From positions 62,001-126,000 of the forward strand of contig LYSV01000001.1 in the NCBI GenBank assembly GCA_001657315.1: 64,000 bases of DNA, read 5' to 3'. The notes under the pieces were generated by a model, which was not told the origin of the DNA, did no database searches, and was given only the letters and a program-made list of their open reading frames with translations. Position 1 is the stretch's first letter; every line of letters starts with the position of its first letter. Position numbers and translations under genes: made by a program. Positions 1 through 64,000 of the stretch are shown one piece after another. This stretch comes from Flammeovirgaceae bacterium BBD 1991-12 (GTDB lineage Bacteria; Bacteroidota; Bacteroidia; Cytophagales; Cyclobacteriaceae).

Positions 1-1338
1 CGACTACACTGGGATTCAATAGCCAGATATCATCAACCAGAACATATCCGGCTACCTCCTTACCATCCGGATACCAAAGCAATGCGTAACGATTGGGCAG
101 TTTACTACGATCGTGTAAGGGATATGGACAGACAGGTGGGCGAGGTGCTCAATAAATTGGAAGCAGCCGGCCTTGCAGAAAGCACCATAGTCTTCTATTA
201 CAGCGATCATGGCGGCGCTTTAGCCCGTAGCAAACGCTTTCTGTTTGAGTCCGGGCTCAGGGTTCCGCTGATCGTTCGTATCCCTAAAAAATATCAGCAC
301 CTGGCCCCACAGGCTATGGGCACCCGATCGGACCAGCTGGTTTCCTTTGTGGACTTCGCTTCCACTTTACTGAACCTTGCCGGACAGCCTGTACCGGACT
401 ACATGCAGGGCAGTCCTTTCCTTGGGCAGGACATCCCTAAACCTAAGCCCTATGCCTTCTCCTTTCGTGGCCGGATGGACGAGCGCATTGACCTTTCAAG
501 GAGTGTGACGGATGGCCGGTACCGCTACACAAGAAACTTCATGCCGCACCGCCCCTATGCTCAATACCTGGAATACTTGTGGAAGGCACCTTCCATGCAG
601 TCATGGGAGAGTACCTTCCGGGCTGGTCAGTTGAATTCCGTACAGCAGGCGTTCTTTCTACCCAAGCCGTATGAAGAACTGTATGACATTACCAACGATC
701 CTCACAATGTACATAACCTGGCGGATAGTCCTGATCATCAGGCGGAACTAGGCCGCCTACGTGAAGCCCTCGACCAATGGCAGGTCAATAACAGGGATGC
801 CGGACTGATGCCTGAAGCATTTCTGGACAGTCTTTCTCAGCAAGGAACGATATACGGAAAAACACAGGGTGATAACTATCCGGTAGAAACCATTTTGGAA
901 GCGGCGAAAAGGGCGGCTTCGCGAAGTACGGAAAACCTTGACACACTGATACGGTTACTCCAGCATAATAATGCCAATATTCGCTATTGGGCAGCTGCAG
1001 GTTTATTGATCCTGGGCGATGACGCCAGACAGGCACAGGAGCAACTTCACGGGGCCCTGGGGGACCCTTCGCCGGTTGTGAGCATCACAGCCGCGGAGGC
1101 GCTTTTTCATCTGGATCAGAAGGATACTGCTCTGCGTCACCTCATCGGCATGTTACAGCACGACAGAATGATGGTCCGGTTGCAGGCACTTAATGTGCTG
1201 GACCTGGTAGGAGAAGATGCAAGAAAGGCGTTGCCCGCTATCCGCAAGGAGATCCGTCCCAGGCAAGACCGCGAGTATGACAACCGCGCCATGTGGGGTA
1301 TGATGGAAAAATTCGGAAATGCCGAAGAACACCTCTGA
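1..1338 (+). CDS. Sulfatase, C-terminal part, with HEAT-like repeats (5' truncated by window edge)
   Basis: The frame is open from base 1, so the first in-frame ATG at 82 is internal and the true start lies outside the window. The residues seen belong to the second half of a type I sulfatase of the alkaline phosphatase superfamily: a YYSDHGG metal-ligand block early on, then a stretch like ESGLRVPLIVRIP and a YELYDITNDPHN block typical of the sulfatase C-terminal subdomain. The formylglycine motif is not visible because the N-terminus is missing. The last 130 or so residues form about three HEAT-like alpha-helical repeats (IRYWAAAGLLILGDDA, then VVSITAAEALFHLD, then MVRLQALNVLDLVGEDA), as in sulfatases annotated with HEAT repeats. 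It would hydrolyse sulfate esters, probably of a polysaccharide, in the periplasm. It converges on the two-component genes at 1463. Confidence 0.85.
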   Translation, partial: RLHWDSIARYHQPEHIRLPPYHPDTKAMRNDWAVYYDRVRDMDRQVGEVLNKLEAAGLAESTIVFYYSDHGGALARSKRFLFESGLRVPLIVRIPKKYQHLAPQAMGTRSDQLVSFVDFASTLLNLAGQPVPDYMQGSPFLGQDIPKPKPYAFSFRGRMDERIDLSRSVTDGRYRYTRNFMPHRPYAQYLEYLWKAPSMQSWESTFRAGQLNSVQQAFFLPKPYEELYDITNDPHNVHNLADSPDHQAELGRLREALDQWQVNNRDAGLMPEAFLDSLSQQGTIYGKTQGDNYPVETILEAAKRAASRSTENLDTLIRLLQHNNANIRYWAAAGLLILGDDARQAQEQLHGALGDPSPVVSITAAEALFHLDQKDTALRHLIGMLQHDRMMVRLQALNVLDLVGEDARKALPAIRKEIRPRQDREYDNRAMWGMMEKFGNAEEHL

Positions 1339-1462
1339 ACCTGATCAGTTCATAGGTCAAAGTGAAAGCATACCGGAAATATACCACAGCTCCCACTTTT
1401 TCCAATGATCCTTTGGATGTTGTAAATGGTAACTTCCCGCCAGTGCCTTTAAGACCTACCCT

Positions 1463-2170
1463 TCATATCCTACCCTTCAGGACCGTATTATTGAAAACCT
1501 CCCTGTAGCTATCTCCAATGGGCAGATACTTGTCCCGTACCTTTACCTTGCCATTGCGTATGTCCTGTATCTTATCAATAGAAATGATGTAGGATTTATG
1601 AATGCGCAGGAACTGATCTACTTCCAACTGTTGTTCAAAGGATTTCAAACTTCTGATGGTCAGAACAGGGTGCTCTTTTGGCGTGTAGATCTTAACATAT
1701 TCCTTGAACCCTTCAATATAGTAAATATCTGCCAGTGAGATCCTGATCATGTGATGCTCCGAATGAACAAAAATAAAATCCGATGACTTGTCTTTTATGA
1801 CCGTTGATCCCGTGCCTGTTAGGGTCGTTTTACTGGCTTTGTTGACGGCTTTAAGGAATCGTTCAAACCCGAACGGTTTCAGCAGATAGTCCGTTGCGTC
1901 GAGCTCAAAACCATCCACAGCATACTCCGAGTAGGCAGTAGTGAAAATAACCTTAGGCACATGGCCCAGCGAACGGATCAACTCCAGCCCATTAAGACCA
2001 GGCATATTGATATCTACGAAAACTATATCAACCTCTAGCGAATGGATATCCTGAAGTGCTTCAAAGGGATTCTCATATGCTCCGACCAGCTCCAGGAAAG
2101 GAACCTTCCTGATGTAATCCTGCAATACACTCAGGGCCAATGGCTCATCATCTATAGCTATGCATTTCAT
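1463..2170 (-). CDS. LytTR-family response regulator
   Basis: 235 residues. Residues 1-115 form a receiver domain with the acidic pair at DDE (7-9), the phospho-acceptor Asp at about D53 in FVDINMPG, a Thr at 77-78 (FTTAYSEYA) and the conserved Lys at about K98 in LLKPF. Residues about 130-230 match the LytTR DNA-binding domain (FVHSEHHMIRI, then IRSLKSFEQQL, then FLRIHKSYIIS). It is the cognate regulator of the histidine kinase at 2167, whose stop overlaps its start by 4 bp (ATGA), so the two are translationally coupled. The target is not evident; the upstream kelch and DUF4270 lipoprotein genes are on the same strand and may be cotranscribed. Confidence 0.93.
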   Translation of the reverse strand: MKCIAIDDEPLALSVLQDYIRKVPFLELVGAYENPFEALQDIHSLEVDIVFVDINMPGLNGLELIRSLGHVPKVIFTTAYSEYAVDGFELDATDYLLKPFGFERFLKAVNKASKTTLTGTGSTVIKDKSSDFIFVHSEHHMIRISLADIYYIEGFKEYVKIYTPKEHPVLTIRSLKSFEQQLEVDQFLRIHKSYIISIDKIQDIRNGKVKVRDKYLPIGDSYREVFNNTVLKGRI

Positions 2171-3204
2171 TTCATTAGCTTAAGTGTAACATTGAAGGTA
2201 CCATTGGACCGGTTCATGATTAGCTGATGTCTCCCGGGATACAAGAGGTCCAGTCTGCGTTTTACGTTCTCCAGTCCTATTCCGGAGTCCTGCTCCATTT
2301 GCTCCGGAAACTCCCCAATGGTGTTGGAAACGCGGAATACCAGGCCGTCATTTTTTTCTGTTTCCATAGAAACCGTGATCTCACCTTTCCTTGAATAGCT
2401 GTGGCTATGCTTAAAGGCATTCTCGACAAACGGTACCAGCAGCAAAGGTTCAATCCTGTATGCCGTAATATCACGGTCATACCTGAACTCGATATTCCTG
2501 CCATTGGCCTTCGAATACCTCAGCTTTTGCAGATCGATAAAATCATTGATGAATTGCACTTCTTTCGCCAGACCTACCTGCTCCACATTGCTCTCATACA
2601 ATACATAACGCATCATATTGGAGAGCAACAGAATAGCGCGCTGGGTATTGTAGGAGTCCGTAGCTGCAAGAGCATAGATACTGTTGAGCGTATTAAAGAA
2701 AAAGTGAGGATTGATCTGCGACTTCAGGAAAGACAGCTCAGCAGACAGCTTTTCCTTTTCTGTTTTCTCTATTATTTTTCCACGCCTCTCCCAGTCCTGC
2801 AGCATCTCAAAGCTGGTACCTATGATGAGAATAAGTACAAAAAAGGGCATGAAGGGTGGAAATCTGGCCATAGGCATCTCAATATACTTATCCTGGCCCA
2901 TCCGGGCCATAAACCGTTGCCCTTCAAAGGGATGGGACATCGAAAAAACCAATGTGAATATGGCCAGTAAAACACCTACACCTGCAATGTACTGCCAGTA
3001 TTTCCTTTTCTTAAGATAGCGTGGGATCAGAAATATGACGTTGGTCAGATAGCACGGTAAAATCACCAACCAGATAAAGATCAACCTGAGCAGGGGATCG
3101 AAACCCAGATTGAATTCTTGCATAAAGGTAAAGGGGGGGATCAGGATCAACACCAGCACCAGGCAATGAAACAGTAATCGGTATTTGATATTCCCCTCCA
3201 GCAA
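2167..3204 (-). CDS. LytS-type sensor histidine kinase (His_kinase family)
   Basis: 345 residues. Four hydrophobic segments near residues 10-28, 38-60, 70-90 and 118-134 make a small membrane sensor without a large extracytoplasmic domain. The phospho-acceptor is His167 in the SQINPHFFFNTLNSIY block of the LytS/His_kinase family. The ATP-binding region shows the N-box (VPFVENAFKHS, N262) and a G-box DSGIGLENVKRRL. It would autophosphorylate and pass phosphate to the LytTR regulator encoded just downstream, with a 4-bp overlap. The gap to the kelch gene upstream is 42 bp, so the four minus-strand genes from 5558 down to 1463 may be one transcript. The sensed signal cannot be read from the sequence. 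Confidence 0.92.
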   Translation of the reverse strand: MLEGNIKYRLLFHCLVLVLILIPPFTFMQEFNLGFDPLLRLIFIWLVILPCYLTNVIFLIPRYLKKRKYWQYIAGVGVLLAIFTLVFSMSHPFEGQRFMARMGQDKYIEMPMARFPPFMPFFVLILIIGTSFEMLQDWERRGKIIEKTEKEKLSAELSFLKSQINPHFFFNTLNSIYALAATDSYNTQRAILLLSNMMRYVLYESNVEQVGLAKEVQFINDFIDLQKLRYSKANGRNIEFRYDRDITAYRIEPLLLVPFVENAFKHSHSYSRKGEITVSMETEKNDGLVFRVSNTIGEFPEQMEQDSGIGLENVKRRLDLLYPGRHQLIMNRSNGTFNVTLKLMK

Positions 3205-3246
3205 AACAGAATAAAAATTTAACTATAAAATAAACATTTTTTTCTG

Positions 3247-4269
3247 TTAGTCGTCTTCATCTTCCTCTTCAAAAGGCTCAAATTCCCATATATCATCAAA
3301 ATATGAGCTGCCTGTACGACCGGTGGCTATGAATCCTCTTTCATTGACGGAAAAGGCTACGGCGTCCCTTCTGGCCGCTCCTTCAAGTGGTGTTTTTTCA
3401 GTCCAGAAGTCTGTCACGGGATCATATTCCCACACACTGCTGGTCACGGAACCACGTACACCTGTCACTACGTAACCTAACCCATTCATTGTAAACGCAG
3501 AGGAGCTCTCCCGTATGATCTCATAGTCATCTTCTTCATCCAGATCGGTCATTCTTATCCATGGAAAACCGTCGGGATCATCCAAAATGGTGGGATCAAA
3601 GCGCCAGAAATCCAATTCAAGGGCGCCGTTGTCTGACCCGGTACCTACGTATGCAAAATTACCGATCACAAAAGCCAGAGAATTTTCACGCTTGCCTCCG
3701 CCAAGACTGGGGATCTGGGTCCATGTATCACTGGCGGGGTCATATTCCCAAAAGTCCTTTAGTGTATTTCCATCATCTCCGGTGCCCACATAGCCCTTTC
3801 CATTTACTGCAAAGGCCACGGCATTGCGCCTTGCAGAACCTCCGAAATCAGAGATCCGGGTCCATTCGTCCGTTGCCGGGTCATACTCATAAAAATCCCT
3901 GAGCTCATCGTCACCATCGAAGCCCAGACCCACATAGGCCTTATCGCCAATAGCGAAAGCCACGGCAGCGCTTCTGCCTACCCCTGGTAGACTGTCTACT
4001 CTTTGCCAGAAGTTCTGGCGAGCATCATACCTCCAGAAATCCTGGTAATATTCATCTTCATCACCATTAAAACCTGTGCCTACATAGGCAATATCTCCTA
4101 TAACAAAAGATACGGCATTTGACCTTCTGATCCCCTCGAACTCAGATTGCTCGATCCAGTTGCCCAGAAAATCATCATCTTCATCATCGCCATTGCAGGC
4201 CACAAGACCGATAAGACCCATTATGGCGGCCATGGACAATAACTTTACCTGTTTCATAATTTGTATCAT
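3247..4269 (-). CDS. Kelch-repeat (galactose-oxidase-like propeller) lipoprotein
   Basis: 340 residues. The N-terminus is a lipoprotein signal ending in LIGLVAC followed by a very acidic linker (NGDDEDDD). The rest is six kelch repeats of about 45-50 residues, each with a RR.AVAF core, an AYVGTG.DG turn, and a DFWEYDP...W blade edge, forecasting a six-bladed beta-propeller on the membrane surface. The start at 4269 overlaps the upstream stop by 4 bp; an alternative ATG at 4257 would give a shorter signal peptide. Kelch lipoproteins of this type are often found with DUF4270 proteins in Bacteroidota, as here. A binding role is more likely than an enzymatic one because no metal-ligand set is evident; the ligand is unknown. 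Confidence 0.85.
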   Translation of the reverse strand: MIQIMKQVKLLSMAAIMGLIGLVACNGDDEDDDFLGNWIEQSEFEGIRRSNAVSFVIGDIAYVGTGFNGDEDEYYQDFWRYDARQNFWQRVDSLPGVGRSAAVAFAIGDKAYVGLGFDGDDELRDFYEYDPATDEWTRISDFGGSARRNAVAFAVNGKGYVGTGDDGNTLKDFWEYDPASDTWTQIPSLGGGKRENSLAFVIGNFAYVGTGSDNGALELDFWRFDPTILDDPDGFPWIRMTDLDEEDDYEIIRESSSAFTMNGLGYVVTGVRGSVTSSVWEYDPVTDFWTEKTPLEGAARRDAVAFSVNERGFIATGRTGSSYFDDIWEFEPFEEEDEDD

Positions 4270-5558
4270 TCATTTTCAATTATATAATCCAGTATAAACA
4301 GCTCAAGAGTAGCCTCGTAGTCGCTGAAGCTGTCTCCTACCACCAGCCGGTCTACAGTAATACCCCATGCCTCGCGATTTCCACGTACAAGGATCGCGTC
4401 CTCATTGCGCTCCATCTCGGAGATCTTTTCCTGGATGAAACCCGTAATGTCCACCCGGTATTGAGTGTCCTCTCCAAATTCATCATCGATACTCAAAAAA
4501 CCCGTAACATCCAACTGCCGCTCCTCGCGGTTGAATTGATCCACCTCATGAAAGATCAGCCCGTCCGGCAGTGGAGTGAGATCACCATACGTATCCCTGA
4601 CCGGTCTCAGTACCAGCGTAGCCTCCGTAATGAAGTTGTCATTCAATATTTCGCGGATATCCTGCAAAAACGGTATCTCTACCTTGATGGCCATACCAAA
4701 ACCACTGTTCAAATAGGCTTCATTTCCTGTTTGCCGGGATGAAACGTCTTCTTTAAGGGTGGTCAGATCCACGAGAGGACTCTCACCTCTGTTGTTTATG
4801 ATCTGATTGAACCGTACGCCACTGGCCGGGAAGATCATTTCATATTCCTCCCCGGCAAGGCTGTAGTTTACAAGAAGCCGGCTGTTAAGCGAAAACCCCA
4901 AAAAGCATTCCGTAGAGGAAGTATCCGGTTCCAGAACAAAGCCAGGATACCGGTCATAGAAATCATCGAAAAATACATCATTTTCCTCATTCAGGGCGAA
5001 GTCAAATATCCCTCTGCCGTACTCGTCATCTATGGGTATGGAAATGGTCCGGTTACGATTGGGGCGCGGAATAAACGTAAGCTCACCAATGCTTTCCTCC
5101 TCCCGGTAATCCACCTCGGTGATGTTATACAAAAAACCGTCATCATCCAGCTCCAGTTCTTTCGCAATCGGACTGAGTCCTATGGTAAAATCTCTCGTTG
5201 TATCATAGTAATAGTAGCCATCATAGAACAGTTCAAATTCAGCTGACAGGTACTCGGCGTCTTCATCCGGGAAATCGACGGAATCGAGACTCACTGTAAA
5301 GAATGATTTGGAACGGATACTGCCTATTGCATCGTCCTGATGGTAGCCTATCAGGTGTCGGGGACTACTGGAGGTAACGATGGAATCTTCAAGGACAGTG
5401 GACAGCCTGAGATTGACTGTATCAATAAAAACAACGTCAAGTACTTCATTCTGGACGATGTCCTCACCCAGGGGACTCGGAAAATTGCAGTTGCACAGCC
5501 AAAGTGACGGCATGATAAGCAGGAAGCAGGAAATGGTCTTTCGCATAGTCATTCTCAT
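4266..5558 (-). CDS. DUF4270-family lipoprotein
   Basis: 430 residues. Signal peptide with lipobox (SLWLCNC), then an all-beta protein resembling DUF4270: an early block VVFIDTVNLRLSTVLEDS followed by SPRHLIGYHQDDAIGSIRS, with further beta-rich acidic sequence and a C-terminal block with repeated hydrophobic strands. The family is restricted largely to Bacteroidota and its function is unknown. The stop overlaps the start of the kelch lipoprotein by 4 bp, so the two are translationally coupled. An alternative ATG lies at 5546. It is the first gene of the probable DUF4270-kelch-kinase-regulator unit. Family assignment rests on recognition of the N-terminal pattern only. Confidence 0.7.
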   Translation of the reverse strand: MRMTMRKTISCFLLIMPSLWLCNCNFPSPLGEDIVQNEVLDVVFIDTVNLRLSTVLEDSIVTSSSPRHLIGYHQDDAIGSIRSKSFFTVSLDSVDFPDEDAEYLSAEFELFYDGYYYYDTTRDFTIGLSPIAKELELDDDGFLYNITEVDYREEESIGELTFIPRPNRNRTISIPIDDEYGRGIFDFALNEENDVFFDDFYDRYPGFVLEPDTSSTECFLGFSLNSRLLVNYSLAGEEYEMIFPASGVRFNQIINNRGESPLVDLTTLKEDVSSRQTGNEAYLNSGFGMAIKVEIPFLQDIREILNDNFITEATLVLRPVRDTYGDLTPLPDGLIFHEVDQFNREERQLDVTGFLSIDDEFGEDTQYRVDITGFIQEKISEMERNEDAILVRGNREAWGITVDRLVVGDSFSDYEATLELFILDYIIENE

Positions 5559-5891
5559 CGGGATAAAAACGCTGCGGCACCGTATGTAGCAATAATCCCT
5601 GGCGATACCGGAATTTGAAGAAAACCGTAGTGGGTGAAAGAGAAAAAAAAGGATATTTTCATACTTATCGGACCGAATCAGTCTTCAAAAATTCAACACA
5701 GGTCCAATCCCCGAAAATAAATTCGATCAACCCGTGCATTTCATCAACGAACAGGTGATCCTTATCCATGAATCAGATTCCTGCCAGCCCGGACTATTTG
5801 GTAGAGACAATGTCAGCGTATATTGATAAAACAAGGCGTTACGTATATTTTAATTCTCAGAAAATGGTGATGGCGGTACATTGGTGGTAAA
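5559..5891. other. Intergenic gap between divergent genes
   Basis: 333 bp between the minus-strand DUF4270 gene and the plus-strand barrel protein. It must hold the promoters of both. I see no ORF with coding character, no strong hairpin and no exact match to the Bacteroidota TAnnTTTG promoter element. Confidence 0.5.
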
Positions 5892-7142
5892 ATGAACAGA
5901 CTGCTCTTCTCCATACTGATCTTGTCGATCACGTCTACCGTTACTGCTCAAAATTCGCCAGGATCACCCTACACCTATTTTGGCATTGGTGATATTTACA
6001 ACAAAGGCCTGGGACACCAACTCATTACGGGAGGTACAGGCATAGCCGACAGGAACGGATCTGTTATTAACAATCTCAATCCAGCCTCTTACAGTAGTAT
6101 GGGTTATCCCTTTACTTTTCTTAATGAGTTCGGCTTAAGTATTTCCACTGCCACCCGGCAGGACGGGGATGATACAGGCCGTCAGATCGAACTGGATTTT
6201 CCTTACCTGACCATGGCGTTCAAAACCGGGGAAAAATCCGGAGCTTCCTTTGGCCTTCGAAAATTCAGTAATGTGAATTATGACATTTTCGGATTCAGTG
6301 AATTCAATGGTATTCCGGGAAGATATCAGGTGCGATACGAAGGCTCCGGGGGGTTAAATGAGTTTTACTTCGGCTATGGCCGGAATTTTGGTGAGCGGTT
6401 ATCCATAGGCACACATCTGTCCTATATCTTTGGTTCCATTCAGAATGATCAATTCGTCAGCAGTGCAGACATAAATTACAATGTGAGTATTGAAGACGCT
6501 AATTTTCTGCGTACGTTAAGTATCGATGTTGGCGCCCAGTACGTATTACCGATCAATAAGTCATCACTCACCTTTGGGCTTACCTATGACTCAAAAGATA
6601 ATCTCAGCAGCACACGTGAACTGCTGATCGCTGAAACACAGCCCGGCTCTACATTACCGATAGAAGAGATCGCCACAGTGGACCTGGAAGAGGAGGACTA
6701 CATTCTTCCTCACGCTGTAGGATTTGGTCTTTCATGGAACAGAAACAATAAATTCAAGCTGAGTGTGGACGCACATACACAATTGTGGTCGGAATCGACT
6801 CTCGAGGGTACTGACTACAGCCTACGGGATAGCCGCAGGGTTTCGCTGGGCTTCGAAAAACTGCCCAACTACAAATCCGACAGCTACTGGGGTTATATAA
6901 GCTGGGGCTTTGGGCTATACACTGAGCAGTCCTATCTTGTGCTGGATGATGAAGGCCTTAACAATGCCGGTGCCACATTGGGAGTCGCGCTGCCTGTAGG
7001 CAACAAGGGGATGTTCCGCCTGGTGGGTGAAAGGGCATTCAGAGGTCAGCAGCTATCCGATTTCTTCAGTGAGAGCTATACCAAACTCACATTAAGTGTC
7101 ACCTTCATGGATCTGTGGTTCACCAAGAGAAAGTATCATTAG
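5892..7142 (+). CDS. Putative outer-membrane beta-barrel protein
   Basis: 416 residues. A signal peptide of about 19 residues ends in TVTAQ. The mature protein starts NSPGSPYTYFGIGDIYNKGLG and contains many alternating amphipathic strands separated by acidic turns and Gly-rich hairpins, with a terminal strand ending in an aromatic-rich LWFTKRKYH. The early GGTGIADRNGSVINNLNPASYS block is the sort seen in FadL/OmpP1-like and other Bacteroidota barrel proteins. It probably sits in the outer membrane as a transporter or porin-like protein; no substrate can be inferred. It is apparently monocistronic, with a GT-rich low-complexity tract directly after the stop. Confidence 0.65.
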   Translation: MNRLLFSILILSITSTVTAQNSPGSPYTYFGIGDIYNKGLGHQLITGGTGIADRNGSVINNLNPASYSSMGYPFTFLNEFGLSISTATRQDGDDTGRQIELDFPYLTMAFKTGEKSGASFGLRKFSNVNYDIFGFSEFNGIPGRYQVRYEGSGGLNEFYFGYGRNFGERLSIGTHLSYIFGSIQNDQFVSSADINYNVSIEDANFLRTLSIDVGAQYVLPINKSSLTFGLTYDSKDNLSSTRELLIAETQPGSTLPIEEIATVDLEEEDYILPHAVGFGLSWNRNNKFKLSVDAHTQLWSESTLEGTDYSLRDSRRVSLGFEKLPNYKSDSYWGYISWGFGLYTEQSYLVLDDEGLNNAGATLGVALPVGNKGMFRLVGERAFRGQQLSDFFSESYTKLTLSVTFMDLWFTKRKYH

Positions 7143-7149
7143 GGATTAG

Positions 7150-7287
7150 AGGGTGTTAAGGTGTTAAGGTGTTGAGGTATTGGGGTGCTAAAGTGTCAAA
7201 GTGTTTCAGGTAGGGCCTTTTCCTAAAAACAGGAAACGCGAAACAAAAAACCAACAACGATCAACCATTAACAATCAACAACAGCAA
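7150..7287. repeat. Low-complexity GT-rich then CA-rich tracts
   Basis: Directly after the barrel-protein stop is a degenerate tandem of the octamer-like word GGTGTTAA (about 7151-7205), drifting to GGTATTGGGG and AAGTGTC. It is followed at about 7245-7287 by CA-rich sequence with words such as CAACAACGATCAACC and AACAATCAACAAC just before malate synthase. Similar paired tracts occur in the gaps at 21912-22487 and 27078-27990. No gene is seen here. Confidence 0.6.
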
Positions 7288-7397
7288 ATAGAAATAAAAA
7301 TTAGGTTTTCCTGTAATGGAATGCCGGGGATTTTAGCGTCATCTTTACGGTAATTCTGATCAGCAATAAATTTCTACACCTTCTAAAACACTGATCC

Positions 7398-8993
7398 ATG
7401 AGCATTGCAGGAATAGACATTAAGGGTGCACTGAAACCGGGCTATGAAAATGTACTGACTGATGAGGCACTGGCTTTTGTTGCAAACCTTCACAGAAAAT
7501 TTAACACTACCCGGCTGAAGCTGCTGGCTGACCGGGAACTTCGGCAGCAAAGAATAGATCAGGGAGAACTTCCTGATTTTCTGCCTGAGACTGCCTCCGT
7601 ACGAAACGGTGACTGGCAGGTAAACCCGATCCCTGAAGACCTTCAGGACAGGAGAACGGAGATCACGGGCCCCGTGGACCGGAAAATGGTGATCAATGCG
7701 CTCAATTCAGGTGCCAGGGTATTCATGGCAGATTTTGAGGATGCCAACTCTCCCACCTGGGAAAATACCGTTGAAGGCCAGATCAATTTGTATGATGCGA
7801 TTCGCCGGCAAGTGGATTTTACTGCACCCAATGGAAAGGAATACAAGCTGAAGGAAAAGACAGCGGTCCTGAAAGTGAGGGCAAGGGGCTGGCATCTGGA
7901 AGAAAAGCATGTACTGATTGATGGAGAGCCGTTTTCCGCCTCCATCTTCGACTTCGGTCTGTTCTTTTTCAGGAATGCCAGACAATTACTGGAAAACGGT
8001 TCCGGGCCGTACTTTTATCTGCCCAAGCTGGAAAGCCACCTGGAAGCCCGGCTGTGGAACGATATCTTCAACGAAGCACAGGCCACGCTGGGTATTCCGC
8101 AGGGAACCATTAAGGTAACTGTGCTGATCGAAACGATCCTTGCCGCCTTTGAAATGGAGGAGATCCTGTATGAGCTACGCCAGCATATGGGTGGGTTAAA
8201 CGCTGGCCGGTGGGACTATATCTTTAGTATAGTCAAGAAATTCCGCAATCATCCGGAGTACCTGCTACCGGACCGGGCTCAGGTGACGATGACAGTGTCA
8301 TTTATGCAAGCTTATGCTCAGCTACTGGTCAAAACGTGTCATAAGCGAGGTGCCCATGCGATAGGAGGCATGTCTGCTTTTATTCCCAGCCGAAAGGACG
8401 AAGAGATCAACAAAAATGCTTTTGAAAAAGTAAAATCAGACAAAAAACTGGAAGCCGGTAATGGCTATGACGGTACATGGGTAGCCCACCCTGATCTGGT
8501 GCCGGTGGCCATGGAACAGTTCAATGCATTCATCGGCAATGGACGCCACCAGAAAAGCAATCTTCGAGAGGATGTTAACGTATCTGCAGCAGACCTGCTG
8601 AACTTCAGGGTTGAAAATGGAAAGATCACGGAGGAAGGACTGAGGCTCAATATCAATGTAGGTATTCTCTACATCGAATCATGGCTTATGGGTGTAGGAG
8701 CAGCGGCCCTGTACAATTTAATGGAAGACGCGGCTACCGCTGAGATCTCACGCGCTCAACTATGGCAGTGGTTACACAACCCGGGTGTAATGCTCGATGA
8801 TGACAGGGAAGTGGACCTGGGGCTTTATGAACAGTTACTCAAGGAAGAACTGGAAGAAATAAAGAATCTGCTTGGCGAAGAGAGATACAACAACGGAAGG
8901 TTCAAAGAAGCCACGGAAATATTTGACCATCTGGTGAGGACGGAAGATTTTGTAGACTTTCTTACCCTCAAAGCCTACGACTACCTTGAGTAG
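7398..8993 (+). CDS. aceB: Malate synthase A
   Basis: 531 residues, the usual length of malate synthase A. It condenses glyoxylate with acetyl-CoA to malate in the glyoxylate shunt, in the cytoplasm. Recognised blocks are the [15 protein letters not shown] substrate region near residue 110, the [12 protein letters not shown] signature near residues 269-280, the [13 protein letters not shown] block near 320-333 and the late [11 protein letters not shown] helix region. The ATG at 7398 gives a full-length N-terminus ([20 protein letters not shown]). Isocitrate lyase, often the next gene, is not in the window. A long inverted repeat lies 60 bp after the stop. Confidence 0.95.
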
Positions 8994-9052
8994 CCCTCTG
9001 TCACTATTGTTTAGTTGCTACAGAAAAATTTTAACCAATGACAACAAAGTTG

Positions 9053-9114
9053 GATCACATTCACAGAATCCTGCGGAGAGTCCTGTGGATCCACTGGATT
9101 CGGTGAATGTGATC
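9053..9114. repeat. Long imperfect hairpin downstream of aceB
   Basis: Arms 9053-9071 (GATCACATTCACaGAATCC) and 9096-9114 pair over 19 positions with a single mismatch, around a 24-nt loop. No T tract follows, so this is not a classic intrinsic terminator; it may be a REP/MITE-like element or a processing structure. The rest of the 8994-9379 gap (386 bp) shows no gene. Confidence 0.7.
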
Positions 9115-9379
9115 TGATTCATTTCCTGCTCTCGGGCATTTCCTAAAGACTGATACTTTAATTGGCGGTGATGGGCCCCTGGACAAGATCGTTTTCCACC
9201 AATAAAAAATCCTTATTAAAATTCTGACCTGTTAGTCTTTCATATTCAGCCAGTTCCGCAAACACAGGGCTCTCCACTACAGGGCCGTATCATTAAAATG
9301 TACCGGATAAGCGGAACATAGAAAATACTGCACTGTTTTAATAGTATTACTATCGAATAAAAATGTAAAACTATCTTTT

Positions 9380-9841
9380 ATGAATGCATTGAAGAATATA
9401 GTTGTTGTTAACCTATTGGCTTTACTTCTCTTTACTTCCTGTGACGACGATGATGATGATGGTTCAAACTTGCCTGACAACGGGATCGATATTGAAACTA
9501 CCGACCTGATAGGCCAGTGGCGCATTACCCGGTTTATTGATGATGGCGACAATGAAACCGATGACCTCGATGACTTTGAGCTGGACTTTCAGGCGAACAA
9601 TGATCTGGTAATCACACGTGGTTCAGAAAGCATAACCGCCAGTTGGTCCCTAAGCTCCGATGGCCGGGTCCTCACCCTGAACATCAATGATGATGATGCA
9701 GACCAGATCGATCCAAATGATGAATTGGAGGAGTTGGACGATGATCCATGGATCTTCCTTAGTTTAAACAATAATGTACTTGAACTCCTGGAAAGAGATG
9801 ATGACGATGATCTGGACGAGCTTACGCTTACAAGGATCTGA
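9380..9841 (+). CDS. Small acidic lipoprotein, lipocalin-like
   Basis: 153 residues. A signal peptide with lipobox LLLFTSC precedes a run of Asp (DDDDDDG). The mature part has the TTDLIGQWRITRFIDDG opening typical of Bacteroidota lipocalin-like lipoproteins, followed by predicted beta strands with ITRGSESITASWSLSSDGRVL and a final acidic segment. No catalytic residues are evident. It is exported and presumably anchored in the outer membrane facing the periplasm or cell surface. It stands alone and is followed closely by a good intrinsic terminator. Confidence 0.7.
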   Translation: MNALKNIVVVNLLALLLFTSCDDDDDDGSNLPDNGIDIETTDLIGQWRITRFIDDGDNETDDLDDFELDFQANNDLVITRGSESITASWSLSSDGRVLTLNINDDDADQIDPNDELEELDDDPWIFLSLNNNVLELLERDDDDDLDELTLTRI

Positions 9842-9861
9842 CCAACACAGACACGTATCAT

Positions 9862-9895
9862 AAAGGCTGTTTTTCTAAAAAGCAGCCTTTTTGTG
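9862..9895 (+). terminator. Intrinsic terminator
   Basis: Stem arms AAAGGCTG (9862-9869) and CAGCCTTT (9883-9890), with internal T5/A5 pairing possible in the loop, followed by a T-rich tail. It ends the small lipoprotein gene. The remaining gap to 10161 contains no recognisable gene. Confidence 0.8.
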
Positions 9896-10161
9896 TTTTC
9901 AGGCAATACTCCATACTTATCGGCACGAATGTAGGATCCATCGGACATTTCCGGGGCAGAGGAGCTTTTTTAACAAAACCTTAATTAAATGCAATCACCT
10001 GACAAACTTACGCCCATACCCGAAAGTTGAAAGAAATAGTTGAAGCGGTGAATGAAGCAGGGTTAAATACACATTATCTATAGTTTTCCTGTCCTTTAAC
10101 AGACCCTCGATTATTTCAATAATCCTTAACTCTTTTCAAACCAGAAGCGAGGCTGAAAATT

Positions 10162-13100
10162 ATGAAATTCACATCAACGTCATTCACCAAAACCAGCTCA
10201 ATCATGTTAAAAAAACTACCTATTGCCAAACCGGTTCTGCTTTTTCTTTTCTTCGCTTTAAGCGTCTATCTTCCAGATAGCTATGCTCAATCCAATACCC
10301 AGAGCGAACAGCCCACGGGACTCTATGAGCAATCCAGGCTACTGGGAAGGTCCATTCTGAACGCCGCTACTTTTTCAGATGGTCCCACCTCGGGCACACG
10401 CCTTGGTGACGGTCCCATCAACCAACAGCCCATCCCCTTTGTCAACAAGCAACCTGTACAGGGGGTATCGGCTGTACTGAAAGATAAGAACGGCGAGTAT
10501 CTGGTCATGTCCGATAATGGATTTGGAGCATTGGAAAACTCGGCAGACTACAATCTCCGGGTTTACCGGGTCAGGCCCAGATTCAGGAAAAACAGCAGGC
10601 AGAGGGGTGGGGAAATTGAAGTAAAGGGGTTCATTGAGCTCCATGACCCCGACCATAAGATCCCTTTTGCCATTGTCAACCATTTTACAGAAAAAAGAAT
10701 ACTGACCGGAGCAGACTTTGACCTCGAATCCATTCAAAAAGCCAAAGACGGTACACTCTGGTTCGGCGATGAGTTTGGCCCTTTCCTGATCCATACCACG
10801 GCAGAAGGACGGGTACTCGAACCTCCCATAGCACTACCCGATTTTGATAACCCCGGGAAAGAGATCCGTGCACCACAAAGTCCCTTCAATGAAGAATCCA
10901 GTGCGGTACGTGTAATGAATGCCATGAGAAAGCACGCTCTTGATAATGGCAACGCTACCTATCCTGTATTTTCTCCATGGTATGTGATGTTGGACGATAA
11001 TAACAATGCGACTGGTGTGGGAAGCCGTGAGAATCCTCCTCCCGGCCTTGCCACTGCCTCCAGTGAGGTTTTTAATGTCAGATCATTGCAACGTTCCGGA
11101 TTTCCGGTGGTAGTCTACACGGTAAATGCCTCTGAAGCCATGGAAGACCTGCTTGATCTTGGTGTGGATGGCATCATTTCAGATCGGCCTGACTTATTGC
11201 TGGACGTCCTGAAAAACTATGACGGAAATGAGGATGGACAGCCGGATCTCATGACTTCTGACGGATTTATCAACAGTGATCTCTTCGATGCTCAGGGACA
11301 CAGAGGTGCGCGGAATCTCAGGCCTGAAAACACCCTGCCTTCCATGGAGGCTGCACTGGATTATCTTATGACAACACTGGAGTTTGACTGTGGCATTACG
11401 CTGGACAATCAACCTGTACTTGACCATGACCCTTACATTGAAGCCTCCAAAGTGAGAAAGGCCGATGGCAGTAACTATGAAGAGGACGATGAAGTGCTGG
11501 TAAAAAACCTGACGCTGGCAGAGATCCAGTCCACTTTTATTGCCGACAAGCTGCTCAGCGGACGTCCCGCCCAGACCAACGATCTTGCGCTGAGCCCTGT
11601 ATCTGTAGCTTTCGCCAACGAACGCGGATTAATGCACCCCTACATTATGCCTTCATTGCAACAGGTCTTTGATTTTGTGAAGTTTTACATTCGGTATTAT
11701 CAAACCGGCGCCGGCAGTGGAGAGGCGGATGCTGAAATGAAATGGAAAAACGCTCAACGTGTGCGTTTCAATATAGAGACCAAGATCAATCCGAGAACCG
11801 ACAGCGATGGTAAGGGCAATACCTTTGTAGCCAGAACAAAAGAGCCCGGGGACTTTATGAATGCCATAGGAGGCACCATTGTGGCCTTCAACTGGCAAAG
11901 CCGGGCCGATATCCAAAGTTTCGATTTCAGATCACTCCTGCTGGTCCATGAAAAGTATCCACAGATAAGGACTGTCTGCCTGTTTGGTGACTTTCCAAAG
12001 GTGGAAGACGTGGGAGATGGCACCAACCTGCAGGACCAGAACGGCATGAACACCCCGTGGCTGGCTGGCCTGTACTGGCCCTACAGGGTTACCGCTGACA
12101 GTGATCCTTTCAAGGCTCGTGGCAGCGGCGGTTTCGAGGGTATGGCCCTTACCAAAGACAAGGAAACACTGTTGCCCCTGCTGGAGAAGCCGCTGGTCGG
12201 TGCTCCTGCCAAAACACTGCTTATCCACGCTTTTGATATAAAAACCAAAAGCTATACTGGAGATCGTTACCAGTACGTTATGGAAGAAAGTGCCACAGCC
12301 ATTGGGGACTTCATTATGTTCAGCGATGACAGAGGACTGGTCATTGAAAGAGACGGCAGCCAGGGCAACCTGGATGGATTCAAAAGAGTATTCGAGATCC
12401 AGATCAACGGACCTGAACAACCTGTAGGCAAAAGAGAGGCGCTGGATCTGATGAAGATAAGAGATGAACGGGGTATTTCCACTCCCGGCCTGCCGGGAGA
12501 TGTGGGTATTGGGGAAGAATTTGCCTTTCCATTTGTAACCATTGAAAGCGTACTTACCTTCAGCAGAACAAAACTCGGCATCCTCAATGACAACAATTAC
12601 CCTTTCAGTGTTGGACGACATGTTGGAACAGGACTTCCTGATGATACTGAATTTATCAAGGTAAGACTTTCCAAAAGACTAGGCAGAGAACCCATCATCG
12701 TACCTACACCACTCACCGTGGTAAATTCTGCCAGCAACACGGACCTGTTCAACTTACAGAACGGATCGATGATCGACCCCAACAGGTATCCTGAGCTTAC
12801 CCTGAGGGCTGATTTCAGGCAACCGGCTGTAGAAAGTGTAATATTTTGGCTGAATGGCGAAAAGGTACAGACTGAAAACTTTTATCCCTATGCACTGGCC
12901 GGTGATAACAATGGCAACTACAATACCTTTGACTTTCCTGCAGGTGAGCATACGGTGATGGTCCATGCCTTTTCCAGAAACGATGGTAGAGGCAGGCTTA
13001 TAGCTGAAGCATCAGTCACGTTCACCATACTTGAAAAAACATCATCTCTGGCAAGGAAAAGTAAGGAAGAAGACAAAGGCGATGAACCAGCACTCAGCCT

Positions 13101-13359
13101 TAGCCCGGAGATCTATCCCAACCCTTTTGAAAACGTTGTCAACCTTAGAATTCAAAGTGAGCGGACCGGTCCCCTGTCGATCAGACTGACCGATCTGGAG
13201 GGAAGAACGATCTGGAAGGAAACTCAGATGATCGGATCGGGATGGCAGTCCCTTCAGGTGGACCTTTCGTCCAAAACCGGCATGAAGGAAGGCCTTTATC
13301 TGATGCAACTGCAGTATCCCAATGGTAAGTCAGGCACTTTCCGGCTTTTAAAGCAATAG
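10162..13359 (+). CDS. Exported phytase-like esterase / glycerophosphodiester phosphodiesterase fusion with T9SS sorting tail
   Basis: 1065 residues. An alternative start at 10204 (MLKKLPIAKP) gives a more typical signal peptide ending in DSYAQ. Residues about 50-240 resemble the N-terminal half of the esterase-like/phytase-like propeller (LGRSILNAATFSDGPTSGT, then LVMSDNGFGAL, then WFGDEFGPFL). Residues about 300-345 carry the C-terminal signature of GDPD (VVVYTVNASEAM, LGVDGIISDRPDLL). Residues about 375-620 then carry the N-terminal GDPD signature (GHRGARNLRPENT) with FDCGITLDNQPVLDHDP and FNIETKINPR. Residues 650-765 return to the phytase-like fold (GSGGFEGMALTKD, then EESATAIGDF). The final 80 residues are a type A T9SS sorting domain (SPEIYPNPFENVVNLRI). 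GDPDs cleave glycerophosphodiesters. The GDPD order appears permuted relative to the family. Confidence 0.85.
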   Translation: MKFTSTSFTKTSSIMLKKLPIAKPVLLFLFFALSVYLPDSYAQSNTQSEQPTGLYEQSRLLGRSILNAATFSDGPTSGTRLGDGPINQQPIPFVNKQPVQGVSAVLKDKNGEYLVMSDNGFGALENSADYNLRVYRVRPRFRKNSRQRGGEIEVKGFIELHDPDHKIPFAIVNHFTEKRILTGADFDLESIQKAKDGTLWFGDEFGPFLIHTTAEGRVLEPPIALPDFDNPGKEIRAPQSPFNEESSAVRVMNAMRKHALDNGNATYPVFSPWYVMLDDNNNATGVGSRENPPPGLATASSEVFNVRSLQRSGFPVVVYTVNASEAMEDLLDLGVDGIISDRPDLLLDVLKNYDGNEDGQPDLMTSDGFINSDLFDAQGHRGARNLRPENTLPSMEAALDYLMTTLEFDCGITLDNQPVLDHDPYIEASKVRKADGSNYEEDDEVLVKNLTLAEIQSTFIADKLLSGRPAQTNDLALSPVSVAFANERGLMHPYIMPSLQQVFDFVKFYIRYYQTGAGSGEADAEMKWKNAQRVRFNIETKINPRTDSDGKGNTFVARTKEPGDFMNAIGGTIVAFNWQSRADIQSFDFRSLLLVHEKYPQIRTVCLFGDFPKVEDVGDGTNLQDQNGMNTPWLAGLYWPYRVTADSDPFKARGSGGFEGMALTKDKETLLPLLEKPLVGAPAKTLLIHAFDIKTKSYTGDRYQYVMEESATAIGDFIMFSDDRGLVIERDGSQGNLDGFKRVFEIQINGPEQPVGKREALDLMKIRDERGISTPGLPGDVGIGEEFAFPFVTIESVLTFSRTKLGILNDNNYPFSVGRHVGTGLPDDTEFIKVRLSKRLGREPIIVPTPLTVVNSASNTDLFNLQNGSMIDPNRYPELTLRADFRQPAVESVIFWLNGEKVQTENFYPYALAGDNNGNYNTFDFPAGEHTVMVHAFSRNDGRGRLIAEASVTFTILEKTSSLARKSKEEDKGDEPALSLSPEIYPNPFENVVNLRIQSERTGPLSIRLTDLEGRTIWKETQMIGSGWQSLQVDLSSKTGMKEGLYLMQLQYPNGKSGTFRLLKQ

Positions 13360-13380
13360 ATCTGCCTTTTTCTATTCAAC

Positions 13381-13420
13381 AGGGCTGTCTCCATAGTGGA
13401 GGCAGCCCTTATTGTTTTAC
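13381..13420 (+). terminator. Intrinsic terminator
   Basis: Arms AGGGCTGtCTCC (13381-13392) and GGAGgCAGCCCT (13398-13409) pair with one mismatch around a short loop, followed by a TTATTGTTTT tail. It ends the phytase-like/GDPD gene 22 bp after its stop. Confidence 0.85.
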
Positions 13421-13493
13421 AGATACCTGATACCCCAAACTTCAACACTCTCCAAATATCTCCTTTCATAGATTTTACGTACTTTTGATAGAG

Positions 13494-14087
13494 ATGAATC
13501 CGAATATTCACACTATATCGTTCCCCGGGCGTCTGGCCATGAGTGATGATGAATTTTTCGAGTTTTGCCAGGCAAACCGACAGCTTGATTTCGAACGAGA
13601 TAAATACGGCAATATCATAATTATGTCCCCAAACAGCAGCCTCAACTCACGGCGACATTCCATCCTGCAAAACAGTTTGTTCCAATGGAATGAGGATAAT
13701 CAGGGCAAAGGCGTGGTTTTCGATGCTTCGGCTGGCTTCACACTGCCTGATACCTCCGTTCGGTCTCCGGATGTTGCCTGGGTAGTAAAAGAAAAATGGA
13801 ACAAACTCACCAATAAAGAAAAGTCTGCATTTGCACCCATCGTACCTGAATTTATTATGGAGGTAATGTCTCCTTCAGACACCCTCAAAGACCTCCAGGA
13901 TAAAATGGGTCATTGGATTGAAAATGGTGTTCAACTGGGCTGGCTGATCGACCCTGAAAATGAAAAGGCCTATATCTATACTTCAGAGGGCATTACCAGA
14001 ATAGCAGAGAGTTTTGACACCCAACTGGACGGTGCTCCGATGCTACCGGGTTTCACCTTCGACCTTTCCTTGCTAAGGGATCAATAA
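13494..14087 (+). CDS. Uma2-family (DUF820) putative endonuclease
   Basis: 197 residues from the ATG at 13494; a TTG three codons upstream is less likely. The protein matches the Uma2/DUF820 PD-(D/E)XK-like family: an N-terminal MSDDEFFEFCQANRQLDFE block, RSPDVAWVVKEKW (the conserved PD motif), APIVPEFIMEVMSPSDTLKDLQDKM (E-V-x-S-P-S motif) and a WENGVQLGWLIDP ending. The family is abundant in cyanobacteria and Bacteroidota. Its role is unproven, with a nuclease predicted from the fold. It stands alone between a terminator and the GH28 gene. Confidence 0.88.
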   Translation: MNPNIHTISFPGRLAMSDDEFFEFCQANRQLDFERDKYGNIIIMSPNSSLNSRRHSILQNSLFQWNEDNQGKGVVFDASAGFTLPDTSVRSPDVAWVVKEKWNKLTNKEKSAFAPIVPEFIMEVMSPSDTLKDLQDKMGHWIENGVQLGWLIDPENEKAYIYTSEGITRIAESFDTQLDGAPMLPGFTFDLSLLRDQ

Positions 14088-14208
14088 TATTCTTCATAAC
14101 ATGTTCCGAACCTAAAATAGCCAGAAGCCCACGACTATTGTAGTGGAGCATATAATATCCATCGTCATACTTACAGCACACTTTATTGTGTTGTTTTTTT
14201 GACAGGTT

Positions 14209-15672
14209 ATGATAAACATCAAAATGCTCAAAAGTAGTGTTACATTTGCTACACTGATCATACTGCTTTCGTGCAGTACTTCTTCCGAACCACAAAAGAG
14301 CTTTACCGCTGAAACAGCAAAACAATTAGAGGCCGAAGGGTGGAAGCAGGTACCGCAGATCCTTGGCAGGATAAAAGCGCCGGAGTTTGCCAACAACACT
14401 TTTAACATAAGGGACTTTGGTGCTTTGGGTGACTCATCCACCAATGACCTTCCCGCAGTTTTGAAAGCTTTGTCGGCCTGCTCAGCTGCCGGGGGAGGTA
14501 AAGTCATCATTCCATCCGGTCAGTATTTCATCAAAGGCCCTATCCACCTGCAAAGCAATATCAATCTTAACCTGGAAGAAGGAGCAAGGATCTTTTTCAG
14601 TCAGGATCCCCGGGATTATCTGCCAGCGGTCAAAGTACGCTGGGAAGGAACGGTGTGCTATAACTATTCCCCGCTCATCTATGGTTATCAGCTTAAAAAC
14701 ATAGCCATTACCGGTAAGGGTACTATTGATGGTGCCGCACGCGAATGGTCCATGAAATGGCGTAAGCTGCAAAAGCCCGAAAAGGACCGGCTCAGGCAAA
14801 TGGGAAATGACACCATACCCGAGATCCAACGGGTATTTGCCAATGGTTTTCTTGATCTGGATGGTGACGGACAGGACGATGGCTATGGTGATGGAAAGGA
14901 ACATTATCTTCGTCCCACACTCATCGAGCTATATGAATGCGAAAATATACTGTTGGAAGACTTCTCGATCAGGGAGAGCCCGTTCTGGACGGTACACCCG
15001 GTTTTCAGCCGGAATATTACCATCCGTAATCTGACAGTTTTTGGTGCAGTGCTGAACGATGACGGTATCGACCCTGACAGCTGCGAAGATGTGCTCATAG
15101 AAGGCTGTGAAATACAGACAATGGATGACGCCATATCGATCAAGGCGGGCCGGGATCAGGACGCATGGAACAGGCCGGGAAGCAAGAACATCATCGTAAG
15201 AAATAACCGGCTCCTAAGTGGAGTGAATGCCTTATGCATAGGTTCGGAAATGTCAGGTGGCGTAAGAAATATCTTCGCAGAGAACAATTATATCGCCAAC
15301 GGCAAGCATGCCCTCAACTTCAAGTGTAACCTGGACAGAGGAGGTCAGGTAGAAAACGTATACCTGCGCAATACGGAAATTAAATCATGCCGGGAGGCCA
15401 TGTTCATCTTCAGAATGGACTACCATGGCTACCGAGGGAATCATTTCCCCACTAAATTCAATGATTTCTTTGTGTCTGGTATCCGCTGTGGGCAGGTAGA
15501 GGAAAAACCTTTCAAAATAGTGGGTGTACCCGATCAGTACATCACACGGATATTTCTCAACGATATAAAGATCGACAAAGCCGGTGGAAAAAGTCAGTTC
15601 GAACATACATCTGACCTTGTCTTTACCGATGTGATCATCAATGGTATACCTTTTCAACATGCAGCAAATTAA
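14209..15672 (+). CDS. Glycoside hydrolase family 28 (polygalacturonase-like) lipoprotein
   Basis: 487 residues, with an alternative ATG at 14224. Lipoprotein signal with LLSC at about residue 22. A DFGALGDSSTND block near residue 65 begins a right-handed parallel beta-helix. The family acids are seen in NDDGIDPDS (about 283-291, where NTDGID is usual) and TMDDAISIK (about 303-311). The usual GHG is replaced by a GSEMSGG-like block, as in exo-acting or unusual GH28 subgroups. It probably removes galacturonate from pectic chains in the periplasm or at the surface. The next gene, a sulfatase, starts inside the last codons of this one, so both are likely cotranscribed. Confidence 0.9.
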   Translation: MINIKMLKSSVTFATLIILLSCSTSSEPQKSFTAETAKQLEAEGWKQVPQILGRIKAPEFANNTFNIRDFGALGDSSTNDLPAVLKALSACSAAGGGKVIIPSGQYFIKGPIHLQSNINLNLEEGARIFFSQDPRDYLPAVKVRWEGTVCYNYSPLIYGYQLKNIAITGKGTIDGAAREWSMKWRKLQKPEKDRLRQMGNDTIPEIQRVFANGFLDLDGDGQDDGYGDGKEHYLRPTLIELYECENILLEDFSIRESPFWTVHPVFSRNITIRNLTVFGAVLNDDGIDPDSCEDVLIEGCEIQTMDDAISIKAGRDQDAWNRPGSKNIIVRNNRLLSGVNALCIGSEMSGGVRNIFAENNYIANGKHALNFKCNLDRGGQVENVYLRNTEIKSCREAMFIFRMDYHGYRGNHFPTKFNDFFVSGIRCGQVEEKPFKIVGVPDQYITRIFLNDIKIDKAGGKSQFEHTSDLVFTDVIINGIPFQHAAN

Positions 15673-17230
15673 ATACCTCCTTCCGGTCATATTATGTGCG
15701 TTCATATACAGTTGTAGTCCTGAGCGGGAGCAACGGGAAAACACAAAGGAGAAACCCAATATTGTGATCATTATGGCCGATGATATGGGTTTTTCCGATC
15801 TGGGCTGTTATGGCAGCGAGATCCGTACACCCAATCTTGACAGTCTGGCCTATGGAGGAGTACGTTTTTCCAATTTTTACAACAATACCAAATGCAGCCC
15901 GAGCCGGGCATCACTGCTTACCGGTATGTATCCTCACAAAGCTGGTGTAGGCCGGGTAGTTCTGCACCATGGTGGGCGCCTGAGAAACGGACCCTATCAG
16001 GGTTATCTTTCGGACAGTTCCAGAACCATTGCAGAATGGTTGAAGGCATCAGGTTATCGAACAGGTATGTCTGGCAAGTGGCACGTGGGAGAAAATCCGC
16101 AGCACTGGCCAAAACAACGTGGGTTTGACCGCTATTTCGGTTTGATAAGTGGAGCCAGCAGCTACTATGAAGTAATAAAAGACCAACCCAGGACCCGCCA
16201 GATGGTACTGGAAGATTCACTCTGGACACCTCCCGGAGACTTTTACATGACCGATGCCATCACAGACTATGCAGTGGACTTTATCAGGGAGCAGCAGGAT
16301 AAAGATACTCCCTATTTTCTGTATGTAGCGTATACTGCTCCCCACTGGCCCCTGCATGCTCCTGAAGCGGACATTCGCCGGTACAAGGGAATGTACAATG
16401 GCGGCTGGGACAGCCTGCGTCAGGCACGACTTAAAGGCCTGCAGGAGCAAGGTATTCTGAGTAAAGCTCAAAAGCTGTCCGACCGCCTCCCATCTGTTCC
16501 GGCCTGGGATTCTGTTACTGATAAAGCCTTCTGGACAGAGCGTATGGAGGTATATGCAGCCATGATCGACCGTCTTGACCAGGGAATTGGTCGAATTGTC
16601 CAATCAACTAAAGAAGGCAACCATTTCGACAATACACTGATCATTTTCCTCTCTGACAATGGCGGCAGTGCGGAAGACATTACCGGAAGAGGCCTGAATG
16701 ATCCTAAAATACCTGTGGGCGCCAAAGGGTCATATGTGGCTTACCGAGAACCGTGGGCGCTGGCATCGGATACGCCATGGCAGCGCTATAAAAAATGGTT
16801 AAATGAAGGAGGGATCTCCACCCCCATGATCGCGCACTGGCCGGATCACATCAGAAATCGGGGACAGGTAATACATTATCCCGGCCAGATCATGGATATA
16901 CTGCCTACCCTGCTCGATATCAACAACATAGATACAGATGATCTATCACCTCGCTGGAAAACCCCCGATGGCCTGTCATTGCTGCCCGCAATCTCCGGAA
17001 GTACCACCGAACGGGATACACCGATATTCTGGGAGTTCAACGGTGGTAAGGCAGTGCGTCTTAAAGACAGCAAACTGTTGGCTGATAAGAACGGAGAATG
17101 GAGGCTTTATGACCTTAAGTCAGACAGAATTGAATCCAGGGATCTGGCCGGACTACAACCAGAACTGGCGGATAGTCTGGCTGTACTTTACAGTCAATGG
17201 GCCATAAAAATGAATATTCCCACAGAATAA
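15659..17230 (+). CDS. Type I sulfatase (arylsulfatase family), lipoprotein
   Basis: 523 residues from 15659 (MQQIKYLLPV); an upstream in-frame ATG at 15641 extends the N-terminus by six residues. Lipobox AFIYSC. The metal-binding ADDMGFSDLGCYG block is followed at about residue 79 by C-S-P-S-R-A-S-L-L-T-G, the Cys-type formylglycine motif, so an anaerobic-type or FGE maturase elsewhere in the genome is needed. GKWHVG and LSDNGGS carry further active-site residues. A long insertion with GWDSLRQARLKGLQEQGI resembles subfamily S1_4 enzymes. It overlaps the GH28 gene by 14 bp, which suggests that the glycan degraded by this operon carries sulfate. Confidence 0.93.
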   Translation: MQQIKYLLPVILCAFIYSCSPEREQRENTKEKPNIVIIMADDMGFSDLGCYGSEIRTPNLDSLAYGGVRFSNFYNNTKCSPSRASLLTGMYPHKAGVGRVVLHHGGRLRNGPYQGYLSDSSRTIAEWLKASGYRTGMSGKWHVGENPQHWPKQRGFDRYFGLISGASSYYEVIKDQPRTRQMVLEDSLWTPPGDFYMTDAITDYAVDFIREQQDKDTPYFLYVAYTAPHWPLHAPEADIRRYKGMYNGGWDSLRQARLKGLQEQGILSKAQKLSDRLPSVPAWDSVTDKAFWTERMEVYAAMIDRLDQGIGRIVQSTKEGNHFDNTLIIFLSDNGGSAEDITGRGLNDPKIPVGAKGSYVAYREPWALASDTPWQRYKKWLNEGGISTPMIAHWPDHIRNRGQVIHYPGQIMDILPTLLDINNIDTDDLSPRWKTPDGLSLLPAISGSTTERDTPIFWEFNGGKAVRLKDSKLLADKNGEWRLYDLKSDRIESRDLAGLQPELADSLAVLYSQWAIKMNIPTE

Positions 17231-17419
17231 TGTGCTGAAAAGGGCTCTGAAGAGTGAGATGTATCCCCCAAAACGCTCATTATTGGGAATTCATTTGAAA
17301 CCAATAAATCAAACTGAAAATTTTTGGTGCCGCCGAATGTTTTATTCAGTGGGTGCTATCATAAAAAAGTGTAAGGGTACCGCAAAACCGGGCCGTCATC
17401 AATAGAGGGAATAAAACGT

Positions 17420-18238
17420 ATGGAATCTACTCTTTTTAACGTAGAAAACAAGGTGGTCGCCATAACAGGCGGATGTGGTATACTGGGTATCGCTATGGCA
17501 AAAGCACTGGCCAAGAACGGTGTGAAAGTAGCTTTGCTGGACAGGAACACCGCTGGTGCCGATGAATTAAAGGATGAAGCACATCAAAATGGTTGGACCG
17601 TAAACGCTTACAGAACTGATGTTCTTGATGAAGACACCATACGGGATACCCGCAACCAGGTGCTGGCAGATTTCGGTACAGTAGACGTTCTGATCAACGC
17701 AGCCGGTGGGAACATGCCCGGAGCCACCGTAGGGCCGGACCAAAGTGTGCTGGACCTGTCATCTGGTGATATCCGGAAAGTGCTGGAGTTGAACTATCTT
17801 GGTACTGTCATTCCCACACAGGTTTTTCTGGAACATATGATCGAAAAAAAGGCCGGTAATATCATCAATATTTCCTCTATGTCTGCCCAAAGGCCACTGA
17901 CCCGGGTGATGGGGTACTCCTCCTCCAAGGCGGCCATAGATAATTATACCCGTTGGATGGCGGTGGAACTCGCCACCAAGTTTGGAGAAGGTCTGAGGGT
18001 GAATGCTATGGCGCCTGGTTTTTTCCTTACCCGGCAAAATGAAACCCTGCTGACCAACGGGGACGGCTCCCTCACAGCACGGGGAAAGACAATAATTGAA
18101 CATACACCATTCAGGCGCTTTGGTACACCCGAGGAGCTGGTGGGCACCCTGATCTGGCTGATCTCCGATGCCTCCAGGTTTGTGACAGGCGCTGTTGTTC
18201 CCATTGATGGTGGTTTTAATGCATTTAGCGGCGTATAA
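17420..18238 (+). CDS. uxuB: SDR-family D-mannonate oxidoreductase (fructuronate reductase), UxuB type
   Basis: 272 residues. Classical short-chain dehydrogenase: Rossmann motif [15 protein letters not shown] at about 13-27, NAAGG (about 94-98), catalytic Ser in NISSMS and the Y-S-S-S-K pair near residues 172-176, and a terminal [16 protein letters not shown]. The gene ends 2 bp before uxuA, and Firmicutes such as Bacillus use an SDR of this size as mannonate oxidoreductase beside uxuA, so reduction of fructuronate to mannonate is the likely role. A general sugar-acid SDR cannot be excluded by sequence alone. It is the first gene of the uronate operon proper, 189 bp after the sulfatase. Confidence 0.8.
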
Positions 18239-18240
18239 CT

Positions 18241-19428
18241 ATGAGTTTTATCCAAACCATGCGCTGGTACGGCCCAAAAGATCCTGTGCAGCTCAGTCAT
18301 ATCAGGCAGGCGGGAGCTACCGGTATTGTAACAGCGTTGCATCACATTCCCAACGGGGAAGTATGGTCCCCTGAAGAGATCCAAAAACGGATTAGAGAAG
18401 TGGAGGCTGCAGGCCTGACATGGGACGTAGTCGAAAGTATACCTGTTCATGAGAACATTAAAACCCGAAATGGGCAGTTTCAGACCTACATACGTAATTA
18501 CAAGGAATCCATCAGGAATGTGGGTAACGCAGGAATAAAGACCATCTGTTATAATTTCATGCCTGTTTTGGACTGGACAAGAACAGACCTTGGGTACCGA
18601 CTGCCCAACGGAGCAAAGGCATTGCGCTACGACAAGGCTGCCATGACCGCTTTCGACCTGTTCATCCTGAAACGTGAAAACAGCCAATACACAGACGAAG
18701 AGATAGAAAAGGGAAAAAGGTTTTTCGAAAACACCAATAACAACGGCAGGGATCTGTTGGTCAAAAACATTATAGCCGGACTCCCGGGAGCTGAAGAATC
18801 CTACACAGTAGAAGATTTCAGGCAAAAACTGGCGGACTATGCGCAGATCGATGCAGAAGGCCTGAAGTCGAACATAGTGGAATTTCTGAAGGAGATCATC
18901 CCGGTAGCCGAAGAGGCAGGAGTAAAAATGGCGATCCATCCCGATGACCCTCCCTTCCCTCTGTTTGGTTTACCCCGTGTAGTAAGCACCGCTGAGGATA
19001 TCAGGCATATTTTTGCCTCAGTGGATTCACCTTCCAATGGGCTGACTTTCTGCACCGGATCCTTCGGCGTTCTTGAAGACAATGACCTTGCTTCCATGGC
19101 AACAGAATTTGGTGACCGGATCCATTTTGTGCATCTCAGAAGTACACTGAGAGATATGGAAGGCAATTTCTATGAAGCAGACCACCTTTGCGGCGATGTG
19201 GATATGTACGCCGTGGTAAAAGCCTTACTCGAGGAGATGTCCAGGAGAAAAAAAGCCCCCCAGGATGATATCCATATCCCCATGCGACCCGACCACGGTC
19301 ATCAGATGATCGATGATCTGGAAAAGATCACTAATCCCGGATACTCTGGCATAGGCCGCCTGAAAGGGTTGGCGGAGATCCGGGGGCTCGAAATGGGTAT
19401 AAAGAGATCATTGCAATTAGACATTTAG
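18241..19428 (+). CDS. uxuA: Mannonate dehydratase
   Basis: 395 residues, full length for UxuA. It dehydrates D-mannonate to 2-keto-3-deoxygluconate using Mn2+ or Fe2+. Seen: the [19 protein letters not shown] start with [11 protein letters not shown], the [14 protein letters not shown] block, metal-site segments with [29 protein letters not shown] and the late MRPDHGHQM. It sits 2 bp after uxuB and 11 bp before uxaC. It serves the glucuronate arm of the pathway. Confidence 0.96.
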
Positions 19429-19439
19429 AGCATTTTTAT

Positions 19440-20858
19440 ATGGAGATCAAACATATACAAACCAAAAAGTTTCTGGATTCCAACTTCCTGCTGGAAAACG
19501 AGGTGGCAGAAGAGCTTTACCATGAACATGCGAAAGACATGCCCATCATTGACTATCACTGTCATCTGCCACCCACAGACCTGGCCGATGACCGGCAATT
19601 CAGCAACCTGACGGAAATATGGCTGGAGGGCGACCACTACAAGTGGCGTGCAATGCGTACCAACGGAGTCGATGAAAAGTATATTACCGGAGATGCTACT
19701 GCAAAGGAAAAATTCCTGAAGTGGGCGGAGACTGTGCCTTACACCCTGTGCAACCCTTTGTACCACTGGACCCATCTGGAGTTGAAAAGGTATTTTGACA
19801 TCAGCGAATTGGTTAATACCCATACTGCCGAAGCTATATACCATGAAGCGGGTACGCAACTGGCTCACCCCGAATTTAGCTGCAGGAACATCCTGCGCAG
19901 AATGAACGTGGAGGTGGTCTGCACTACTGACGATCCTGTGGATAGTCTGGAACACCACATTGCGCTCAAAAAAGATTTCGAGGTCAGGGTGCTGCCTACC
20001 TTCCGGCCGGACAAGGCCTATGCAGTGGAAAATGAAACTGCCTATGCCAATTACGTGGAGGCATTGTCGGAAGTCACAGGCACGGCTGTCAATTCCTTTG
20101 ACACACTGATGGCTGCCCTGGAAAAACGTATCTCTTTTTTCCATGAGAACGGATGCCGGCTGTCAGACCACGGACTCGAGCGGCTGTACCATGAAAAAGT
20201 CTCCGCGGATGAGGTCCGGAAGATATTTTTAAAGGTACTCGGCGGACATGCCTTGTCCACAGAAGAAATACAAAAGTTTAAATATGCCGTGCTGGTAGAG
20301 TTGAGCAGGCTTTACCATAAATTCGGGTGGACGCAGCAGTTCCACCTGGGGGCACTTAGAAACAATAATGCCAGAATGATGCGACGTTTGGGGCCTGACA
20401 CAGGTTTTGATTCCATAGGCGATTTCAGTCAGGCCGCATCTCTGGCCGACTTTCTGAACGAGCTGGACAGTACCGATCAACTCGCTCAGACAATCCTTTA
20501 CAATCTCAACCCCCGTGATAATGAAGTGATGGCCACCATGATCGGGAATTTCAACGACGGCTCCGTGGCCGGAAAGATCCAGTTCGGGTCAGGGTGGTGG
20601 TTCCTGGACCAAAAGGATGGAATGACAAGACAAATGATTGCCTTGTCAAATATGGGGTTGTTGAGTAGGTTTGTGGGCATGCTTACGGACTCCCGGAGTT
20701 TCATGTCGTATCCCCGGCATGAGTATTTCAGAAGGATACTTTGCAATCTTCTTGGTACGGATGTGGTGAATGGTGAAATACCTTACGATATTGATCTTTT
20801 GGGAGGCATGGTAAAAAATATCTGCTACAACAATGCTAAGGAATATTTCAAATTTTAA
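19440..20858 (+). CDS. uxaC: Glucuronate/galacturonate isomerase
   Basis: 472 residues, the standard UxaC length. It isomerises D-glucuronate to fructuronate and D-galacturonate to tagaturonate, feeding both arms. Recognised are the metal-binding YHCHLPPTDLADD near residue 38, the WLEGDHYKWRAMRTNGV block, CTTDDPVDSL, TFRPDKA, and FGSGWWFLDQKDGM with a late SYPRHEYFRRILCNLLG. It lies between uxuA (11 bp) and kdgK (15 bp) in a tightly packed operon. Confidence 0.97.
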   Translation: MEIKHIQTKKFLDSNFLLENEVAEELYHEHAKDMPIIDYHCHLPPTDLADDRQFSNLTEIWLEGDHYKWRAMRTNGVDEKYITGDATAKEKFLKWAETVPYTLCNPLYHWTHLELKRYFDISELVNTHTAEAIYHEAGTQLAHPEFSCRNILRRMNVEVVCTTDDPVDSLEHHIALKKDFEVRVLPTFRPDKAYAVENETAYANYVEALSEVTGTAVNSFDTLMAALEKRISFFHENGCRLSDHGLERLYHEKVSADEVRKIFLKVLGGHALSTEEIQKFKYAVLVELSRLYHKFGWTQQFHLGALRNNNARMMRRLGPDTGFDSIGDFSQAASLADFLNELDSTDQLAQTILYNLNPRDNEVMATMIGNFNDGSVAGKIQFGSGWWFLDQKDGMTRQMIALSNMGLLSRFVGMLTDSRSFMSYPRHEYFRRILCNLLGTDVVNGEIPYDIDLLGGMVKNICYNNAKEYFKF

Positions 20859-20873
20859 ACTGGATCAATACAA

Positions 20874-21911
20874 ATGAAAAAGGTAGTTACTTTTGGCGAA
20901 ATCATGTTACGACTTGCGCCTCCCGGATTTCTGAGATTTTCTCAAACCAATACATTCGATGTTATCTACGGTGGGGGTGAGTCCAATGTGGCGGTTTCTT
21001 TGGCCAACTATGGTCTGCCCGTTGATTTCGTGACAAGACTCCCTGATAATGATATAGGTCGCTGCGCGCTGATGGAAATGCGTAAGCGAGGTGTCAATAC
21101 GAACCATATTGTTTTTGGAGGAGAGCGACTAGGCATCTATTTCCTCGAGACCGGCGCCGTAAGCAGGGGCAGCAAAGTAGTCTATGACAGGGCCCATTCA
21201 GCCATGTCTACGATAGAGAAAGGTATGATCGACTGGGAAAAGGTATTCGAGGATGCACAGTGGTTCCACTGGACAGGGATTACCCCAGCGATCTCCCAGG
21301 GTGCTGCCGATGTGTGCCTTGAAGCCGTACAGGCTGCCAGCCAACTCGGGCTTACCATCTCTACAGATCTGAACTACCGAAAAAAGCTTTGGAAATACGG
21401 CAAAGAACCCGGTGACATTATGCCTGCACTGGTAGAGCACTGTGATATTATTCTGGGCAATGAGGAAGATGCCGAAAAGCACTTCGGCATTCATCCCGAT
21501 AGTGTGGATGTAACTCAGGGTGACTCCATGGATGCCCAGGCCTATAAGTCCGTATGCGTGGGACTCATGGAGCGGTTTCCCAAAGCAAAAAAGGTCATCA
21601 CCACACTCAGGGGCTCCATCAGCGCCTCACATAACACCTGGTCAGGCGTGTTATACAACGGCAAGGAGTTCCTGGAAGCCCGCACTTACCAGATCACACA
21701 CATCGTAGACCGCGTGGGTGGCGGCGACTCCTTTATGGGTGGACTGATCTATGGTTTGATCCATTACCCGGATGACGACCAAAAAGCCCTGGACTACGCC
21801 GTGGCAGCTTCATGTCTCAAGCACACGATCTATGGTGATGCCAACCAGGTGACCATCGATGAGGTGGAGAAGCTGATGAGCGGAGATGCATCGGGAAGAG
21901 TTTCTCGCTGA
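20874..21911 (+). CDS. kdgK: 2-keto-3-deoxygluconate kinase (PfkB family)
   Basis: 345 residues of the ribokinase/PfkB family. It phosphorylates KDG to KDPG. Seen: GEIMLRLAPP at the N-terminus, the substrate-site YGGGESNVAVSLANYG, the DLNYRKKLW block, an intact GNEED segment, the ITTLRGSISASH nucleotide-binding region and the catalytic DRVGGGDSFMGGL near residue 280. It is 15 bp downstream of uxaC, which supports the KDG kinase assignment. It is followed by a GT-rich low-complexity tract and the inserted four-helix-bundle gene. Confidence 0.93.
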   Translation: MKKVVTFGEIMLRLAPPGFLRFSQTNTFDVIYGGGESNVAVSLANYGLPVDFVTRLPDNDIGRCALMEMRKRGVNTNHIVFGGERLGIYFLETGAVSRGSKVVYDRAHSAMSTIEKGMIDWEKVFEDAQWFHWTGITPAISQGAADVCLEAVQAASQLGLTISTDLNYRKKLWKYGKEPGDIMPALVEHCDIILGNEEDAEKHFGIHPDSVDVTQGDSMDAQAYKSVCVGLMERFPKAKKVITTLRGSISASHNTWSGVLYNGKEFLEARTYQITHIVDRVGGGDSFMGGLIYGLIHYPDDDQKALDYAVAASCLKHTIYGDANQVTIDEVEKLMSGDASGRVSR

Positions 21912-21965
21912 TAGTTGATAGTGGTTGGTTAATGGTTAATGGTGGTTAGTCGTTGATAGTTTGTT
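21912..21965. repeat. GT-rich low-complexity tract after kdgK
   Basis: Starts directly at the kdgK stop and repeats words such as TTGATAGTGGTTGGTTAATGG. Its words reappear in inverted orientation at 22430-22487, on the far side of the four-helix-bundle gene. Confidence 0.6.
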
Positions 21966-22028
21966 CTAATGAGGTAGAGAATGTTGGTCATTTAACTTGC
22001 CAGCAGTAGTTTTAGGAAAAAGTCGGCT

Positions 22029-22418
22029 TTGGAAAATTACGACGAAAAAGAGGTAAAAGGCTTTACGGATCTGATGTGCTGGCAGGCGTGCAGAGAGGTT
22101 AGATTGTATATTGGTGAATTAACCAAAAAGCTACCTCAACATGAAAAGTATGATCTGATTGATAACATAAGAAGAGCATCCCGATCTGCTACAAGGAATA
22201 TCGCCGAGGGTTATGGTCGGCACCATCACCAGGAAAACCTTCAGTTCTGCAGAATATCACGAGGTTCTTTGTATGAAATACTGGATGATCTTATCACAGC
22301 TCAGGATGAAAAGTATATTGAAGAATCAGATTTTAAAAATGCCGAAGTAATGATTATCAAAGCCCTGAAACTATTAAATGGTTACATCAGATATATCGAA
22401 AGATCAAAACACACCTGA
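22029..22418 (+). CDS. Four-helix-bundle protein (S23/23S-IVP family)
   Basis: 129 residues from a TTG at 22029; the next ATG (about 22071) would remove the first part of helix 1, so the TTG is favoured. Family hallmarks are DLMCWQACREVRLYIGELTK, LIDNIRRASRSATRNIAEGYGR and LQFCRISRGSLYEILDDL. The family was first seen encoded in intervening sequences of 23S rRNA and is scattered through Bacteroidota genomes; the related Avd protein serves diversity-generating retroelements. No reverse transcriptase or template repeat is seen nearby. It splits an otherwise tight uronate operon and is bounded by complementary low-complexity tracts, so it looks inserted. Function unknown. Confidence 0.88.
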   Translation: MENYDEKEVKGFTDLMCWQACREVRLYIGELTKKLPQHEKYDLIDNIRRASRSATRNIAEGYGRHHHQENLQFCRISRGSLYEILDDLITAQDEKYIEESDFKNAEVMIIKALKLLNGYIRYIERSKHT

Positions 22419-22429
22419 CATTATTGACC

Positions 22430-22487
22430 AGGACTATCAACCAATAACAATCAACGAACAACAAAGCACTAACAACGAATAACCAGA
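22430..22487. repeat. CA-rich low-complexity tract before the KDPG aldolase gene
   Basis: Words ACTATCAACCAATAACAATC and CAACGAACAACAAAGC lead up to the aldolase start. Many are reverse complements of words at 21912-21965, so the two tracts could pair imperfectly around the inserted gene. Confidence 0.6.
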
Positions 22488-22489
22488 AA

Positions 22490-23158
22490 ATGTCAAATTT
22501 CACAAGAATAGAAGTAGCATTAGCCATGAAGAATACCGGGCTGGTGCCTGTTTTTTATCATTCCGATATAGATGTAAGCAAAAAGGTAGTAAAGGCCTGC
22601 TATGACGGGGGCGTGCGGGTGTTTGAATTCACCAACCGGGGTGATTTTGCTCACGAGGTGTTCTCAGAGCTGAATAAATACTGCCGCGCAGAACTACCTG
22701 AAATGATCATGGGGGTAGGTTCTGTCATTGATGCCGGCACCACGAGCCTGTACCTGCAATTGGGTGCCAACTTTATTGTGTCCCCTGTGCTGAAGGAGGA
22801 TATGGCCATTGTTTGTAACCGACGGAAGATATTGTGGTCTCCTGGCTGTGGATCACTAACGGAGATCTCCAGAGCCGAGGAGCTTGGCGCCGAGGTGGTC
22901 AAGATCTTCCCCGGCTCGCAGGTAGGAGGCCCGGGTTTTGTAAAAGCAGTAAGGGGGCCCTTCCCCTGGACCAGCATCATGCCCACAGGAGGAGTAGAAC
23001 CCACGGAAGAAAATCTGACCAAATGGTTTGAGGCAGGGGTGACCTGTGTGGGCATGGGCTCCAAATTGATCACGAAGGATATTATACAGGAAGATAAATA
23101 TGACCAGCTGACGAAAACAGTGAAAAATGCATTGGACATCATCCGGAAACTGAAATGA
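22490..23158 (+). CDS. eda: KDPG aldolase (2-dehydro-3-deoxyphosphogluconate aldolase)
   Basis: 222 residues, class I aldolase of the KDPG/KHG family. It cleaves KDPG to pyruvate and glyceraldehyde-3-phosphate. Seen: GVRVFEFTNRG with the catalytic Glu near residue 45, MGVGSVIDAGTT, the SPVLKEDMAIVCNRR block, the Schiff-base Lys138 in EVVKIFPGSQVGGPGF, and IMPTGGVEPTEENLTKWFEAG as phosphate site. The stop overlaps the dctP start by 4 bp, linking the last catabolic step with transport in one transcript. Confidence 0.95.
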   Translation: MSNFTRIEVALAMKNTGLVPVFYHSDIDVSKKVVKACYDGGVRVFEFTNRGDFAHEVFSELNKYCRAELPEMIMGVGSVIDAGTTSLYLQLGANFIVSPVLKEDMAIVCNRRKILWSPGCGSLTEISRAEELGAEVVKIFPGSQVGGPGFVKAVRGPFPWTSIMPTGGVEPTEENLTKWFEAGVTCVGMGSKLITKDIIQEDKYDQLTKTVKNALDIIRKLK

Positions 23159-24165
23159 TCCGGTCCATTACACTGCTGCTTTACCTGACAGGGATCTTCA
23201 CACTTTTTGGATGTGAAGGAGAAGAGAAGGTTAGAGTCCTGAGGCTGGCACATGGACTGGATATGACGCATCCGGTCCATAAAGGAATGGAGTTCATGGC
23301 CACAGACCTCGAAAAAAGGTCCAACGGTCAAATGAAAATAACGATTTACCCCAGCGGACAATTGGGAGCGGAGCGGGAATGTCTGGAGCTGCTGCAGATC
23401 GGCAGCCTGGACATGACCAAGGTCTCGGCTTCCGTTATGGAGAACTTCGCTCCTGATTATCAGGTACTGAGCCTCCCCTATATTTTCAGGGACAGGGAGC
23501 ACAGCTATACCGTTCTGGACGGTGAAGTAGGGCGGCAATTACTGGAAGAAGGTGAAAAATACAGACTTAAAGGTCTTTGCTTCTATGATGCCGGCAGCCG
23601 GAGCTTTTATACCAAAGACAGGCCTATCATGGCTCCGGAGGATCTGCACGGACTGAAGATCCGCGTGCAAAAAAGCAAAACAGCAGTGGAAATGATCGAA
23701 CACCTCGGCGGGTCCCCTACCCCTATACCATGGGGTGAGCTCTATACCGCTCTTCAGCAGGGTGTGGTAGACGGAGCAGAAAACAATCCCCCGAGCTTCT
23801 TCTTTTCCAGGCATTATGAGGTCTGTAAATACTACACCATTAACGAACACTCCTCCGTTCCCGATGTGCTTATCATCGGTACCAGTACATGGAGCAAGCT
23901 CAATGATCAGGAAAAAGAATGGCTGAGAGCGGCAGCCCTGGAGTCTGCCACTTTTCAGCGCGAGCTCTGGCAAAAGTCGGAGATGGAATGTCTGGAAGCT
24001 GTAAAAAAAGAAGGTGTGGAGGTAATCTATCCTCCAAAAAAACCTTTTTCAGAAAAAGTGACCTCCATGTATGAGCAGTATGAAGCCCAACCCCGGCTGG
24101 CTGATATTATTCGAAGGATACGGGCTGTAAACACCAGTTCCGATACACAGGAGGGTAGTCTATGA
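23155..24165 (+). CDS. dctP: TRAP transporter substrate-binding protein DctP, lipoprotein
   Basis: 336 residues. The N-terminus is a lipoprotein signal with LFGC at about residues 17-20, so the binding protein is likely membrane-tethered rather than free in the periplasm. The mature protein matches the DctP/TAXI-independent TRAP family: LRLAHGLDMTHPVHKGMEF, YPSGQLGAERECLELLQIG, the KIRVQKSKTAVEMIEHLGGSPTPIPWGELYTALQQGVVDGAENNP region (conserved Arg in the KIRVQ block binds the ligand carboxylate). TRAP systems import organic acids with Na+. Its place between KDPG aldolase and the other TRAP subunits points to galacturonate or glucuronate as ligand. Confidence 0.94.
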   Translation: MIRSITLLLYLTGIFTLFGCEGEEKVRVLRLAHGLDMTHPVHKGMEFMATDLEKRSNGQMKITIYPSGQLGAERECLELLQIGSLDMTKVSASVMENFAPDYQVLSLPYIFRDREHSYTVLDGEVGRQLLEEGEKYRLKGLCFYDAGSRSFYTKDRPIMAPEDLHGLKIRVQKSKTAVEMIEHLGGSPTPIPWGELYTALQQGVVDGAENNPPSFFFSRHYEVCKYYTINEHSSVPDVLIIGTSTWSKLNDQEKEWLRAAALESATFQRELWQKSEMECLEAVKKEGVEVIYPPKKPFSEKVTSMYEQYEAQPRLADIIRRIRAVNTSSDTQEGSL

Positions 24166-24659
24166 GACAAAAGCTGGACTACTTTCTTGAAAAACTCCTG
24201 ATCGTTCTTATGGTACTGATGGTGCTGGATGTGGTCTGGCAGGTAACGTCACGGCTGCTGTCCAAATACCTCGCAGGGATCATAAGTCTGGCCCCAAGTA
24301 CCTTTACAGACGAGATCGCTGGTTTCCTGCTCATCTGGCTGGGGCTGCTCGGCGCGGCCTATGCCTCAGGGAAGGGACAGCACCTGGCTATTGAGCTGCT
24401 GCCCGACAGGTTAAACCCTGCCAACAGGAAAAAGCTGGACATATTCATCAACCTGCTGATCCTGTTGTTTGCCACCTCTGTCATGCTGATAGGCGGCTCC
24501 AACCTGGTGTACCTTACCTTTTTGCTGGAGCAGCGATCAGCCAGCCTGGGCATACCGCTGGGATACATCTACACCTGTGTACCGCTGAGTGGACTGTTTA
24601 TTGTCATCTACTCACTGGTCAACATCAAAGAAAAGATTACCGCAGAATCAGAAACGTAA
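24162..24659 (+). CDS. dctQ: TRAP transporter small permease DctQ
   Basis: 165 residues with four predicted membrane segments (about 10-28, 48-66, 88-108 and 130-150). Typical DctQ features are the FTDEIAGFLLIWLGLLGAAYA block and a late PLGYIYTCVPLSGLFIVIYSL. It joins DctM and DctP to form the Na+-dependent uptake system. Start overlaps the dctP stop by 4 bp and its stop is 1 bp before dctM, so expression is tightly coupled. Confidence 0.93.
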   Translation: MRQKLDYFLEKLLIVLMVLMVLDVVWQVTSRLLSKYLAGIISLAPSTFTDEIAGFLLIWLGLLGAAYASGKGQHLAIELLPDRLNPANRKKLDIFINLLILLFATSVMLIGGSNLVYLTFLLEQRSASLGIPLGYIYTCVPLSGLFIVIYSLVNIKEKITAESET

Positions 24660-24660
24660 A

Positions 24661-25959
24661 ATGGATTTTATTGAAATAGGCATATTGGTTTCTTCTTTCC
24701 TGGTCTTGCTGGCAATAGGAACACCCATTGCCTACAGTATCGGGATATCTTCCCTCTTCACTATGCTGGTGAGTATTTCCACGATGCCTTCCATCACCAC
24801 ACTGGCGCAGCGCATGGCCACCGCTCTTGACAGCTTTGCACTGCTGGCAATTCCTTTTTTTATCCTTGCCGGGCAGCTAATGAACAGGGGTGGGATAGCC
24901 GAGCGCCTCATCGATTTTGCCAAAGTACTGGTGGGCCGCCTCCCCGGAGGATTGGCTTTTGTGAATATTCTGGCCTGTATGCTATTCGGAGCCATATCCG
25001 GCTCCGCAGTGGCGGCAGCTTCAGCCATTGGTGGCTTTATGGTGAACAGAATGGAAAAGGAAGGGTACTCACGTTCCTTCAGTGCCGCAGTAAATATCAC
25101 CAGCTCCACCACAGGCCTGATCATACCACCCAGTAATATTCTTATTATCTATTCACTGGCAAGTGGCGGGGCCAGTATTGCTGCACTGTTTGTGGCCGGG
25201 TACCTTCCTGGTATGCTGGTAGGGCTATTCCTGATGCTGGTAGCCGGTGTTTGGGCCTATATTCGTAAATATCCTGTCGGTGAAGGAATAGGATTAAAAA
25301 TGGCGGTAATAAAGTTTCTGGATGCACTGCCAAGTCTGTTACTGCTGGTCATTGTTATCGGGGGTATTGTGGCTGGGATCTTTACCGCTACTGAGGCTTC
25401 GGCCATTGCCGTGGTCTACACCCTCGTACTTTCCATGGTGGTGTATCGCCAGGTGACCATCCGGAACCTGCCCGATATTATTCTGGAAACCGTAAAGACC
25501 ACCTCCATTGTTATGCTGCTCATAGGTACCTCAATGGGCATGTCATGGGTGATGTCCTTTGAAAATATTCCACAAGACGTAAGCGCCGCGTTGCTCAGCT
25601 TCAGCGACAATGAATTCGTTATCCTGCTTATCATTAACCTCATTCTGCTGTTCGTAGGTGTGTTCATGGACATGACGCCAGCCGTGCTGATCTTCACCCC
25701 TATTTTCCTGCCCATTGTCACCAAAATGGGGATGGATCCTGTCCATTTCGGAATAGTGATGGTCCTGAACCTATGCATTGGCCTGTGCACGCCACCGGTA
25801 GGTTCCGTGCTGTTTGTTGGATGTGGGATCGCGGGCACCTCCATTGAGAAGGTCATCAAACCGCTGGTCCCGCTGTTCCTGACCATGATCGCAGCCCTGT
25901 TGCTGGTCACCTACTTCCCAGAGATCAGCCTATGGCTTCCCCGTGTATTTGGTCTTTAG
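24661..25959 (+). CDS. dctM: TRAP transporter large permease DctM
   Basis: 432 residues from the ATG at 24661; the longer frame from 24589 overlaps dctQ and is not needed. About twelve membrane segments. Seen: IGILVSSFLVLLAIGTPIAYS at the N-terminus, FFILAGQLMNRGGIAERLIDF, the AISGSAVAAASAIGGFM motif, SSTTGLIIPPSNILIIYS and the late GLCTPPVGSVLFVGCGIA motif, all typical of DctM. It forms the Na+-coupled transport channel of the uronate TRAP system. Confidence 0.95.
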   Translation: MDFIEIGILVSSFLVLLAIGTPIAYSIGISSLFTMLVSISTMPSITTLAQRMATALDSFALLAIPFFILAGQLMNRGGIAERLIDFAKVLVGRLPGGLAFVNILACMLFGAISGSAVAAASAIGGFMVNRMEKEGYSRSFSAAVNITSSTTGLIIPPSNILIIYSLASGGASIAALFVAGYLPGMLVGLFLMLVAGVWAYIRKYPVGEGIGLKMAVIKFLDALPSLLLLVIVIGGIVAGIFTATEASAIAVVYTLVLSMVVYRQVTIRNLPDIILETVKTTSIVMLLIGTSMGMSWVMSFENIPQDVSAALLSFSDNEFVILLIINLILLFVGVFMDMTPAVLIFTPIFLPIVTKMGMDPVHFGIVMVLNLCIGLCTPPVGSVLFVGCGIAGTSIEKVIKPLVPLFLTMIAALLLVTYFPEISLWLPRVFGL

Positions 25960-26057
25960 TGCAGTGACCAAAAAGTATAAAATTTCATTGATACATAATT
26001 CAATGATCTATCACCTTTCCTTAATAACTTAGTACACCCAATAACCAATAACGACGA

Positions 26058-27077
26058 ATGAAGATCATAACCTTTGGCGAGCTTTTATTACGTTTCTCTC
26101 CCTCTCACTATGCCAAAATACGGGAGCAGGAGCATATGATCATGAATGTAGGTGGAGCTGAGGCCAATGTGGCCGTAAGCCTTTCCAACATGGGGCTGAG
26201 TGTGGACTATGTAAGCCGTGTCCCTTCCAATGAGCTAACGCAGTTCTGCATCCGTGATCTGGCCAAAAACCTGGTCAAGATCGATCATATGCAGTACGGC
26301 GGTAAGCGGCTGGGTCTGTACTTTGTAGAAAGCGGGAATTCCATCCGCTCCGGCAAAGTGATCTATGATCGTGAGGATTCCTCCTTTGCTGAAATGACGC
26401 CGGGTATGATCAACTGGGAAGAGGTGATGAAGGATGCTGACTGGTTTCATTGGACAGGAGTTACTCCTGCCCTTTCACTGGGAGCAGCCTATGCCTGCCA
26501 GGAAGCCATTCAAAAGGCCAGGGAGCTGGGACTTACCGTTTCCGGCGACCTGAACTACAGGAAGAAGCTCTGGAACTACGAGAAAAGCCCTAATCAGATC
26601 ATTCCTGAATTTGTTTCCAAAACTGACATACTTGTATGCGACGTTACAAGTTGCAGGATCATGGCGGACGTAAAGATCAAAAATGAAAAGGCGCCCTATC
26701 AGGAACAACTACAGGAGTGCTCTGAGCTGCTGCACAAAAAATATCCTAATCTGAAAGTGAGCAGCAGTCTGATCCGTGATATCCTGAACCATTCCCATCA
26801 CTGCATCAAAGGCGCATTGTACTCAGAGGGAAATACTGTTTATGCCGAGGAGCAGGATATCTATCCTGTGATCGACAGGATCGGCGGGGGGGATGCCTTT
26901 ATGTCGGGACTCATCTACGGCCTGATAAACTACAAGGATGATCTGCAAAAGGTCATCAACTTTGCCACAGCAGCCTCCGCATTAAAACACACCATCAAGG
27001 GCGATTTCAACTCCTTTTCCGCCGACGAAATATCCGGACTATTGGAAGGCGGAAAAAACGCCAATGTGGAGCGGTAA
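26058..27077 (+). CDS. Second PfkB-family sugar kinase, KdgK paralogue with altered nucleotide region
   Basis: 339 residues, clearly a paralogue of KdgK at 20874: shared GELLLRFSP, VGGAEANVAVSLSNMG, DWFHWTGVTPALSLGAA, SGDLNYRKKLWNYEKSP and catalytic DRIGGGDAFMSGL. Two segments differ. Where KdgK has GNEEDAEKHFG this protein has CDVTSCRIMADV, and where KdgK has TTLRGSISASHNTWSG it has SSLIRDILNHSHHCIKG. Those regions contact ATP/Mg in PfkB kinases. It may therefore have changed specificity, become regulatory, or be inactive. It follows dctM by 98 bp and may have its own promoter. Confidence 0.85.
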   Translation: MKIITFGELLLRFSPSHYAKIREQEHMIMNVGGAEANVAVSLSNMGLSVDYVSRVPSNELTQFCIRDLAKNLVKIDHMQYGGKRLGLYFVESGNSIRSGKVIYDREDSSFAEMTPGMINWEEVMKDADWFHWTGVTPALSLGAAYACQEAIQKARELGLTVSGDLNYRKKLWNYEKSPNQIIPEFVSKTDILVCDVTSCRIMADVKIKNEKAPYQEQLQECSELLHKKYPNLKVSSSLIRDILNHSHHCIKGALYSEGNTVYAEEQDIYPVIDRIGGGDAFMSGLIYGLINYKDDLQKVINFATAASALKHTIKGDFNSFSADEISGLLEGGKNANVER

Positions 27078-27115
27078 TTTTGTTGATTGATGTTGGTTGA
27101 TGAGGGTCTATTGTT
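27078..27115. repeat. GT-rich low-complexity tract after the second kinase gene
   Basis: TTTTGTTGATTGATGTTGG followed by TTGATGAGGG, starting at the stop codon. Related words occur inverted at about 27953-27987 (ATCATCTATCAACAAC), enclosing the repeat-rich gap. Confidence 0.5.
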
Positions 27116-27216
27116 CTCGCCGCGGATTCACTGAACTCTGTGATGGATGATGGATCTACCGTCCTGATGAACACAATTATTTTTTACTCCATTTTAGCAA
27201 CCACAGGGCGGAAATA

Positions 27217-27249
27217 AACCTTACTAAGTCTTGAAGGCTTAGTAAGGTT
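27217..27249. repeat. Hairpin repeat, copy 1 (AACCTTACTAAG family)
   Basis: Perfect 12-bp inverted repeat AACCTTACTAAG (27217-27228) and CTTAGTAAGGTT (27238-27249) around a 9-nt loop, preceded by GGAAATA. A second copy with the same leading GAAATAA lies at 27915, in the same orientation, on the other side of the tandem array. Confidence 0.9.
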
Positions 27250-27432
27250 AGAAGACAATTCAGCCAACCTCTCATCCTCCACGCACAAAATCCTGCCCTC
27301 AAAATGCTTGCCGATATCGCCGAGAGCCTCATGCAGTTTGGTAAAATGCTTGCCGGAGCTTCCGTCTGAACCTTTCCATCCTTATTTTGATCTCTGTATC
27401 TGCAAGGGGGTTAATTTCCACCCCCGATTTTA

Positions 27433-27770
27433 TCCCCAGCGTTTCCGGGGGGTCATATCTGTATTTAATTTTACTCCCGAAGGTTCCGGGGGTTCATTCA
27501 AGTTCGTAATTTGTCTCCCGGCAGTTGTCGAGGCTGCGGCAATACTTTTGTTTTTGTCCCCGAGGTTCCGGAGCACTCAAACGGGTTCTCATTTTTGCTC
27601 CCGGAAGTTCCGGGAGCTCATTCAAGTCAGCAATTTATCTCCCTACAACTGTCGGCCTGACGGTTAAGCCCTTGTTTCCGCCTCCGGAGGCTCCGGAGTA
27701 CTCAAACAGGTTTTTACTTTTATTCCCGGGGATACCGGTAGTTCTTTCCGATCTGTCTGCGATTCCCCAA
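27433..27770. repeat. Degenerate tandem array of about 41-bp hairpin repeats with a three-unit super-period
   Basis: About eight units start near 27433, 27474, 27515, 27557, 27598, 27639, 27681, 27723, with a partial unit at 27763; spacings are 40-42 bp. Each starts with a CTCCCGG-type block, and most form a palindrome such as CTCCCGGAAGTTCCGGGAG (27598-27616), followed by a T-rich spacer of about 22 nt. Units also match at every third position: 27474, 27598 and 27723 (TTCATTCAAGT or similar spacer), 27515 and 27639 (palindrome lost, GTTGTCG or CTGTCGG core), 27557 and 27681 (ACTCAAACgGGTT or ACTCAAACaGGTT). This gives a higher-order period of 124-125 bp. Reading frames through it are repetitive and have no coding signs. 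It is not CRISPR-like because spacers are conserved between super-units. The rest of the gap 27078-28035 holds no gene. Confidence 0.8.
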
Positions 27771-27914
27771 CATTATTGGAAGTAATAAACCCATCAATAA
27801 TTCTCAAGAAATTCCGTAAGGTTTTACTTCGAAAAATTCACCGGATTGTGTGAGGGCTCAATGCATCGCTGAACGCAATTTTGCATCTTTAAGCTTAAAC
27901 CCAGAACAGAAATA

Positions 27915-27945
27915 AACCTTATTAAGCCCGAGGCTTAGTAAGGTT
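27915..27945. repeat. Hairpin repeat, copy 2 (AACCTTATTAAG family)
   Basis: AACCTTATTAAG (27915-27926) pairs with CTTAGTAAGGTT (27934-27945) with one G-T pair, 7-nt loop, preceded by CAGAAATA as in copy 1 (CGGAAATA). The two copies are direct repeats about 700 bp apart and bracket the 41-bp array. Confidence 0.9.
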
Positions 27946-28035
27946 AAGCATCAATCCACCATCATCTATCAACAACTACCTACTACCCGGTTAGTCAGGG
28001 TCAGCCTGCTCCCGGCCGTCATTCAAGAAAAGAAT

Positions 28036-29334
28036 ATGGGGCTTTTAAAATCACGTATTGTAATCATCGGGATCTTCTTTTTGAGTAATTGCGACACCAA
28101 AGATACCCGGCTCATCAGTGTCCGGGATTTTGGAGCAAAAGGGGACAGCGTCACTCTGGATACCAAAGCTATACAGGCAGCCATCGATCATACCTCTTCT
28201 CTGAAAGGAACAGTCTATATCCCTGCTGGCACCTACCGCACAGGCACGCTGTTTCTTAAGGATAATGTTTCTATTCTCTTTGAAACAGGGGCTATGCTGG
28301 TCGGCAGCACGTCGCTGGACGATTATCAGACAGAAAGAAAGCCTCTGATCATAGGTGAGCGGCTGAAAAACATCAGTATTTCCGGCAAAGGCGTTATTGA
28401 CGGAAATGGACGTGTTTTCTGGGATGAAAACTTCAAGGCCCTTGACCGGCCGGAACCCTGGATATTGCTGAACAACTGTACCAACCTGACCATAGAGCAG
28501 GTAAAGTTCCAAAACTCTCCCAGCCATACCATCCGGCTCGAAAACAGCGAAGACATTAAGTTTGACGGAATATCTATCATCAGCCCCTTCAAGGGACCCA
28601 ACACGGACGGGATCGATATAGTGGACAGTAAAAATGTATTCATTTCCAACAGCCTGATCAGTACGGGTGATGATGCCATTTGCTTAAAATCCCAACGTGA
28701 TACAGTGGAAAATGTAGTGGTGACCAACTGCATCCTGGAAAGTGACGATGCAGCTATCAAATTCGGTACAGGATCACGGGTGGCCACCCGGTTTTGCTCC
28801 TTTACCAACACTGTCATTAAAAGTACCCGGTACGGTATTTCACTGTTTATGCTGGACGGCGGCGTATTTGAGCATAATAATTTCTCCAACCTGATCATCG
28901 AAAACGCTTCCCGGCATAAACATGAGTACCCTATTTTCATAGATATCGACAAACGCGTACCTGACAGGAATTACGGCATAGTGCGGGACAACTCATTTTC
29001 CAATATTAAAATGGTTACGAACGGTAAAATACTTATATCAGGCCACCCGGAGAGCTACATTGAAGATCTCACACTCAGTGACATAACCATGCATATCACA
29101 AATGAGGTTGATTTTTCCGATGCCAAAAAGCCCAGAGGGAATAAGAACTATCCCAAACTGGAAACCAGCACGGACCTGTCCCCAAAACCAGCCAATCTGG
29201 TTCTTGGCTACACAAACGGTGTGCTCCTGAAAGACATTCAAATACACAATGTGGCAGGCAGTACCAGGCAGGATCTGTACACGGAAGAGGTGAATGAGTT
29301 GAACAGGATCAATTTTACAGGTAGAAACAGATAA
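28036..29334 (+). CDS. Glycoside hydrolase family 28 (pectinase-like) lipoprotein
   Basis: 432 residues. Lipobox FLSNC at about residue 18. The beta-helix starts with SVRDFGAKGDSVTLDTKAIQAAID. Family acids are seen in PNTDGIDIVDS (N189 onward) and STGDDAICLKSQRD (about 209-222). The classical GHG is replaced by KFGTGSRV and the RIK region by KSTRYGISL, a pattern of non-classical GH28 enzymes acting on decorated pectin or as exo-enzymes. It differs clearly from the GH28 at 14209, so the two probably have different roles. It is followed 2 bp later by a Tat-type TIM-barrel protein and then by uxaA. Confidence 0.9.
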   Translation: MGLLKSRIVIIGIFFLSNCDTKDTRLISVRDFGAKGDSVTLDTKAIQAAIDHTSSLKGTVYIPAGTYRTGTLFLKDNVSILFETGAMLVGSTSLDDYQTERKPLIIGERLKNISISGKGVIDGNGRVFWDENFKALDRPEPWILLNNCTNLTIEQVKFQNSPSHTIRLENSEDIKFDGISIISPFKGPNTDGIDIVDSKNVFISNSLISTGDDAICLKSQRDTVENVVVTNCILESDDAAIKFGTGSRVATRFCSFTNTVIKSTRYGISLFMLDGGVFEHNNFSNLIIENASRHKHEYPIFIDIDKRVPDRNYGIVRDNSFSNIKMVTNGKILISGHPESYIEDLTLSDITMHITNEVDFSDAKKPRGNKNYPKLETSTDLSPKPANLVLGYTNGVLLKDIQIHNVAGSTRQDLYTEEVNELNRINFTGRNR

Positions 29335-29336
29335 GG

Positions 29337-30404
29337 ATGGCTATAAGTAGAAGGAATTTTGTACAGAAGGCTGTACTGGGATCGGCAGCAGCAGGCCTGG
29401 CCCCTCATTTGGAAGCATGCGCCTCTCCCGTGGAGCGAAACACGGAAAAAATATTGAATGCCTATTATTTCCGGGCACATATGTATACTATGGTACCCCG
29501 CCAGGTGAAGGAAGACCTGAAATGGATGGCCGATATAGGTACCAACGTAGTGTCGGTGGCCATACTGGAACAGGATCTGCGGGCCGCAGTGGAAAATGTG
29601 GAGATCATTGTGCGTGAGGCCAACAAGCTTGGCATGGAGGTTTTTGCCGTACCTTCGAGGTGGGGCGGTCTGCTGGCAGGAGCTCCAAAGGTACCAAGCG
29701 TTTTTACCATACAGAATCCGCAGACGTGGCTGGTAAAAGAGAACGGTGAGTTTTACAAAGACAAAAATGTAGGCGTTCATAGCAGCATCCATTATGATGA
29801 AACGATAGATTTCTTCAAAAAAAGTGTCAACAGGATCTTTGAACTCTGGAACATCAAGGGGATCATATGGGACGAGCCCAAGATCTATGACAAGAAAGAC
29901 TATTCAGAAGCAGCGAAAAAGATCATTGCCAATCCAGAGGATATCACTGTGCACAATGAGGCTTTTTCCGGATTTTTTGGCGTCATCAATGCGCATATCA
30001 GGCAGAGTCATCCGGACAAGATCACCAACCTGTTTGCCTACGCCAACTGGAGGCAGGAGGTGATCGATTCGATGGCAGGGATCGAGCATCTCGACTACCT
30101 GGGCTGTGACGGCCGCCCATGGCCGGTGGATGCTGGCGGTCAGGTAGAACAAAGTGGTAAGAATTTGCCTGGCGGACCGGGCAGAACATTCATTGACGCC
30201 GCTCATGCCAACAACAAAAAAGGACTGCTGCTAATAGAAAATCACAATATGCCTGCGGAGAATAATGCGCTGATGGACAAATACCTGCCAGATGTGATGG
30301 AGCTGGAGCCGGAACAACTGATCTACTATTATTATCCAAGAAATGTAGACAAACCGGATGAAAATATGGCTATAATTGCCAAACATTTAAAGAATTTCCG
30401 ATAA
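29337..30404 (+). CDS. Tat-exported TIM-barrel protein, probable glycosidase-like, unassigned
   Basis: 355 residues. The start MAISRRNFVQKAVLGSAAAG is a twin-arginine-type signal (SRRNF), followed by an alternative lipid-attachment Cys in LEACAS. The rest looks like a (beta/alpha)8 barrel: LKWMADIGTNVVSVAILEQDL, LGMEVFAVPSRWGGLLAG, a candidate acid in GIIWDEPKIYD near residue 180, ITVHNEAFSGFFG, and HLDYLGCDGRPWPVDAGGQ. This resembles the sugar-barrel style of polysaccharide utilisation proteins but I do not recognise a named family. It lies between GH28 and altronate dehydratase with gaps of 2 and 3 bp, so it belongs to the same operon and probably handles an oligo-uronide. Confidence 0.6.
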   Translation: MAISRRNFVQKAVLGSAAAGLAPHLEACASPVERNTEKILNAYYFRAHMYTMVPRQVKEDLKWMADIGTNVVSVAILEQDLRAAVENVEIIVREANKLGMEVFAVPSRWGGLLAGAPKVPSVFTIQNPQTWLVKENGEFYKDKNVGVHSSIHYDETIDFFKKSVNRIFELWNIKGIIWDEPKIYDKKDYSEAAKKIIANPEDITVHNEAFSGFFGVINAHIRQSHPDKITNLFAYANWRQEVIDSMAGIEHLDYLGCDGRPWPVDAGGQVEQSGKNLPGGPGRTFIDAAHANNKKGLLLIENHNMPAENNALMDKYLPDVMELEPEQLIYYYYPRNVDKPDENMAIIAKHLKNFR

Positions 30405-30407
30405 GCC

Positions 30408-32060
30408 ATGGCAAGTAAAGTCCTGAAAGTTCATAACGACGACAATCTCATCGTGGCCCTGCAGGATTTGAAAGCAGGTGAGGAAGTCAAATGGGCCGGT
30501 GAGAGTTATCAGATGCTGACCGATGTACCCGCCAAACATAAATTCCTCAGCCATGATGTACAGCCGGGGGGTCCGGTAAAGATGTATGGCGTACTGGTAG
30601 GCAAGGCAAGCAGCCCTATCAAAAAAGGTGAGGTGGCTACCATTCAAAATGTAGAACATGCCACCCAGCAATATACGATCAACGAAAAGGAAGTAACATG
30701 GCAGGCACCGGATGTTTCCCGGTTTTCCGACCTCACCTTCAATGGCTACCACCGTTCGAATGGTAAAGTGGGGACAGCCAATTACTGGTTGGTGATCCCT
30801 CTTGTATTCTGCGAAAACCGGAATATAGAAATGATCCGTAAGGCGATGGTGGAGGAGCTGGGCTACGCCTCCGGGCAGGACTACATGCTCAATGTGAGAC
30901 AACTGGTACATCAATACCAAAGCGGCTCCGATGTGGAAATGCTGGTGCAGGAAGACATTTTGGTACCGGCTGAAGAACAGGTACACCACAGGATCTTCCC
31001 CAATGTGGATGGCATTAAGTTTCTGACCCATGACGGCGGATGCGGTGGCACACGGCAGGACAGCGACACCCTGTGTGCCCTTCTTGCCGGATACCTCAAT
31101 AATGCCAACGTAGCCGGAGCCACCGTGCTGAGCCTCGGATGCCAGAATGCACAGATCCATATCCTTGAGGAAGCCATTAAGAAAACAGATCCTGACTTTG
31201 ATAAACCCTTGTACATTCTGGGCCAGCAGGAAAGCAACTCCGAGCCGGAATTCATAGCAGAGGCGGTGAAAAAGACCTTCATAGGGCTCATGGAAGCGAA
31301 CAGGATAGAGAGAAAACCCGCCCCATTAAGTAAACTGATCGTTGGGCTTGAATGCGGAGGATCGGATGGCTTCTCAGGCATATCCGCCAACCCTGCAGTG
31401 GGTCACTTTTCAGACCTTATGGTGGCTCTTGGCGGGTCGGTGATCCTCTCTGAATTCCCGGAGCTTAACGGCGTAGAGCAGGAGCTCACAGACCGCTGTG
31501 TGGACAAAACCACAGCTGAAAAATTTGCCAGGCTCATGCATACCTACCATGACCGTGCTATTGAAGCAGGATCAGGATTCGATGCCAACCCATCTCCTGG
31601 TAATATTAAAGACGGCCTGATCACCGATGCCATGAAATCCGCAGGGGCGGCTAAAAAGGGTGGCACATCACCTATCGTGGATGTTCTGGACTATACTGAA
31701 CAGGTCAAAAAGCCTGGACTTAACCTACTCTGTACACCCGGCAATGATGTTGAATCCACAACCGGGCTGGCCGGTTCAGGCGCTACGCTGACGCTGTTCA
31801 CCACAGGACTGGGCACCCCAACCGGCAATCCGGTAAGTCCGGTGATCAAGGTTTCCAGCAATAACAAGCTGTCGGAAAGGATGCAGGATATCATTGACGT
31901 TAACGCGGGCACCGTCATTACAGGCGAGGATACCATAGACTCCAAGGGAGAGGAGATCCTTGAGTATGTTATAGCTGTTGCAAGTGGTAAGACTGCGCCG
32001 CACTCCGTACGTCTTGCACAGGATGATTTTATCCCCTGGAAGCGTGGGATATCACTGTAG
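30408..32060 (+). CDS. uxaA: Altronate dehydratase
   Basis: 550 residues, the fused full-length form. The N-terminal SAF domain (about 1-90) has NLIVALQDLKAGEEV and the AKHKFLSHDVQPGGPVKMYGV block. The C-terminal domain holds GYHRSNGKVGTANYWLVIPLV, LTHDGGCGGTRQDSDTLC with conserved Cys, GLECGGSDGFSGISANPAVG and TSPIVDVLDYTEQV. It dehydrates altronate to 2-keto-3-deoxygluconate, the galacturonate arm. The C-terminus FIPWKRGISL is the normal family end. The TAG stop (32058-32060) is formed by the first bases of the left REP palindrome. Confidence 0.96.
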   Translation: MASKVLKVHNDDNLIVALQDLKAGEEVKWAGESYQMLTDVPAKHKFLSHDVQPGGPVKMYGVLVGKASSPIKKGEVATIQNVEHATQQYTINEKEVTWQAPDVSRFSDLTFNGYHRSNGKVGTANYWLVIPLVFCENRNIEMIRKAMVEELGYASGQDYMLNVRQLVHQYQSGSDVEMLVQEDILVPAEEQVHHRIFPNVDGIKFLTHDGGCGGTRQDSDTLCALLAGYLNNANVAGATVLSLGCQNAQIHILEEAIKKTDPDFDKPLYILGQQESNSEPEFIAEAVKKTFIGLMEANRIERKPAPLSKLIVGLECGGSDGFSGISANPAVGHFSDLMVALGGSVILSEFPELNGVEQELTDRCVDKTTAEKFARLMHTYHDRAIEAGSGFDANPSPGNIKDGLITDAMKSAGAAKKGGTSPIVDVLDYTEQVKKPGLNLLCTPGNDVESTTGLAGSGATLTLFTTGLGTPTGNPVSPVIKVSSNNKLSERMQDIIDVNAGTVITGEDTIDSKGEEILEYVIAVASGKTAPHSVRLAQDDFIPWKRGISL

Positions 32061-32084
32061 GGGCAATTCATGAATTGCCCCTAC
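32057..32084. repeat. REP palindrome, left copy
   Basis: Perfect 28-bp palindrome with half-site GTAGGGGCAATTCA. It contains the TAG stop of uxaA (plus strand, 32058-32060) and the TGA stop of the transposase (minus strand, 32070-32068). Confidence 0.95.
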
Positions 32085-32631
32085 GGAAAGACTCCAGAAA
32101 TCTCTTCAGTGTAGCAGGGTCATAATTTCTGGCATTTAACACGTCCACTTCCCAATTGTCCGGATTACCCTCAATGTAGTAGTATATGCTTTCCAGCTCG
32201 TTTTCATTTCTGATCACCCGATCATAATAATTCCTTTGCCATTGAAAAGGTCGCCCTTTTCCAATATTTTCGAAATAATCATTAATGGCCTTGCTGGTCA
32301 GCATTTTAAATTTGCCGATGAGTTTAGGTACCAGCATTCTGCGCCTGTCCTTTATATTGCTATGATCTATCTCCTTGTGAGTATCATCAGTGATGTCAAT
32401 GATGCAATGAAAGTGATTTGGCATCAGAACTTGATGTATTGAATGCGATCCTTCATCAAATAAGGTTTTCCAGAGCCCTTCAACAATGACTCTGAGGTGT
32501 AATTCCTGAGAGGAACAATTATGAGGAAGACCAAAATAATGCTTCCTGTCTTTTGTTACAATGGTGATAAAGTACTGGCCGGGGGATGAGTAATCATGGA
32601 GGGGGAGTCGGTTCGATTTTCGTTGTTTCAT
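32068..32631 (-). CDS. REP-associated tyrosine transposase (RAYT, Y1_Tnp family)
   Basis: 187 residues from the ATG at 32631; a longer TTG start at 32649 would begin inside the right palindrome and is less likely. HUH single-strand transposase of the Y1 family: NRLPLHDYSSPGQYFITIV at the N-terminus, VLMPNHFHCIIDI with the HxH metal motif near residue 80, and RNYYDRVIRNENELESIYYYI with the catalytic Tyr near residue 150, then GNPDNWEVD. RAYTs cut and rejoin single-stranded REP hairpins of their own type. The last residues RRGNS and the TGA stop are encoded by the left palindrome itself. Confidence 0.94.
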   Translation of the reverse strand: MKQRKSNRLPLHDYSSPGQYFITIVTKDRKHYFGLPHNCSSQELHLRVIVEGLWKTLFDEGSHSIHQVLMPNHFHCIIDITDDTHKEIDHSNIKDRRRMLVPKLIGKFKMLTSKAINDYFENIGKGRPFQWQRNYYDRVIRNENELESIYYYIEGNPDNWEVDVLNARNYDPATLKRFLESFRRGNS

Positions 32632-32639
32632 ATCCAAAT

Positions 32640-32667
32640 GTAGGGGCAATTCATGAATTGCCCCTAC
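32640..32667. repeat. REP palindrome, right copy
   Basis: Identical to the copy at 32057. It contains the TAG stop of uxaB (minus strand, 32666-32664). Confidence 0.95.
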
Positions 32668-34124
32668 ATGAGATCCTGTAATAGCCTGTCTATACCCTTC
32701 TCCTGGATCTTCACCACCTTGTCACTCACAGATTGAATGAGTCCTGGAACTTTTGTAAGGTCAGTGGACCAGAACTCTTCCTTACTGAGGATCACCTCCA
32801 CCAGATTATGAACGGAGCCAGCTGATCCGTCATGGTTTTTCCACAGGGAACTCAACAATTCCAATACCCTGGGTTCATCCTTCAGAGGTATTTCCTCACC
32901 CGAGCGCTGTCCTTTGTAAAAGCTGATCAAGGCTGCTAAGGCCGTTAGCAGCAACTCAGGTAATTTCCCTTCTTTTTCATAGTAACCCAAAATAGAGGGA
33001 AGCACCCTCGTCTTGAATTTGGAAAAGGAATTCAGCGAAATAGTAATGAGCTCATGCTTTATGGAGGGGTTTCTAAAACGATCCATGATCTCACCGGCAT
33101 ATTGCTCCAGCTCATCCCGGTCTCCTCCCAGCGAAGGGATGATCTCATTGAAAACAGCCTTGTGGACAAATTTGCCTACCAGCTCATTTTCAATAGCTTC
33201 CTTCACAAAATCGAGTCCGTAAAGATACGCCACGGGCACCATAGAGGTGTGTGCACCGTTCAGTATCCTCACCTTCCGGGTACGATAGTAGTCGAGGTCA
33301 TCCGTAAATATAACGTTAAGCCCCGCCTGCTCTGTGGGAAGTTCCTCCCGGATCCACTCCGGTCCTTCAATGACCCAAAGGTGGAAAATTTCGCCTTCTA
33401 CAATTAGCTCATCGCGGTAGCCCAGTTCATGCCAGTATTCTTCCACTTTTTCTCCGGGATATCCCGGAACGATCCTGTCCACAAGCGTATTGCAGAAAAC
33501 AACCTTCTCCTTAAGCCAGGCACTGAAATTCTCTTCCAGACCCCATAGCTTGATATATTGTGTTATGGTCTCTCTGAGCTTTACTCCGTTTTTGTCAATA
33601 AGCTCACAGGGCAGGACGATAAGCCTGTCACATTCCGGCAACGCCCTGTACCGGTAAAAGAGGAACTGGGTTAACTTACCCGGAAAAGATGAGGCCGGCT
33701 GATCATTCATCTTATCTTCAGGATTAAAATGGATACCTGCCTCAGTAGTGTTGGAGATAATGAATTTCAGGTCAGGGTTCAGCGCTTCATCAAAATAAAC
33801 CTGTGGCTCTTCGTACGGATCTACAGCCTTTTGAATGACATCGATCAGAGACCGTTGCGCAATAAACTTGCCTCCCCTGATCCCGTTGAGATACAGATTA
33901 TACAAACCGTCCTGTGCGTTCAGCTTGTTTACCAGCCCGGAAGTTATGGGCTGTATCACGGTGACCCCAGCCTCGAAACCTGCTTTTTGGTTCATTTCGC
34001 AGACCATCCAGTCTACAAAGGCCCGCAGAAAATTCCCTTCGCCGAACTGAAGGATCTTTGTTCTCAGATGATCTTGCCCATTGGAAAGTTTGCTTCTGTT
34101 TAATTGACCGGATGGTTGCATCAT
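32664..34124 (-). CDS. uxaB: Tagaturonate reductase
   Basis: 486 residues of the mannitol dehydrogenase family. It reduces tagaturonate to altronate with NADH. Seen: ILQFGEGNFLRAFVDWMVCEMN as Rossmann-like N-terminus, ISNTTEAGI, VLPCELIDKNGV, NTLVDRIVPGYP, and the family catalytic block KVRILNGAHTSMVPVAYLYG near residue 285. The start could be the first or second Met; neither changes the domain. With UxaC and UxaA it completes the galacturonate arm. Its stop is supplied by the right REP palindrome. A 207-bp gap separates it from the esterase gene upstream on the same strand. Confidence 0.94.
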   Translation of the reverse strand: MMQPSGQLNRSKLSNGQDHLRTKILQFGEGNFLRAFVDWMVCEMNQKAGFEAGVTVIQPITSGLVNKLNAQDGLYNLYLNGIRGGKFIAQRSLIDVIQKAVDPYEEPQVYFDEALNPDLKFIISNTTEAGIHFNPEDKMNDQPASSFPGKLTQFLFYRYRALPECDRLIVLPCELIDKNGVKLRETITQYIKLWGLEENFSAWLKEKVVFCNTLVDRIVPGYPGEKVEEYWHELGYRDELIVEGEIFHLWVIEGPEWIREELPTEQAGLNVIFTDDLDYYRTRKVRILNGAHTSMVPVAYLYGLDFVKEAIENELVGKFVHKAVFNEIIPSLGGDRDELEQYAGEIMDRFRNPSIKHELITISLNSFSKFKTRVLPSILGYYEKEGKLPELLLTALAALISFYKGQRSGEEIPLKDEPRVLELLSSLWKNHDGSAGSVHNLVEVILSKEEFWSTDLTKVPGLIQSVSDKVVKIQEKGIDRLLQDLM

Positions 34125-34331
34125 TTGTTACTTCTTGCTTTGAATAATGACTGTTACTTACTCACTCACCCCTACTTCAACCCTGGATTTGACTCATACT
34201 AACTTAAGTTTCAGAGGGGATAATGGCTTGGTAGTCAAATAAATTTATAAAAATACAGAATGATCTTATTGCGCAATAGATTGATCAGGAGTGTACACAA
34301 AAGATAATTCAATATAGCAATTTACCCACCC

Positions 34332-35000
34332 TCAATTGTTGCTGGTAAGGGATCTTCTCACTTCATTAGCGATGAGCAACTGTCCAATGGAATCCAAATG
34401 GACCCCATCTTCAGAATAATCCATAAACTGGTTTTCCAGCAGTGAATGGATACCAACAAAAGTTACGCCGGCTGACTGACATATAGTCTTGTACTGCTCT
34501 GAGAGCCATTTTACCCTCGCTGCACCGCCCCTGTACTTATCGGCCAGGATTGAATCAGGACCATATGGAGGTGGAGACAGGACCACCAACTCCGGTACTG
34601 ATCTATGACTATATTCAAAATCCCTTATTCTACCTATCAATGTCCTCAGGTTCTCCAAAACCTCGACACTTCTAGCATCAAATACGGCCTTGCTGTCGTT
34701 GGTACCCAACATAACAACCACATAATCGATCCCTTTGGCCTTTTGGTCCGCCTCAAGAAGATACCTGTCCAGATTGGCAAGCGTGTTCAACTTCGGATTA
34801 TTAAGATTATCGAATCCAATGGTATTCCCGCTGATGGACTTGTTGTAAATGGAATCATGAGGCATCAATGCTTTTAACTGGTTGACCCAACCGTGTTTGG
34901 CGGCGCCGTTCGAATCGCCCAGCGTGAGTATTTTGAGGGGTTTTACGGTATCGCACGAGAATGATAAAACCAGAAACATGATCAGGATCGTATTTTGCAT
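34332..35000 (-). CDS. SGNH/GDSL hydrolase lipoprotein (probable carbohydrate esterase)
   Basis: 222 residues from ATG at 35000; the frame is open 10 codons further but that would overlap the upstream gene. Lipobox VLSFSC. SGNH blocks: KILTLGDSNGAAKHGW (nucleophile Ser in GDSN), ISGNTIG, VVMLGTNDSK (block III N) and the DGVHLDSIGQ Asp-His pair. Such enzymes remove acetyl groups from pectin or other glycans. It is the last gene of the minus-strand utilisation locus, 1 bp from the gene upstream. Confidence 0.88.
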   Translation of the reverse strand: MQNTILIMFLVLSFSCDTVKPLKILTLGDSNGAAKHGWVNQLKALMPHDSIYNKSISGNTIGFDNLNNPKLNTLANLDRYLLEADQKAKGIDYVVVMLGTNDSKAVFDARSVEVLENLRTLIGRIRDFEYSHRSVPELVVLSPPPYGPDSILADKYRGGAARVKWLSEQYKTICQSAGVTFVGIHSLLENQFMDYSEDGVHLDSIGQLLIANEVRRSLTSNN

Positions 35001-35001
35001 A

Positions 35002-36747
35002 TCAGTTCCTTTTAAAAACAGTGCCGCCATATTCCTTCCATCCCTCTTCGGTCATTTTCCGAATATAATACCGTATGGTGCTGGCATCTTTTTGCAGCCG
35101 CCACTGACCTTCAGGGAATACACCTTCATTTAGCTCGATCCAGTAAGCCACTTCTTCAGCCTCCTCTATACCTTCATTGATCACCCTGGCCAGGGCCGGG
35201 GACCTGAACCGCTCCCCTCTGGCATAGATCCTGTAACCATAGTAGGCTTTTGCCATTGCCCTTCGCCCTCTACTGACCATCCATGTTCTGTAAAACGTAT
35301 TGTAAAGTGAAGTATACTTTTCCTCAGACACCCATTTTTCCACCTGAGTTATATGGTCAAGCGCTTCTGCCGCTACGCGTACCCCATAATCTTTTTCAGT
35401 AACAATGTAACCCAGATATTCCATATTCATCAACTCCTCAGGATGTATCCACCCGGAGTCGAGGACGGTCTCCAGTTCCTGACGATTCATGCCAGTCTGC
35501 TCCTTATGCCGTGCAGGGGCCAGATGATTTACCACGTCTTTCCAGTAATGGAATCGCCTGTTGACGTCATGATCGACAAAGACTTCAGGAGGATCCAGCC
35601 ATCTGCCACTTACATGTCGTGTGTATATCGACCGGTAGTCGAAATTCAGCTCACTGTGGTTGACTGTGTTCAGTCCCAGTGTATACAGGGAAGAGGTGAT
35701 AATGTCAAATGAAGAGCGGAAGGCTGCCTTCACATGGGGTAAGGCTTTCTCTCCATATTCGCGGATTATAAAGGCATTATATACCTCTTCCGGATCATTT
35801 ATCCCTTCACCGGCCAGGTATAGCGCCTGTGCAAGTATCTCAGAGGGCTTGTCAATGATCCTCGTCGTTTTGAAACGGTCTACCCGCCCTACATAGCCTA
35901 TCACGTTTAGCTTTTCCGACAGGTCCAGCCACCGGTTGATAACATATTCCGGCCAGGTATTGGCTACAATGCTCTGACCGTTGAACTCATTCCCCAGGTC
36001 AAATTCGATGAGTGCAGGACGATCAAATTTACCTGCCAACGGATTGTTCGGGTGGGTAAGAAAGAAATCATGCGGTGTCTCCTTCATCATAAGGACAATC
36101 TCATCCCATGCCAGCAGGTCTATACAATCCGCAATATTTCTGTACTCGCTATCATTATAGGCAAATGTCCGTATGATCATTTTTTTACTCAGCTCGCCTA
36201 TCACCACCTCAGCCACGTTGTTGATGACCATAGCCAGCTTTTCAGCCGGTGTTTTCAATTTAGCAGAGAACTGTGATTCCGCCCTCGCACCGGTCTCAAT
36301 AAACGTCAGTACAAGACCGTCAATATCGGGGAGCAGCGCCATCATCTGCCGGTAATCTTCTCTGAACCATTCCCAAAACGAAGGATTATCAAGGTTTAAG
36401 AGGCTGTCCGACCCGGTCCTGAATTTGCCGGGATAATAATCAAGCCTGTACAACGCATGATCCCAGACCAGCACCTCAGGAATACCTTCCTGATGGGCAA
36501 GGCCGGTCAGATCATTAGCCAGGCTTGCCCGTGCCGTATCTCTGGCATCCTTGAGGTCCATAATGATATGATGCGAGATCTGCAAATGATTGATGTCATA
36601 CTCTTTGGCTGCCTTGATGATCTCTACCCCCTCAGACCTAATGTTGGTGAGTATGTTCCAGCCCCGGACCCGTGGTTTTACCTCCTTTTCCTGTTCAGGC
36701 TGACAACCTGCCATCACAAGCAAACAAAAGCAAACGATTATCCGCAT
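35002..36747 (-). CDS. TIM-barrel glycoside hydrolase-like lipoprotein, family unassigned
   Basis: 581 residues. Lipobox LVMAGC. The N-terminal 330 residues look like a (beta/alpha)8 barrel: RGWNILTNIRSEGVEIIKAA, INHLQISHHIIMDLKDA, EVLVWDHALYRLDYYPG, DGLVLTFIETGARAE with candidate acidic residues, MIIRTFAYNDSEY and ALIEFDLGNEFNGQS. The C-terminal 230 residues are helical. The plan recalls alpha-glucuronidase families such as GH67 and GH115, which would suit a uronate locus, but I cannot confirm a family from motifs. Its ATG overlaps the upstream stop by 1 bp. Confidence 0.6.
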   Translation of the reverse strand: MRIIVCFCLLVMAGCQPEQEKEVKPRVRGWNILTNIRSEGVEIIKAAKEYDINHLQISHHIIMDLKDARDTARASLANDLTGLAHQEGIPEVLVWDHALYRLDYYPGKFRTGSDSLLNLDNPSFWEWFREDYRQMMALLPDIDGLVLTFIETGARAESQFSAKLKTPAEKLAMVINNVAEVVIGELSKKMIIRTFAYNDSEYRNIADCIDLLAWDEIVLMMKETPHDFFLTHPNNPLAGKFDRPALIEFDLGNEFNGQSIVANTWPEYVINRWLDLSEKLNVIGYVGRVDRFKTTRIIDKPSEILAQALYLAGEGINDPEEVYNAFIIREYGEKALPHVKAAFRSSFDIITSSLYTLGLNTVNHSELNFDYRSIYTRHVSGRWLDPPEVFVDHDVNRRFHYWKDVVNHLAPARHKEQTGMNRQELETVLDSGWIHPEELMNMEYLGYIVTEKDYGVRVAAEALDHITQVEKWVSEEKYTSLYNTFYRTWMVSRGRRAMAKAYYGYRIYARGERFRSPALARVINEGIEEAEEVAYWIELNEGVFPEGQWRLQKDASTIRYYIRKMTEEGWKEYGGTVFKRN

Positions 36748-37646
36748 TATCTTATCCAGCCATTCTGCCGAAGCCAGCCCTCACACAGCCTCGGCCATAA
36801 TGCAACGTTACCCTTTTTGCCAGCAGCCATACCGTATCCATGATTACCGTTTGGGAATATGTGCATCTCGGACTTACCTACGGCGTTTGCCTTCAGTGCT
36901 TCCAGATATTTTTGGCTATTAGCCACGGGCACTACCCTGTCATCTGCTGAGTGCACCAGAAAAGCTGGAGGCGTATCTGGCGTAACCTGAAGTTCATTGC
37001 TGAAGTATTTCACATCTTCCGTCGCAGGCCTTCCACCGATCAGCGCTCTTCGGGACCCCATATGGGTAAAGGAAGCGTCCATGGAGATCACAGGATAGAT
37101 CAATACCGAAAAGTCAGGCCGCTCCACGCTATCCCTGTAGTGTGTAGAAGCGGACGCCGCCAGATGACCCCCGGCAGAAAAGCCAAGGATACCTACCCTT
37201 TCAATATTCCAGTCATCAGCATGCGTCCGTACCATTCTGATGGCCTTCAGCACATCATCCAGGGGTACCTGACTGCTGTTTTTAAACATTTTTTCCTCCG
37301 GCAACCGACTTTTGAGTACTATCCCTGCTACACCTAACGTATTCAGCCACTTTGCCACCTGAATTCCTTCGTGTGTGTAGGACAGGAAGGAATACCCTCC
37401 ACCCGGACAAATAACAATTGCAGTTTTTGAAGCAGTTCCGCCCTCAGGCAGGTAGATACTGATATCCGGGTCCGTTACCTTGCTGATCCGTCTGATGATG
37501 CCTTTTTGCATCTCCACTTTTTCGATCAGTTCGGTCTGGTCTATCTTCTGCGGTACTCCTTCTGACCACAGCGGGAGGATCACATCCTGTGCATAAGCTG
37601 AAGCAGCCAACAACAGGGCAAAGATGAATAGTCGTGTACGAATCAT
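36747..37646 (-). CDS. Alpha/beta hydrolase, acetyl-esterase-like
   Basis: 299 residues. Signal peptide ending in ASAYAQ. Esterase/lipase family of the BD-FAE or acetyl-xylan esterase type: oxyanion loop ICPGGGYSFLSYTHEG, nucleophile GFSAGGHLAASAS near residue 155, Asp in SADDRVVP and His in NGNHGYG. It probably removes acetyl or other acyl groups from the target polysaccharide in the periplasm. It overlaps the SGNH gene upstream by 4 bp and the barrel gene downstream by 1 bp, so it is translationally coupled with both. Confidence 0.9.
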   Translation of the reverse strand: MIRTRLFIFALLLAASAYAQDVILPLWSEGVPQKIDQTELIEKVEMQKGIIRRISKVTDPDISIYLPEGGTASKTAIVICPGGGYSFLSYTHEGIQVAKWLNTLGVAGIVLKSRLPEEKMFKNSSQVPLDDVLKAIRMVRTHADDWNIERVGILGFSAGGHLAASASTHYRDSVERPDFSVLIYPVISMDASFTHMGSRRALIGGRPATEDVKYFSNELQVTPDTPPAFLVHSADDRVVPVANSQKYLEALKANAVGKSEMHIFPNGNHGYGMAAGKKGNVALWPRLCEGWLRQNGWIR

Positions 37647-38356
37647 TTTTTGTTTTTTAGTCGATGAATTTGTGTCAATGCTCCGGCTATAAAATCCCCC
37701 TGCTTTTCTCTGATCTCTTCCGTGAAATGAACATGATCGCTGAAAATATCCGGACTAAATTTTTCCGTATAGGTGAAAAGGTCAATAACCGGGATGTTAT
37801 ACTCCTTCATAATGTCCAGAGCAACCCTGTTATAAGCCTCTACATTTTTGGCATGGCGATGAAAACCACTCATGTTCCCGTTATGAACACTGTCCACTAC
37901 GGGTGTGGTCGTTACCCAGATCATCCGGGCATTCAGCTTATCCACCTGTTTAACAATAGCTTTGATATTTTCTTCATAACTCCCGATGGGCACCTGAACT
38001 TCATTTGTACCGGGTTTGGCCTTTATATCGTGTAGTCCACAATTGATCAGCATGTAATCTGCCTGAAAACCGGAGCCCCGCAGTAATTCATCCAGGTAGC
38101 GCCGTACCATACCCGAGTCACCTCCGTTGGCGCCTATAGGATTATCCAGGTCTTCCTGAGCCTGTCCCTCATCCCTCTTTCTGTCATATTCGAAAAATCC
38201 CTCAAGCGATCTTTTCAGGTAGGGTCCGTAATGCATTGAGATGCTATCTCCAATAACAAATACCTTTGGTTTTCTTAAGTGAAAAGCCCAGGAAATACCG
38301 GCAACCAGTACCAGGATCCAAAAAGTAAACAATAATCTGTTTCTGCGACTAATCAT
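37643..38356 (-). CDS. SGNH/GDSL hydrolase, rhamnogalacturonan-acetylesterase-like
   Basis: 237 residues. A single N-terminal membrane anchor (LLFTFWILVLVAGISWAF) without lipobox. SGNH blocks: KVFVIGDSISMHYGPYL with nucleophile Ser, NGGDSGMVRRYL, LINCGLHDIK and the SDHVHFTEE Asp-His pair. Family resemblance is to pectin/rhamnogalacturonan acetylesterases, which fits the locus. Overlaps GH31 by 8 bp upstream and the alpha/beta esterase by 4 bp downstream. Confidence 0.88.
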   Translation of the reverse strand: MISRRNRLLFTFWILVLVAGISWAFHLRKPKVFVIGDSISMHYGPYLKRSLEGFFEYDRKRDEGQAQEDLDNPIGANGGDSGMVRRYLDELLRGSGFQADYMLINCGLHDIKAKPGTNEVQVPIGSYEENIKAIVKQVDKLNARMIWVTTTPVVDSVHNGNMSGFHRHAKNVEAYNRVALDIMKEYNIPVIDLFTYTEKFSPDIFSDHVHFTEEIREKQGDFIAGALTQIHRLKNKK

Positions 38357-40562
38357 AGTTTAATTGAATCGTCTGGGCCTTTTCTCTACTCGTTCCTGCA
38401 AGAGTGACCGTCAGGACCCTGTGGTCTTCATGATATGACCATCCAGCCTGTGCCCCTTCCTTATCATTTGTCTTCGCAAGCGCTATGCCATTATGAGTTA
38501 TTTCGGTGGGCTCCGGTACGGCCATGAACCTGATCACCAGATCCCGTGAAGTATTCATCCCTTCGAATGTGCCTTCAACCGCTTCAATGTGAAAATTGCT
38601 CTTCGTAGTAAATCTAAACAAAGTTTGGGCTATACCGTCACCATTGAGGTAAGCATTGCTCAGACCATCATCTTCTATTAGAGTAAAGCGGGCATCTTCC
38701 CTACCGGGATAAACCTCCAGCACGAGTTCATCATTAGTGCCTGACTCTATCGCTCGGGCAGCCTTCCTTTTTGGAATGATGCTACCTGCCCTTATGAACA
38801 GGGGTATCCGGTCCATCGGAGCATCAGTCTCTATCTTTTGATCACCGTCCAGTAGCTCATGTGAATAATAATTATACCACCGGCCTTCTGGTAAATAGAC
38901 TGCTCTGGAAGTGGCTCCCTGCCGGTAAACCGGCGCTACGAGTATTTCGTTACCAAACAGGTACTGATATGTATGGTCCACAAACCCACGGATCATTTTT
39001 ACACCGGTATCCCTTGTCTGGTGCGCATAGCTGTAGATGTAGGGAAAGAGCTCGGATTTCAGATAGGCATAATATTTAAAGTTATCCTGTGCCTCCTTTG
39101 AAAAGTTAATGGGCATGTTAGCAAATGGATTCTTATGTGTGGAAAACACATTGGTAATAGGATTGAACATAGAGAACTGGACCCACCGCATGTACAATTC
39201 GTCGCTCTGATCCTTGCTGCCAAAATAATTATATCCGCCGGTGTCATTGGCCAGAAAGGGAACATCATAGGTAGTAAGCAGAGGGTCGGATACCATAGCT
39301 ATATTTTCTTTCAGAGCACCCATAGCATAGTTAATGGTATTGGGATAATCCGGCTGGTCCCACGCTATTTTGGCGTCTCCGGTCCATTTGGCGGGGTAGA
39401 GTTTCGAAGCCGGTATGCCGGCAGAATGCAGATGGGACATGATGTACCCCCTGCCTTTGGTTTCCAAACCTGCCTCTTGGGTAAGTTCGAATGAAGCTTT
39501 CAGGTATGGGATATCTGAATTACGGTCTAATTTTAAAAAGTCAACCCCCTTGTCAAAAAATGGTTTTAGCAGGGACTTCCAGTATTTGACGGCTTCAGGG
39601 TTGGTGAAATCCACATCTCCCATAAGGGTGCTGTCCACACCATTGTGCCAGCCCCTTCTATTCCAAAAGGGCTCGCGCATGAAATAGCCATTCTTATGGA
39701 AAGCATCAAATACTTCTTCATTCTCATAGCGCTGGATCCCGTTCCAGACCCAAATACCGGATTTGATCTTGTTATTCTGCATGTGTGTCCACATAGCCTC
39801 CATATCCGGATAAGCTTCAAGATCACCTTCAAAGTCTATGTAGCTTCCCGGATGTTTCCCTTTGGTGGTATAGTCCCAGAACCATGAATCTATCCAGTAA
39901 GCGTCGATCGGGTATCCACCCTGGATCAGTCTGTTTACCGTTGCCATAGTCTCCAGCTGATTGGTATAGCCACCATAGATGACCCCAAATGCCCAGGCAG
40001 GCGGCAGGATAATCTCTGCCGGAACATCATGGGCGTAGCCAGAGGGAATGAAATCCGGATCACTGGTAAGGATCACTTTATCCAGGTATATATTCGTACC
40101 CGGCACATTTCTGGCGTGAAAGGTCACTTTGTGAACTCCTGCCCTGTTAAAATCAAGATGGAGCGGAAAATTACTTTCAGGATGGCGCCAGTTACCGGCC
40201 CTCAGATTGTGCAATTGAATGGATAGCGTATCCCACTCCGTATGGACTTCAAGAATGTTTTTCCGGGTTGCATCGTATTTACTCAATGCGGCGAGCAACC
40301 AAATACTGTACTTTCCCGGGGTAGGTATCTCAACCTGCATTTCCAGCGTATTTGCAGGATCATACTCACCTGGCGACAGTAATTTTAATACAGAGCCGGT
40401 ATAATGGCTCCCCCGGACCCATCCTTTGCCTGGCACCATCTTCTCAAATTCAAAGTCGTGCCGGTATGGTGAAGGTATATTATCAGTCTTTTCCTGAACA
40501 CACGAAAAAATCAAACCAGATAGTACCAAAAGCGTGATAAAAGAAGTTCTTATCATTTTCAT
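38349..40562 (-). CDS. Glycoside hydrolase family 31 lipoprotein (alpha-xylosidase/alpha-glucosidase-like)
   Basis: 737 residues. Lipobox SGLIFSC. Residues 40-180 hold a carbohydrate-binding-like beta domain (HDFEFEKMVPGKGWVRGS). The barrel starts at PPAWAFGVIYGGYTNQLE, with IDAYWIDSWFWDYT, GVDFLKLDRNSD (nucleophile Asp) and AKWTGDAKIAWDQ (acid/base Asp), then FLANDTGGYNYFG. The C-terminal beta domain has LFIRAGSIIPKRKA. GH31 covers alpha-xylosidases and alpha-glucosidases; in a galacturonan locus, removal of xylose or another alpha-linked side chain is plausible. 51 bp separate it from the PKD gene, with a strong hairpin in between. Confidence 0.93.
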   Translation of the reverse strand: MKMIRTSFITLLVLSGLIFSCVQEKTDNIPSPYRHDFEFEKMVPGKGWVRGSHYTGSVLKLLSPGEYDPANTLEMQVEIPTPGKYSIWLLAALSKYDATRKNILEVHTEWDTLSIQLHNLRAGNWRHPESNFPLHLDFNRAGVHKVTFHARNVPGTNIYLDKVILTSDPDFIPSGYAHDVPAEIILPPAWAFGVIYGGYTNQLETMATVNRLIQGGYPIDAYWIDSWFWDYTTKGKHPGSYIDFEGDLEAYPDMEAMWTHMQNNKIKSGIWVWNGIQRYENEEVFDAFHKNGYFMREPFWNRRGWHNGVDSTLMGDVDFTNPEAVKYWKSLLKPFFDKGVDFLKLDRNSDIPYLKASFELTQEAGLETKGRGYIMSHLHSAGIPASKLYPAKWTGDAKIAWDQPDYPNTINYAMGALKENIAMVSDPLLTTYDVPFLANDTGGYNYFGSKDQSDELYMRWVQFSMFNPITNVFSTHKNPFANMPINFSKEAQDNFKYYAYLKSELFPYIYSYAHQTRDTGVKMIRGFVDHTYQYLFGNEILVAPVYRQGATSRAVYLPEGRWYNYYSHELLDGDQKIETDAPMDRIPLFIRAGSIIPKRKAARAIESGTNDELVLEVYPGREDARFTLIEDDGLSNAYLNGDGIAQTLFRFTTKSNFHIEAVEGTFEGMNTSRDLVIRFMAVPEPTEITHNGIALAKTNDKEGAQAGWSYHEDHRVLTVTLAGTSREKAQTIQLNYD

Positions 40563-40568
40563 TAAAGG

Positions 40569-40600
40569 GCACAGCCGGCTTTTAAATATACCGGCTGTGC
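40569..40600 (-). terminator. Intra-operon hairpin between the PKD lipoprotein and GH31 genes
   Basis: Perfect 10-bp arms GCACAGCCGG (40569-40578) and CCGGCTGTGC (40591-40600) around a 12-nt loop, with only a weak T stretch after it on the minus strand. Such hairpins after SusC/SusD genes are thought to reduce readthrough or protect the upstream mRNA end, giving more binding protein than enzyme. Role inferred. Confidence 0.75.
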
Positions 40601-40613
40601 AATGTTTACAATG

Positions 40614-41501
40614 TTATGATTTAGGAATCAACCGCTTGTACCATGCGATGGAACCCTGGAGAAAACGCAGATACATTTCATTGTCTGAAAGAACCTGCAA
40701 CTCATATTGCGTTTGTCCAACAGCCATACCGATATAACCGCCAGCAGACAGGGTAAGTACCCGGGTGCCATCTTCGAGGGTTTTAACACTCCATGTCAGG
40801 TCCGTTGGAGCGGTATATTCGGCGACAATGTCATTGCCCGACAACCCCAAAGCCGGATCACAAACCGCCGACTGGAACTGAGGGTTATTAAACTCTCCCT
40901 GAAAGCCGTTCCGGGTATAGATGTCGCCGCCCGTTTCAAATACAAAGCCAAGGTCAGGCCTGAAGGTATATTCATCATTATACAAGCCCAGACACTCCAT
41001 AGCCCCTGCTGGCCTGGACCAGATATTGGGTGTGGTGGCGCTGGACCGGCCAGCACCTGAATGCCCGTCATTGTCCTTATCGATCACCCAGGTCTTGCCA
41101 TTGGGATCGCCGAAGGTAGTGATAAAGAAGAATTCCAGAGGTAGTGCATCAGGGTCAGGTTCCGATACCGTAACCTGTTTCTTCACAGTAGATATCCCGG
41201 CATCATTGGTAAGGATAAGCGTAACCGTGTAGGTACCCGCTTCAGGAAACTGCATCAGGGGACTGAATTCAACAGACCGGTCTGTCAGTTCCTCAGATTC
41301 GGAGTACCCGAAGTCCCATGATACCAGTGCCTCGTCCGGATCCACTCCTACAGGAGTAAAGGTAAAAATCGTAGAGTTAAACTCGAATTCACTGAATTCA
41401 AAATCACCCGTTGCCTTTTCACCAAAGTCGAAGTCTTCGTCATCATTACAGGCCGTTACAACGCACAGGCTTAGAAGAATATATATGATCTTATTTTTCA
41501 T
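40614..41501 (-). CDS. PKD-domain surface lipoprotein, probable glycan-binding protein of the SusCD locus
   Basis: 295 residues from the ATG at 41501 (a TTG three codons upstream is less likely). Lipobox VVTAC then an acidic linker DDEDFDF. Residues 25-110 form a PKD domain (VSWDFGYSESEE, then YTVTLILTNDAGISTVKKQVTV). The rest is a beta-rich domain with TWVIDKDNDGHSGAG and ECLGLYNDEYTFRPDLGF. Placement directly after susD, with an 18-bp gap, is typical of SusE/SusF-like or surface glycan-binding proteins. The ligand is not known but the locus suggests a pectic glycan. Confidence 0.8.
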   Translation of the reverse strand: MKNKIIYILLSLCVVTACNDDEDFDFGEKATGDFEFSEFEFNSTIFTFTPVGVDPDEALVSWDFGYSESEELTDRSVEFSPLMQFPEAGTYTVTLILTNDAGISTVKKQVTVSEPDPDALPLEFFFITTFGDPNGKTWVIDKDNDGHSGAGRSSATTPNIWSRPAGAMECLGLYNDEYTFRPDLGFVFETGGDIYTRNGFQGEFNNPQFQSAVCDPALGLSGNDIVAEYTAPTDLTWSVKTLEDGTRVLTLSAGGYIGMAVGQTQYELQVLSDNEMYLRFLQGSIAWYKRLIPKS

Positions 41502-41519
41502 AGCTCTCAAATTTTGGAA

Positions 41520-43049
41520 TTAATAGCCCCCATTCTGTGACAAAGAAGTGTTAACACGGATCTCCCGGTCCGGAATGGGAAGCAGGATCTTACGGGGATC
41601 AGCACCTTCTTCACTCAGATCCAGAGATGTGGCCTGCACGGCCCGGGTACCACCATCATAGCTGTCGTAGCGTAGCAGGTCATACCACTGGTGGCCTTCG
41701 TACATCAGCTCACGCGCTCTTTCCTCACGAACAAAATCCCTGAACTGCTGCTGATCTGTCAGATCTTCAAACCGGGCGGAGTCTATGCCGGTATATACCA
41801 CACCATCAAATTCACCCGTCGCCCGGGTACGAATGGCGTTGATGAGATCAAGGGATTCCTGATTGCCATAGGCAATCTCATTCAGTGCCTCAGCCTTGAT
41901 CAGATAGGCTTCGGCCAACCGTAACAACACAAAATTGAACGGATCTGAAGTACCAAAACCCCCGCCGCGATTGTAGTATTTGAGCACGGTGATGAAGTTT
42001 ACCGGATCATTGGTGCTGGGCCGGAATGAAAAGCCCTGACGCACATCCCTTGGGTCAGCCTCATCTCCTTCAAACAGCGAATAGGAGCTAAAACGCCCGG
42101 AGGCCCTTGATGAGGACTCTGTCCGGAAGAAGTAACCGCCCGTGTTGTTGAATTCGCCCTGTTCAGACTGCACTTCCCATATGGACTCCGTAGTGTTCTG
42201 CCCCCCTGTATTGTGGAAAATGTCCGTCCAGTTCTCTACCATGGAAAATTCACCGCTGTTGATCACATCATCCACCTTATCTATGGCCTGCTGCCATTCC
42301 TGTTGCATAAGATGAATTTTGGCCAGCATCATTTTGGCCGCACCTTTCGTGGGGCGCCCCTTACTGTTCAGAACAGGGCCGACCTGCTCTTCATCCACAG
42401 GAAAATCCCTAATGTTATTGTGATTCCATGGAAGGTTTTCCTCGGCAAACAGCAGATCTTCATTTACCTGTACCATCACCTCATCCCGTGATGACGCCTC
42501 TACGTTATTGGCCCCGGGATCGGAGGTGGTAGGGAAACCGGTGACCAATGGCACATTACCCCAGTTCATGGTGAGTATATAATAAAGCCAGGCCCTCATG
42601 AATCTGGCCTCTGCTATTATCTCGGTCCTGCGGGACACTCCGCCAGTACTCCCTTCACTAAATTGTATCTCCGGTATTTCAGATACAGATTCGATCAACA
42701 GATTGGCCCGCTGAATAGCTGAATAGGCCAGGCGCCAGTCTGTAGAAACCCCGCCATCATTATCTATGCGAAGGGCAGGCCTGAAATTCACAGGACGATT
42801 CGCAGCACCTCTTTGTGCATCATAAAAATCATTGGAAGAAAGATTGGCGTTAAAGATCATATCTGGCAGGAACTGACGGAAGCTCTCGAAGTAGATCCCA
42901 ACAAGGCCGGCCTCAGCGTCAGTGGGCGTTTCGTAGAGTACATCGAGATCTACCCGATCTTCCGGTTCTATGTCCAGTATCTCTTCACACCCGACCGCTA
43001 TAAAAAGAAAAAGGCCTATGCTCAGTATTTTATAGTTGAAGAATTTCAT
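41520..43049 (-). CDS. susD: SusD/RagB-family nutrient-binding lipoprotein
   Basis: 509 residues from the ATG at 43049, which gives a lipoprotein signal with FIAVGCEEILD; the frame is open further upstream but overlaps susC without a signal. SusD features: LDVLYETPTDAEAGLVGIYFESF, RRTEIIAEARFMRAWLYYILTMNWGNVPL, TKGAAKMMLAKIHLMQ TPR-like helices, FVLLRLAEAYLIKAEALNE and the final RKILLPIPDREIRVN. It caps the SusC barrel and binds oligosaccharides at the surface. It starts 4 bp after the susC stop. Confidence 0.95.
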   Translation of the reverse strand: MKFFNYKILSIGLFLFIAVGCEEILDIEPEDRVDLDVLYETPTDAEAGLVGIYFESFRQFLPDMIFNANLSSNDFYDAQRGAANRPVNFRPALRIDNDGGVSTDWRLAYSAIQRANLLIESVSEIPEIQFSEGSTGGVSRRTEIIAEARFMRAWLYYILTMNWGNVPLVTGFPTTSDPGANNVEASSRDEVMVQVNEDLLFAEENLPWNHNNIRDFPVDEEQVGPVLNSKGRPTKGAAKMMLAKIHLMQQEWQQAIDKVDDVINSGEFSMVENWTDIFHNTGGQNTTESIWEVQSEQGEFNNTGGYFFRTESSSRASGRFSSYSLFEGDEADPRDVRQGFSFRPSTNDPVNFITVLKYYNRGGGFGTSDPFNFVLLRLAEAYLIKAEALNEIAYGNQESLDLINAIRTRATGEFDGVVYTGIDSARFEDLTDQQQFRDFVREERARELMYEGHQWYDLLRYDSYDGGTRAVQATSLDLSEEGADPRKILLPIPDREIRVNTSLSQNGGY

Positions 43050-43053
43050 GATT

Positions 43054-46000
43054 TTAAAATTTAGCATTGAGACCAAAAACAAAACTGGTGGATTGAGGAT
43101 ATGTGCCATTGTCATACCCAACCGTTACACTGGCACCGGTATTGTTGTGATTTACTTCCGGGTCATAACCGGTGTAATCCGTAAAGGTCAGCAGGTTATT
43201 GGCTGTGGAATAGATGCGAAGGGAAGTAAGCCCCAGCTTATTCAACCAACTGGCCGGAAGATTGTAGCCCAGTGAAAGTGCCTTTAACCTGAGGTAGGAT
43301 GCATCTTCAATATACTGGTCAATGGGAAGCCCCCGAACAGCACGGTATTCATTGTTAAAGTCGATTCCCCTGAATTCTGCATTCGTATCTCCGGGGCCCC
43401 TCCAGCGTTTGGCAAAGGCTTCCTGTCTCATGTTGTTGGTAGTAAGCCCTGAACTGGTTCCTACAGACACACTCTCGACAAATGACCGCGTGGTGTTCAC
43501 GATCTCATTACCATAGGACCATTGGAAGAATATATTCAGGTCAAAATTCCTGTAGCGAAATGTATTGGTAAATCCTCCGAAATGATCAGGCAGCGGACTG
43601 CCTACGATCACAAGGTCTTCCACGTCAATGGCCTCCTCGTTGTCATCGATTATTCCGTCACCATTGGCATCCTCATCTGTGATATTCCTCGGTAGCCAGT
43701 CGCCAGTTTCAGGGTTTATCCCATCAATGACAATAGCCTGAAATGATATCGGCTCTCCTTCACGGATCAGCGTGGTACGGCCTCCAAAATTAATGTCTTC
43801 ACCACCATTGGCCAGTTCTATAACCTCGTTCCTGTTAAAGGAAATATTGAAGTTAGACGACCAGCTCAGATCCCCAAACCTGACATCGGCCAGATTGAGT
43901 CCAAGTTCGAAGCCACGGTTCTCAATCTTACCAAAGTTACCGGTGCGTGTGCTGAACCCCGCTGACCAAGGCAGTTCGATGGGGTACAGGAGATCATCCG
44001 TAGTCTTGATGTAGTAATCCGCCGTAATCTCCAGCTTATCACCGAGCAAGGTAAAGTCCAGCCCTACATCCAACTGCTCGGTGGTCTCCCATGAGAAATC
44101 CCTGTTATCAATATTGTCAGGCTTAAGACCAGACAGATCAAGGTAAGCGTTTTCTGCGCTGCCGGTCCCGCGGTTTTCAAAGGCTCCCACCTGGTCGTTA
44201 CCGGTGATCCCGAATCCAGCTCTCAGCTTCATAAAGTCTATAAAGCCGATATTGTCAAAAAAACCTTCATCAGACAATATCCAGCCCACAGATGCGGAAG
44301 GGAAGGTACCATAGCGGTTATTGCGACCAAACCGTGAAGAACCATCAAACCTCACCGAGGCAGTGAACAGGTACTTGCTTTTGAAGGCATAGTTGGTCCG
44401 GGCGTAGTAGGAAGCTATGGCAAAATCCTGAAAACCCTGATTGCCATGGCCCTGATAAAGACCAAAAGTGGGAGCTGCCTTGTCCTTGCTCAGCTCGTCC
44501 ACCTGCACTGCAAAGCCTCTTGACTTAAACTCCTGATAGCTAAAGCCTGCCAAAGCGCCAAATCTGTGATCGCCTCCCAACGAGACATCATAAGTGAAGT
44601 AGTTTTCCGTCAGCCAGACACGGTCATTCAGGGATCCGTTAAACAGAGATCCTCCCCGGGCTATTCCTGGCGTCGGTGGGTAAAAATATTCGTCAAACTG
44701 GTCTCTCAGGTCTATACCAAAGCTTGTTCTGAACTTCAGGTTATCGATGATCTGCCATTCGGCAAATACATTGCCCAGTAGCCTGTTGGTCCTCGTTTCC
44801 AGGTTCTGAGTGAGTGCCAGTGCCACGGGATTGTTCACCAGGTTGAGGGTATCCTGCTGGAATCCACCATTTTCATCAAACACCGGGAAAGCGGGATTCG
44901 CTCTCAGGGCAGAGGCCAGCAGGCTGGGACCGTACAGGTTATTGTTGTTGAAGGCATCGCCTCCGGAGGCATTACCATTGTTTCTGAGCCTGTCACTAAG
45001 TGAACGGCTGAAAAACAGACGGGTGCCCACCTTAAAATTCTCGCTGGCGTCGAAGTCCAGGTTGGCCCGGAAGGAAAACCGCTCGTATTCCGAGTTGAGC
45101 ATGATCCCTTCCTGCCTGAAAAAGCCGGTATTTACAGAATACAAGACATTTTCAGTACCACCAGTCACCCCAAGGGTACCATTGTGGATCGGTGCAGTAC
45201 GAAAGATCTCATCCTGCCAATCTGTACTTGTAGCGGGCGCCTCTGTATATATAGGAGGCAGACCGTTTCGAATGCGTCCCTCGTTTGTAAGTGCTGTAAA
45301 CTGACCGGCTTCAAGCAGCTTGTAACGCCGATCATCAGCCAGGTAGGCAAATCCGGTATAACCATTGAAGGAGAACTGCGGCTTACCAATAGTACCTCGT
45401 TTGGTGGTGATGATCACTACGCCATTCGCTGCACGTGCACCGTAAATATTGGCTGATGCGGCGTCCTTCAGGATCTCAATCGACTCAATATCATCCATGG
45501 ACAGATCAGCAATAGGGTTTACCACTTCATTCCCCGCCTGACCGTTGCCATCTCCGGCAGTTTGACCGAAAAGATCCGTTTGTCCGGTAGGCACGGTATT
45601 GATCGGTATGCCGTCAACAATATACAAAGGCTCCTGTCCGCTGAAAATAGAGGAGGTACCCCTTATTCTAATGGACACGCCTCCACCTGGTGATCCTGTA
45701 TTTTTAGTCACCTGAACACCGGCAGCACGTCCCTGAAGTGCCTGATCAAGGCCGGGCACCGGAATTTCCTGGAGCTCCTTTGCCTTTACAGAAGAGATGA
45801 AGGAGGTCAGCTCCCTCTTGATCTGGGTACCGTAGCCGATCACTACAATATCGCTCAGGGTAGTAATGTCCGGTATCATTTGGATATTCACCACGGACTG
45901 ATTACCTATGGCAATTTCCTGTGTCTGATAACCAACAAAGGAAAACAGCAAAATTTCTGCCTCATCCGGTACGGATAATCTGAAGTTCCCATCTATATCG

Positions 46001-46488
46001 GTAACCGTACCGGTTGCAGTACCTTTGATGAGAACGGAAACACCGGGCAGAGGCTGGCCATTTTCATCCACTATTTTGCCGGAAATGTCACGCTCAATGA
46101 TAATTTCCAAAGGCCCTGACGACCTGTTCTTTTTCCTTACCCAGATAACACTATTTACCTGCCGGAAATGCAGGGAGCCGCTGCGGGCAATATCCGTAAG
46201 CACTTTGGATACCAACTGTTTCCCCTGAAGGTGAACACGAAGGTCTTTTTCAATATGCTCAAACTCATAGGAGAAGGAAAAACCCGTCTGCTGCTCTATG
46301 GTTTGAAAAGCTTCAGTGACGGTCAGGTCCAGTGTCGGTGTGTTGATATATACCTCCGTAACACTCTTGTGCCTTTGCGCCTCAGAATTCCCCGCCAGCA
46401 GCGTGTTAAAAAGGACAGCATGTGCTATAAGTGCATAAATTGAATACCTTGATAGCATCAGTACTAATTTCAGTAGCTTTATTTTCAT
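43054..46488 (-). CDS. susC: SusC/RagA-family TonB-dependent receptor with STN signalling domain
   Basis: 1144 residues. Signal peptide ending near GNSEAQ. Residues about 50-125 are an STN domain (LTVTEAFQTIEQQTGFSFSYEF), the module that talks to FecR-type anti-sigma factors. Residues 133-220 form a carboxypeptidase-D-like domain (ISGKIVDENGQPLPGVSVLI). The plug follows with LQEIPVPGLDQALQGRAAGVQV and RIRGTSSIFSGQEPLYIVDG. The rest is a 22-strand barrel ending STSFVFGLNAKF. It imports oligosaccharides using TonB energy. The STN domain, together with the fecR and ECF genes upstream, suggests substrate-dependent self-activation. Confidence 0.96.
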   Translation of the reverse strand: MKIKLLKLVLMLSRYSIYALIAHAVLFNTLLAGNSEAQRHKSVTEVYINTPTLDLTVTEAFQTIEQQTGFSFSYEFEHIEKDLRVHLQGKQLVSKVLTDIARSGSLHFRQVNSVIWVRKKNRSSGPLEIIIERDISGKIVDENGQPLPGVSVLIKGTATGTVTDIDGNFRLSVPDEAEILLFSFVGYQTQEIAIGNQSVVNIQMIPDITTLSDIVVIGYGTQIKRELTSFISSVKAKELQEIPVPGLDQALQGRAAGVQVTKNTGSPGGGVSIRIRGTSSIFSGQEPLYIVDGIPINTVPTGQTDLFGQTAGDGNGQAGNEVVNPIADLSMDDIESIEILKDAASANIYGARAANGVVIITTKRGTIGKPQFSFNGYTGFAYLADDRRYKLLEAGQFTALTNEGRIRNGLPPIYTEAPATSTDWQDEIFRTAPIHNGTLGVTGGTENVLYSVNTGFFRQEGIMLNSEYERFSFRANLDFDASENFKVGTRLFFSRSLSDRLRNNGNASGGDAFNNNNLYGPSLLASALRANPAFPVFDENGGFQQDTLNLVNNPVALALTQNLETRTNRLLGNVFAEWQIIDNLKFRTSFGIDLRDQFDEYFYPPTPGIARGGSLFNGSLNDRVWLTENYFTYDVSLGGDHRFGALAGFSYQEFKSRGFAVQVDELSKDKAAPTFGLYQGHGNQGFQDFAIASYYARTNYAFKSKYLFTASVRFDGSSRFGRNNRYGTFPSASVGWILSDEGFFDNIGFIDFMKLRAGFGITGNDQVGAFENRGTGSAENAYLDLSGLKPDNIDNRDFSWETTEQLDVGLDFTLLGDKLEITADYYIKTTDDLLYPIELPWSAGFSTRTGNFGKIENRGFELGLNLADVRFGDLSWSSNFNISFNRNEVIELANGGEDINFGGRTTLIREGEPISFQAIVIDGINPETGDWLPRNITDEDANGDGIIDDNEEAIDVEDLVIVGSPLPDHFGGFTNTFRYRNFDLNIFFQWSYGNEIVNTTRSFVESVSVGTSSGLTTNNMRQEAFAKRWRGPGDTNAEFRGIDFNNEYRAVRGLPIDQYIEDASYLRLKALSLGYNLPASWLNKLGLTSLRIYSTANNLLTFTDYTGYDPEVNHNNTGASVTVGYDNGTYPQSTSFVFGLNAKF

Positions 46489-46583
46489 ACTTTTGCAATG
46501 GTTTATTGATCATTTCATTAAACTGATGTCTGACAGCCTGCTTATTCCCCAATAATTTCGGCTTTCAGACATGGATCTCAACG

Positions 46584-46601
46584 GGCCGGCCCCGGCCGGC
46601 C
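46584..46601. promoter_or_regulatory. GC-only inverted repeat in the fecR-susC gap
   Basis: Arms GGCCGGCC (46584-46591) and GGCCGGCC (46594-46601), self-complementary, separated by CC. It lies in the leader of susC on the minus strand, 95 bp before the start codon, in an otherwise AT-rich gap. No T tract follows, so a leader structure, transcript boundary or protein site is possible. Confidence 0.6.
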
Positions 46602-46629
46602 TGTTATGAGGAATCATAGTACATTAAAT

Positions 46630-47649
46630 TCATAATTCTGTTTTTTTAAATTTTAGGCTGACCACCTGATCTTCGATGGTATAAGAGAATCCCTCTGTAA
46701 AGGACAGCTGATCCAGTACCTGGATCAGGCTTTTATTGTCAAATGCTCCGGAGTACTTCCAATCATATGCCGGTTCCCCTGCCATATCGATCTGAATGCC
46801 AAACCACCTTTCAAGTCGTGTGGTGACTTCGTCAATACCGGCACTACTGAAATCCAGTATACCTTCTTTCCAAAGGGCTGCAGTTAGTACATCAGCCACT
46901 TGCTTCGTGGCCGACCTGTCATGCTCCCGATAGGTTAGCTCCTCTCCGGGTTTCATCGTCCACATTTTTTCATCATTGGAAAAGCTCACCTTTCCTGTCA
47001 GTAAGGAAAGCTTCACCTGACCCTGCGGGTCGAAAGTGCTCAGGTTGAAAGAAGTACCCAGTACACGTGTAGAAGTGTTACCGGCCTTCACAACAAAAGG
47101 CTGACGGCTGTTTTCCATCACATCAAAAAAGGCCTCACCCTGTATATCCACTATTCTCATGCTGTCGGCAAAGGTTTCCGGATAGCGCAGTACACTTTCA
47201 GAGTTTAACCATACCCGGGTGCCATCCGGCAAACGGTGCTGTGATTTTCTGCCGGCTGGATTTTCCTTGGTGATAATTTTTACCGCAGCCGGCGCTGAAG
47301 GAATATATTCTCTGGTTACGAATTGCCAGACCAACACGGAGACAACTGCAATTAACGCAATGGCTGCAGCCATCCTGTAAAATGCCGGGAAGGAACGTGT
47401 AGGTGATGCTACCACATTTTCCCTGAGTATTACTTCAAGTACATCATCCTGCAGGTGATCAGGAGGTTCACTGGATCTGAATTTGAGACTGAGTATGATC
47501 TCTCTTGCCCTAAAAAATTCTTCCTTTCTCTCGGGGTTGCTTTTCAGCCAGTTGTTCCAGAAGTTATTGGAATCCGTGTCTGGATCCTTTACCCAATTGA
47601 TAAATTCCGGATGGGTAAGAAGACTTTTGTAGCTATGTCGGGATTTCAT
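46630..47649 (-). CDS. fecR: FecR-family anti-sigma factor
   Basis: 339 residues. A cytoplasmic N-terminus of about 90 residues (HPEFINWVKDPD, then SNPERKEEFFRAREI), one membrane segment near 92-112 (MAAAIALIAVVSVLVWQF), then the periplasmic FecR domain with the hallmark HRLPDGTRVWLNSESVLRYP and VDIQGEAFFDV, and a C-terminal DUF4974 domain (ALWKEGILDFSSAGIDEV, then YSGAFDNKSLIQVLDQLS). It would hold the ECF sigma factor inactive until SusC signals. It is 89 bp from the sigma gene and 141 bp before susC. Confidence 0.94.
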   Translation of the reverse strand: MKSRHSYKSLLTHPEFINWVKDPDTDSNNFWNNWLKSNPERKEEFFRAREIILSLKFRSSEPPDHLQDDVLEVILRENVVASPTRSFPAFYRMAAAIALIAVVSVLVWQFVTREYIPSAPAAVKIITKENPAGRKSQHRLPDGTRVWLNSESVLRYPETFADSMRIVDIQGEAFFDVMENSRQPFVVKAGNTSTRVLGTSFNLSTFDPQGQVKLSLLTGKVSFSNDEKMWTMKPGEELTYREHDRSATKQVADVLTAALWKEGILDFSSAGIDEVTTRLERWFGIQIDMAGEPAYDWKYSGAFDNKSLIQVLDQLSFTEGFSYTIEDQVVSLKFKKTEL

Positions 47650-47738
47650 TTTAAGAGACTTATAACCACTGAAACAGGGATACTCTTAAAACGACATCAG
47701 TCTTTTTGAATTTTTTTAGAAAATAACGACCCCTTCCT

Positions 47739-48389
47739 TCAGAAAACGAATGCGGAGCGATCAAATAATATCAGGCACAGCAAAAGAGGTGGCACAATCT
47801 CTTTGAGTTTTGACAATGATCGATAGATGAGGTTCCTTACAGATCTTACATGGGTGAAGTTCATTAACTCCTGTATCTCCTGATATCCCATGCCTTCATA
47901 GAAGAAATAATAGATGGCTTCCCGCTGCCTCACCGTGAGCTCCGCAATGGCATTGTTGAGCTCGGTAAAAACCTCCTGTTCCAGTTGTCTTTCGATCATT
48001 TTATACTCAGCGGAAAACTCGAACCGGAAATCATGTCCCTTTAGTGGGATCCTTTTATCTTCCCATTTCTTTAATGCTGCAACCAGTCTGCGCCGAACGG
48101 ATCGGTAGAGATAAAATTTAATGTTGTCCGTTTTACCCAGTGATTTCCTTTTTTTCCTGAGGTCGATGAACAGATCCTGGATAACATCCTTAATAAGCTC
48201 CTCATTTTGCGTGAACTGACTGGCATATTTATACAACTCCCTGAAATAGGTTTCATAGATATGAATAAAGGCAGATTCACTGCCCTTTCTGAACTCATTC
48301 CAAAGCTCAGCGTCACTTTCGCCACTTTTATAAAGTCTTTTAAAGCCTGGCCAGGCAGCATCACCTGTCTTCGATACTTCTGCCTCCAT
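47739..48389 (-). CDS. ECF-subfamily RNA polymerase sigma-70 factor
   Basis: 216 residues. Sigma region 2 at about 35-105 (DAELWNEFRKGSESAFIHIYE, then IKDVIQDLFIDLRKK), sigma region 4 at about 145-200 (LTVRQREAIYYFFYEGMGYQEI). The last 16 residues are unusually hydrophobic (PPLLLCLILFDRSAFVF), as in a subset of Bacteroidota sigma factors. It heads the SusC/SusD locus and would direct its transcription when released by FecR. Confidence 0.93.
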   Translation of the reverse strand: MEAEVSKTGDAAWPGFKRLYKSGESDAELWNEFRKGSESAFIHIYETYFRELYKYASQFTQNEELIKDVIQDLFIDLRKKRKSLGKTDNIKFYLYRSVRRRLVAALKKWEDKRIPLKGHDFRFEFSAEYKMIERQLEQEVFTELNNAIAELTVRQREAIYYFFYEGMGYQEIQELMNFTHVRSVRNLIYRSLSKLKEIVPPLLLCLILFDRSAFVF

Positions 48390-48670
48390 GTATACCCGAT
48401 AATGAATTGTATCTTAGTAAGATATGTAAAATTATATGGACTGCAAAGGTTTGCGATTTCTAACCTTCGCAAACGATTGGATAGTGTAATTGAATCTTGC
48501 CAGATTTACATTCTGTATGTAATCGGCTCATTATTTGGGATTTACATCAGTCCGGCCACTCAGTACCAAAGAATTAAAATACCATCATTCTGAATTTCAC
48601 TGGTTCTTTTTGCCGGATCATTTTTTTAATATATATTACTATAATTTGTACTTTGGAGTTGTAAGTGACT

Positions 48671-50620
48671 ATGGTGGGGATCGAAAATCTAAAGCTGAAA
48701 CTAAAACTCAACGGTTCATTTTTGGTAGTTTTCGTTTCCTTTATGGTAGTGGGGGTAATCATATATTCCGCCATTATTGAGGTTCGTGCGCTCAACTCCA
48801 TCATGACTAAGGAAAGTCAGGCGCTCTCCTATATTCATCAAACCCGTCAGAATAATCTTTCCATGCGCTTAAGGTCTACGAGGCTTTTCGCCTCGCAGTC
48901 AAGGAAAAGACTGGAAAGCAGCCGTGAGGATTTCATGGATGATGCCAATGAGATAAACGCTGATCTCTCTGTCATGGACAGCATATACGCTCTCCTGGTC
49001 ACGGACGAGCCAGACACGCTCAACACCTTGATCAAGAACAACAGAGACAGCATTCTATGGATCATTTCCAATGCTATGATGGTAAAATTTAACGAAGGTG
49101 CAGAGTGCCAATACCAGTTTCTGGATAAATCCGAGCAACTTAACAGCTACATACAGCAGGACTCACTGGAAGCCAGCACTATGGTCAACTACCTGCGGGA
49201 GCTGGATGAAATAGAAGATTCATGCCTCGACTATCGCGCACTGGTCAACCGTAGTTATGCAAAGATCAATGCAAAGGTAAAGGCCATGCGTGACGCCCTG
49301 GAAAATTCCATTGCTCATCGCCAGGCTAACATTCAAAGGATCATCAACCGCACATTGGTGGTAGTGCTGGTAGCGGTAGGGCTTGCTCTGCTGCTTATCC
49401 TGCTGGTGTCTTCATTCCTGAACAGGATGATCGTACCGCCGGTAAAAAAAGTGGCCGCATTCCTCACTGAATTTGCGGATGGCAAATTTCCCGACATCAA
49501 ACTAAGGGAAAGTGAGGATGAGATCGGACACATGGGCCGGGAGATCAACAAACTCAGAGATAATCTTCAGGAATCCACCAACTTTGCCAAATCCATGGGA
49601 AGCGGCAACTTCGATTTAGAATTTGAAGCCAGGGATGCTCTGGGACAGAGCCTGCTGGACATGCACACCAGCCTGAAGGAGTCATATGAACAGGAAGAAG
49701 AAAGAAAATTCATTTCGGAAGGAATGACACAGCTTAATGCTGTTCTAAGGCACCAAACCAGTACGCTGGAAGAATTTGGTGATAACCTCCTCTACTGTAT
49801 CATCAAGTATCTGGGTATACAGGTAGGTGCATTTTATGTGGTAGAGCGCAGGGATGACGACGTTGTTCTCGAAATGGAATCATGTTACGCATATGATAGG
49901 AAGAAATTCATTAAATCCACAGTCATGCCGGGAGAAGGTGTGGTAGGACAGGCTTATACCGAGGGAGCTCCCATTTACCTGATCGAAGTACCGGATTCCT
50001 ACATCCGGATACGGTCCGGCCTTGGTGATACTGCACCGTCTTGTATCTATGTGACTCCCCTGGTCCACAATGATGAGACTGTAGGGGTCCTGGAGTTTGC
50101 TTCCCTTAAGGAGCTGGCAAAACAGGACATAGAGTTTCTGGAGCAGGCCACCGAGGTAATCGCTTCGGACCTGTCCGCCCAAAAGATCAACAGTGAGACA
50201 AAAAGGCTGCTGGAAGAATCCCAGAAGAGAACGGAAGAAATGCACTCGCATGAAGAGGAACTGCGCCAGAATATGGAAGAACTGCAGGCCACCCAGGAGG
50301 CCATGACGCGCAATGAAGCACAGACAGAAGCCATACTGGAAAAAATACAGGAAGCCATCATTACCATTGACTCAGGGGGAATGATCAATATGGTAAACAA
50401 TGCTACCTGCCGGATGTTTGGGTACAGCCGGGAAGCGCTTGAAGGTATGGACGCCGGCATACTCCTGCCCGAGGATTATACACATACCAAAGGTGAGGAG
50501 ACAGAGTTTATGGGCAGAAGGAAAAGCGGCGTATCATTCCCTGTCATCCTGAGAGTAGAAGAAGCCATGATGGGATCGGAACAAATACTCATTGCCGTTA
50601 TTCGGGAACCTAACTCATAG
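48671..50620 (+). CDS. Membrane receptor with HAMP, GAF and PAS domains and no output domain
   Basis: 649 residues from ATG at 48671; a GTG two codons upstream is possible. Transmembrane helices near 13-36 and 230-252 flank a helical extracytoplasmic domain of about 190 residues rich in short acidic helices. HAMP follows (NRMIVPPVKKVAAFLTEFADG), then a second HAMP-like linker, then GAF (about 385-500, AFYVVERRDDDVVLEMES, then VMPGEGVVGQAYTEGAPIYL), a coiled coil (SHEEELRQNMEELQATQEAM) and a terminal PAS (AILEKIQEAIITIDSGGMI, then FGYSREALEGMD) that ends the protein. No histidine kinase, cyclase or methyl-accepting region is present, so output must occur through a partner. Confidence 0.88.
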   Translation: MVGIENLKLKLKLNGSFLVVFVSFMVVGVIIYSAIIEVRALNSIMTKESQALSYIHQTRQNNLSMRLRSTRLFASQSRKRLESSREDFMDDANEINADLSVMDSIYALLVTDEPDTLNTLIKNNRDSILWIISNAMMVKFNEGAECQYQFLDKSEQLNSYIQQDSLEASTMVNYLRELDEIEDSCLDYRALVNRSYAKINAKVKAMRDALENSIAHRQANIQRIINRTLVVVLVAVGLALLLILLVSSFLNRMIVPPVKKVAAFLTEFADGKFPDIKLRESEDEIGHMGREINKLRDNLQESTNFAKSMGSGNFDLEFEARDALGQSLLDMHTSLKESYEQEEERKFISEGMTQLNAVLRHQTSTLEEFGDNLLYCIIKYLGIQVGAFYVVERRDDDVVLEMESCYAYDRKKFIKSTVMPGEGVVGQAYTEGAPIYLIEVPDSYIRIRSGLGDTAPSCIYVTPLVHNDETVGVLEFASLKELAKQDIEFLEQATEVIASDLSAQKINSETKRLLEESQKRTEEMHSHEEELRQNMEELQATQEAMTRNEAQTEAILEKIQEAIITIDSGGMINMVNNATCRMFGYSREALEGMDAGILLPEDYTHTKGEETEFMGRRKSGVSFPVILRVEEAMMGSEQILIAVIREPNS

Positions 50621-50736
50621 CAGGACTTTCCGGTTTATTGTCATAACCAGCATCTCAATTTTGCCGAAAGCAATTACTCCTCTTCCTACCTGCACAACGG
50701 TTTGAATCAAACCTGCGATTCCCTACTTTTACCTCC

Positions 50737-51783
50737 ATGGCCATCATCAGCAAAAAGAAAAAAGCTATTTCCATCAAAGAGCCCCTGCGTAACTATTTGA
50801 TTGACAATGGCAGGGAAACCAACCTCCCCATCAGTTACGGAGACCTGCTGAGATATAACAACTCCATCCCGCTGATCGACAAGAACAATAAGGATACACT
50901 GTGGGAGTCAGTCTTCTATCCGCAGGGGGACATGCAGGAGATCTATCATAACCTCAAAAAGATATATGCCATCCTGAAGGCCGATGGTGACCTTTCCGTC
51001 ATGGATCACCTTTTTGTGGATCGTATCGACTTGTGTGTATACGGCAATACTCAACCCTTCCGGGTACGTATTGTCAACAAGATCAACGACAATGCCGACT
51101 ATTTCTATATCAAAAATGCAGATGCTTCAAGGGTATACGGATTGGAGCTGGAACACTGGCTGTCACCTAACCGCATCAGCTATATAACTCATGAATCCAC
51201 ACTTATTGAAGAGCACATTTTAGGTATACCCGGAGATCAGTTCATTAAGTTTCACCTTAATGACAAGAGCCTGAACCGCATACGGCTGTCCAAGGAATTC
51301 GTAAAATTCAACGAGCGGTGTTTTGTGCGTCTGCTGGGCGATATGCATGCCAATAACTTTGTAGTGGATATCACCCCCGATTTTGAGGATGTGAACTACC
51401 GTATTCGCGCTATTGATTTCGACCAGCAGTCCTACGAAGGGCGTAAGTCAATTTATCTGCCGCAGTACTTTAAGGAAAATAACCGGTTGATCGATATAGG
51501 CCTGCAATGTCTGACCCCGCCCACGGTAAAACAATACCAGAAGGAAGAAAGGTCACTGATCGCACGACGTTTCAAGGCTTCAGGCAATGTGATCAATCAA
51601 CTGCTCAATGCCATGGCCGGAGAAGTACTTTCCAGCACGGAAAATGTCCATAACCTGAGAACGGAGCTGGCTTACCATTATAAGGACAATGAATTTCTGC
51701 TGTGCAACTCCATGGGTGAGCTGGTACGACACAGCCTGGAAAAGGTGCTTAACGGCGATCATCACTATCAATTTCCCAAGTGA
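50737..51783 (+). CDS. Conserved protein with a protein-kinase/APH-like fold, unassigned
   Basis: 348 residues. Not recognised as a named protein. The central part carries a kinase-like catalytic signature: RLLGDMHANNFVVDI, matching the Brenner-type H/G-D-x-x-x-x-N loop of aminoglycoside phosphotransferases, followed 20 residues later by IRAIDFDQQSYEG, matching the metal-binding D-F-D motif. The N-terminal half has strands around FRVRIVNKINDNADYFYIKNAD that could form the nucleotide lobe, although no clear glycine-rich loop is seen. The ATG at 50737 begins MAIISKKKKA. It may phosphorylate a small molecule or protein; substrate unknown. It follows the receptor gene on the same strand by 116 bp. 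Confidence 0.6.
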   Translation: MAIISKKKKAISIKEPLRNYLIDNGRETNLPISYGDLLRYNNSIPLIDKNNKDTLWESVFYPQGDMQEIYHNLKKIYAILKADGDLSVMDHLFVDRIDLCVYGNTQPFRVRIVNKINDNADYFYIKNADASRVYGLELEHWLSPNRISYITHESTLIEEHILGIPGDQFIKFHLNDKSLNRIRLSKEFVKFNERCFVRLLGDMHANNFVVDITPDFEDVNYRIRAIDFDQQSYEGRKSIYLPQYFKENNRLIDIGLQCLTPPTVKQYQKEERSLIARRFKASGNVINQLLNAMAGEVLSSTENVHNLRTELAYHYKDNEFLLCNSMGELVRHSLEKVLNGDHHYQFPK

Positions 51784-51880
51784 TCGTCCTGAGTAGTGAG
51801 TCTTGAGCATTCAGCAGGCCTTCCCGCACTTTGTTTCGGCAGGCAAGCCAGCCAGCAAAGAAGAGGGCATCCAGACTCTA

Positions 51881-51917
51881 TGCTCCATGCTCCATGCTCC
51901 ATGCTCCATGCTCCATA
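51881..51917. repeat. Five tandem copies of the heptamer TGCTCCA
   Basis: TGCTCCA repeats five times without error from 51881 to 51915, then TA, and is followed by GTACCCA repeated twice and CCAGCTACTAGC-type degenerate words. It sits in the gap between the kinase-fold gene and the convergent PNPOx-like gene. No coding frame of interest crosses it. Confidence 0.9.
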
Positions 51918-51945
51918 CCAGTACCCAGTACCCAGTCACCAGCTA

Positions 51946-52611
51946 CTAGCTACCAGCATCCCGGACCGACGGTGCCAGTTCAACACCCTCTTTCAGCAGT
52001 TCATCCGACACCGGCGGCAGCTTCCGAACTTCCAAAGGCAGCACTCCGGCCCAGATATCCAGGGCATAGTCTTCCTTCTCATCCCTGGGGCCTCCTGTAC
52101 GTATTTTGGCAGATGCCTGCTCTATTTCTATCTCCAGTACCGTGGTGGCCTTCAGTTCTTTGGCGTTAGGGAGACGCGATTCATTCCACCGCCCCTTCAG
52201 CACACTTTCTGAAATGATGTAAAGGGCATTTTCCTTGCCCGCATCCGGCACCTTTCTGGCATGGCCAAACACCACCACCGAGCGATAGTTCATGGAATGA
52301 TGGAATGCTGAACGTGCCAGCACAATACCGTCCACATGAGTAACAGCCAGTGACATGGCGACACCCTTATCCAGATGTTTTATCAAACGGCTCGTATTTG
52401 CACCATGGATGTATAGTTTATCATCTTCTCTTCCGTACAACGTAGGAATAATGAAAGGTTGATCATCCATAACAAAGCTGATGTGACAAAGGTATCCGGC
52501 ATCCAGAATAGCATAGACCGTTTCCTTGTCGTAATGCCCCCGGTCAGGTACGCGTTTCACCTTGTTCCGTGTATCAACAGTATAGCCGTTCGTGGTTCCT
52601 GCCTGTTCCAT
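51946..52611 (-). CDS. Pyridoxamine 5'-phosphate oxidase-like flavoprotein
   Basis: 221 residues of the Pyridox_oxase_2/NimA-like split-barrel family: RVPDRGHYDKETVYAILDAG, YLCHISFVMDDQPFIIPTLYG, LYIHGANTSRLIKHLDKG, VDGIVLARSAFHHSMNYRSVVVFG and ALYIISESVLKGRWNESRLP. It probably binds FMN; the substrate is not known. In many bacteria such genes are divergent from a MocR regulator. Here a MocR gene lies in the divergent direction, but about 1.8 kb away, with cas6 and a toxin-antitoxin remnant in between. Confidence 0.9.
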   Translation of the reverse strand: MEQAGTTNGYTVDTRNKVKRVPDRGHYDKETVYAILDAGYLCHISFVMDDQPFIIPTLYGREDDKLYIHGANTSRLIKHLDKGVAMSLAVTHVDGIVLARSAFHHSMNYRSVVVFGHARKVPDAGKENALYIISESVLKGRWNESRLPNAKELKATTVLEIEIEQASAKIRTGGPRDEKEDYALDIWAGVLPLEVRKLPPVSDELLKEGVELAPSVRDAGS

Positions 52612-52773
52612 ATTTACTTTAATTGAAGAAAATCCATGATCAAATATAGGATCAAACCGGATTATTCTTAGGTGCCATTTTTTAATAATTAAATGGTCCG
52701 GTTAATACAAATGGTCCCATGGCTGAGTATTGAAAGTACTTCGGACAACCGGCTGTTTCAGTAAAAGGCAGGG

Positions 52774-53565
52774 CTAGTCCATTATTTTCACCCACCCGCA
52801 GCCGGAGCTATTCTTCTCCCCCAGCCCAATCTCCCACACAAGTTTGTGCACTTCAATGGGTGCGTTCATAGTACAGTCAAACATACTTCCCTTGATGTCC
52901 GTTTGCTGTGGTGTGAAGGGCTTGATACGTATTTTTTTTCGTTTAAAATCCGTTTGAGGCAGTATTTTGATGTCTGTGGATGCTTTTTCCGGTTCTATAT
53001 GGGCCAGCTCCTGTCCGGCAGTTTTGTATTTTCTCTGCAAATTTTCGGTAAGGCGTGTCACAAATCCGGCATCATCGGGATACAGGTATCGTCCGTATTT
53101 TTCCTCTCCCTGCGGTGGGCGCGTGATCATACACAAGGATTGCAACCGATAATCCATGGTTTCATGAAAGTCTGGCTCAGACAGGAACTCCATATCCGTA
53201 ACTACAAAGTCCACCCGGTTGATACGATCGCCCAGGGCTGCTGAAGCATCCTTAAAAATCTTTTTGATCAGCGGCGCCGCAGTATCGGGCAGCACACATC
53301 CAAACTCCAGCGTAACTATATCTCCCTGAAGCTCAAAAACTCCTCTTTCCTGATGGAGTCGGTAGGGTCTGAAGTCAATGGGGCTGAAATTGAACAACCT
53401 GAACCTACGGTGTCCATCCTGGTAGTCCTTCCCCTGCAGAAAATCTGCAAATTTCTTTTCGTCATCGCCCATGCACCTGTAAATCCAGCTACTCAGGTAA
53501 TACTGATAGTCTGCAGGCAGAAAACGATCCCTACCGGTGATCGTCATAATTATTTTGACTCGCAT
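52774..53565 (-). CDS. cas6: Lone CRISPR endoribonuclease Cas6
   Basis: 263 residues. Cas6 double-ferredoxin protein: N-terminal VKIIMTITGRDRFLPADYQYYLSSWIY, RFRLFNFSPIDFRPYR, and the C-terminal glycine-rich loop GLGEKNSSGCGWVKIMD typical of the family. Cas6 cuts pre-crRNA within the CRISPR repeat. No CRISPR array and no other cas gene is present in this window, so it would have to act on arrays encoded elsewhere or on another RNA. The gene has no neighbour on its strand within 155 bp. Frame intact, no sign of decay. Confidence 0.9.
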   Translation of the reverse strand: MRVKIIMTITGRDRFLPADYQYYLSSWIYRCMGDDEKKFADFLQGKDYQDGHRRFRLFNFSPIDFRPYRLHQERGVFELQGDIVTLEFGCVLPDTAAPLIKKIFKDASAALGDRINRVDFVVTDMEFLSEPDFHETMDYRLQSLCMITRPPQGEEKYGRYLYPDDAGFVTRLTENLQRKYKTAGQELAHIEPEKASTDIKILPQTDFKRKKIRIKPFTPQQTDIKGSMFDCTMNAPIEVHKLVWEIGLGEKNSSGCGWVKIMD

Positions 53566-53720
53566 TAGGAAAAAGTTAGCCCTTTCTTCAGGTTTCTAAG
53601 AAGATATTAAAAAACAATCGTCCGGTGAATTTATTTTTTCCGAACGGACTGCTTTCCTTTCCGAAGAAGAAAGAATTTAGCAAACCTGGAGTCAAACGTG
53701 GTTTCAGACTTAAATAGTGA

Positions 53721-54064
53721 TCACTGAATAATCAGAAGATCACTTTTCGAAAAAATAAATGATTGAATAGTTTCCAGGTTGTTCTCAATCAATCGTATAA
53801 CCTCAGCATTCCGCAGTTTCCTGGCGTTATCCAGATCACCTTTAGTGGTGCACCATTTAAAGTAACCCGATAATAGAAATCCTTGTTTTTTGTCAGAATG
53901 ATATACTCCTCCTTTTTTTGGAATTTCCCATAATTTGGAATCGGAAGCATGAGTCAGGTTCAGATCAGAAACATGAAATGAGGCAGGAAATTTTCTAAAA
54001 GAATGCTTCTAAGCCGGACTGATAAGTTATTATCAATTAAGATCTTTCCCGGCCCGTCATCCAT
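53721..54064 (-). pseudogene. DUF5615-like PIN-family toxin, broken by several frameshifts
   Basis: Reading the minus strand from ATG at 54064 gives KILIDNNLSVRLRSILLENF, the DUF5615 N-terminus, which soon hits a stop. A shifted frame continues FPASFHVSDLNLTHASDSKLW. A third frame gives IILTKNKDFYYRVTLNGAP then LKVIWITPGN, and a return to the second frame gives NARKLRNAEVIRLIENNLET with a stop at 53721. Together the four pieces cover the whole family (about 115 residues) in order, so the gene was once complete. It starts 2 bp after the DUF433 antitoxin stop, the usual arrangement of this toxin-antitoxin pair. Confidence 0.8.
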
Positions 54065-54066
54065 TG

Positions 54067-54291
54067 TCAGGCAATACGTCTAAACTTCCTTTCTGCATCA
54101 GCGGCATAGGACAGGCAGGCCAGAATGTCATCCCGTGTAAGCATTGGGAAATGTTCCAGAATATCATCCACACTATCTCCGGCAGCAAGATAATCCAACA
54201 CATCATAGACTGTAATCCTCATTCCTCTTATGCAAGGCTGTCCAGATCGCTGGTCTGGATCAATTGTTATATATTTAGTATAATCGGCCAT
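54067..54291 (-). CDS. DUF433 (VapB-like) antitoxin
   Basis: 74 residues, full family length: YTKYITIDPDQRSGQPCIRGMRITVYDVLDYL with the invariant G-x-P-x-I-x-G-x-R-I-x-V motif, then VDDILEHFPMLTRDDILACLSYAAD. DUF433 proteins pair with DUF5615 PIN-fold toxins. The partner directly downstream is frameshifted, so this antitoxin seems orphaned. Confidence 0.92.
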   Translation of the reverse strand: MADYTKYITIDPDQRSGQPCIRGMRITVYDVLDYLAAGDSVDDILEHFPMLTRDDILACLSYAADAERKFRRIA

Positions 54292-54452
54292 GATGACAAT
54301 AGCTGTTTAAAGCTACAAAGTAGATCCCGGAGTAAAAAAGACCTGAAAGGTTTTCGAAATCTGTTAGGTCTGAAACGAGTTTGGCAAGTGTACAAGTCAA
54401 CTGATACCGGATTATCTTTGTGTCTTAAAAACTATTATCAAAGGATTCGGTT

Positions 54453-55913
54453 ATGTTCCCATGGAAATCGGTATTGGTTATTGAACAAAGCTCTTCCAGA
54501 GCCCGGTATCTGCAATTGGTAGATCAGATGATCAAGGAGATCAGTGCAGGCCGCCTGCAGCCGTCTCAAAAGATCCCTGGTACGAGAAGAATGGCGGCGC
54601 TGCTACATCTCAATCGCAAAACAGTTATTCAGGCCTATGAGGAATTAATGGCACAGGGATGGCTGGAAATACGGTCTTCCTCCGGCACCTATATTTCCGA
54701 AAAGCTGCCTGTTACTCAATATATACCACTGGAAGGAAAGTCCCCTTCCAACCGCTCTGCCAGGCCGGCATCTCCACATTCATTTGATTTTATTGATGAC
54801 TATACTCCTCAACCCCAAAGCAGCCTTGTAGTGGATGGCGGCTCGCCGGATCACCGTTTGGCTCCTGTAGACTGGATATTTAAGGAATGCCGCTCACTGG
54901 CCAAAAGCCGGTTCAATAATCACCTGCTGGCCTATTCGGACGTTCGGGGGGACAAGGTATTGAGAAAAATACTGGCAAACTATCTGTCGGAGTCCAGAGG
55001 AATGAACATCAATGAGGATAATGTACTGATCACAAGAGGTAGTCAGATGGGTATCTTCCTTGGCCTGAAGGCAATGATCCGGCCCAATGATCCCGTAGTG
55101 GTGGGTGACTCCGGCTATGACGCAGCTGACTGGGCCGTCCGGTACCACAGGGGTCAGTTGGAACGGGTTACGGTGGATCACCTCGGCCTGAATACAGATG
55201 AGCTTGCAGCCGTTTGTAAAAGGCTACCCGTAAAACTGGTGTACATTACACCTCACCATCATTTCCCTACCACGGTCACACTCTCCAATGACCGCAGGAT
55301 ACAGCTGCTCCGGCTGGCTATGAAGTACAACTTTACCATTCTGGAGGATGACTATGACTACGATTTCCACTACAGCAGCAGCCCCCTGCTGCCGCTGGCC
55401 AGCCTTGATCATTACGGACATGTGGTCTATGTCGGATCCTTCAGCAAAATATTTGCCCCAAATGTCCGCGTAGGGTATATGATCGGTTCTCACGAAATGG
55501 TAGAGGAATGCAGTAAGGTCCGGCGTATCATCGACCGGCAGGGGGACCATCTTATGGAGCGGGTCATGGCTGAGGCGATCCTGTCAGGAGAACTGACCCG
55601 TCATTTGAAAAAGAGCCTGATCTGTTACCGGCAGCGCCGTGATCATCTGAGTCAGCTATTAAATGAAATGATGGGAGATCATGTAGAATTCAAAGTTCCT
55701 GAAGGAGGTATGGCCATCTGGACCCGTTTCAGGAAGATCCATCTGGCTTCCATAAAACCTGAGCTCAATGCTCGGGGTCTTTATCTGGACATTGACCGTG
55801 ACCTTGCAGAAAAATTCAATGGCGTCAGGATGGGTTTTGCCTCTATGAATGAAAGTGAGCAGAAACAGGCAATAGAAATACTGGCAGGAGTAGTTCAAAG
55901 TTCCACATTGTAA
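54453..55913 (+). CDS. MocR-family regulator (GntR DNA-binding plus aminotransferase-like domain)
   Basis: 486 residues. Residues about 15-90 are a GntR-type winged helix (YLQLVDQMIKEISAGRLQPSQ, then TRRMAALLHLNRKTVIQAYEEL). Residues about 125-480 form a fold type I aminotransferase domain: LITRGSQMGIFLGLKAMI, ILEDDYDYDFHY with the pyridine-contacting Asp, and VGSFSKIFAPNVRVGYMIG with the PLP-binding Lys. Such regulators sense PLP, often for vitamin B6 genes or other PLP-linked pathways. The PNPOx-like gene at 52611 on the opposite strand is a plausible target, but it is separated by intervening genes. Confidence 0.94.
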   Translation: MFPWKSVLVIEQSSSRARYLQLVDQMIKEISAGRLQPSQKIPGTRRMAALLHLNRKTVIQAYEELMAQGWLEIRSSSGTYISEKLPVTQYIPLEGKSPSNRSARPASPHSFDFIDDYTPQPQSSLVVDGGSPDHRLAPVDWIFKECRSLAKSRFNNHLLAYSDVRGDKVLRKILANYLSESRGMNINEDNVLITRGSQMGIFLGLKAMIRPNDPVVVGDSGYDAADWAVRYHRGQLERVTVDHLGLNTDELAAVCKRLPVKLVYITPHHHFPTTVTLSNDRRIQLLRLAMKYNFTILEDDYDYDFHYSSSPLLPLASLDHYGHVVYVGSFSKIFAPNVRVGYMIGSHEMVEECSKVRRIIDRQGDHLMERVMAEAILSGELTRHLKKSLICYRQRRDHLSQLLNEMMGDHVEFKVPEGGMAIWTRFRKIHLASIKPELNARGLYLDIDRDLAEKFNGVRMGFASMNESEQKQAIEILAGVVQSSTL

Positions 55914-55959
55914 AATATGAGTTCAGCGAACATTGAACGTACAACTTTGAACGTCGAAC

Positions 55960-57378
55960 TTAAACAGCTCTCATCTTAAGTTTTTTCTTAAGCTCCTCCA
56001 CGGATGATTTGAAGCCGGCGTTGGTATCCATCATATCGTTGACGGACTGCACGGCATGAATGACAGTGCTGTGATCACGGCCACCGAAGTGATAGCCAAT
56101 GCTTTTCAGAGAGTGATTGGTATATTCCTTGGAGAAGTACATGGCCACCTGACGGGCAATAACGATCTCCTTTTTCCTGATCTTGTCTTTCAGGGATTCC
56201 ACCTCCACCTTGAAGAATTCCGCCACAGTCTTTTGGATGTAGTCGATACCCACTTCCGTTTCAATATCCTGTACTATGTTTTTCAGGGTCTGCTTAGCCA
56301 GCTCAAGGTCAATTTCCACCTTGTTCAGGGAGGCATGAGCGATCAGGGAGATAAGCACCCCCTCCAGCTCACGAATATTCGTGTCTACACTGTAGGCAAG
56401 ATACTCCAATACATTATCCGGTATGGAAATACCATCTGCCTGCATTTTGCGCTGAATGATGGCCACGCGGGTTTCGTAATCGGGCTGTTGCAGATCTGCC
56501 GTAAGGCCCCATTTGAACCGTGACAGCAGTCGCTCCTGCAGTCCCTTGAGGTCACGCGGAGGACAGTCACTGGTCATGACGATCTGCTTACCGGCCTGAT
56601 GCAGGTGATTGAATATATGGAAAAATATTTCCTGGGTCCTTTCCTTGCCTGCCAGGAACTGTACATCATCAATAATGAGAATATCCACCTGCATGTAGAA
56701 ATTCTGGAACTCCTGTATTTTGTTGTTTTTCAGCGCATCGATGAACTGATTCGTAAATTTCTCGGACGAAACATATAGCACAAAACGGTCGTGCAGGTTG
56801 TTCTTGATCTCATTGCCAATCGCCTGGACCAGATGGGTTTTGCCAAGTCCAACACCTCCGTACAGCATCAGAGGATTAAAAGAAGTCACCCCGGGTTTTT
56901 GCGCTACGGCATATCCCGCGGAGCGTGCAAGCCTGTTACAATCCCCTTCTATATACGAGTCGAACGAGTAGTTGGGATTGAGTTGAGATTCCTGATAGAG
57001 CGTGTCAACAGATTTCAGTTGGAATGGCGAAGTATATTCATCATTGCCAATATTGCCAAAACCATTGCTCTTCATGTTTTTATTGGGCAAATTAACTGCA
57101 AGCGGCTTCGACTGATGGTTACCCCTGTCTACGATCACCGAATACTCAAGGCGTGCCTGCTTACCGACCACAGCGGTGATAGCCTTTTTCAATATATGAA
57201 TATAGTGTTCTTCCAGCCATTCATAGAAGAACTGGCTCGGTACCTGAATGGTCAACACTTCGTCATTACATTTTACCGGAACTATGGGCTTGAACCATGT
57301 GTTAAAACTTTGTTCAGCCACATTATCTCTGATAACTCTCAGACAATCGTTCCAAATCGATTCGCAATCCTCGTGCAT
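55960..57378 (-). CDS. dnaA: Chromosomal replication initiator DnaA
   Basis: 472 residues. Domain I at the N-terminus (CESIWNDCLRVIRDNVAEQSFN), a short linker, the AAA+ domain with Walker A GGVGLGKTHLVQAIGNEI and Walker B ILIIDDVQFLAGKERTQ, and the C-terminal DNA-binding domain with the signature FGGRDHSTVIHAVQSVNDM. It binds DnaA boxes and opens the origin. No convincing DnaA-box cluster is seen in the 228-bp gap upstream, so oriC is probably elsewhere, as in many Bacteroidota. It diverges from mutA. Confidence 0.97.
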   Translation of the reverse strand: MHEDCESIWNDCLRVIRDNVAEQSFNTWFKPIVPVKCNDEVLTIQVPSQFFYEWLEEHYIHILKKAITAVVGKQARLEYSVIVDRGNHQSKPLAVNLPNKNMKSNGFGNIGNDEYTSPFQLKSVDTLYQESQLNPNYSFDSYIEGDCNRLARSAGYAVAQKPGVTSFNPLMLYGGVGLGKTHLVQAIGNEIKNNLHDRFVLYVSSEKFTNQFIDALKNNKIQEFQNFYMQVDILIIDDVQFLAGKERTQEIFFHIFNHLHQAGKQIVMTSDCPPRDLKGLQERLLSRFKWGLTADLQQPDYETRVAIIQRKMQADGISIPDNVLEYLAYSVDTNIRELEGVLISLIAHASLNKVEIDLELAKQTLKNIVQDIETEVGIDYIQKTVAEFFKVEVESLKDKIRKKEIVIARQVAMYFSKEYTNHSLKSIGYHFGGRDHSTVIHAVQSVNDMMDTNAGFKSSVEELKKKLKMRAV

Positions 57379-57585
57379 TAACCCAAATTAATATTCTGTA
57401 AACAGACAGACATCAGACCTCTCTGACGGGAAAAAGGGAAACAAATTTCATAAAAAAAAAACGAACATAAAAGGAAGAATTGTTCTGAATTCAGAATAAT
57501 TTTCTGACCTAAGTCATATGAATATGAATCCATTAAAAATTAGTACCTATACTCTCTAAACCGAGTAAAAGGGACAAATAAATAT

Positions 57586-57608
57586 ATGCAAATCGTGTAA
57601 ATTTGCAT
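57586..57608. promoter_or_regulatory. Inverted repeat overlapping a TAnnTTTG promoter element upstream of mutA
   Basis: Perfect 8-bp arms ATGCAAAT (57586-57593) and ATTTGCAT (57601-57608) with 7 nt between them. The element TAAATTTG at 57598-57605 fits the Bacteroidota -7 consensus TAnnTTTG. An operator-like palindrome on a -7 element suggests repression. It also argues for the mutA start at 57628 rather than the ATG at 57607. Confidence 0.55.
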
Positions 57609-57627
57609 GCGAGTCAACCACCAGACT

Positions 57628-58770
57628 ATGAGCAAAAATCACGAACTCTTATTTTCCGATTTCTCTAAAGTAAGCAGAGAAGAATGGATAGAAAAAGCTA
57701 CCCTTGATCTCAAGGGAAAGGATGTTTTGGAATTGTACACATGGGAGCTGGAACCCGGCATATCGTCGCCTCCCTATTACGATCCTTCAGACATCACCAC
57801 GCTAAAAGATTATGACGCATTCCACAATCGGTTACCCCGTGCAGAACATACTACTCAGGGAGCCCGGGCATGGCGAAACCTGCAGGAGATAGAAGTGCAG
57901 AACGAAGGATCTTCAAATCAGGAAGCCCGAGAAGCTCTGGGTAACGGAGTGGATGGCATACTTTTCGAAATAAGCGCTCCGGTCAACTTCGGAGAGCTGC
58001 TGAAGGATATACCTTTGGACAAATTCAGTGTTTCCTTCAGGTTGTCATCAAACGACCTATCTATAGCTGAGGGATTGCATTCCTTTCCTGGATCCACAGG
58101 CATGGATACGGATCACATTGTGGGATCCATTGAAATTTCCGGTGGCTCCAAAGAAGATCAACTGAAGCTTTTCAGTCTCTTCCAGGCATGGCCTGGTTTC
58201 AAAACCCTTGGCGTACGTTCCGATGTATCCTCTCTTACCGAATGTGTGGCTGAACTACTTCAGCAAACCGTGGAAATGATGGATGCCGCTCAGGATAATG
58301 GCAATGATCTGACAGAAACATTCAGAAACATGATCATTACCACACCTGTAGGCACCAGCTATTTTGGAGAGATAGCAAAGATCAGAGCTCTACGCAGACT
58401 GGTGTTTCAGGTGGCAGGAGCGTATGGCATTGACAATCTGCTGCCCGAAGACCTTATGATCAGAGCCCGGTCAGGCAAGTGGATCAATGAGGCCTATGAA
58501 CCGCATGGCAACCTGCTCAAAAGTACAACAGCAGCTATGGCAGCTATTTTGGGAGGCTGCAACGAATTGCTTACAGAGCCTGAAGATCAGGATGCTCTTT
58601 CCGTACGAATGGCACGCAATGTTTCTTCCATCCTGAAGGACGAATCCTTTTTCAACAGGTCCGCAGACCCTGTGGCCGGATCATATTATCTGGAAAGCCT
58701 GACGGATAATATTGCCCGCCAGTCATGGGATAAATTCAGAAAATTACTTAAAAAGGAAATGGCATCATGA
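57628..58770 (+). CDS. mutA: Methylmalonyl-CoA mutase, small (beta) subunit
   Basis: 380 residues from 57628 ([12 protein letters not shown]); the in-frame ATG at 57607 would place the start inside a probable promoter element. It is the catalytically inactive partner of MutB: the barrel domain is recognisable ([21 protein letters not shown], then [23 protein letters not shown], then [20 protein letters not shown]) but the C-terminal B12-binding domain is absent or very short, making it shorter than usual full MutA. Its stop overlaps mutB by 4 bp. Confidence 0.92.
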
Positions 58771-60890
58771 GACCTGATTTCGACACAATAGCCTACAATC
58801 AATTTCAACCTCAGGAAAGAGGGAACGGCACCGCTACATGGGGTACTGCCGAAGGCATAGAAGTACCTTTCGCAATAAATAAGGAAGATATAAAAGACCT
58901 GGAACAGATCGGGTTTTCCGCCGGCATTCCACCTTATCTTCGTGGACCGTATTCCACGATGTATGCCGGAAGACCGTGGACCATCCGCCAGTATGCGGGA
59001 TTTTCCACCGCAGAGGAATCCAATGCATTTTACAGAAGAAACCTTGCAGCAGGTCAGAAAGGTCTGTCAGTAGCTTTCGACCTTGCTACGCACCGGGGCT
59101 ATGACTCCGATCACCAGAGGGTGTCCGGCGACGTGGGAAAAGCCGGGGTAGCCATTGATTCGGTGGAAGACATGAAAATGCTTTTCGATCAGATCCCTCT
59201 TGATCAAATGTCAGTCTCCATGACCATGAACGGCGCTGTAATCCCTGTTATGGCCTTTTACATTGTAGCTGCCGAAGAGCAGGGGGTGACACCGGAGAAA
59301 CTCAGTGGCACCATCCAGAATGACATACTCAAGGAGTTCATGGTAAGGAACACCTACATATACCCTCCGGCTCCTTCCATGAAGATCATAGCCGATATCT
59401 TTGAATACACTGCAAGGCACATGCCTCGTTTCAACTCTATCAGTATCAGCGGCTACCATATGCAGGAGGCCGGAGCCACAGCAGATATTGAACTGGCCTA
59501 TACGCTGTCAGATGGACTGGAATACCTGCGCACCGGGATCAAGGCCGGATTGGATATCGATGACTTTGCACCGCGGCTGTCTTTTTTCTGGGCGATAGGT
59601 ATGAACCACTTCATGGAGATTGCCAAAATGAGAGCCGGCCGCTTGTTATGGGCAAAAATTGTAAAACAGTTTAATCCGAAAAATCCCAAGTCACTGGCTC
59701 TTCGCACCCACTGCCAGACCTCAGGCTGGAGCCTTACGGAGCAGGATCCTTACAATAACGTAACACGCACCTGTGTGGAAGCCCTTGCTGCAGCACTCGG
59801 TCACACACAATCGCTGCATACCAATGCCCTGGACGAAGCCATAGCGCTTCCTACCGACTTTTCAGCCAGAATTGCACGTAACACCCAACTGTACCTGCAA
59901 AAAGAAACTGACATCACGAAAGTGGTAGATCCATGGGCCGGATCCCACTATATTGAATATCTTACTGATCAGCTGGCGCAAAAAGCATGGAAGCTTATTC
60001 AGGAAGTGGAAGAGCTTGGAGGCATGGCCAAAGCCATAGAAAGCGGTCTGCCCAAAATGAAAATTGAGGAGGCAGCAGCCCGTAAGCAGGCAAGGATAGA
60101 CTCCGGTAAAGATGTCATAGTAGGGGTGAACCAGTATCAAACCAATGAAGAACCTGACTTTGAGATACTGGAGGTGGATAATGCCAAGGTACGGAATGGA
60201 CAAATTGAAAGACTGAATAAACTAAAAGCCCAAAGAAATCAGGATGATGTTGAGCAGTCTCTCCAAAGGATCACGGAAGTAGCGCAAACCGGGAAAGGTA
60301 ATCTTCTTGAGGCAGCCGTGGAGGCCGCCCGGAAAAGAGCTACATTGGGTGAGATATCCATGGCTATGGAAAGTACCTTTGGAAGATATAAAGCTACCAT
60401 ACGCTCCATATCCGGTGTTTATGCAGGGGAATTAAAAATGGATGACAACTTTAGGGAAACCCGGGAACTTTCCGATGAATTCGCCCGGCTTGAAGGGCGC
60501 AGACCCAGGATCATGATCGCCAAAATGGGTCAGGACGGCCATGATCGTGGCGCCAAGGTGATCGCGACCAGCTTTGCTGACCTTGGTTTTGATGTGGATG
60601 TAGGACCACTTTTCCAAACGCCCGAAGAGGTAGCCCGACAGGCCGCTGAAAATGATGTACATATCATAGGCGCTTCCAGTCTGGCTGCCGGGCACAAAAC
60701 GCTTATCCCACAGCTCATAGAAGAGCTTCGCAAAGTGGGCAGGGGTGATATTATGGTCATTGCGGGCGGCGTAATCCCCCAACAGGATTATGATTTTCTT
60801 TATGAAGCCGGTGTTGCCGGTGTCTTCGGCCCGGGTACAGTGATTGCCACCGCGGCCAAAGATATACTTCATAAGCTGATAAAAAGCTGA
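58767..60890 (+). CDS. mutB: Methylmalonyl-CoA mutase, large (alpha) subunit
   Basis: 707 residues. The barrel holds [77 protein letters not shown] and [19 protein letters not shown]. The C-terminal cobalamin domain has the DxHxxG-type motif [20 protein letters not shown] with the B12-ligand His, then [14 protein letters not shown] and [20 protein letters not shown]. It interconverts methylmalonyl-CoA and succinyl-CoA in propionate and branched-chain metabolism. ATGA overlap with mutA; a strong terminator follows. Confidence 0.98.
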
Positions 60891-60908
60891 TGTAGAACGC
60901 GCTATTCT

Positions 60909-60962
60909 GATTTTCAGGCTTCACCCCCAAAGATGGTGTAGTGAAGCCTGAAAATCTTTTAA
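60909..60962 (+). terminator. Intrinsic terminator after mutB
   Basis: 16-bp arms GATTTTCAGGCTTCAC (60909-60924) and GTGAAGCCTGAAAATC (60941-60956), perfectly complementary, 16-nt loop, then TTTT. Ends the mutA-mutB operon. Confidence 0.92.
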
Positions 60963-61636
60963 CCCTTCTGTAAGGGGGTAAGTATATCTATTTACCCTCG
61001 CTCTGATCATCCAATAGCTTTCCGGCAAATCTGAAAAAAGAGTCATATGCCAGGATAGAAGGAGTTAGAGAGCCTCAGCAAGGCCTATGCACACGATTTA
61101 TGGACTCAAATCGGGGACCAAAACAGGGTAGCGAGAACCGCAGGAAGTATTGGTTCGACCGGGATATTGAGTAGGGATCTTTCAATACACCCTTATGATC
61201 AAAATGTCTCCAAATTGTGCCTTTTTGACCATGACATAGATAATCCTACTGAATGGGTTACCATTTGATGGTTTTTATACACCCATAAAAGCTACGGCTC
61301 TGTTTTGGGTATCCACGTCAGGAATCCAACCAAAGTAACTTATTGTAAGAATTGTTAGCAATTTGGACGTAAGTTATCAAGTATTGAAGCCCTTCATACT
61401 TGCCTGTCAAAAAACATATTTTTTTCATTCAAAATCTTATATAGACTTGATTTTCCACATTTTAAGCACAGAAACAGCCCGGTAAAAACATACAAAAAGC
61501 AGGTTAATCTGTCTACCGTACCTAACAACATCAGATTGCACTTTTTCTTAATTATGATCTCCCTATATTGATCTTAATTCTCTAATTAAGAGTGAATTGA
61601 AGCTATAAAACAATTGTTCATTTAAACTATACGGCA
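60963..61636. other. Gene-poor stretch between mutB terminator and small lipoprotein
   Basis: About 670 bp with stops in all frames and no ORF of coding character. I see no tRNA cloverleaf, repeat array or strong hairpin. The 3' end is AT-rich and probably contains the promoter of the small lipoprotein gene. Decayed coding sequence cannot be excluded. Confidence 0.5.
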
Positions 61637-61816
61637 ATGAGAAAGTTAATCTATCTGGTGTTTTTATTTGGTATATTAACGGTATTCTCATCATGTTCAG
61701 ACGCTATGGAGGATGAGTTGTTCAATCCCGAAGATGTGGTCATGGAGACGGGAGATGGCACTTCCGAAGATGAGAATGTACCCCACCCCCCACCGAAGAT
61801 AACATCAAACGGTTGA
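61637..61816 (+). CDS. Small lipoprotein, 59 residues
   Basis: The start MRKLIYLVFLFGILTVFSSC is a clear lipoprotein signal with Cys20. The mature part is only about 40 residues, strongly acidic (AMEDELFNPEDVVMETGDGT), with a Pro-rich end (PHPPPKITSNG). A good intrinsic terminator follows 29 bp after the stop, which supports a real transcription unit. Function unknown; it could be a cell-envelope peptide. Confidence 0.7.
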   Translation: MRKLIYLVFLFGILTVFSSCSDAMEDELFNPEDVVMETGDGTSEDENVPHPPPKITSNG

Positions 61817-61844
61817 AAAAATAATCTATGTAAGATATTGGACG

Positions 61845-61876
61845 AAATGGCGAGGCTTCACCTCGCCATTTTTTTC
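61845..61876 (+). terminator. Intrinsic terminator
   Basis: Arms AAATGGCGAGG (61845... to 61855 region) and CCTCGCCATTT (61861-61871) around a CTTCA loop, then a T run. It separates the small lipoprotein gene from the TPR gene that starts 13 bp later. Confidence 0.92.
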
Positions 61877-61888
61877 TAGCTTTATGCA

Positions 61889-63124
61889 ATGAAAAAATAC
61901 CGATATCTTTTTACACTTTTCATAGTCATTTTGGCGGAAGCCAATGCTCAGGATTTTGACAGTGTGTATACTCAGGCTATGGAGTCATCGGATATCGTAC
62001 TGGCTGGCAGAGCCAATGAACTAGCCGGTTCTTCGGAACAGAAAGCAAAGGCCCATTACCTGATCGGATATTTAAACCACGAGAATCGAAATTATTTTGA
62101 GGCTTTAAGTAACTATTTCTCTTCCCTGTCCTACTACAGAGAACAGAATAATTACAAGGTTCAAAGTTATCTGCTGGAAAATATAGGAATGGTCTATGAA
62201 AAGGCTAATTTCTATGATGAGGCTGCCGACTTTTTTATGCAGAGCAAAATACTGAGGACCTCCGTCAATGATACTACCGGCAGACTACACACGGAATACT
62301 ATCTGGCTAAAATTTACCGAAAGAGTTCCAATTTTGATGACGCTCTTTTTATCCTGGAAGATCTTCTGGAAAAACACAGGGAAAGAGACAATAGCAGGGA
62401 AATAGCAAAAATCCACAATGAAATTGGACTCGTCCACCTTGCTAATGGAGAATACGAAAAAGCAAGACAGTACTACAACAGGGCCCTTCAAAGTGACCTG
62501 ACCGATCAATCGGGGAGCAGGTTTGTCAAGTCCTACAATAATATTGGCCACTCGTACCTGCGACAGAGTGATTACAGAAACGCATTGAAATATTTTAACA
62601 GGGCTCTTGAACGCTATCATGGTGATGTAACCGGCCTGGACAAGGTGGATAATGCTCTGCTCTTCCAGAACCTTGGCAAAGTCTATGATTCACTAAAATC
62701 AGATTCGGCAGTTTATTTTTATGAAATGAGCTACGGACTCAATGCTTTTGATGAAACCAAGGAAGAGTACCTCGACCTGTGTATACAGATCAAAAATGCG
62801 TATTGGAAAAAGAATGACATGGCGCGGGCGCGCTATTTCAGCGATCAGGTGGACAAGATCGCTTCCAGTGTTTACTCTCTCAAACAAAACCTGAATCAGT
62901 TGTACGTAAGATATCAGGTGGAGGCCGCCACCTATAAAATGGAGCGCGAGCTTAAAACAAGCCAGCTCGAAGCCCAGCTCAGGCAGGATTTTATCATCAA
63001 ATGTGTACTGGCTGTAATTCTTCTGGTACTGGTACTACTTGTGATCCTTGTCTATCGCAAAAATCAAAGATTAAGGTTCATATCCAGCGAAGCAGTCAGA
63101 GTGTATAAGGTTCTGAACAGCTGA
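61889..63124 (+). CDS. TPR-repeat protein with C-terminal membrane anchor
   Basis: 411 residues. Signal peptide ending EANAQ. About six tetratricopeptide repeats between residues 45 and 290 (AHYLIGYLNHENRNYFEALS, YLLENIGMVYEKANFYDEAA, IHNEIGLVHLANGEYEKARQ, SYNNIGHSYLRQSDYRNALK). A coiled-coil stretch precedes one membrane helix at about 369-390 (FIIKCVLAVILLVLVLLVIL) and a short cytoplasmic tail of about 20 residues. This is the sensor half of Bacteroidota TPR-histidine kinases or TPR-LuxR proteins, but without any output domain. It may scaffold or signal through a partner. Confidence 0.85.
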   Translation: MKKYRYLFTLFIVILAEANAQDFDSVYTQAMESSDIVLAGRANELAGSSEQKAKAHYLIGYLNHENRNYFEALSNYFSSLSYYREQNNYKVQSYLLENIGMVYEKANFYDEAADFFMQSKILRTSVNDTTGRLHTEYYLAKIYRKSSNFDDALFILEDLLEKHRERDNSREIAKIHNEIGLVHLANGEYEKARQYYNRALQSDLTDQSGSRFVKSYNNIGHSYLRQSDYRNALKYFNRALERYHGDVTGLDKVDNALLFQNLGKVYDSLKSDSAVYFYEMSYGLNAFDETKEEYLDLCIQIKNAYWKKNDMARARYFSDQVDKIASSVYSLKQNLNQLYVRYQVEAATYKMERELKTSQLEAQLRQDFIIKCVLAVILLVLVLLVILVYRKNQRLRFISSEAVRVYKVLNS

Positions 63125-63210
63125 TGGTCAATGAAAAATTTTTGATTGACGATTGATGATCGTCTGATTTAAGCGTTCTTACTACCCCAACATCTCCGCA
63201 CTTTAACACC

Positions 63211-63666
63211 TCATTCCGCGCGACCATTCATCAACTGCTGGATGAAGGAGTTGGAAACTTCCAGCTTTCCCTCCAGATTCTGATTACGCGCCTTTGCCTC
63301 TTCCAGTTCTTCCAATGTCCGGTTATACTGCTCAAGTAGTTTGTGGAAGGTATCTTCCGGAGCATTTCGGAAGGCTTGTTCATACAGAGAAATATCCACC
63401 CGCTCGTGCCTCTCAGGTTCTTCCTCCACCTCCTGCACCTGTTCGGTTTCATCCGAAAACAATACCTTCATAGGCACTTCCAGAACCTCTGCAATAACCG
63501 GAAGCAAATCACTGCTTGGAGAAGAATTGCCGTTTTCCCATGCGGAAAGCGTAGCAGTACGAAAGCTTATCCCTGCCAGCTGACTGATCCGTTCGATGAA
63601 ATCAGATTGCGTCAAGCGCAATTTTTTACGATTTGTAGCAATATTTCTCCCCAAACGTGTTTTCAT
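63211..63666 (-). CDS. XRE-family transcriptional regulator with coiled-coil tail
   Basis: 151 residues from ATG at 63666 (MKTRLGRNIATNRKKLRL); the frame is open a further 13 codons. Residues 1-65 are a Cro/C1-type helix-turn-helix (LRLTQSDFIERISQLAGISFRT, then LSAWENGNSSPSSDLLPVIAEVL). The rest is acidic then a coiled coil (YNRTLEELEEAKARNQNLEG) probably for dimerisation. It diverges from the partial gene at 63818 and may regulate it or itself. Confidence 0.9.
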   Translation of the reverse strand: MKTRLGRNIATNRKKLRLTQSDFIERISQLAGISFRTATLSAWENGNSSPSSDLLPVIAEVLEVPMKVLFSDETEQVQEVEEEPERHERVDISLYEQAFRNAPEDTFHKLLEQYNRTLEELEEAKARNQNLEGKLEVSNSFIQQLMNGRAE

Positions 63667-63817
63667 TTTCAAATTTATCGTATATTTTGGGTAGTAATTT
63701 ACCAATATAGAAAAAAGTGATCAATCCAATAGCATCGGATTTCGAATATACGAAAAATCATTGAAATTCAGCGTTCTAAGGATTCACCACTACTTATTAA
63801 ATAAAATACCTGAAGTC

Positions 63818-64000
63818 ATGAATATAAACATTGAAACCAGCACACCGAGACTGTCCTTTCTATCGAATAATCGTTCTGAGGCCATACTCAAAGTCTATGA
63901 CAAGGTAAAAATGATCCCCTTCTGCTGGCTGGCAGAAGAAGAACTGGACTCATATTATCCTCAGGGCCGTATATCGGACACGATCAGCTTTATACGACAA
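63818..64000 (+). CDS. Start of an unidentified gene, cut by the window end
   Basis: An open frame of 61 codons from ATG 63818 to the last base with no stop. The sequence begins MNINIETSTPRLSFLSNNRS and contains MIPFCWLAEEELDSYYPQG. Too short to recognise; no signal peptide. Divergent from the XRE regulator. Confidence 0.6.
   Translation, partial: MNINIETSTPRLSFLSNNRSEAILKVYDKVKMIPFCWLAEEELDSYYPQGRISDTISFIRQ

Follow-up and report, generated by a model that had tools for sequence, protein, structure and literature searches.

Known systems and the present element

The closest described relatives of the element reported here are the TIRYT/TIRtron elements (Di Nocera et al. 2013, PMC3733652). 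In these, terminal inverted repeats (TIRs), some of them partly or wholly self-complementary, enclose a RAYT-like HUH transposase, and the termini may overlap the transposase gene, as they do here. The same text indicates that only some TIRs share a GGGGWSAS motif, and the repeat of the present element (GGGGCAAT) lacks it. The element further differs in that one 28-bp palindrome, identical across phyla, carries the stop codons of both neighbouring genes and of the transposase.

GTAG REPs and REPtrons (PMC3733652, PMC2817692, PMC8266576) are also similar and share with this element a GTAG foot, an HUH transposase, and a location near 3' ends. However, in a GTAG REP one end of the stem carries the tag in unpaired form, whereas GTAG here is base-paired with CTAC at the foot of the stem. 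Additionally, REPtrons usually have more than 100 copies (PMC2817692), in contrast to the handful of palindromes reported below. IS200/IS605 elements have a Y1 HUH transposase domain and hairpin ends in common with this element, but the one NCBIfam match of its transposase is to the REP-associated family, below the cut-off. Rickettsia RPE and intragenic REPs (described in PMC3733652) are likewise palindromes read in frame inside protein genes, although their sequences are different and the present palindrome also lies inside RAYT genes.

That REPs favour the 3' ends of genes, and that the termini of GTAG REPs often provide a TAG stop codon to flanking ORFs, is stated in PMC3733652. Thus, the core statement that GTAG palindromes give TAG to their neighbours was already published in 2013, and in the literature compared, prior work mostly concerns REP location rather than native-stop comparison. 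A literature search for VGAIHELPL, GAIHELPL, or the palindrome core returned no match. Added here are the exact native-stop position, a RAYT stop within the palindrome in two lineages, paired changes of the palindrome arms, palindrome identity across phyla, and palindromes inside RAYT genes.

Organization of the uxaA-uxaB junction

The window (the whole 64,000-nucleotide stretch of DNA analysed) contains the following features at a junction between two convergent genes.

30408-32060, plus strand: uxaA-like altronate dehydratase; ORF with Pfam GD_AH_C, GD_AH_second, and SAF
32057-32084, no strand assigned: left palindrome GTAGGGGCAATTCATGAATTGCCCCTAC, 28 bp, perfect; gives the last residues of the RAYT and a central TGA on the minus strand
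32068-32631, minus strand: RAYT (REP-associated tyrosine / HUH transposase), 187 aa; intact ORF with Pfam Y1_Tnp, ending RRGNS-stop
32640-32667, no strand assigned: right palindrome GTAGGGGCAATTCATGAATTGCCCCTAC, 28 bp, perfect, same as left; gives the uxaB stop on the minus strand
32664-34124, minus strand: uxaB-like reductase of the Mannitol_dh family; ORF with Pfam Mannitol_dh and Mannitol_dh_C

An earlier note had claimed that the two identical palindromes supply the TAG of uxaA, the TAG of uxaB, and the TGA and last residues of the RAYT, and the coordinates confirm this. The uxaA gene ends TCA CTG TAG, with its TAG (32058-32060) at positions 2-4 of the left palindrome, and uxaB ends CTC ATG TAG, with its TAG (32664-32666) from the right palindrome. 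The RAYT ends CGT AGG GGC AAT TCA TGA, with its TGA (32068-32070) inside the left palindrome. The phase proposed for the two neighbours (CTG-TAG at uxaA and ATG-TAG at uxaB) can likewise be read in the sequence. The RAYT likely starts at the ATG at 32629-32631, within a listed ORF that opens with TTG at 32649.

If the T in front is included, the two palindrome copies form a 29-nt direct repeat. The repeat is its own complement, and thus direct and inverted orientations are indistinguishable, with the RAYT flanked by two copies in either case. Exact matches to the half-site occur at four places in the 8.6-Mb genome, all of them in these two palindromes, and four near-identical palindromes are present elsewhere (six in total, by the patterns searched). 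As RNA, the 28-mer folds at -18.5 kcal/mol, which was equalled by none of 200 shuffles.

The RAYT matches the Y1_Tnp profile (PF01797) at 26.9 bits, above the cut-off of 23, and thus has the HUH domain; its sequence contains HFH and tyrosine motifs, which are presumably its HUH/Y1 motifs. Its sole NCBIfam match, NF047646 (REP_Tyr_transpos), scores 56 bits, below the curated cut-off of 80, and three other RAYTs also fall below this cut-off (59, 74.2, and 67.3 bits). IS200/IS605 is absent among its NCBIfam matches at E 0.001, and a search against PDB gave no match at E 1. One match to the RAYT was found in its own genome, such that it is not a multi-copy insertion sequence. With one close RAYT copy and six palindromes in the genome, current activity of the cassette is unproven. 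A Y1_Tnp profile search of the genome's contigs returned seven other matches (contigs C206, C256, C25, C20, C267, C57, and C35; L005-L011) and missed the window RAYT itself. Overall, the element is a RAYT/TIRYT cassette, in which a single HUH single-strand transposase gene is flanked on each side by a copy of its own 28-bp palindrome.

The native uxaA stop and related cassettes

A survey of 15 genomes of the genus yielded 13 copies of UxaA in 10 genomes. All 13 end in ..WKRG[I/V]SL with a stop at the same codon, which is TAA in nine and TAG in four (the window, G012, one of two G013 copies, and G009), and 11 of the 13 genes are without a palindrome. Because the stop is shared with the palindrome-free copies, comparison of these sequences shows that the left palindrome's TAG coincides with the native uxaA stop and that UxaA is neither shortened nor lengthened. 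The case that would speak against the earlier note, an original stop further out before insertion, was therefore not seen for uxaA. The window UxaB (KGIDRLLQDLM-stop) is about three codons longer than those of G012 (KGIAKLLL-stop) and G013 (EGVSGLLK-stop); UxaB tails are poorly conserved, and thus the native uxaB stop is not fixed. Among the 15 genomes, no insert-free junction of convergent uxaA and uxaB genes was found.

The same insertion is present in G012 (UxaA 85% identical), divided between contigs C54 and C32. Its uxaA side reads CTG-TAG within GTAGTGGCGATTCATGAATCGCCACTAC, and its uxaB side reads CTA-TAG, where the palindrome copy has both feet as ATAG/CTAT and one base missing from one arm. 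The G012 RAYT has internal stops and is broken by the contig ends. The cassette was thus in the uxaA-uxaB junction before the window species and its sister species G012 separated. On the G012 uxaA side, the coding CCCT outside the palindrome is mirrored as AGGG within the element. Since the end of uxaA is constrained by the protein, this mirror most likely arose after insertion.

A more diverged cassette with the same layout is present in G011, where a RAYT 57% identical to that of the window lies between palindromes GTTAGGATGATTCATGAATCATCCTAAC and GTAAGGATGATTCATGAATCATCCTTAC. Their arms differ from those of the window palindromes, their centre is the same (GATTCATGAATC), and GTTA/GTAA stands in place of the GTAG foot. 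The central TGA is likewise the in-frame stop of the G011 RAYT (..SKDDS-stop), and therefore a RAYT stop inside its own palindrome is common to the two lineages. The palindromes of the window lineage have changed on both arms together, with the one-base loss in the G012 uxaB-side copy being a counter-case to arms that are kept alike.

Other palindromes in the genus

By the patterns searched, the palindrome family occurs in two of the 15 genus genomes, with six copies in the window genome and 16 in G012; the diverged G011 pair lies outside these patterns. In the window genome, there are ten outer sides when the two RAYT-facing sides are set aside, and those at uxaA and uxaB represent one insertion. 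Four of the ten supply TAG (to uxaA, uxaB, a MacB/FtsX permease, and an OmpR-type regulator), and one supplies TGA (to a methyltransferase, ..CRGDS-stop). Within this genome, copies thus look non-random with respect to stops, as had been predicted, with two of the four TAGs belonging to one insertion.

Comparable stops were found at the other loci. The regulator ends FVLEVE-TAG in the palindrome, and its best match in G003 (67% identical, matched by sequence rather than by synteny) ends FVLEVK-TAA at the same codon, which would make it a second native-stop case. The permease ends NPVESLRYE-TAG in the palindrome and an adjacent paralogue ends NPADILRYE-TAG without one, a weaker candidate for a third case. 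A paralogue of the methyltransferase in the window genome (53%) ends ..YFCSRQE-stop at about the same length. The palindrome stop is therefore at the native position for one gene (uxaA), and probably for others in this genome.

The 16 palindromes of G012 have 32 sides, two of them inside the split cassette. Clear use of TAG is seen in the uxa pair alone, which is shared with the window genome. A thioredoxin gene and a facing 77-aa ORF both end NGDS-TGA in a palindrome, and three further short ORFs (73, 85, and 93 aa) that may not be genes end inside palindromes. On the remaining sides, the stops of ORFs of at least 70 codons begin at least 6 nt upstream, or none is listed within 300 nt. The window genome has the same thioredoxin gene pair (facing ORF 60%) without a palindrome; there, thioredoxin ends NQG-TAG, and the two genes overlap at their own stops. 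The thioredoxins of G001, G014, and G007 are also without a palindrome, with no clear match to the facing ORF at those loci. The G012 thioredoxin palindrome therefore appears to be a gain at an empty site. Taken together, the native stops, the sister-species insertion, and this one empty site are comparative evidence that a RAYT palindrome can end a gene while the protein is unchanged. Separately, two G012 palindromes lie beside similar short translated stretches (..VKNRI.NA.. and ..PVILV.NENDL; L188 at about 2828-3082 and L190 at about 3067-3348), which are perhaps a repeat element.

Proposed insertion and survival of the cassette

The best explanation of the locus, with a probability of about 0.7, is that a RAYT/TIRYT cassette landed with its left edge on the native uxaA stop and survived where it was least harmful, and that its arms were later altered by template switching. 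In biochemical work, other TnpA-REPs cut at CT near the hairpin, and GTAG is important to them, probably as a guide (PMC8266576). By analogy, the GTAG foot here may be a recognition or guide motif. Insertion at the CT of the last UxaA leucine codon (CTN) would then rebuild CTG-TAG from the element's TGTAG, leaving the protein unchanged. Insertions would persist where harm is least, namely just past genes, on stop codons, and in an open frame.

Flanking bases were compared among copies of the exact 28-mer in other genomes. Among 81 listed copies without grown flanks, T precedes GTAG on at least one side in 63 and on both sides in 13. CT precedes GTAG on 26 of 220 sides in the matches listed, compared to a background of 5.6%, and AT (31) and CC (22) are enriched as well. 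The base before GTAG is A in the regulator and permease copies, and AT is found at uxaB. As a result, insertion at CT is put forward as an inference that fits uxaA, but not the regulator or permease.

Exact copies of the palindrome in other genomes

The exact 28-mer was found in at least 115 stretches of named genomes, with at least 118 copies. By record title, its hosts are cyanobacteria, Nitrospirae, Planctomycetota, Zixibacteria, Omnitrophica, Bacteroidetes, Balneolaceae, Spirochaetota, Anaerolineaceae, and others. Many of these records are metagenome-assembled, and thus single placements may be wrong; isolates are included as well (Nostoc, Tychonema, Gracilimonas, and Balneola). The 28-mer is rare in the window's own class, being present in three of 395 sampled genomes, and in one of these (G184) a 144-aa ORF ends at the palindrome TAG (L233). 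In 112 copies listed, no target-site duplication of at least 3 bp was found. Among the 115 non-repeat copies in the matches listed, 54 are between unidirectional ORFs, 23 between convergent ORFs, and 8 between divergent ORFs (85 intergenic copies), while 20 are inside ORFs and 10 are at stretch ends.

There is about an even chance that these positions are a residue of selection, with near-random insertion followed by loss of copies that cut genes. The 20 of 115 listed copies inside ORFs all use the open frame, compared to 76% of random positions being inside ORFs, although this comparison is biased in that copies in the other two frames split an ORF and are counted elsewhere. In-frame copies in SelA, ketoacyl synthase, P-type ATPase, arginyl-tRNA synthetase, YchF, and an Eco57I-type gene are consistent with such selection. 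So are an MPG glycosylase (L078), an LMW phosphatase (L061), and a histidine kinase (L030), each of which ends in the palindrome with its Pfam domain complete to near the end. However, three native-stop cases among the five insertion loci of the window genome seem above what random landing near gene ends would produce, as a matter of judgement rather than of a computed test.

Reading frames of the palindrome

Read from its first base, the palindrome encodes VGAIHELPL on both strands, and both remaining frames contain stops. Only the VGAIHELPL frame is therefore available to a copy inside an ORF, and a palindrome has three outcomes: it is readable, it supplies TAG, or it supplies GNS/GDS-TGA. 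In the matches listed there are 28 in-frame readings of at least 140 codons in 27 ORFs, some of which are surely not genes. Ten of these ORFs were compared with Pfam, and nine have families (among them the six named above, with the Eco57I-type gene matching a methylase, and a subtilase), with none for L071. In the transaldolase (L041) and a ferredoxin-like protein (L054), the palindrome is outside the matched domain. Seven more were compared with NCBIfam; three are RAYTs, and no family was found for L131 and L036. In L080 (CopA-like) and L121 (NuoL-like), the palindrome comes at codon 5 or 4 and may precede the true start. The P-type ATPase alignment contains a second, altered copy (VGAIHESPL), and in YchF the palindrome is within a stretch of variable length. 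The Eco57I-type methylase gene (L068, 3273-7106) has two exact palindromes in frame.

A RAYT relative is present in five of the 115 listed stretches. In three of them (L068, 2587-3246; L075, 7178-7750; and L102, 6715-7398), the exact palindrome follows the HUH motif closely and in frame; a variant palindrome occupies this place in L046, and L025 has none, as is also the case for the window RAYT. In G072, RAYT copies of L232 and L234 contain the palindrome in frame (around 1501). The L234 copies are in tandem, with one further copy lacking the palindrome, and two of the G072 copies contain stops. RAYTs with an internal palindrome come from several phyla; they were found through the palindrome, and thus their frequencies are biased.

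These outcomes would be those of a frame-proof mobile unit that offers, on either strand, a readable frame, a TAG at its foot, or RGNS/RGDS-TGA after four residues, although this is a speculative and rather doubtful reading. If correct, any landing would either add a few residues in frame or end the reading frame promptly and cleanly. It would explain the spread over many phyla with variants that mostly keep the pattern, as well as the in-frame copies in housekeeping and RAYT genes and the neighbours ended at native stops. The open frame was rejected as proof of adaptation, since among random 28-bp palindromes with a GTAG foot, 78% leave that frame open and 17% combine this with a stop in the third frame. 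In one G011 palindrome, the VGAIHELPL frame is interrupted by a stop. The occurrence of an exact 28-bp palindrome in unrelated phyla, in frame in conserved genes, makes its spread and tolerance testable.

Relation to gene ends

Sides of the exact copies were scored for ORFs that have 80 codons or more or run off the end of the stretch. Among the 232 sides in the matches listed, an ORF ends at the TAG on four and at the central TGA on seven; gene-end stops as a general rule, as might be drawn from the earlier note, are thus not borne out elsewhere. Pfam domains were sought in six of these 11 ORFs. Three are the domain-retaining proteins described above, and L098 may be cut by the palindrome, because its B12-binding domain is matched only to position 97 of 121; no Pfam family was found for L116 and L070. 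The 28-mer copies favour 3' ends, but exact supply of the stop is the exception.

Active targeting of stop codons or 3' gene ends by the transposase, for instance of GTAG or CT-TAG at stops, is unlikely, and several observations nevertheless point towards it. In the window genome, TAG is supplied on four of ten outer sides and TGA on one, with three TAG cases at the native codon as judged from relatives or a paralogue. Elsewhere, the 60 nt upstream of the 232 sides hold 51 ORF ends, or 0.85 per position, compared to the four TAG ends (P about 0.01, one uncorrected test), and 23 of the 85 listed intergenic copies are in convergent gaps, compared to 15% of random intergenic positions (P 0.003). 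On the other hand, those four are the only listed sides elsewhere to use TAG, the one clear TAG use among the 16 G012 palindromes is the shared uxa pair, and enrichment at 3' ends is equally expected from selection against damage. The description of an HUH element settling exactly at gene ends agrees with the window genome and is partly explained there, whereas exact stops are rare elsewhere and the suggested targeting is unproven.

It is similarly improbable that a solo palindrome first served as a shared stop and hairpin of uxaA and uxaB, and that the RAYT and second palindrome were added later by recombination. Solo palindromes exist in the window genome and in G012, and the cassette has a stop at each outer edge, the arrangement expected of one palindrome between facing genes; however, no solo palindrome was found at this junction among the 15 genus genomes. 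Least probable is a role of the palindromes in terminating transcription of the convergent genes in both directions, since, despite strong hairpins (-24.2 and -25.8 kcal/mol in a 61-nt context), no T-run follows them and the three terminator-like sites in a scan of 31900-32800 are away from both palindromes, leaving the proposal that the hairpin ends both transcripts unsupported. A search of Rfam with 31500-33200 gave one match, far below the gathering score and away from the palindromes.

Symmetry of the palindrome arms

Template switching between hairpin arms can copy one arm onto the other. For the cassette that landed on the native uxaA stop, later switching of this kind would keep the arms alike and let symmetry grow into the flanking bases. 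Flanks extend the inverted symmetry by at least 3 bp in 30 of 112 listed copies, compared to 2.9% in shuffles, and these 30 are not all independent, as several share flanks as subfamilies. The extension could instead come from landing in pre-existing hairpins or hairpin loops, but in G012 the mirrored bases repeat the constrained uxaA end within the element, pointing to growth after insertion. Differing flanks extend the symmetry by about 8 to 15 bp in L113 (4287), L125 (3471), L123 (5239), L133 (6285), and L129 (5790). Some of the extended copies, L113, L125, and L123 among them, look like intrinsic terminators whose loop contains the palindrome.
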